Of a stretch of 24,385 nucleotides of DNA, positions 1 through 24,385 are shown piece by piece. Position numbers and translations under genes: made by a program. Positions within the stretch are counted from its first letter, which is position 1. Every line of letters begins with the position of its first letter. The notes beneath the pieces are model-generated. The model did not search any database and had not been told where the DNA came from. It saw only the letters and a program-made list of their open reading frames with translations. This stretch comes from a virus. The stretch is taken from the IMG/VR virus record IMGVR_UViG_3300032331_001732, positions 1 through 24,385 of that record. One strand, 5' to 3'.

Positions 1-1803
1 AGATGTTATAGTTACATTTCCAGTTGATTGGTTGATAGATATACCATTACCTGCTGTTATGCCTGTTACTCCTCCATTGCTGGCGTAACTAGCTGTTCCT
101 TGTAGTGAACCACTAAATGAACCTGTTGCTGTTAAGGTAGTACCGTCATATGTTAATGTTGGTACTCCTCCAAACGCACCTAAATTATTATATTGGATTT
201 CTCCATTATTTCCTCCAGGTGTTCCTCCACCACCTCCACTACCTCCACCACCTCCACTACCTCTGAACAATCCTCCTGGTAGCCAGGTAAAGTGGGTTGA
301 GTTTTGTAGTGTTGTGTTTGTGCCTCCTTTTATAGCAAATGTCCCTAAATAAACAGCGTTAGCCGCTGTGTTTGGGGCTTCAGTAAATGGTTCACTTGCT
401 ATAGCAGCAATAGCTTGAGCTAATGTTCCATATCTTTCATTACCATAATATACTGTGATAGCTTTTGTAACAGAATTTGGATACCAATAACATCTTTGTA
501 ATGAGAAATTACTAGCTCCTACAAGATCTAATATACCTAACCCTCCAGGATTATAATATACTGGGTCTAATGCTGCATATCCTGCTCCATTGTTTGTGTT
601 GTAAACCCAGTCTGAGCCGGATTGGTAATATCTAAAGATTTTTGATGTTGTTGTTCCATTATCTACCGCATATGATGGGTTGTTTGGGTCTACAGCGTAA
701 TTGGCTCCATCTACAAATGCGGTTCCATTCCCAACCGTTAAACTACCTGTAGAAGATCCACTAGGTAATACTGTGTATCCTGATATTTTTAACGGGCCAA
801 ATGCTTTTATAAAATCATATGTCCTTTGTTTGTAACCATACGCTAATGATGGACTTGTTTTTACACCATTTATTGTTGAGTGGTTTTGATGTAATACAAG
901 CCCTATAGGAATTAAAGTGTTAAATTGACCATCATTAAATGGTGTTCCTTGAGCTACTATTTGGGAACTTGAATTTATAGCTACAAATTGTTGATCAAAA
1001 GAAGCACTCAATGGTGCTATACTAGCTGATAAATTTTCCCAATTTACATATTGTATTGTAGGGTATGGGTTATCATTATATGATGCGTTCAGATTAACTA
1101 TGATACCACTTCCACTTGATACAGTAAAAACTGTTGAAGATGAAGACCCAATCAATCCACCATTTAGTAGGCCTGAGTATATGTTCCCTTCTATCCAACG
1201 TAAACGAGTTACATTATTATATCCTTTACTATTTTGACTAAAATATAAATCTTGAGTAGATCCTGATACAAAAATATATGATGCTGATAGTGATGTATCT
1301 AAATTAGTTGTTACTGGTAAATATCTTGTATAGCCAGTTTGATTTAAGTCTCCAAATATACTAATTGTAGGATTGGGTTGTCCTAACGCTCCTGATATTA
1401 TTATACTACCTGATAAAACTGTATTTCCCACTAAAGTATTACTTCCAATTTGAGTTGTAGAACCGGTTATGTTCATTGACCCAGTTTGAGAAAATACTCC
1501 AACTAAAAATTTACTACCACTATGATAGACACTACCTGTGTGGTTATAATCACCAAATTGATCTAATGATCCAGTTAAAGCAACAGTATTATTACTTTTA
1601 TCAAATGTAAAATTACCACTACCACTTGTAGTATTAGCATCATTAAATTGAACAGATTTATCAGGACCAGCAGGAGCCGCTACCGCAGTAACTGTGAATG
1701 CAGAACCAGTTCCATCAAATATATTAACACCATCTGGAGTTTGTAATACTCGTTGGTAGGTGTTTTCTATATTTTCGCCTGTAAGATCCCATTGATTAGG
1801 CAT
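1..1803 (-). CDS. Large fibre-like virion protein, partial (runs off the window)
   Basis: The frame opens at the ATG at 1803 and is open for 601 codons to base 1, with no stop, so the C-terminus lies outside. It begins MPNQWDLTGENIENTYQRVL, then QTPDGVNIFDGTGSA. A VQFNDA...GNFTFDKSNNTVAL module (51-76) and TGS-type beta repeats follow. A globular region (about 320-500) holds GYKQRTYDFIKAFGPLKISG and EPFTEAPNTAANAVYLGTF and resembles domains in large marine-phage fibres. A Gly/Ser linker (about 514-528) then leads to IQYNNLGAFGG...LTYDGTTLTATG, the same module as in the 517-residue protein. It is probably a tail or neck fibre with receptor contact; the binding specificity cannot be told. It has no leader element and starts 13 bases after the previous stop. 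Confidence 0.8.
   Translation of the reverse strand, partial: MPNQWDLTGENIENTYQRVLQTPDGVNIFDGTGSAFTVTAVAAPAGPDKSVQFNDANTTSGSGNFTFDKSNNTVALTGSLDQFGDYNHTGSVYHSGSKFLVGVFSQTGSMNITGSTTQIGSNTLVGNTVLSGSIIISGALGQPNPTISIFGDLNQTGYTRYLPVTTNLDTSLSASYIFVSGSTQDLYFSQNSKGYNNVTRLRWIEGNIYSGLLNGGLIGSSSSTVFTVSSGSGIIVNLNASYNDNPYPTIQYVNWENLSASIAPLSASFDQQFVAINSSSQIVAQGTPFNDGQFNTLIPIGLVLHQNHSTINGVKTSPSLAYGYKQRTYDFIKAFGPLKISGYTVLPSGSSTGSLTVGNGTAFVDGANYAVDPNNPSYAVDNGTTTSKIFRYYQSGSDWVYNTNNGAGYAALDPVYYNPGGLGILDLVGASNFSLQRCYWYPNSVTKAITVYYGNERYGTLAQAIAAIASEPFTEAPNTAANAVYLGTFAIKGGTNTTLQNSTHFTWLPGGLFRGSGGGGGSGGGGGTPGGNNGEIQYNNLGAFGGVPTLTYDGTTLTATGSFSGSLQGTASYASNGGVTGITAGNGISINQSTGNVTITS
224..259. repeat. Perfect 2 x 18-bp tandem repeat coding for a Gly-rich linker
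   Basis: CCTCCACCACCTCCACTA occurs twice in a row on the plus strand. It codes on the minus strand for the Gly/Ser hinge of the large fibre-like protein. Perfect identity suggests recent slippage and possible length variation. Confidence 0.75.
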
Positions 1804-1816
1804 AACTTTTATTTAA

Positions 1817-2377
1817 TTATTTTTGTGGGAGTTTTTCTAATATCCCATTTATAATTTCTTGAACTTGTTTTTGTTCAATTTTATTTTCTTGTAAATAAGT
1901 GCCAACAATATTATTTAATTTATTTTTCTTGATTGTTAAATTTTTAAGATTAATATCTTCTTTAACTAACATTTTAACAATTCTAATAATATGTTCAGTT
2001 ACAGCGTCTACTTCTTCAATTCCTGAAATTTGGATTTTAGGAGCATTTTCTTTTATAATCTCAGCGTCATTTGATTTAACTTCAACAGTTACTTTACGAG
2101 ATGCTTCAACTATAAATTCTGACTTCCAAGGTGTAAAATACGTATCCTCTGCTATAACCTCAAGCTTTATTTGACCTGAGGTACTATCTTCTAAAAGACC
2201 TTTTAATTTTTTAATAGGTATTGAACATTTACCATCTTTATTAATGGTTCCTTCAAACATTAAATTAACATCTTCTGATTCGATGATTAATCTTGCTTGA
2301 CTATTTTTTAACGAAGCTCCTTCAAGTTTAATATTACACTCAAATACTTCGGGTTTATCAGTAAATAATTTATACAT
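1817..2377 (-). CDS. Conserved-looking two-part protein of unknown function
   Basis: A 186-residue protein. Residues about 10-100 look like a compact beta domain: FECNIKLEGASLKNSQARLI, then NLMFEGTINKDGKCSIPIKK, LKGLLEDSTSG, and EVIAEDTYFTPWKSEF. I recall similar proteins in T4-like marine phages, always without a known function. The C-terminal third (about 125-186) is helical and Lys/Glu/Ile-rich. There are two cysteines, no signal peptide and no membrane helix. It lies between small structural genes and the large fibre-like gene, with a one-base overlap upstream and 13 bases before the next start. An assembly chaperone or capsid/fibre accessory protein are both possible. Confidence 0.7.
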   Translation of the reverse strand: MYKLFTDKPEVFECNIKLEGASLKNSQARLIIESEDVNLMFEGTINKDGKCSIPIKKLKGLLEDSTSGQIKLEVIAEDTYFTPWKSEFIVEASRKVTVEVKSNDAEIIKENAPKIQISGIEEVDAVTEHIIRIVKMLVKEDINLKNLTIKKNKLNNIVGTYLQENKIEQKQVQEIINGILEKLPQK

Positions 2378-2703
2378 TACATTTCTACTTTTATGTTTAT
2401 ACCTAAGACTTCCTTAGCTACTAGGGATACGTCCGATATACGTATTTTACGTTCTAGTACTTCTTTAGTTTCTTTATATTCTTTACCTTCTACTTTACAA
2501 AGTAGTTTTATAAATTTCTTTTTCTTTTCAGGATGTTTATTGAAGTAATCATCAGGTGCTTTTCCACCTGCTAAACCTTCTATAATACCAGTTATAAGCG
2601 CGCAATCATCCCAGGTAAACGGATTTTTACTCTGGTTCGGGAATGGATTCGACTCCCAAGAGAAATTCGCGTTACCCCACTGAAATGGCGTTCTTGTGCT
2701 CAT
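2377..2703 (-). CDS. Unrecognised small protein
   Basis: A 108-residue protein I do not recognise. The first third is aromatic and polar (FQWGNANFSWESNPFPNQSK, then NPFTWDDCALI), and the last two thirds are Lys/Glu-rich and probably helical, with KKKKFIKLLCKVEGKEYKET and a final VAKEVLGINIKVEM. It has two cysteines and no membrane segment. It shares one base with the gene before and the gene after (TAATG at each), and so belongs to the baseplate/fibre block. A role as a small assembly or linker protein is possible but not shown. Confidence 0.65.
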   Translation of the reverse strand: MSTRTPFQWGNANFSWESNPFPNQSKNPFTWDDCALITGIIEGLAGGKAPDDYFNKHPEKKKKFIKLLCKVEGKEYKETKEVLERKIRISDVSLVAKEVLGINIKVEM

Positions 2704-3179
2704 TAAAATGTTCCTCCATTAATAAAAGAAGCAGTTTGAGCATTTAGTACACTCATAGAATTAGTAACATTACTAGCTATTAAAGTACTATTGTTCCAAG
2801 TTAAAGATGAACCAGTTATAAAAACACTACCTGTAAATCTATGAGTATCAGTTAAAGCGTCTCCAAATATTGTAGAACCACTACTATAAGAGGATGTGAC
2901 TGTGATAACATTATTTAAAGTAGTTGTTCCATTAACAGTTAAATTTCCTGTTATAGTACCACCAACTAAAGGCAAATATGCTGGGGCGGTTGAAGCTGTA
3001 AATGCTAATGAAGCTGTGTCAACTACAAAACCAGGAATAACAGATTCACTAGTGTTAAAAACAACAGTACCATCTGGTGATATTGCTTTTAAAGTACCTA
3101 TTGTTGTACTATTAATAAACTTAGTTTCTTCTGAGTCTATTTGGGTACCTAAAAGGTCATATCTAGTTTGTTCTGGCAT
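2703..3179 (-). CDS. Small fibre-like protein
   Basis: A 158-residue Ser/Thr-rich protein with fibre features. YLPLVGGTITGNLTVNGTTT (residues 68-87) is the common 'LPLxGGTxTGxLxVxG' signature of phage tail-fibre shafts. It is followed by TGS-type beta repeats (HRFTGSVFITGSSLTWNN). The first 50 residues (LLGTQIDSEETKFINSTTIG, then AISPDGTVVF) are a different, probably attachment part. Its length suggests a short spike, an adaptor, or the first segment of a composite fibre. The gene overlaps both neighbours by one base. A GGAGG near its end lies nine bases before the next start, but it is part of the Asn-Gly-Gly coding and may be chance. Confidence 0.65.
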   Translation of the reverse strand: MPEQTRYDLLGTQIDSEETKFINSTTIGTLKAISPDGTVVFNTSESVIPGFVVDTASLAFTASTAPAYLPLVGGTITGNLTVNGTTTLNNVITVTSSYSSGSTIFGDALTDTHRFTGSVFITGSSLTWNNSTLIASNVTNSMSVLNAQTASFINGGTF

Positions 3180-3703
3180 TATTTATAGTATTGTAGATAA
3201 TTCATTTTTAAGAACTCATTTAATCCTAATACACCTTCTTTTTCTTCAGCGTTTCTAATTGAATAAAAATTATAATCAGCTACAGTTTGTTTATCACCTG
3301 TTAACATCCATTTAATAAAAAATGGTTGATAAAGAGTAAACATTATATTTTTAGGATTATTTAAAGTATCATATTGATCTTTAGTTAATTCTTCAAATAA
3401 ATATTCATTTCTTTTTCTAGAAAAATATCTCATAAACATTCCATTTTCATAGTCTTTTGGAGTAGGATACAATGGTGGAATGTTAGTTGTTGTTAATGAT
3501 TGAGGAGAAGGTTGTGCTATACCTTGTATAATTGGGGTTAGTTTATCATTGTTACCATCACCTGGAAATTTTCCAGTGTAAGCCTCACCATTATATAGTC
3601 TATAATAAAACCCAGAATATGAAGTTGAAGTAGAAGCTAATAAATATTCTTTACCATTAGTGGTTAAGTTTGTTTTTATTTTATTTTTAGGATAATAAGC
3701 CAT
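3179..3703 (-). CDS. Unrecognised structural-region protein
   Basis: A 174-residue protein I cannot name. It begins MAYYPKNKIKTNLTTNGKEY and has SGFYYRLYNGEAYTGKFPGD (residues 30-49), reminiscent of short conserved phage virion proteins of unknown role. The middle is Pro/Thr-rich. The C-terminal half is rich in aromatic residues and Lys, with FFIKWMLTGDKQTVADYNF and EFLKMNYLQYYK at the end. There is no signal peptide or clear membrane segment. It follows the hub gene by one base and overlaps the next by one base (TAATG), so it is co-translated with baseplate and fibre genes. A baseplate or fibre-attachment role is likely from position only. Confidence 0.7.
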   Translation of the reverse strand: MAYYPKNKIKTNLTTNGKEYLLASTSTSYSGFYYRLYNGEAYTGKFPGDGNNDKLTPIIQGIAQPSPQSLTTTNIPPLYPTPKDYENGMFMRYFSRKRNEYLFEELTKDQYDTLNNPKNIMFTLYQPFFIKWMLTGDKQTVADYNFYSIRNAEEKEGVLGLNEFLKMNYLQYYK

Positions 3704-3704
3704 G

Positions 3705-6700
3705 TTACTTCATTTTATATTGCCATATTTGTAATGGTGTTAAATTTCCTTTAGATAATGCTTCATATAAAGCTGGGTAATATTGTTGTTGTTTTATAGT
3801 AGCGGCATTCCAATTAGCTCCGTCCTCAAGTGATTGGTAATTTTTAACTGGGTAGCCATTATTATCATTATAATCAGTAGCTCCAACTGCTTTCCAGGTA
3901 GTGGCGAATAAATTATTCTTCGCGGCTGTATTTTCAGCTGTCGCCCATTGAATACAGAACCATTTATTCTCATATGTTCTAGGTAATCCTGCTTTTAATA
4001 AAAACGCTTCAATCCATCTTAAATATGCTACTTGGCCTAAAGTAAATCCAGTATTTACATTATATTCTAAATATGGAGATGTGCTAGTATATGGAGTTGT
4101 CTTTTGAGCTCCTAGCTGGTTTTTAATTTTAGTTAATAGAGCAGTATTTTGTTCTTTTTGAGTAACTGGTTTAGTAAATTTATTAAATTGAGCATCATTT
4201 AATACACCTGTGGCATAACTTGATCCCCATGTTTTTAAATTACCTTGAACTGTAGTTGGGTCTCCTTGACTGCCTTTACCTCCTCTTAATGGAGCAAATA
4301 CGATTGGTAATTCTTTAGGATCTTTTATTTCTACACCAGTGTATTTTGGGCCTGAAATAGAAGTCAATGTAGTTGTCCAATCGTTATTTTGAATCTTATG
4401 GCTTACTCCTGTTGTGATAAATTGAATTTTATCTTTATATCGTTTAGATAGTAATCTAGTATCAGCTGTGTATGACTCATATATTTTAATTCCGCTTAAA
4501 CCATCCATAGTTAATTCTAAATCAATAGGCAAAAATCCTATACCTGGTATATCTAAGGTACCTATGTAGTATTTAAAAAGGTCTACACTTGAATTTCTAG
4601 AACTATCAATCAAATCAGTTGTAACACTTCTATCATCAATAGCTGAGAATAATCCTCCTAATGTTGTAAAGTTTTGTAATAAAAGAGTTTGAGAATTATC
4701 TCTACTATTAGGATTATTAACTGATATTGTGTCTAATTTTTCTTTAATTATTCTATCATATAATCCTACATTCCATTTACTTAAAGCAGTCGCGTTTTCT
4801 CCTACTACATTACCATTAGCTTGAGCTCCTACTGTTACCATAGTAGCAAAATTATTTGATAATTTAGTTTTTACAATAGCGTCCCTTACAAAACTACCTT
4901 GATTAGTATCTAAAGTATGAGTTATAAATTCAACAGGTGGTTTTGCAAAATATTGTTTTACACTTTCTAATTTATCTAAATTAGGTATAAATGTACTATC
5001 TATAATTCTAAATACATTACTATCTTCATCATACACTGTGGTAAAGTTATTAATACATCCTAAGGCGTTTTGAATACCTAGCATTAATTTTTCTAAAAAA
5101 TCAAATGCAGATATAGTGTTAGTATTAACATCAATATAATTAGCTAAAGTAGTAACTATATAATCCATATTAACATATATATCCATTGTGCTACCAACAT
5201 ATTTATCATCTACTCTAAAACCAGTGCCTTTAATATATTCTGTTGTAACTTTATCTGATGGGGGAGCTTCATCTGAAGCTGGGGTTGAAGGTACTAGTTC
5301 ATTAGGATTAAAATAAGTATGAGTTACAGCTGTATGTTTATATATGTAATAAGTAGTTCTATATTCTTCTCCATTCTGTTGGGATAATCGTTGATCTACT
5401 ATGTCTACTGAGTCTACAAAAACAGCTGATGAACCTGTAGAGCTAACATTTGTGATTCCATTTTTTATTAAATATTCTTTATTTAGTTCTGCGTCTAATG
5501 GATATGAAGTGTCTCCATTAAATGTCGAATAAGTCCATTTATCCGCATAGTCATCTTTTAAATCTTCTCCATTAGGAGTACTTTTAAGAAATGCTAAAGC
5601 TTTATCTGATAGTCTATTTACTGTTTTAGTTTGGGAGCCACCTGCATCTACTGGTCCATTTATTACTATTACTGAACCAGGTTGAAAAGATGATAATTTG
5701 TTTTGAACTTCAGATGGTATGATAGAACTAGGATTAGTTGGATCCCAAATTTTTGAGTTATATTCACCTGTAGATCTATTTCCAAATCTCCAAGATACTT
5801 CATACCAAGTATATTGATATTCTTTTATTAAATAATTATGTGTTACTCCAGTTGGAGCATTTGGATCTTGAGTATCTACAATTGGGTTTTCTAATTTAGC
5901 ATTTACTGGAATTAAACATACTCTAGGATCTAGACTCCCATGAGCAGGGAATGTAAAACAAAAATTTTCATTTCTATCAGAGCTAAAATTGATAATAGCT
6001 TGATTATCTTGTTTAGGACTATAATATAAAAGAAAGTTTTGGATTATATCTATTAATTTTCCTAATTTAATATAAAATTGATTATATGTAGCACCATTAG
6101 CATTTTCTGGTTTTAGGTTGATATAATTTACTTTTAATACATCTTTTACTGAGTTAGGATCATCTCCTTTAGTGTTAGATGATTTTACATCTTTAAGTAG
6201 ACCTTCAATATAACCAGTTGTAACTCCATCTAAACTTCTAACACTACCTTTATCTGATGGGACTTTTTTAGATAACTCATATAATATTCTATTTAAAGTA
6301 GATTTATTTGAGTTAACATTTAAAGCAGGACCTTCATTATTAACAGTATCAGTAGATGTATTTAAATTGGTATTTGTTTTTATAGATTCAATAACATCAC
6401 CTACAGATCTCATTGTTAATGTTATATTGTAACTACCATCTCTTTCTAAATTCCAAGAATAATTTACTATTCTACCTAACATTGCATCATAATTTCCACA
6501 TGATTTATCTCTATCATTTTGGATTTGATTTAATAAATTAACATAGTTAGTACTATTATTAAAGAAAAATTGGTCTGTAGCTACATTATGATAAGATGGT
6601 CCTAATTTTTCATCATTATTAAAATACCAAGACCATCCCCACTCTAATAACATTGAATATCCTAATCTTAAGTATAATTGATCAATAATTTCAAATTGAT

Positions 6701-7085
6701 CCATACTATGACATAGTAGATTTATATTAGCTTCTCTTAATGAACCTCGGTTCATAGCTTTAATATCAGCTGATATTAAACCTGGAGGAGGAACAAAACC
6801 ATATCCTGAATTTGATTCCCATCCATAAGCTGTATTTCCTCCTAGCCCATACCCTGTAGCTGGTTGGCCATCAAATCTTAAATTATATAATTGGTATTTT
6901 TTAGCTCTAGATGGGTCATTTTCCCCTACATCAACGCCAGATGATAATCTTAAAAATGCAGTGTTAGCATTTTGATAAAATATAGTATCAGCGTTTTTAT
7001 TAGCTATTTTATTTTTCTTTTGGCGGAGTTCAATCTGTTTTTGGACAAAATCAGAAAATCCCGCTCCAATAATACTTTTAGGCAT
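3705..7085 (-). CDS. Baseplate hub protein with C-terminal lysozyme-like domain
   Basis: A 1126-residue protein, the largest complete one here. Near the N-terminus, GLISADIKAMNRGSLREANI (102-121), then MDQFEIIDQLYLRLGYSMLL and EWGWSWYF (to 154), mark a hub-type baseplate domain seen in marine T4-like phages. A region ending FITTGVSHKIQNNDWTTTLT precedes the linker. The last ~115 residues look like a lysozyme-like peptidoglycan hydrolase: WATAENTAAKNNLFATTW (1047-1064), GATDYND and VKNYQSLEDG (to 1089), then YYPALYEALSKGNLTP. Glu1051 is a candidate catalytic residue. In T4 the hub (gp27) and lysozyme (gp5) are separate proteins, so this would be a fused version that bores the cell wall on contraction. 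The hub role is moderate and the hydrolase fold fairly good; activity is unproven. Confidence 0.72.
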   Translation of the reverse strand: MPKSIIGAGFSDFVQKQIELRQKKNKIANKNADTIFYQNANTAFLRLSSGVDVGENDPSRAKKYQLYNLRFDGQPATGYGLGGNTAYGWESNSGYGFVPPPGLISADIKAMNRGSLREANINLLCHSMDQFEIIDQLYLRLGYSMLLEWGWSWYFNNDEKLGPSYHNVATDQFFFNNSTNYVNLLNQIQNDRDKSCGNYDAMLGRIVNYSWNLERDGSYNITLTMRSVGDVIESIKTNTNLNTSTDTVNNEGPALNVNSNKSTLNRILYELSKKVPSDKGSVRSLDGVTTGYIEGLLKDVKSSNTKGDDPNSVKDVLKVNYINLKPENANGATYNQFYIKLGKLIDIIQNFLLYYSPKQDNQAIINFSSDRNENFCFTFPAHGSLDPRVCLIPVNAKLENPIVDTQDPNAPTGVTHNYLIKEYQYTWYEVSWRFGNRSTGEYNSKIWDPTNPSSIIPSEVQNKLSSFQPGSVIVINGPVDAGGSQTKTVNRLSDKALAFLKSTPNGEDLKDDYADKWTYSTFNGDTSYPLDAELNKEYLIKNGITNVSSTGSSAVFVDSVDIVDQRLSQQNGEEYRTTYYIYKHTAVTHTYFNPNELVPSTPASDEAPPSDKVTTEYIKGTGFRVDDKYVGSTMDIYVNMDYIVTTLANYIDVNTNTISAFDFLEKLMLGIQNALGCINNFTTVYDEDSNVFRIIDSTFIPNLDKLESVKQYFAKPPVEFITHTLDTNQGSFVRDAIVKTKLSNNFATMVTVGAQANGNVVGENATALSKWNVGLYDRIIKEKLDTISVNNPNSRDNSQTLLLQNFTTLGGLFSAIDDRSVTTDLIDSSRNSSVDLFKYYIGTLDIPGIGFLPIDLELTMDGLSGIKIYESYTADTRLLSKRYKDKIQFITTGVSHKIQNNDWTTTLTSISGPKYTGVEIKDPKELPIVFAPLRGGKGSQGDPTTVQGNLKTWGSSYATGVLNDAQFNKFTKPVTQKEQNTALLTKIKNQLGAQKTTPYTSTSPYLEYNVNTGFTLGQVAYLRWIEAFLLKAGLPRTYENKWFCIQWATAENTAAKNNLFATTWKAVGATDYNDNNGYPVKNYQSLEDGANWNAATIKQQQYYPALYEALSKGNLTPLQIWQYKMK

Positions 7086-7088
7086 AAC

Positions 7089-7388
7089 TTATGAGTTTAA
7101 ACTGTTGTAATTAGATAAAATCTCACTTACATTTATAGGTATACGTATTTGTTCTCCTACTGGGGAATATAGAGAATTTTGAGGTAAATTATTATTAGCT
7201 ATAGATATAATCCACCATAATGTATAATCATTATAATACTGTTGAGCTAGTCTATCAAATCTATCTTCAGCAGTAGTTATTACCCATATATCATCAACAG
7301 ACAATGGAATTATAGGGTATTTATTATCTCTATAATAAGTAATACCTTCTGGATTTTTTATTTTAGCTATATCTTGATAACGATTCAT
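7089..7388 (-). CDS. LysM-like baseplate protein, gp53-like
   Basis: A 99-residue protein with one LysM-like module at about residues 36-86: VITTAEDRFDRLAQQYYNDY, then TLWWIISIANN, and GEQIRIP at the end. T4 gp53 (baseplate wedge, 196 residues) and phage P2 gpX carry the same small domain, which in baseplates mediates protein contacts rather than peptidoglycan binding. The first 35 residues (YYRDNKYPIIPLSVDDIWVI) are a typical short lead in such proteins. It lies between the tube-cap-like and hub genes, with gaps of three bases on either side. The fold call is strong; whether it is the true gp53 counterpart is not certain. Confidence 0.75.
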   Translation of the reverse strand: MNRYQDIAKIKNPEGITYYRDNKYPIIPLSVDDIWVITTAEDRFDRLAQQYYNDYTLWWIISIANNNLPQNSLYSPVGEQIRIPINVSEILSNYNSLNS

Positions 7389-7391
7389 ATA

Positions 7392-9581
7392 TTATTGTAA
7401 TACTACTCCTCCAGAATTTCTTTTTACTTCTCCTGGTTTCCAGAATGTTTTTCCAGATTCTGGTAGGGTATATATTTCACTTTTATTAGTACTATCCCAT
7501 CCTATAAATGCTTCTCCATATCTAGGAACAAAATTATGTAATGGGGTGAAATTAACTGTTACTTTAATACCTTTAGGTAATTGACCTACATAATATTCAG
7601 AATTAGAATCAATTCCTAAACCTAATTCATCTCTATTAATATCCCAACCCATATTTTCAATTTCAGAAAAATCTAAACTTTTTATAATACAAGGCATTCC
7701 TCTAAAGTAATTACCCATTGTAAATTTAGTTACAGATCCTCTCATTAGTCCAGCGACAGTACTATCTTTAGTTGTTGGAGAATATGATGGAGCTACTGTC
7801 CAAAATAAAGCATTTAACTTTTTATAATTAGTTATCATATCCGCTCTTGAAAGAGCAGGCACTAAAAATGTTACATTAGCATCTCGAGAAAATCCATTAT
7901 ATTTATAAAAACTTTCAGCTCTACCCATATATTTTATAGGTGACCATTCAGCTTTAGCTCCGTCATTCCAAGTTTCTAAATATGCTCTAAAATCTACTAA
8001 ACGATTTGGTTCACTTGAATTAGGATCGTCTATATTAAAATTAAAATCAATTATATCTTCTCCTTCAGTTCCTAATTCTGTTTGGTCTTCTGATATGGCT
8101 TCATTTGGATTTAAAATGTATTTACCATCTTTGTAATTACCTCTATAAATTGTTTTTGAAGCCCCATATGTCGCTTCTCTATTAAATTCTTTATAATTAG
8201 ATGATATTAAATTTTCTTTAGCTCCTTCATTAGCGACATCATCCTTAATACTTTGTCTAAAATCTGTTACACTAACTAAATTAGTTGACTTATTTACACC
8301 TTTAGAAGGTTGTTCTAAAGTTTGTCTATATGAAAATGTAAAAGAATTATTATTAACATCTATTGAAGATGGGGTTAAATCTCTAGCTATATTCTCATCT
8401 TGGTTACCAGGTATGAGTTTAAGATTTTCATCATCAGTTAAGAACTCACTATACAGTCCAGTATATTGTTCTGATGATCCGTATTTGTAAGGAACTGGGA
8501 TATCAGAAGGTAAGCTACCTTTTGGGACTAAATAATTATCAACACCATCTGTCACATTAAAAGCGTATGTAAATCTACCTTCAACGCCTACACTACCTGT
8601 TCTGCCTATATTAAGATTATCAGCTATATTATAATCAGGTGTTCCTCCTGGAGTAGAGTCTGTTGTTGTATCTGCCCCACGAATATATAAAGTATTATAA
8701 TTTTCATCTGTAGGTGAAGATTTTAAAGCTAAAGCTGATACTGTATTTTGATCTAGTGCAAAATTATAAACCCATTCTATACTAGGTTTTTTACCTGATG
8801 GAGTTAAATATCCTTTAATATCAGGTGTAGCAGAGATATATACTGGTTTGAAACTTATATCAGATGGGAATGTTTCTTCTTCTAATGACTGTTTATATGA
8901 CCAAGCTGATTTTCTAGTTTGGGTTGGATTCTGAATTCTAATATTAGTAAGACCTATACCTAATATAGATCCAGGACCTCCAGGATATGATAATAAAATA
9001 TTATCTCCTGAGATTCTAGTTATACCAAATGGATTAATAGTTAATCCTCCTAAATCTTGTTTAGCTATTTTAGCTGTGTAAGCTATTGTTAAACGATTTT
9101 CAATATCTCCATTTGATAAAGTTTGAAATATTGGATATGCTCCTAATCCTCTAGTAGCACTAAAATAACCATATGTTCCACCTAAATAATAACTTGGTTC
9201 ATTTGGGTCTATACCTTGTTTATTTAAGTGTTCCCCTATTGATAAAAGACTAGCTTGAAATATAGTAGAAAAAGGATTATAAACTCTATTTATATTTACT
9301 AATTTAGGATTTTGTCTTTCTAATAACTCTTGTTTAGCGGTAAAAAGTAAACCACTAGGAGTTTTTATATCAGTAAAATATTTTAATAAACGCTCAGTAT
9401 CTTTATAAGAATTAACTGGGTTTAAGTATCCATTCCTTAATAAAAAATCAGGGGAATTAAGAGCTTCTCCATCAGGTATAGGAGTAACAATATATGGTTG
9501 GTTACTTGAACCTCCATCAGGTCTATCATTCCCATACCCTAAAGACTTTAAATTAGTTTTTAGGTTTATTAACGCTGGCAT
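7392..9581 (-). CDS. Probable baseplate tube-initiator/cap protein (gp48/gp54-like C-terminal domain)
   Basis: A 729-residue protein, about twice the length of T4 gp48 (364) or gp54 (320). The C-terminal part (about 529-690) reads like a tail-tube-type beta domain: EWSPIKYMGRAESFYKYNGF, later YKKLNALFW, GLMRGSVTKFTMGNY, then MPCIIKSLDFSEIENMGWDI and VTVNFTPLHNFVPRYGEAF. The 'PCIIxSLxF' plus 'FTPLHNFVP' pair parallels the end of T4 gp48 ('PCQIQSIRF...LEITMREI'). The N-terminal 500 residues are Asn/Ser/Thr-rich, with no family I recognise; GLLFTAKQELLERQNP (78-93) resembles tube-cap proteins. It lies between the tape measure and the LysM-like wedge gene, where a tube-initiating baseplate part is expected. 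The structural call is moderate; the precise T4 counterpart is uncertain. Confidence 0.6.
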   Translation of the reverse strand: MPALINLKTNLKSLGYGNDRPDGGSSNQPYIVTPIPDGEALNSPDFLLRNGYLNPVNSYKDTERLLKYFTDIKTPSGLLFTAKQELLERQNPKLVNINRVYNPFSTIFQASLLSIGEHLNKQGIDPNEPSYYLGGTYGYFSATRGLGAYPIFQTLSNGDIENRLTIAYTAKIAKQDLGGLTINPFGITRISGDNILLSYPGGPGSILGIGLTNIRIQNPTQTRKSAWSYKQSLEEETFPSDISFKPVYISATPDIKGYLTPSGKKPSIEWVYNFALDQNTVSALALKSSPTDENYNTLYIRGADTTTDSTPGGTPDYNIADNLNIGRTGSVGVEGRFTYAFNVTDGVDNYLVPKGSLPSDIPVPYKYGSSEQYTGLYSEFLTDDENLKLIPGNQDENIARDLTPSSIDVNNNSFTFSYRQTLEQPSKGVNKSTNLVSVTDFRQSIKDDVANEGAKENLISSNYKEFNREATYGASKTIYRGNYKDGKYILNPNEAISEDQTELGTEGEDIIDFNFNIDDPNSSEPNRLVDFRAYLETWNDGAKAEWSPIKYMGRAESFYKYNGFSRDANVTFLVPALSRADMITNYKKLNALFWTVAPSYSPTTKDSTVAGLMRGSVTKFTMGNYFRGMPCIIKSLDFSEIENMGWDINRDELGLGIDSNSEYYVGQLPKGIKVTVNFTPLHNFVPRYGEAFIGWDSTNKSEIYTLPESGKTFWKPGEVKRNSGGVVLQ

Positions 9582-9880
9582 TATTGAGGTTGATTAAGCG
9601 TGTATGGTAGTTTTTGAGCTGTAGAGTTATTAAAAAATTGAGGAGCTATAGGTGGTATTTGACCTCCTAAGTCTAATTGTGATGGAGTAGGCAATAAATT
9701 ATTAACTCCATCTAAATATTGTTGATAATCAGAATTTACAGCTCCAGCGTTTTGTCCTGTAATAGAATAGCTATCATGCATTTTAGATTGAGGTGTAGCT
9801 AATGGATTAGTAGGAGGTGTTGCTCCATCAAATGGAGTTAAATTTGAATCTCTATTGATTAATTTATCTAGTAGTCCCAT
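9581..9880 (-). CDS. Small MGLLD-leader protein of unknown function
   Basis: A 99-residue protein I cannot name. It begins MGLLDKLINRDSNL, matching the start of the 541-residue repeat protein at nine of fourteen positions without gaps, and continues with a Pro/Thr-rich stretch in both cases. The rest is polar, with YSITGQNAGAVNSDYQQYLD in the middle and LDLGGQIPPIAP near the end, and is probably mostly unstructured. There are no membrane segments or enzyme motifs. It is the first gene after the tape measure and overlaps the next gene by one base (TAATG), so it likely helps baseplate or tail assembly. Function is unknown. Confidence 0.65.
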   Translation of the reverse strand: MGLLDKLINRDSNLTPFDGATPPTNPLATPQSKMHDSYSITGQNAGAVNSDYQQYLDGVNNLLPTPSQLDLGGQIPPIAPQFFNNSTAQKLPYTLNQPQ

Positions 9881-9895
9881 GGTTTTATATTTTAT

Positions 9896-9904
9896 TATAA
9901 ATAT
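9896..9904 (-). promoter_or_regulatory. ATATTTATA leader element before the baseplate block
   Basis: ATATTTATA on the gene strand, followed by ATAAAATA, lies 15 bases before the ATG at 9880. It is the last copy I see. All later genes in the window follow without a true leader, so it may drive the whole baseplate/fibre block. Confidence 0.5.
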
Positions 9905-9910
9905 TAAATA

Positions 9911-12388
9911 TTATTGAAGGCTGCTCTCAGTTGTTAAAGCTGTGTCGTTTTGGATTGCTAATAATTCTTTATTATTTACTTTAGCTGAGACATTTAATTT
10001 TACTCCTGACATAGCTTCTTTGACTTTATCTCCCATTTTATCCCCCATTTTATCAAAGTCAATTGAGAATATTCGTTCAAGTCGAGACATCATTTGGTTA
10101 ATTTTAGCTGATTCATTATTATTAACGCTTTTTACTTCTAAAGATTCAGGATTTGTTACTGGTGTTATTTCTGGAGTTACCGAATTAATAGTAGGAGTTA
10201 TTTCTGAGAAATTATTATTTATAGTTGATATTGTCTCTTGAGGTTTAGGATTAGATGGGGAAGGTTTTAAAGATGTTGGTTTAGGGAATTTATTTTCTCC
10301 TAATAAATCAGTACCTACTTTAATACTTCCATCAGCTCCATACATTGCTTTATCTTTTGGATCAAGTTGAATTGTTCCAAAATCTCCTTTTAACACAGGC
10401 CGTTTAGGTTGATTAGGATAAACAACACCATCTTTCATAGAGCTAAACGCAGCTATTGCTCCTGCTACAACAGCTAAACCTCCTACTATTGAAGCAGTTA
10501 CAGCTCCAAAAGATACTGCTTCTGCACCTGCTACTTTCATAGCTGTTAAAGCAGCTTCTTTTGTTAATCCTTGATTTAAAGCGCTATTATATGCTCTAGC
10601 TGATATTACTGTTGCGGCCACTGAGGCGGCAGCTGTCACTAAACTTGACACCATTTTTCCAGCTAAAATACCAGCTACCAATCCAAATACTATTTTTAAT
10701 CTTTCTCCAGTAAATAGCATTTGTGCTAACATTTCTAAAGGACCAGCTAAAGCTTCAGTCATTTTTTCTATAGACTTATTTATACTTTCTTGAACAGATA
10801 AACGTTTTAGTTCTTCTGATCCAACTCCCATTACTTTTTGAAGTTGTTCATCTGATAAGCCATTGATGTTTCTTTGGTCGTATATCATCTTAGCCATTTC
10901 TTCACGACCTAAACCTAAAGATTTAGCTATGGCTTCTTGTTGAATACGATTACTACCTGCGAATGAATTAATAAGGTCTTGATTAGTACCTATTTCTTTA
11001 GTTAATCCAACTATATCATTATTTAAAGCGTATAATCTAGCTTGCTCTAAATTAATTTGTTTACCAGTTAGTAATTCTGCTTCTAATTCAGCTGATATAC
11101 TGTCTTCAAAATTTAATAATGAGCTAGCTATTTTATCTACTTGATCTAAAGATAAACCTAATTTTCTAGCTTCAGCGTTAGCTAATCCTATTTTTGCAGC
11201 ATTTCCTCCTAAAGACATAGCTATAGCATCTGATGTGTTGGCGATATCTCTAAAATTAGCCGCTAAGGATATACCTGTTCTGTTAGTTTTATTAAAAGAT
11301 TCTAATTGTTTACCTACAGCTATATTACTAGCTTTTAAATTGTTTCCTGATATTCTACTAAAACGAGCTAGTTTTCCTGCTTCTTCACTCCCCATACCCA
11401 TGAGATTAACCATCTCTGCTGCTTCTTGAAGAGTTTCTTTAGTAAAAATAGCGTCAGCATTAACTCCAAATTGTTTAGATAATGCTGTAGCGGTTTTAAT
11501 ATAATCAGAAGAAGAAATAAGACTCATGTTAAGAGTATCTACATAATCTATACTCTTTCCTGTTTCTCTTCCAAATTCTACTTGAGCTTTATTTAATGAG
11601 TTAAATCCTTCAATTAATTTACCAACAATAAAAACAGCCTCACCCCATTTAGCAAAAGTTTCAGTTATTCCACCTAATGCTTTTCCTACACCAGGAATAC
11701 TTCCTAATTTACCAGCTAAACGTCCTGCAAACCCTAGTTCTTTACTTAATTCTTCAGCTGTGCTTAATAATATTTTAAATTCTTTATTACTTTCTTCTAT
11801 TTTTTCTAAATTAGCATCAAGCGCATTTTTAGTTTCATCATACTCTTTATTAATCCTTCGTAATAATTGTTCTTTTTCTTGTAATTCATTATTTTGAGCA
11901 GTAGTTAATGATGTTAGAGATCTTAAATAATTAACATTAGCTTCTAAAGCTAATTTTTCTATCTCTAATTGATTTTTACTTTCTATTAGTAGAGCTGAAG
12001 CGTTTATTAATCTTTGTCTTTCTAACTCAATTTGAGATTTTAAACTAACAATCTCACTAGCCGACATTTCTCTTATACCTTTTTGATGATGGTAGATTTT
12101 TTCAGATAATGAAATTAAATTATGGTAAGCTTTATTAGTTTCTCTTAAACCTTTATTTTGACTAGCAATTTGTTTAACTATTTTTTCAAAAGCATTTACA
12201 TAATAAAGTACATCATTGTTTATTTGAGCTTGTTCTCTACGTAATCGTCTTAATTCATTACGAGCATTACCTATATTTTGAGCGTGTAAAGCAGATGAGT
12301 CAGCTGCAGATTGTGATAATTCATCAATTAATTGATATAATCTTTTTAATTCATCTAATTCAGCTGGTGTTAGTGGGGTACTTGCCAT
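9911..12388 (-). CDS. Tail tape measure protein
   Basis: An 825-residue protein, longer than the T4 tape measure gp29 (590). Such proteins set the tail length and are released through the tube at infection. Residues about 8-215 form long charged helices with heptad character. Residues about 220-560 are helical, with LGLSLDQVDKIASSLLNFED (410-429) and SLGLGREEMAKMI (490-502), patterns common in phage tape measures. Hydrophobic Gly/Ala-rich segments lie at about 565-598 and 619-650 and could cross the host membrane. A Pro/Asn/Thr-rich linker (about 700-760) leads to a short amphipathic C-terminus with a repeated MGDK. The chaperone genes directly upstream support the call. By the usual 1.5 angstrom per residue rule the tail would be roughly 100-125 nm. 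Confidence 0.88.
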   Translation of the reverse strand: MASTPLTPAELDELKRLYQLIDELSQSAADSSALHAQNIGNARNELRRLRREQAQINNDVLYYVNAFEKIVKQIASQNKGLRETNKAYHNLISLSEKIYHHQKGIREMSASEIVSLKSQIELERQRLINASALLIESKNQLEIEKLALEANVNYLRSLTSLTTAQNNELQEKEQLLRRINKEYDETKNALDANLEKIEESNKEFKILLSTAEELSKELGFAGRLAGKLGSIPGVGKALGGITETFAKWGEAVFIVGKLIEGFNSLNKAQVEFGRETGKSIDYVDTLNMSLISSSDYIKTATALSKQFGVNADAIFTKETLQEAAEMVNLMGMGSEEAGKLARFSRISGNNLKASNIAVGKQLESFNKTNRTGISLAANFRDIANTSDAIAMSLGGNAAKIGLANAEARKLGLSLDQVDKIASSLLNFEDSISAELEAELLTGKQINLEQARLYALNNDIVGLTKEIGTNQDLINSFAGSNRIQQEAIAKSLGLGREEMAKMIYDQRNINGLSDEQLQKVMGVGSEELKRLSVQESINKSIEKMTEALAGPLEMLAQMLFTGERLKIVFGLVAGILAGKMVSSLVTAAASVAATVISARAYNSALNQGLTKEAALTAMKVAGAEAVSFGAVTASIVGGLAVVAGAIAAFSSMKDGVVYPNQPKRPVLKGDFGTIQLDPKDKAMYGADGSIKVGTDLLGENKFPKPTSLKPSPSNPKPQETISTINNNFSEITPTINSVTPEITPVTNPESLEVKSVNNNESAKINQMMSRLERIFSIDFDKMGDKMGDKVKEAMSGVKLNVSAKVNNKELLAIQNDTALTTESSLQ

Positions 12389-12402
12389 AATATGTTATAT
12401 AT

Positions 12403-12411
12403 GATAAATAT
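12403..12411 (-). promoter_or_regulatory. Variant leader element (ATATTTATC) before the tape measure gene
   Basis: ATATTTATC on the gene strand, one base off the consensus, lies 14 bases before the ATG at 12388. It is the only copy in the set that is not a perfect nine-base match, which might fit a lower-copy product. Confidence 0.4.
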
Positions 12412-12417
12412 TAAGAA

Positions 12418-12439
12418 GGCTAAGTTTTAATACTTAGCC
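12418..12439 (-). terminator. Possible weak terminator before the tape measure gene
   Basis: A 7-bp stem (GGCTAAG/CTTAGCC) with an 8-base loop overlaps the last codons of the chaperone frame. On the minus strand it is followed by TTCTTAATATTT, a poor T-tract. It lies immediately before the tape-measure leader element, as the two strong terminators do with theirs, but it may be only an attenuator. Confidence 0.4.
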
Positions 12440-12744
12440 AACTTTTTACCTTTATCCATCTGTCCTTTAAAATGTGATGGTAGATCTATTTTACCTTCTT
12501 TAATTTTTTGAGATTGAGTACCTAAATCTTCATTTTGAGAGGCGTTTTGTTTCTCATAATGTTCTCTCATCTTGTTAAAAGTAAATTTACGCAACCAAAT
12601 AGGCATATTATAAACTGTTTCCCAATCATAACCGCCTTGACCATGAAAAACTATTTCATGAATTTGAGAAAATAAATTAACTCGATGTTGAGGAGCTAAA
12701 TCAGATGTCAGGCCAAAAAAAGTTAAGCCCAATGGGAAGGTCAA
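12427..12744 (-). CDS. Second tape-measure chaperone domain, gp51-like, probably made by frameshift
   Basis: The open stretch gives 105 codons if begun at the TTG at 12744, but there is no ATG before an internal Met at residue 47 and no ribosome binding site. The first ten codons lie out of frame inside the preceding gene. The conserved-looking part starts after the T7 run: LFSQIHEIVFHGQGGYDWET, then YNMPIWLRKFTFNKMREHYE. This resembles the second chaperone domain of many phages (gp51-like or the 'T' of G-T pairs), where a short 'MPxxLRxFyxxK' helix region is typical. The C-terminus is Lys-rich and polar. The best reading is that it is made as the C-terminal part of a 334-residue fusion with the gp26-like protein. 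Independent translation from TTG, or a sequencing miscount in the homopolymer, are alternatives. Confidence 0.65.
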   Translation of the reverse strand: MTFPLGLTFFGLTSDLAPQHRVNLFSQIHEIVFHGQGGYDWETVYNMPIWLRKFTFNKMREHYEKQNASQNEDLGTQSQKIKEGKIDLPSHFKGQMDKGKKLAKY

Positions 12745-13432
12745 TTTTGTTGGTTTGTCCTTCAGGAAAAAAGGTCATATCAACGTCTGGCTGAACCTCC
12801 TTTATGTACTCCCTTAACGCTCTGGAGTCACGAGCTAAAAACATATTATCAACAAAATCACGAATGTCTTTCATATCTCTATTACCTCCAACTGAAGTAA
12901 TAATATATTTCATTCTTGTTGATAATTCTGCTGAGGAATTTTTGTTTATTTTTTTAAGCCCTTCAATCTCAGCATTTATTTTCTTTTCATCTTTACCTGT
13001 TAGTAATTTAAAGGTAATATCTATACCTGAATGTGGAAGTTTAAAAGTAAACTCATTTACTCCTTTTTTAAATAACTCAGTATTAATTGGTTTATTTTCT
13101 AAAGTAGACAAATCAATGTTTTGTTCTTCACCATTCCAATTAAATTTATATTCACTACCATAACCTAACACACGAGCTGCTATTAGAACAGCGTTTTTAT
13201 CACCTATAATTAGGTCTTCATAATCTACATCAGAAACAATAAGTGATTTAACTAACTCATCTAATACTGTACCTTTACTAATATAATTTTGGTTAGTTAA
13301 TATGTCTTCTTCACGAGCTGTCATATACTTCATTTCAATTTTACCACTTGATAAAGGAGATGACTCTGGGTAGATTAGGCCTTGAGAAGGTAATTCGACA
13401 ATTTCTGTCGGCGTTTTAAATTTATTTTCCAT
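12701..13432 (-). CDS. 26: Tape-measure chaperone / baseplate hub assembly protein, T4 gp26-like
   Basis: A 243-residue protein of the gp26-like 'T4 base plate' family (T4 gp26 has 208). The N-terminus PTEIVELPSQGLIYPESSPL, followed by a segment reading IEMKYMTAREEDILTN, is the family hallmark; KSLIVSDVDYEDLIIGDKNA and AARVLGYGSEY follow. In tailed phages the genes just before the tape measure encode chaperones that coat it before tube assembly, and the position here fits. The frame ends with FFWPDI at a run of seven T. A second frame coding for a gp51-like domain continues across that run, so most or some product may be a 334-residue frameshift fusion. The family assignment is good; the chaperone role is inferred from position and from what is known of other phages. 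Confidence 0.8.
   Translation of the reverse strand: MENKFKTPTEIVELPSQGLIYPESSPLSSGKIEMKYMTAREEDILTNQNYISKGTVLDELVKSLIVSDVDYEDLIIGDKNAVLIAARVLGYGSEYKFNWNGEEQNIDLSTLENKPINTELFKKGVNEFTFKLPHSGIDITFKLLTGKDEKKINAEIEGLKKINKNSSAELSTRMKYIITSVGGNRDMKDIRDFVDNMFLARDSRALREYIKEVQPDVDMTFFPEGQTNKIDLPIGLNFFWPDI
12715..12721 (-). promoter_or_regulatory. T7 slippery run, putative +1/-2 frameshift site
   Basis: On the gene strand the zero frame reads AAC TTT TTT TGG and stops four codons later. The downstream frame reads ACT TTT TTT GGC and continues for 95 codons. Slipping tRNA-Phe by +1 (or -2) on the seven T joins the two. A -1 slip would hit TGA after two codons. Losing one T by polymerase slippage would have the same effect. 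Confidence 0.6.
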
Positions 13433-13463
13433 AGCTTTTATTTAATATAACTTTAATGTCTTA

Positions 13464-13472
13464 TATAAATAT
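13464..13472 (-). promoter_or_regulatory. ATATTTATA leader element before the chaperone genes
   Basis: ATATTTATA on the gene strand lies 31 bases before the ATG at 13432, the longest such distance in the window. It starts seven bases after the stop of the repeat-protein gene. Confidence 0.45.
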
Positions 13473-13478
13473 ATACAA

Positions 13479-15104
13479 TTAATGAGCTTGATAATTTGTT
13501 TTCATAAAATTATAATATTTGTTTTCTGGCTCCCATTCTTGAGTGTATGGGGAAGGTGCTAATCCTAATTCACCTGTTACTTCAGGAGGATAAACAGTAG
13601 TATTATCTGTTTGAGGAACAACATAAGTTGTTGGGGCTGCGTTTTGATTTTCAATATCTAATCCAGTATATTGGGTAGAGTTCTCTATAACACTAACTGG
13701 TCCACCAACTGCATTAACTATTATATTTTCATATGTAGCCTCAGGAGTATATGTTTGTCCAAAAGGAGTAGCTGGTCCATTATACTCTCCAGTTGCTTGA
13801 AGAGGATAATTTGTTGTATTATCTATACCTGGTACAACATAAGTTGTTGGTGCAGCTGATGGTAGTTCAACATCTAATCCAGTTTCGTCTAATGTATTAA
13901 CTTGGGCGTTAGTTGTCGGATCAACAATGCTGTTAAATTGAGATAAATAAGTATTAGTTGGGGTATATGGTGTTTGATATTGACTAGGGGCACCACCAAA
14001 TTCTCCCATTTGAATTTGAGGAGATGGGGAGGGAATACCATAATCAGTAGGTGCACTTATATTATTAGGTGTAAAAGTTGTAGGTAAAGCGTTACTATCA
14101 ATATTGTCTAACCCAGTTAAATCTAAAGTACTCTGTTGAGCATTTTGGAAGTTTGAATTTAAATATGTGTTGTTAGCGTTATAAGTCTGAGTATATTGTC
14201 CTGCTCCTCCTCCAAACTCACCTGATGTTAATGATGGATATTGAGTTATAGTATTAGGTGTAACAGTAGTTGGGGCAGAAGATGGATTGGTATCATCTAA
14301 ACCAGTCTGGCTTAATGTTGGGATTTGAGGGCTATTTGGGTCCTCAATAGTAATGTTATTTAAATAAGTATTATTTGGAGTATAAGTTTGAATAAAGTTA
14401 TTACTTTGGCCTCCAAATTCACCCGCTGCTAAGTTTGGGTATGAAGTATTAGTAGAAGGAGAAACTGTTGTTGCTACTAAACCTATATTTTCTATATCTA
14501 AGCCTGTATCTGCCAAACTATTAGGTTGGACATTAGGGTTAAAGTTATTTAAATAAGTACTATTTGGACCATATATTTGATTATATTGGTTAGGAGCTGA
14601 ATTGTATTCACCCGTAGCTAAACTAGGATAGTTTGTTGTGTTAATAGGTGATACAGTAGTTGGTACAGATGATGGATCAGTATTATCTAATCCAGTTTCA
14701 TCTAAGGATTGAGCTAATGGACTTGTTCCTGCTCCTACTACTACATTATTATAATTGATAACAGGTGACCATATTTGTAAAAATTGAACAGCACTTTGAC
14801 CTAGTCCACCTAAAGCTGTAGCTGGATAAACTGTTAAAGTATTAGGAGTTGTAGTTGAAGGAAGATAATTAGGATTATCTACATCTAAACCTGTTTCTTT
14901 TAATGTAGGAGGTTGAATACCTACATTTTGTCCTCCAGCAAACGCATTTAAATAAGTATTATTTGAATTCCATACTTGTTGAAAAGGAGTGACACCAGTG
15001 TTAAACTCTCCAGTGGCTGGAGCTATAGGACCATTACCTTGTGGTGGTACTGGATTGATATCCAAATTTGATTGGTTCTGTAGTAGTAAATCTAATAAAC
15101 CCAT
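13479..15104 (-). CDS. TGLD-repeat protein of unknown function
   Basis: A 541-residue protein I do not recognise. After a short N-terminus (MGLLDLLLQNQSNL) it consists of about seven diverged repeats of 63-78 residues. Each has the order GE[FY]..., a Gln/Tyr-rich strand, N(N/S)TYLN, a variable spacer, TGLD, then (A/V)PTT and YP. TGLD occurs at residues 71, 137, 200, 267, 330, 408 and 480. An eighth, partial unit (TGELGLAPSPYTQEWEPENK) closes the protein. It is rich in Asn, Thr, Pro, Tyr and Ser and almost free of charge and Cys, suggesting extended or beta structure. It lies between tube and tape-measure chaperones, so a tail-associated role is plausible. It shares its first 14 residues in pattern with the small protein at 9880-9581. 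Confidence 0.8.
   Translation of the reverse strand: MGLLDLLLQNQSNLDINPVPPQGNGPIAPATGEFNTGVTPFQQVWNSNNTYLNAFAGGQNVGIQPPTLKETGLDVDNPNYLPSTTTPNTLTVYPATALGGLGQSAVQFLQIWSPVINYNNVVVGAGTSPLAQSLDETGLDNTDPSSVPTTVSPINTTNYPSLATGEYNSAPNQYNQIYGPNSTYLNNFNPNVQPNSLADTGLDIENIGLVATTVSPSTNTSYPNLAAGEFGGQSNNFIQTYTPNNTYLNNITIEDPNSPQIPTLSQTGLDDTNPSSAPTTVTPNTITQYPSLTSGEFGGGAGQYTQTYNANNTYLNSNFQNAQQSTLDLTGLDNIDSNALPTTFTPNNISAPTDYGIPSPSPQIQMGEFGGAPSQYQTPYTPTNTYLSQFNSIVDPTTNAQVNTLDETGLDVELPSAAPTTYVVPGIDNTTNYPLQATGEYNGPATPFGQTYTPEATYENIIVNAVGGPVSVIENSTQYTGLDIENQNAAPTTYVVPQTDNTTVYPPEVTGELGLAPSPYTQEWEPENKYYNFMKTNYQAH
13494..15015 (-). repeat. Seven-fold coding tandem repeat of about 190-235 bp
   Basis: The DNA of the 541-residue gene is a tandem array of diverged units of about 63-78 codons, visible as recurring segments encoding GEFGG, NNTYLN, TGLD and PTT. 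The units are not identical in DNA, so the expansion is old or under selection. Boundaries are approximate. Confidence 0.75.
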
Positions 15105-15114
15105 ATTATTTTAT

Positions 15115-15123
15115 TATAAATAT
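15115..15123 (-). promoter_or_regulatory. ATATTTATA leader element before the repeat-protein gene
   Basis: ATATTTATA on the gene strand, followed by ATAAAATA, lies only 10 bases before the ATG at 15104 and immediately after the tube terminator. If it is a -10 type box, the mRNA leader would be nearly absent. Confidence 0.5.
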
Positions 15124-15136
15124 TAAGAAAAGAAAA

Positions 15137-15154
15137 GCCCACATTACTGTGGGC
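15137..15154 (-). terminator. Rho-independent terminator after the tail tube gene
   Basis: A perfect 7-bp stem (GCCCACA/TGTGGGC) with a 4-base loop. On the minus strand it is followed by TTTTCTTTTCTT (15136-15125). The other side has CTTTTT (15155-15160), so the hairpin could act in both directions. It lies 25 bases past the tube stop codon, and its T-tract leads straight into the next leader element. Confidence 0.85.
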
Positions 15155-15178
15155 CTTTTTATGTTTAAATAGTGGATA

Positions 15179-15667
15179 TTAGAAGTTTAATACGCAGTAA
15201 TCCATTCCAACAGTCATTGTGATATTTATTGCTTGGTTTTCAGTATCCCAGTTATAATCACCAAAGTTGGCTTCTTTAATAAATGCGCCTTTTATAATCC
15301 ATTCACTAACAATATCACCTACAGGTCCTAAAACATCTAATACTAAGTCTTTTTTATAAAAATCTGAGTATCCATCACGGCCTGTTACTGATTCGTGGTG
15401 TAAACGTACCCATTCCATTACTGATTGAGCTCCAGAAGGTGTTACTGGATCAAATAGGGTCATCTGAATATCACCCCATGTTGTTTTTCCTTTAACCTTT
15501 CTGTACACGTTAATATGGTTTAGTACTACTTCACCTTGTGATACAGTTACAGCGTTTACTCCTTTTACTAAATAGCTAGGTACACCATCCATATAAAGGA
15601 TAAATCTGTTTGCCTGCTTTGGTTCAAAAGCTGTAAAAAATATTTCGTTTGCGTTTAATATTGCCAT
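15179..15667 (-). CDS. 19: Tail tube protein, T4 gp19-like
   Basis: A 162-residue protein, almost exactly the length of T4 gp19 (163). It polymerises as hexamer rings into the inner tail tube. Characteristic segments are NRFILYMDGVPSYLVKGVN near the N-terminus, HINVYRKVKGKTTWGDIQMT in the middle, then LFDPVTPSGAQSVMEWVRLH. The C-terminal half (WIIKGAFIKEANFGDYNWD, ending MTVGMDYCVLNF) is the usual two-strand finish of the fold. It lies right after the sheath gene, as in T4. A strong hairpin terminator follows its stop codon, which would isolate this abundant transcript from the downstream repeat-protein gene. A very secure call. Confidence 0.95.
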   Translation of the reverse strand: MAILNANEIFFTAFEPKQANRFILYMDGVPSYLVKGVNAVTVSQGEVVLNHINVYRKVKGKTTWGDIQMTLFDPVTPSGAQSVMEWVRLHHESVTGRDGYSDFYKKDLVLDVLGPVGDIVSEWIIKGAFIKEANFGDYNWDTENQAINITMTVGMDYCVLNF

Positions 15668-15681
15668 TGTCTTTTATTTAT

Positions 15682-15690
15682 TATAAATAT
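15682..15690 (-). promoter_or_regulatory. ATATTTATA leader element before the tail tube gene
   Basis: ATATTTATA on the gene strand, followed by ATAAATAAAAG, lies 14 bases before the tube ATG. Tube and sheath each have their own copy although they are adjacent. Confidence 0.5.
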
Positions 15691-15704
15691 TCAATCTTTA
15701 AAAA

Positions 15705-17846
15705 TTATACTGGGAAACTTGCTCCAGTTGGTGTAATGATGAAATCTAAGTAAATAAATTCAGCCGTTTTAGTTGGTTGAACATAAATTTGACCTACTAA
15801 TTCATTTCTATCAATTACATCAGCTGTATTGTTGCTACTATCCATTACTACTTTAAACGCATACAATCCTTGTCTTTGTTGAACATTCTCTAAGTATGGA
15901 TTTACTTGTGCTAAGAAGTTATTTCTTGTAGCTACTGTATTTTGTTCAAATACTAATGTATTAGCCACTTGAGAAATATAACTCTTAAGAGAAATTAATA
16001 AGCGACGAACATTTACACGATCAAGAGCAGATGCTTTAGTTTGTAATGTCTTTTGACCATATACCACTACGCCTTGTCCTGGGAATGTAGCGATTGGATT
16101 CACTTTACCTTGATATAAAGTATCACGATAAGATTGAGGTAATTTTTGTTCAGCACGAACAACATTTCCTAATCCACCACGATTAATACCAGCTGGTGCA
16201 AACCATGGTTCAGCAACATTATCATTATAAGCATATACACCAGCAATTACAGTTGAAGCTGGTACCCAAACTAAATTACCTGTAGCTGGGTCACTTACTT
16301 GACACCATGGCCAGTAAGTAGTAGCGTATGATGAATTAATAGCTGCAGCTTGTCCTGTTATTGTAGTTACACTTGATCCATAAGGAACCATATCTGTTAC
16401 AAATATATTATCACCTCTGTCTTGAGTATTTGTTATAATTGTAGAAAGAATACCTGCGTAATCTGAACGATATAAACCTGGGGTAAATAAAATATTGAAT
16501 TGATAATCATCTTTATTATTCAATAAATTAACCATATTAAGGTAATCAGTGTAGTATAATCCTTGAGTATTTGTAGCACTGATATTTTGATAGAATTTAG
16601 CCGCACTAGTTAAATAAGTAGAATTAAATGGATCACCAGTAGCTGTACCAAAAGCACCATTATTTGCTAATGGAATAGAAGCAGTATATGCTGATTTAGC
16701 TACTCCATTATTATCTAAATAATCAGGTGTTAATAAATTAACACTTTTAACCCTAACATATCTAGAAGCATTAACATAACTACCACTATATTCCATTTGG
16801 TTAGTGGATGGATTATAATTTATTGTAGAGTCACCCAATAATTTAGAAATAAAATTACTAGCTTTAGGATCTAATGATAAATTAGTCCATGTTTCTAACA
16901 CAATAGGACTATTTGTAGTATCATTACCTTGTCTAATTAACAAATCAAATGTTCCAGTTGAAGTATCAGGATTAACTACTTGCCATCTCACATTATCAAT
17001 TGATCCGCTAGCTAAAGCACCAGCTGAGTCAAGAGCACTATCACTGTTCATTATAATTCCTTCAGAAATAGTTTCTAAAGTAAATGAAGATGTATAGTTA
17101 CCTGTTGTACCTCCTCCAAAAACACTATATGGTGTCCAACTTCCTAATTTTGTAGTATTCCAGTTTGAAGCAGAAGCAAATACATATGTGTTATTATATG
17201 ATGCTATTTGAGATATAGATGAAGATATAGTTAAAGTATCAGTAGATACACTAGCTGATAAACCATGATATGCTACTGTGGCGTTTATCTTAGCTGAAGC
17301 TGAAGCTGCTGTAACCACAGCTGATGATCCACTTGCAAAATAAAAATAAGAAGCATTAGTAGTAATTTTATCAGCTATAGTTCCAGAAGAAGTAGGTATA
17401 AAAATATATTGAACTGATGGAGAAGATCCACTATTAGAAAACACACCAAATGCTGTTTGGTTAGCAGTTACTGATGTTATTGTTAAACTAGCTGTTGCTC
17501 TAATAGCTCCAGTTACTAGTGCACTATTAATAGATGCTGTTGCTGGTGACCAATTTGAGGCTTCACGCACTGTTCTAGCTATTAATAATGATTTTCCACC
17601 GTTTTGGAAATAATTATAAGCTGCTATTGAAGTAAAATAAGTATAAGTATTACTAGCACTTAAAATTGTAGTTCCAAATTTATTAACGAAATCACTATAT
17701 GAAGTAACTACGGTAGGAATTTCTACAGGTCCTTTAACTGTTGGACCAATTATAGCGGCTCCTACAGACACTGGTCCTGAAGTTATAAATGACTGATCAT
17801 TTTCTCTTGCTAAGACACCTGGGGATATTAAAGTTTCTACTGCCAT
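15705..17846 (-). CDS. 18: Contractile tail sheath protein, T4 gp18-like
   Basis: A 713-residue protein (T4 gp18 has 659). It forms the contractile outer sheath around the tail tube. The N-terminus has the standard sheath opening SPGVLARENDQS (8-19), then AAIIGPTVKGP (30-40), and later YFQNGGKSLLIARTV (79-93). The C-terminal domain (about 607-713) is the conserved part that engages neighbouring subunits: VNVRRLLISLKSYISQ, a central YLENVQQRQGLYAFKVV region, and the final strands ending IYLDFIITPTG. The middle (about 100-400) is Ser/Thr/Ala-rich and variable and probably forms surface domains. It is followed directly by the tube gene, as in T4. The start follows a leader element and an A-rich stretch without a Shine-Dalgarno sequence. 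This is one of the most secure calls in the window. Confidence 0.96.
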   Translation of the reverse strand: MAVETLISPGVLARENDQSFITSGPVSVGAAIIGPTVKGPVEIPTVVTSYSDFVNKFGTTILSASNTYTYFTSIAAYNYFQNGGKSLLIARTVREASNWSPATASINSALVTGAIRATASLTITSVTANQTAFGVFSNSGSSPSVQYIFIPTSSGTIADKITTNASYFYFASGSSAVVTAASASAKINATVAYHGLSASVSTDTLTISSSISQIASYNNTYVFASASNWNTTKLGSWTPYSVFGGGTTGNYTSSFTLETISEGIIMNSDSALDSAGALASGSIDNVRWQVVNPDTSTGTFDLLIRQGNDTTNSPIVLETWTNLSLDPKASNFISKLLGDSTINYNPSTNQMEYSGSYVNASRYVRVKSVNLLTPDYLDNNGVAKSAYTASIPLANNGAFGTATGDPFNSTYLTSAAKFYQNISATNTQGLYYTDYLNMVNLLNNKDDYQFNILFTPGLYRSDYAGILSTIITNTQDRGDNIFVTDMVPYGSSVTTITGQAAAINSSYATTYWPWCQVSDPATGNLVWVPASTVIAGVYAYNDNVAEPWFAPAGINRGGLGNVVRAEQKLPQSYRDTLYQGKVNPIATFPGQGVVVYGQKTLQTKASALDRVNVRRLLISLKSYISQVANTLVFEQNTVATRNNFLAQVNPYLENVQQRQGLYAFKVVMDSSNNTADVIDRNELVGQIYVQPTKTAEFIYLDFIITPTGASFPV

Positions 17847-17871
17847 GTTTTTAGATGTGTTTTATTTTAGT

Positions 17872-17880
17872 TATAAATAT
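17872..17880 (-). promoter_or_regulatory. ATATTTATA leader element before the tail sheath gene
   Basis: ATATTTATA on the gene strand, followed by ACTAAAATA, lies 25 bases before the sheath ATG. A highly expressed gene such as sheath is where a strong late promoter is expected. Confidence 0.5.
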
Positions 17881-17897
17881 CTTGAGGGATGTTGAAA

Positions 17898-18149
17898 TCA
17901 CGGAACAGGGATAAATTCTCCTTTTTCAAGATCTATACTCCCATCTCCATATTTTTGTTGAAGTTGTTTGCCTATTTGCTCTTCTGTTTCAATTTGATTT
18001 TGAAGAGTTTGTTTTAATTTTTGTTTTTCTTTTTCTAAAATTAAAACTTTGTATTCTAATAAACCTAATTGTTCAATTAACAATGATTGGTTTGATTGAA
18101 TATTTTTTAAAGATTGAATTTCTTCTTGAGTTAAAACTTGTTTTTCCAT
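17898..18149 (-). CDS. Small coiled-coil protein of unknown function
   Basis: An 83-residue protein I cannot name. Residues about 8-65 are strongly helical and rich in Leu, Gln, Glu and Lys in a heptad-like pattern, so a coiled coil is likely. The last part (KYGDGSIDLEKGEFIPVP) is a short extended tail. There is no membrane segment or signal. It has its own leader element and precedes the sheath gene, whose leader element lies just after its stop. A scaffold, chaperone or minor tail component would fit the place and form, but nothing in the sequence proves it. Confidence 0.65.
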   Translation of the reverse strand: MEKQVLTQEEIQSLKNIQSNQSLLIEQLGLLEYKVLILEKEKQKLKQTLQNQIETEEQIGKQLQQKYGDGSIDLEKGEFIPVP

Positions 18150-18161
18150 AATTTATTTTAT

Positions 18162-18170
18162 TATAAATAT
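18162..18170 (-). promoter_or_regulatory. ATATTTATA leader element before the coiled-coil gene
   Basis: ATATTTATA on the gene strand, followed by ATAAAATA, lies 12 bases before the ATG at 18149. It overlaps the last base of the LamG-like gene's stop codon. The ATATTTATAATAAA(A/T) form is shared with the tube, 541-residue and 99-residue genes. Confidence 0.5.
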
Positions 18171-19033
18171 TAATCATATATTCCAAACCTACCTTTCATA
18201 GTGTGATAGTTTTGAAGTACTTCTTGTCGGGTAAGAGCTCGTCCGTATATTTGAACTGGTCCTATATTTCCTATCATTTGGTTAGAATTAGGTCCTGATG
18301 AGCTGCCTCCTGCTCCAAAATATGTTCCATTTCTAAGAGTTGTTCTATCACTTGTTGACGGGGTTCCTGGAACTCCGTTAGCATACGCTGTTATAACTCC
18401 ATTATTAAACGTAATTGTAAAATAGTTCCATCTATACAATATTCCAGCGGGACTATCTGCTGTAGTAAATTGATTTGAAGTAGCATTACCAAATCTAGCT
18501 GATGCTATAATTCCATTAGATGTAGCAAGTATATCAAATGGTCGATCACGAGATGATAATGCTCCAGCATAGAATAAACTTCCTTGAGTACCAACAGCAC
18601 CAAGAGTTATTACTCTATGCCATATTCCTAAAGTTAATTCACTTCTTCCATCTAAATATCTAGTATTAAAAAGAGTATTAGTAACAGGAGTACTAGTTTG
18701 AGATATAATTATAGCTGGGTAATGCCATTGATTTGGTGACACTGTTGTTGATCTACTTACAAATAAACATCCTCCAAATTCTGGTGTGTAACTAGATGTA
18801 GGTGATGCTGCTTCTGATACTGATCCTGTTCTTATATTAAATGAGGCTGATATGTATGGGTTTCCTCCTCCTTTAGCTATATTATTTAATGTTGATTTAT
18901 TATTATTTATATAATCAAAACTATTAATATTACCTACATCAAAGTAAAAGTCTAACCCATCTGTAACTACACCTGAACCTACAAATGTACTTCCTGTTAC
19001 TACTAAAGAACCTGTTACTATAACTGATGCCAT
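18170..19033 (-). CDS. LamG/concanavalin A-like, probable glycan-binding virion protein
   Basis: A 287-residue protein. Residues 1-22 are a TGS-type beta lead (VTGSLVVTGSTFVGSG) like that of fibre proteins. From residue 24 on there is a single jelly-roll domain of the LamG/concanavalin A type. It opens with GLDFYFDVGNINSFD and closes with the characteristic NIGPVQIYGRALTRQEVLQN (residues 255-274). WNYFTITFNNGVITAYANG (202-220) matches the central strands of this fold. Such domains bind sugars or surface glycans, so this may be a receptor-binding or capsule-binding part of the virion. It starts one base after the stop of the fibre-like gene and is probably co-translated with it. The fold call is good; the ligand and location on the virion are inferred. 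Confidence 0.8.
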   Translation of the reverse strand: MASVIVTGSLVVTGSTFVGSGVVTDGLDFYFDVGNINSFDYINNNKSTLNNIAKGGGNPYISASFNIRTGSVSEAASPTSSYTPEFGGCLFVSRSTTVSPNQWHYPAIIISQTSTPVTNTLFNTRYLDGRSELTLGIWHRVITLGAVGTQGSLFYAGALSSRDRPFDILATSNGIIASARFGNATSNQFTTADSPAGILYRWNYFTITFNNGVITAYANGVPGTPSTSDRTTLRNGTYFGAGGSSSGPNSNQMIGNIGPVQIYGRALTRQEVLQNYHTMKGRFGIYD

Positions 19034-19034
19034 A

Positions 19035-20588
19035 TTATATTACTCTTATTATTCCTTTTATAAACCACCCATTGGTTATAATACTAGATGTGACTTGTAA
19101 ATATGATGAACTAAAACTAGATGAAAATGTTAAGTTAGTAGTAGTACCAAAACTTGAACCAGTTGTATCAATATACCTAATTGTTGAACCACTCCACATA
19201 GTATTAAATGTACCTGCTCTAAAATTAGAACCACTATATGCTGAATAATCTATCCATAAAGCATTATAAGAACTTGTTAATACTTGATAAACTACATGAT
19301 TCCCAGCATTAACAGATGATGTAATAAAACTATTATATAATCCAGGAGCGTTACTATTTCCAATAAATGTTTCTCTATTAGATGTAACTCTTAAAATAGG
19401 TAATCCTGAAGGGTAGTCTCCAACTGTGAATAAGTCTCCAGACACTTTATCATATGCTTGTAATATGTTTCCTGTTGATCCTACAACATTTAATATTGGA
19501 GATGAACCTGTTCCTATTACTGTTAATGGAGTTCCTTCTATTGATCTTGATATAATCATAGAACCTGTTACAGATCCTGTTCCTATAATTCTTAAGGGAG
19601 TTGATCCTGAAGCTATAAGTGAGCCGGTTAAATTAACAGTGTTAGTTCCATCAAATGTTAAATTAGCTGATCCACCAAATCCACCCGCACTATTAAATTG
19701 GACACTATTAAATGGACTTCCGGGATTAGCTGGGCCACCTCCGCCTCCGCCTCCATATGAACCTGTGGTATATACTTTACCATCATTTCCTAATACTAAA
19801 ACATTATTAGCAGCTCCACCTAAATTACTTGCTCCTGACCAAAATAATGACCCACTAAAAGTAGTTGAACCACTTATTCTAAGAGAAGAAGTTATATTTT
19901 GAGTAGTAGCAGATAATAATTTGATATATCTTAAATCAGCTTGATCTTGATTAAGAGTAGATAATGGAAACCATTTACCTGCTCCTCCAACATCAGAACT
20001 TTGACTTACAAATATATAAGCTAAGCCATCTGGATCTGGAATGCTGCTGTCTCCTGATACTACCCATACTGTAGCGTTAGCTATAGAGCCAGTAGCTGCT
20101 CCAGAAGATGATCCTATTAAATTATTAGGAGAATTTGATGCAGATGGACCTGTTAATACTGCTGTTAATGCTGTTGTTATATTACCTGTAACTGCGTCAG
20201 GAATTACTCCATTTACTGTTCTAACAGTAGCTTCAATTTTATTACTATTATCAAATCTTAAACCAGCTCCTATACTAGCACTTATATAATTAGAATTAAT
20301 ATCTATACCTGGGCCTTCTAAATACGTTTGTCCACTACCTGTATCAACTGTAATTAGAAATGTAGAAGCATCACTTTTAGTAAAATAAATTTTATTTAAA
20401 TCAACTGATGCTGATGTTAAGCCAACGAATGAGGACCCAGCGTTAACTATAGAACTAGATAAAAATAATAATGATTGATCTAAGTCAAAAAATGAAAGGG
20501 TTGAACCTTTAGCAACATCAGAATCTGCGTCACCATCATAATATTGTCTTGTTGTAAAAGTAAATGGTCCGTATATTGGATATCCCAT
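19035..20588 (-). CDS. Fibre-like structural protein with poly-Gly linker
   Basis: A 517-residue, Ser/Thr/Gly-rich protein with the look of a phage fibre or virion-surface protein. Residues 1-120 are a distinct N-terminal part, probably for attachment. Residues 121-290 contain VNGVIPDAVTGNI and a segment resembling hydrophilic fibre domains. A run of seven glycines (279-285) then forms a flexible joint. It is followed by a module (VQFNSAGGFGG, then NLTFDGTNTVNLTGSL, residues 296-324) and a series of TGS-type beta repeats. The same FGG/FDGT module occurs in the fibre-like protein at the left edge of the window. It sits between gp15 and sheath, so it may form a neck or collar whisker, or part of a tail fibre. 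The exact location is unknown. Only two bases at most separate it from the LamG-like gene downstream. Confidence 0.65.
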   Translation of the reverse strand: MGYPIYGPFTFTTRQYYDGDADSDVAKGSTLSFFDLDQSLLFLSSSIVNAGSSFVGLTSASVDLNKIYFTKSDASTFLITVDTGSGQTYLEGPGIDINSNYISASIGAGLRFDNSNKIEATVRTVNGVIPDAVTGNITTALTAVLTGPSASNSPNNLIGSSSGAATGSIANATVWVVSGDSSIPDPDGLAYIFVSQSSDVGGAGKWFPLSTLNQDQADLRYIKLLSATTQNITSSLRISGSTTFSGSLFWSGASNLGGAANNVLVLGNDGKVYTTGSYGGGGGGGPANPGSPFNSVQFNSAGGFGGSANLTFDGTNTVNLTGSLIASGSTPLRIIGTGSVTGSMIISRSIEGTPLTVIGTGSSPILNVVGSTGNILQAYDKVSGDLFTVGDYPSGLPILRVTSNRETFIGNSNAPGLYNSFITSSVNAGNHVVYQVLTSSYNALWIDYSAYSGSNFRAGTFNTMWSGSTIRYIDTTGSSFGTTTNLTFSSSFSSSYLQVTSSIITNGWFIKGIIRVI

Positions 20589-20594
20589 AATTTT

Positions 20595-21488
20595 TTATAT
20601 ATTTGGATTATTTTTTAAATCTTCTATGTTAGTTACTACTTCAGTAGTAACAGTTAATTTATTTCTATTTGAAAATTTACCTACAAATGTTTCTGCTTTT
20701 TGCACAACATCAGGAACAATATATCCAAATAATTTAATTGTAAAAGCACTTCTTACAGATCTTTCACTATTATCTGATAATTCAGTAGTAATAGGGAATG
20801 AATCAATATGTGCTCTAAATTTAAAACGTTCTGGATCACCCCAATATGCATCTGAGGCATATTGTACTGCTTCAATTAGTTTATTTAATTGGTCAACATA
20901 ATATGTAAATATAACACAATCATATGTTACTGTTAAATAATCAGGTACAACTGAGGCGTAGTATGTTTGCTCAGGTTTAATACCATTTAGTATATTAAAT
21001 TTACTATAAGCATTTTGCTTACTATATCTTTGACCTGTAATTGCTATGTTATGTGGATTGTTAGCGTCTAATTTGTTTGTAAGATTTCTATTTTTTTCAA
21101 TATTATTCTTTTTAAACATAATAAGAGGAGCCATTATTCTACCTTGTAAATCTCTATAAAAACCATCTTTTTGAAATGATTTCCATTTTTCAGGTGAACC
21201 ATATATAATAGGAACATCTATCTGTTCTCCATTTTGAAAAACTGAAGGTTTAATAACATTTTGAAAATAATATAATATGGCCCAGTCTAAATCTTCTAAA
21301 CTTATAACTACTGGTTTTACAGTGTCATTTTTAAATGAAAATTGTTCTCCTCTATTAGGTTTATTAGCATCATTAGGATTACCTGTAGGAGAAAAACCAG
21401 GTGAGTCAATAGGTGGCTCATAAGGTGTCTGTAAAGACTCGCTTATTTCTTTTTGTGTTTTTGGTATTGGTTTTCTTCCTTTAGCCAT
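20595..21488 (-). CDS. 15: Tail terminator / sheath stabiliser, T4 gp15-like
   Basis: A 297-residue protein close in length to T4 gp15 (272). Gp15 forms the hexameric ring that caps the finished tube and sheath and joins tail to neck. Several segments align with what I recall of T4 gp15: VPIIYGSPEKW (T4 'VPITYASKEHF'), YDCVIFTYYVDQLNKLIEAV (T4 'YELSIFTRYEDDMFQIVEQI'), and a C-terminal strand region SAFTIKLFGYIVPDV (T4 'WSLTFEVNGWMYPP'). The first 50 residues are Pro- and Lys-rich and look disordered. It is the third gene of the 13-14-15 order and overlaps gp14 by one base. The next gene starts six bases after its stop. Confidence 0.85.
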   Translation of the reverse strand: MAKGRKPIPKTQKEISESLQTPYEPPIDSPGFSPTGNPNDANKPNRGEQFSFKNDTVKPVVISLEDLDWAILYYFQNVIKPSVFQNGEQIDVPIIYGSPEKWKSFQKDGFYRDLQGRIMAPLIMFKKNNIEKNRNLTNKLDANNPHNIAITGQRYSKQNAYSKFNILNGIKPEQTYYASVVPDYLTVTYDCVIFTYYVDQLNKLIEAVQYASDAYWGDPERFKFRAHIDSFPITTELSDNSERSVRSAFTIKLFGYIVPDVVQKAETFVGKFSNRNKLTVTTEVVTNIEDLKNNPNI

Positions 21489-21997
21489 TATAATCTTTGT
21501 TTAATGATATTTACTCTATCTGCTGGTATGTAGTGGGTTTCGCAAACTACACTAACATTATATCCAAAATAGCCTAAACCTGGGTTTAAAGGATTAATCT
21601 CATATGGGTAGTCAGGATCCTTACCAGCAAAGAATTGTCTAATATTTGTATTGTCTACTTCAAAATAACTTTCTTGATATAAAATAACATCTCCAACTTC
21701 AGGATGAACATTAGCATCTACTAAATCATCTCTTAAAAATGCTACAGTAATAGGCCAAGCAAAATCTACTCCTAAATCACTTGTAGGAGAGGTATTATCA
21801 CCTACTGTAATTAAAGCATTCAATAATGTAGGTCCATCAAAGTATCTCCCTCCAGATGCTTCTCCATACATATTTACTTTAGTTTTATCTAAAATATATT
21901 TGTAAAAAGCACATTGTTGAGTGATAACGTCATGTAACAGTTCTCTGTTAACTTTACGAATCATTGATACATCTCTAGCTGAGCCAAATATTGCCAT
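21488..21997 (-). CDS. 14: Neck protein, T4 gp14-like
   Basis: A 169-residue protein, shorter than T4 gp14 (256). T4 gp14 works with gp13 to form the neck that closes the head and provides the tail-docking surface. The N-terminus (VNRELLHDVITQQCAFYKYI, then VNMYGEASGGRYF) and a later segment, EVGDVILYQESYFEVD, parallel the 'GDLIYF...FEI' region of T4 gp14. It lies between the gp13-like and gp15-like genes, with a one-base TAATG overlap at each end, which indicates translational coupling of the trio. The missing length relative to T4 appears to be C-terminal. The assignment is moderately strong because motif and position agree. Confidence 0.7.
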   Translation of the reverse strand: MAIFGSARDVSMIRKVNRELLHDVITQQCAFYKYILDKTKVNMYGEASGGRYFDGPTLLNALITVGDNTSPTSDLGVDFAWPITVAFLRDDLVDANVHPEVGDVILYQESYFEVDNTNIRQFFAGKDPDYPYEINPLNPGLGYFGYNVSVVCETHYIPADRVNIIKQRL

Positions 21998-23157
21998 TAT
22001 CCTATATAAATTGTCATTGGTACGTTATTAATTTCTTGTTTTCTAAAATCACTTTCTTGAGATCGTCTTTCAAGTAAAGATTTTTTAGAAGTTTCATCAA
22101 AATATAATCTTATTCTTTCAATTAAAGCTTGCTTTTCAGCTGTAGCTGCTGATAATAAATCAGCTTGATTTAAAGTCATATTTTGATCAGGAATAGGAAC
22201 TGTTGAGTATTTTCCTCTAACATATCCTAACATTTCTTTACATAATGCTAAAGTATATTCAAATATCCATTGTCTACCAATAGAATTTATTTGGCTATAA
22301 GTTGGATTACCATATGGAGCATTTGATGGGTTAGTTACTGTGTTAGTTTGAATTAACCCATTTGAAATACGGTCATCATTTTTAATATATTCAAACCATA
22401 AAAATCCATTTCTAGCATCATTATTATTAGGTATAGGGAATATTTTAATCTTATTATTAACTATATTAAAAGTATAAGCTGATAAACGGATAGTATTACT
22501 TAATTCTATACCTTGGACTACGGCAGCGTCAAATGCTACAGGCATCATTAAGTATCCTCCTCCATATCCAGCACCATATATGCCTCCATAAACTCCTGCT
22601 GCTGGTACTCCTCCTAATCCTCCAAAAGCACCTAAACCATATGGAGCATACATTTGATTTACTGCTGGGATTCCTTGATAAAATACAGATTTTATTTCGA
22701 TACTACCAGATATACTTTGGCTTACAGCCCATTCAGTTAAATCATATTCTTGTACTCCAGGAGTTAAGGCTAATGCTCCACTATAATAAGTCACATTCCC
22801 ACCTGCACCAGCTTCTTCAGCATATTGTAATGAAAGACGCACTATAGTAGCCATATTAGGTGTTATAAGCGCGTTATTTAAATTTGAACTTGTAGGTGCA
22901 CCCTCTAGTGATAACATATTATCTCTCACTTGATACGCGTAAAGTTCATTACCATATGTAGTAATTGCTTCTTCAAATGCAGCATAGAAGTTTAAATCTT
23001 GTAATTCAACTTCCATAATAGGATAACCTAATCGACGAGCAACAAATGTTGTTACTTTATCAGCGTCAGTTTGAAATTGCACATCATAGTCATAAAATCC
23101 AAATGGTGTACTACCAGGGATAAATGAACTAGAGCCAGGATAAATAGGTATATTCAT
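21997..23157 (-). CDS. 13: Neck protein, T4 gp13-like
   Basis: A 386-residue protein, longer than T4 gp13 (309). In T4, gp13 sits on the portal below the DNA-filled head and helps seal it and receive the tail. The N-terminal half carries a stretch typical of marine T4-like neck proteins: ELQDLNFYAAFEEAITTYGN, then YQVRDNMLSLEG and GGNVTYYSGAL. A Gly/Tyr/Ala-rich insert (about residues 185-215) is followed by a more ordinary alpha/beta C-terminus. The strongest support is order: it is followed at once by gp14-like and gp15-like genes, as in T4. Its stop overlaps the next start by one base (TAATG). The family call rests on recalled motifs and synteny, so another neck or adaptor designation is possible. 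Confidence 0.7.
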   Translation of the reverse strand: MNIPIYPGSSSFIPGSTPFGFYDYDVQFQTDADKVTTFVARRLGYPIMEVELQDLNFYAAFEEAITTYGNELYAYQVRDNMLSLEGAPTSSNLNNALITPNMATIVRLSLQYAEEAGAGGNVTYYSGALALTPGVQEYDLTEWAVSQSISGSIEIKSVFYQGIPAVNQMYAPYGLGAFGGLGGVPAAGVYGGIYGAGYGGGYLMMPVAFDAAVVQGIELSNTIRLSAYTFNIVNNKIKIFPIPNNNDARNGFLWFEYIKNDDRISNGLIQTNTVTNPSNAPYGNPTYSQINSIGRQWIFEYTLALCKEMLGYVRGKYSTVPIPDQNMTLNQADLLSAATAEKQALIERIRLYFDETSKKSLLERRSQESDFRKQEINNVPMTIYIG

Positions 23158-23158
23158 A

Positions 23159-23584
23159 TTATGTAGTTGCTATAAAATATTCAATCTTAGCGGATGAGCC
23201 TGATGGTTCTGCTTTTACAGATACTATGTCTTTAAAAGTAAGTCCTGTTAGGCTTCCTGTAATTTTACTAGTTGATATCATATATGAACTACCAGTATTA
23301 ATTAAATAACTCATAGCCTCTGTTGATGATGATACTATAAGTTTAACAGGAGCATTAGTTGTAGAACTGTTTGTTAATCTAACATATTGTATACTACTTG
23401 TTATAAATGTCCCTGCACTATTAGCATCAGATAAAGAAAATAATGTTGTAACTGATCCTGTGGGGATAGTAAATGTTCTATTATCAATATAGTTTATACC
23501 TGGTATAGTTTGAGTAGTTAATACTCCTCTATCATTACCATCTAGGGTTATTTTTTCATTTATAAGTACTGTTAAATCTGCCAT
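23159..23584 (-). CDS. Unrecognised beta-rich, probable virion protein
   Basis: A 141-residue protein I do not recognise. The composition is rich in Ser, Thr, Ile and Val in short alternating hydrophobic stretches, as expected of a beta-sandwich. There are no predicted membrane segments, signal peptide, cysteines or enzyme motifs. It is the first gene of the neck cluster and ends one base before the gp13-like gene, so co-expression with structural genes is likely. A decoration, neck-associated or other minor virion protein would fit the composition and position. This is inference from context, not homology. Confidence 0.7.
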   Translation of the reverse strand: MADLTVLINEKITLDGNDRGVLTTQTIPGINYIDNRTFTIPTGSVTTLFSLSDANSAGTFITSSIQYVRLTNSSTTNAPVKLIVSSSTEAMSYLINTGSSYMISTSKITGSLTGLTFKDIVSVKAEPSGSSAKIEYFIATT

Positions 23585-23597
23585 AGTGTGTTTTACT

Positions 23598-23606
23598 TAT
23601 AAATAT
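23598..23606 (-). promoter_or_regulatory. ATATTTATA leader element before the neck-gene cluster
   Basis: ATATTTATA on the gene strand, followed by AGTAAAAC, lies 13 bases before the ATG at 23584. It is squeezed directly between the phoH stop codon and the first gene of a run of tightly packed head-tail connector genes. Confidence 0.5.
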
Positions 23607-24302
23607 CTAATCTCTGTATTCTGAATAAAGGTTAAGTATTGGTTCTACAATTTCATGTCTATGGTTAGTCTTAAGAGTAATTACTTTAACTCCCTTAATT
23701 TCCGCCTCTAATCGAGTGAAAAATCCAATTCCAGAATCTTTTTTCTGTTTTAAATCAGTTTGAGTAATATCTCCACAGAATATCATTTTACCGCCTTTAC
23801 CTAAACGACCTAAGATCATTTCAGTTTGACCATGAGTAATATTTTGACATTCATCTACAATTACTACAGCGTCAGGGAATGTTCTTCCTCTCATAAATGC
23901 AAATGGTACAATTTCAATTTGACCATCAGCGACCATTTTCTCTATTTTAACTTTATCATACAACATATGTAAGTTAGCATAGATAGGAGCCAACCATGGG
24001 TCCATTTTTTCTTTTAAATCACCTGGTAAGAAACCTATTTCTTCTTTAGCAACTGTTGGTCTTGTGATAATGATTCGTTCAATGTCTTTTCTAAACATTA
24101 AATCTAAAGCAACTTGACAAGCAACTAATGTTTTACCTGATCCAGCCATACCTTTTAATAGTGTAACAGGGTTATCTAAGATTACTTGCTTTGCTTCTTT
24201 TTGTTCATCATTTAAGGTTATTTTAAATGTGATTGGATTTTTAGGCTTCCTCTTTTCTTTGAAGATATTTTTTGCCTCTTCACTTCTGTTGAAATCTGTC
24301 AT
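23607..24302 (-). CDS. phoH: PhoH-like P-loop ATPase
   Basis: A 231-residue protein with the full PhoH ATPase core. The Walker A motif GMAGSGKT is at residues 51-58. A TRP motif (80-82) and EIGFLPG (88-94) follow, then a Walker B motif ending VDECQ (149-153) and the sensor-like GDITQTD (177-183). Phage PhoH proteins are common in T4-like marine phages. Their cellular job is still unsettled: ATPase or helicase-like activity on RNA has been described for bacterial relatives. The start follows a short A/T-rich leader without a Shine-Dalgarno sequence. It has its own leader element, and its stop codon abuts the leader element of the next gene, so it appears to be a one-gene unit. The family call is very secure; a specific role in this phage cannot be given. 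Confidence 0.95.
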   Translation of the reverse strand: MTDFNRSEEAKNIFKEKRKPKNPITFKITLNDEQKEAKQVILDNPVTLLKGMAGSGKTLVACQVALDLMFRKDIERIIITRPTVAKEEIGFLPGDLKEKMDPWLAPIYANLHMLYDKVKIEKMVADGQIEIVPFAFMRGRTFPDAVVIVDECQNITHGQTEMILGRLGKGGKMIFCGDITQTDLKQKKDSGIGFFTRLEAEIKGVKVITLKTNHRHEIVEPILNLYSEYRD

Positions 24303-24317
24303 GACTTATTATTTGTG

Positions 24318-24326
24318 TATAAATAT
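24318..24326 (-). promoter_or_regulatory. ATATTTATA leader element before phoH (putative late promoter)
   Basis: The gene-strand sequence ATATTTATA lies 15 bases before the phoH ATG and just after the upstream terminator. It is one of nine copies in the window, each in an intergenic leader. A promoter role is inferred from this distribution. Confidence 0.5.
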
Positions 24327-24336
24327 CAACAAAAAA

Positions 24337-24354
24337 GCCCAGAATAATCTGGGC
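24337..24354 (-). terminator. Rho-independent terminator of the gene upstream of phoH
   Basis: A perfect 7-bp stem (GCCCAGA/TCTGGGC) with a 4-base loop is followed on the minus strand by TTTTTTG (bases 24336-24330). It would end transcription of a gene lying beyond the right edge of the window. The T-tract runs almost directly into the ATATTTATA leader element of phoH, so one transcript seems to stop where another begins. Confidence 0.8.
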
Positions 24355-24385
24355 TTAATTGTTAGATATTAAGGTAATCTATTAA

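Follow-up and report, generated by a model that had tools for sequence, protein, structure and literature searches.

Frameshifting in tail chaperone genes is a well-known kind of system, and frameshifting of tail assembly chaperones (TACs) is known as such. Phage lambda makes a short chaperone, gpG, and a frameshift-extended one, gpGT, next to the tape measure gene (Xu, Hendrix & Duda 2004; review PMC5009743). A 2016 review described the tail chaperone frameshift as conserved 'except T4' (PMC5009743). The T4 proteins gp26 and gp51 have already been published as TACs, and some T4-like phages use −1 poly-T signals (both from Vladimirov, Gautam & Davidson 2022, as cited in PMC10885494 and PMC12846349); in the text citing that study, a +1 clade is not mentioned. 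Cyanophage gp51 was already known to correspond to the C-terminal fifth only (PMC3037559).

Here we describe a locus in a 24,385-base IMG/VR viral record, the whole of which was analysed and is called the window below. With a probability of about 0.92, the locus is the TAC-N/TAC-NC tail assembly chaperone pair of a T4-related contractile-tailed phage, made through +1 frameshifting, a shift that we infer from the sequence. As in lambda, a short and a frameshift-extended chaperone would be encoded beside the tape measure gene.

Organization of the locus

The features of the window that bear on this reading are as follows.

12701..13432, minus strand: TAC-N (G-like, gp26-like, PF12322) ORF, 243 amino acids, stop included in the coordinates; PF12322 and phrog_150 matches, fold
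12714..12724, minus strand: slippery site AAC_TTT_TTT_T|GG; sequence, kept in relatives, blind motif scan
12721-12715, minus strand: run of seven T, TTTTTTT; sequence
12728..12730, minus strand: GGG codon three codons 5′ of the first TTT, candidate upstream stimulator; codon preference in relatives
12427..12714, minus strand: TAC-C (T-like) domain, 95 codons plus stop, +1 frame; open frame, T-domain HMM in relatives, substitution pattern, link to gp51
9911..12388, minus strand: putative tape measure protein, 825 amino acids, directly downstream; position
15179..15667, minus strand: tail tube protein, upstream context; phrog_4542 tail tube protein, E 2.3e-21
15705..17846, minus strand: tail sheath protein, upstream context; PF17482 and PF04984

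Both frames are read directly from the DNA. Frame 0 runs AAC TTT TTT TGG CCT GAC ATC TGA at the junction, so that the gp26-like frame of 243 codons ends four codons past the T run, as the original prediction had it (minus strand, 13432-12701). The downstream frame, A ACT TTT TTT GGC CTG ACA, is open from 5′ of the run to the stop at 12429-12427; it has no ATG ahead of the conserved domain, the sole listed start being a TTG at 12744, 5′ of the run. The prediction that such an overlapping frame continues for 95 codons past the run, directly before the tape measure gene, also holds, with 38 nt between its end at 12427 and the 825-amino-acid ORF. A −1 shift, correctly said to meet a stop at once, closes after TTG GCC. 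Reading through the junction in +1 gives a fusion of 334 amino acids.

The 825-amino-acid ORF has no Pfam or PHROG match. It is putatively the tape measure protein by position, by analogy with the isolate Flavobacterium phage immuto, in which the gene in this place is annotated tail tape measure protein. The annotated order in immuto is tail sheath, tail tube, baseplate hub subunit, a 36-amino-acid hypothetical protein and tail tape measure protein; the 36-amino-acid protein is a fragment of the downstream (TAC-C) domain. The annotations of immuto (L082 6854-6964) and SP-15 (L085 3809-3928) miss the fusion, giving the C-terminal domain as a short hypothetical protein that begins at an internal start.

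Two further genes of the window were noted. Between the tail tube and chaperone genes lies a 541-amino-acid protein (13479-15104, minus strand) with about seven diverged repeats starting TGLD...PTT...YP...GE; it has no Pfam or PHROG match, and among the loci examined its relatives occur only in L004, L008, L026 and L391, immuto lacking it at this place. Upstream of the sheath gene, a 287-amino-acid protein (18170-19033, minus strand) carries a C-terminal LamG/concanavalin-like domain and is possibly a virion decoration or adhesion protein.

Family and fold of the upstream protein

The upstream protein matches PF12322 (T4_baseplate, gp26/gp51) with an E value of 7.8e-6 and 26.2 bits, against a curated cut-off of 24.5; in the same test, a close relative of SP-15 scores 100 bits. 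It also matches phrog_150 (baseplate hub; E 1.8e-12). One PF12322 copy is present in the 24-kb record, which is a fragment of a genome.

An AlphaFold2 model of the upstream protein, built from an alignment of 49 sequences, reached a pLDDT of 93. The best matches of its N-terminal domain among solved structures are YqbN (Z 6.5), the HK97 tail assembly chaperone (Z 5.1) and PICI ORF19 (Z 4.2), the next row scoring 2.1; the match covers the N-terminal domain only and the Z-scores are modest (all below 8), yet the best ones agree. The HK97 entry is itself labelled tail assembly chaperone, and YqbN and PICI ORF19 are presumably proteins of that kind too. Foldseek against the PDB alone gave no significant match for the model. 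The 334-amino-acid fusion, modelled without an alignment, gave a pLDDT of 37, and the good model is that of the upstream product. With moderate scores, this product is thus predicted to have a tail assembly chaperone-like fold. The locus thereby combines what is found in G/GT-type pairs: overlapping frames directly upstream of a (positional) tape measure gene, a conserved slippery sequence and a chaperone fold.

Conservation of the junction

The upstream protein found 80 relatives, in all of which the downstream ORF lies in the +1 frame. Together with the loci from three further queries and named isolates, the set comprises 188 loci, and the T-domain HMM matches in the +1 frame in 181 of them, so that comparing the T run and both frames in relatives bears out the proposed frame relation. 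Isolates with this relation are immuto, Mel-JY01, SP-15, GXN1 and RM378. The seven exceptions are three contigs that break off before the junction or at it (L120, L189, L190); RM378, which is +1 by inspection and too distant for the T-domain HMM; L181 and L186; and L088 (LR756511, a 595-kb phage), in which the T match is in the −1 frame with U_UUU_UUC at the 3′ end of the upstream gene, possibly a reversal of shift direction inside the +1 clade. SP-15 and RM378, used as queries in viral contigs, matched only themselves, and a scan of GTDB genomes with SP-15 found no relative.

A blind scan of the IMG/VR viral collection for the 16-base motif STTTTTTTGGCCTGAC gave at least 120 matches. Among the matches listed, 120 of 120 fall at this junction, where a homologue of the upstream gene ends, and all are in the correct frame; the T domain follows in the +1 frame behind 119 of them, and the remaining one is at a contig end. 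The same architecture in 181 of 188 relatives, together with these listed matches, is far beyond chance. Homopolymers are error-prone, and a sequencing or assembly error in the run would leave one continuous gene; that the same relation is kept in 181 loci from many metagenomes and isolate genomes, sites without a homopolymer included, and in the blind scan excludes such an error.

Production of TAC-C as a separate protein, from a non-ATG start or by reinitiation, is the arrangement in L181 and L186, where the domain has its own ATG just past the upstream stop (near position 2717). The original prediction had taken a T domain with its own conserved ATG, away from any slippery run, as evidence against the shift, but both loci have lost the run (TTC_TTG_TAT and TTC_CTT_TGG), and its loss together with the gain of an ATG instead supports a link between the run and decoding of the T domain. 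The TTG in the +1 frame 5′ of the run, found in the window and in many relatives, could also serve such a start. Yet 57 of 153 non-redundant junctions contain no ATG, GTG or TTG in the +1 frame from 30 bases before to 33 bases after the stop, and just 20 have an ATG there; between the slip and stop+33, a start codon is absent in 135 of 153 and ATG is present in 5 of 153. Separate initiation also leaves the codon preferences described below (the fixed P-site TTT and the avoidance of T before the run) unexplained, and we regard it as extremely unlikely for the window. On the comparative evidence, the slippery spot, fixed across a large T4-like clade, is very probably a real decoding switch.

Direction of the proposed shift

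The original prediction was of a programmed shift of '+1 or −2' on the T run making a 334-residue chaperone fusion. The shift and the fusion are strongly supported, and the variant sites narrow the direction to +1. On a pure run of seven T, the P-site tRNA-Phe can re-pair at −2 or at +1, both leading to the same frame, and a −2 shift as in phage Mu would give the same fusion with one extra Phe. However, the same frame is reached from TTC_TTT_TGG (15 loci), TTC_TTT_CGT (GXN1), TTT_CTT_TAC, TTT_CTT_TGG (immuto) and TTT_CTA_TTC (LR756508), all of which offer a Phe or Leu tRNA that can re-pair at +1 (UUU to UUU or UUC; CUU to UUU). At the TTC_TTT and TTT_CTA sites, −2 re-pairing would face UCU or a similar mismatch, so that TTC_TTT_TGG, TTC_TTT_CGT and TTT_CTA_TTC do not allow the Mu-type route across the family. 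A −2 shift is accordingly improbable.

Homopolymer runs are also known sites of transcriptional slippage, in which the transcript would lose one T or gain two. Seven T is a short run for this process, and several homologous sites, TTCTTTCG, TTTCTATTC and TTCTTTTGG, have at most 3–4 T in a row, leaving little likelihood that the polymerase is responsible. The variant sites that lack a T run thus permit +1 re-pairing but neither −2 re-pairing nor transcriptional slippage. It is highly probable that the frameshift is real and goes in the +1 direction.

Selection on the slippery codons

Selection at the slippery site is visible in its codons. Across 153 non-redundant junctions, the P-site Phe codon is TTT in 147 of 147 cases, against a background of 83% (p 7e-13, or 6e-10 on 118 clusters; these values take loci as independent although they are related, and the 118-cluster set is the fairer one). 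Of 107 pyrimidine-ending codons just 5′ of the run, 102 have C and not T as their last base (28.8 expected); T is avoided at this position, which removes the −1 heptamer U_UUU_UUU. The A-site codon is nearly always TGG, one of the least used by these genes at 0.8 per thousand. Three codons 5′ of the first TTT, Gly is encoded by GGG in 55 of 107 cases, against 8% in the background, and by GGR in 97 of 107, against 40%. Conserved residues in two frames (WP and GL) can account for the invariance of GGCCT, but not for these codon choices. In close pairs, substitutions in the T domain number 5331, 3278 and 10476 at positions 1, 2 and 3 of the +1 frame, the excess at third positions being as expected for coding sequence.

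The GGG or GGA codon three before the first TTT is a candidate cis-acting stimulator. A Shine-Dalgarno-like element was considered for the GGR preference; its spacing is unlike that in prfB, and the hosts include at least one Flavobacterium. Downstream RNA structure gave no specific signal as a stimulator across 146 loci (mean z −0.68, where a region further along in T gave −0.98 and one within G gave −0.13); the junction of the window taken alone has a z of −2.3.

T4, cyanophages and the family tree

T4 genes 26 and 51 had been proposed to be the two domains in separate genes. This does not stand: both proteins match PF12322 end to end, gp51 being about 50 residues longer at its C terminus, so that T4 has a short and a long paralogue rather than two separated domains, an assignment that citing papers credit to Vladimirov et al. 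(2022). The C-terminal segment of gp51 aligns with the short downstream cyanophage 'gp51' (hhalign 98%, E 3.5e-14), and the two together align with the T domain of the window clade at 82% (score 33; shuffled columns did not exceed 13.7). When the profiles of the gp51 C terminus and this T domain were compared directly, the match was weak (23%), the value rising only via the cyanophage intermediates. We therefore hold with moderate confidence that the gp51 C terminus and the T domain are related.

In nearly all of the 80 cyanophage-type loci (two of them truncated), gp26 closes with TTTTTTC (U_UUU_UUC) and the T domain follows in the −1 frame; in several, no ATG lies nearby. In L202-L281 and L192, gp26 and the short gp51 are probably one −1 frameshift pair. 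The idea that the rarer direction is a trait of this phage must likewise be given up: a large clade has the site fixed, and cyanophage-type relatives carry a −1 heptamer at the same place. A tree of the G domain, made by a 'quick' method and with some long branches, places every +1 member, together with the two split genes (L181/L186), apart from the cyanophage-type proteins and T4 gp26 and gp51, with a support of 100. Within the +1 clade, L181 and L186 are neighbours of immuto, which makes the split a derived state.

Proposed mechanism

Normal translation would yield TAC-N, of 243 amino acids. In a fraction of ribosomes, tRNA-Phe would sit on the second UUU of C_UUU_UUU_UGG with UGG, a rare Trp codon, next to be read in the A-site. 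The P-site tRNA would then slip +1 past T12715 onto the overlapping UUU, making GGC (12714-12712) the next codon decoded, and translation would run for 95 codons in the +1 frame to give TAC-NC, of 334 amino acids. If the pair works as lambda gpG/gpGT does, the tape measure would be coated by TAC-N, and tail tube protein would be brought in by the TAC-C part. Both frames, their conservation, the selection on the slippery codons and the chaperone-like fold of the upstream product are results of the analysis, whereas the shift event, its efficiency and these assembly roles are inferred.

Discussion

We consider it fairly likely that one chaperone family obtains its long form by at least four routes: +1 on UUU_Y (window clade), −1 on U_UUU_UUC (cyanophage-type and possibly LR756511), a separate ATG gene (L181/L186) and a duplicated in-frame gene (T4). 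In that case, the +1 sites would make up a bacterial class of P-site UUU slippage resembling influenza PA-X, with T selected against before the run to bar −1 slippage. T4-like phages thus seem to have changed more than once how the long tail chaperone is decoded, while keeping both products. The +1 route in a large unannotated T4-like clade, the slippery-site rules and the repeated change of route look new, being undescribed as far as we have checked. We know of no general motif for +1 frameshifting, and the clade is a large natural data set for it, with many slippery-site variants and built-in controls (run loss with gain of a start codon). The reading also corrects the annotation of the isolates immuto and SP-15, which treats the C-terminal half as a hypothetical protein with no relation to the upstream gene.

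Comparison with known systems

Lambda gpG/gpGT shifts −1, whereas the window would shift +1 on UUU_Y and its protein belongs to the T4 PF12322 family. T4-like gp26 and gp51 share a homologous TAC-N domain with it, and the C terminus of gp51 appears related to its downstream domain; T4 has two genes for the short and the long form, where the window would use one gene and a frameshift. Cyanophage gp26 and short gp51 (S-SSM7 and 80 relatives) have the same gene order, related domains and a Phe-Phe slippery position, but with U_UUU_UUC and the −1 frame, unlike the +1 of the window.

The prfB frameshift takes place on a stop codon and has a Shine-Dalgarno stimulator close by. The CUU_U re-pairing of its CUU_UGA site is also possible in the TTT_CTT_T variants (immuto and the L049 group), but the window clade differs from prfB in having a sense codon (TGG or TAC) in the A-site. 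The tail chaperone of the haloarchaeal myovirus HSTV-2 has been called 'very likely +1' (PMC5009743); set beside the window by description, it is alike in direction, in being a tail chaperone and in coming from a contractile-tailed virus, and differs in its archaeal host. At the influenza A PA-X site, UCC_UUU_CGU, the +1 shift was shown by mass spectrometry (PMC3498833). Here the ribosome is eukaryotic and the gene unrelated, and the analogy is one of mechanism only: a P-site UUU and +1 slippage, with UUU_CGU shared by the GXN1 homologue (TTC_TTT_CGT).
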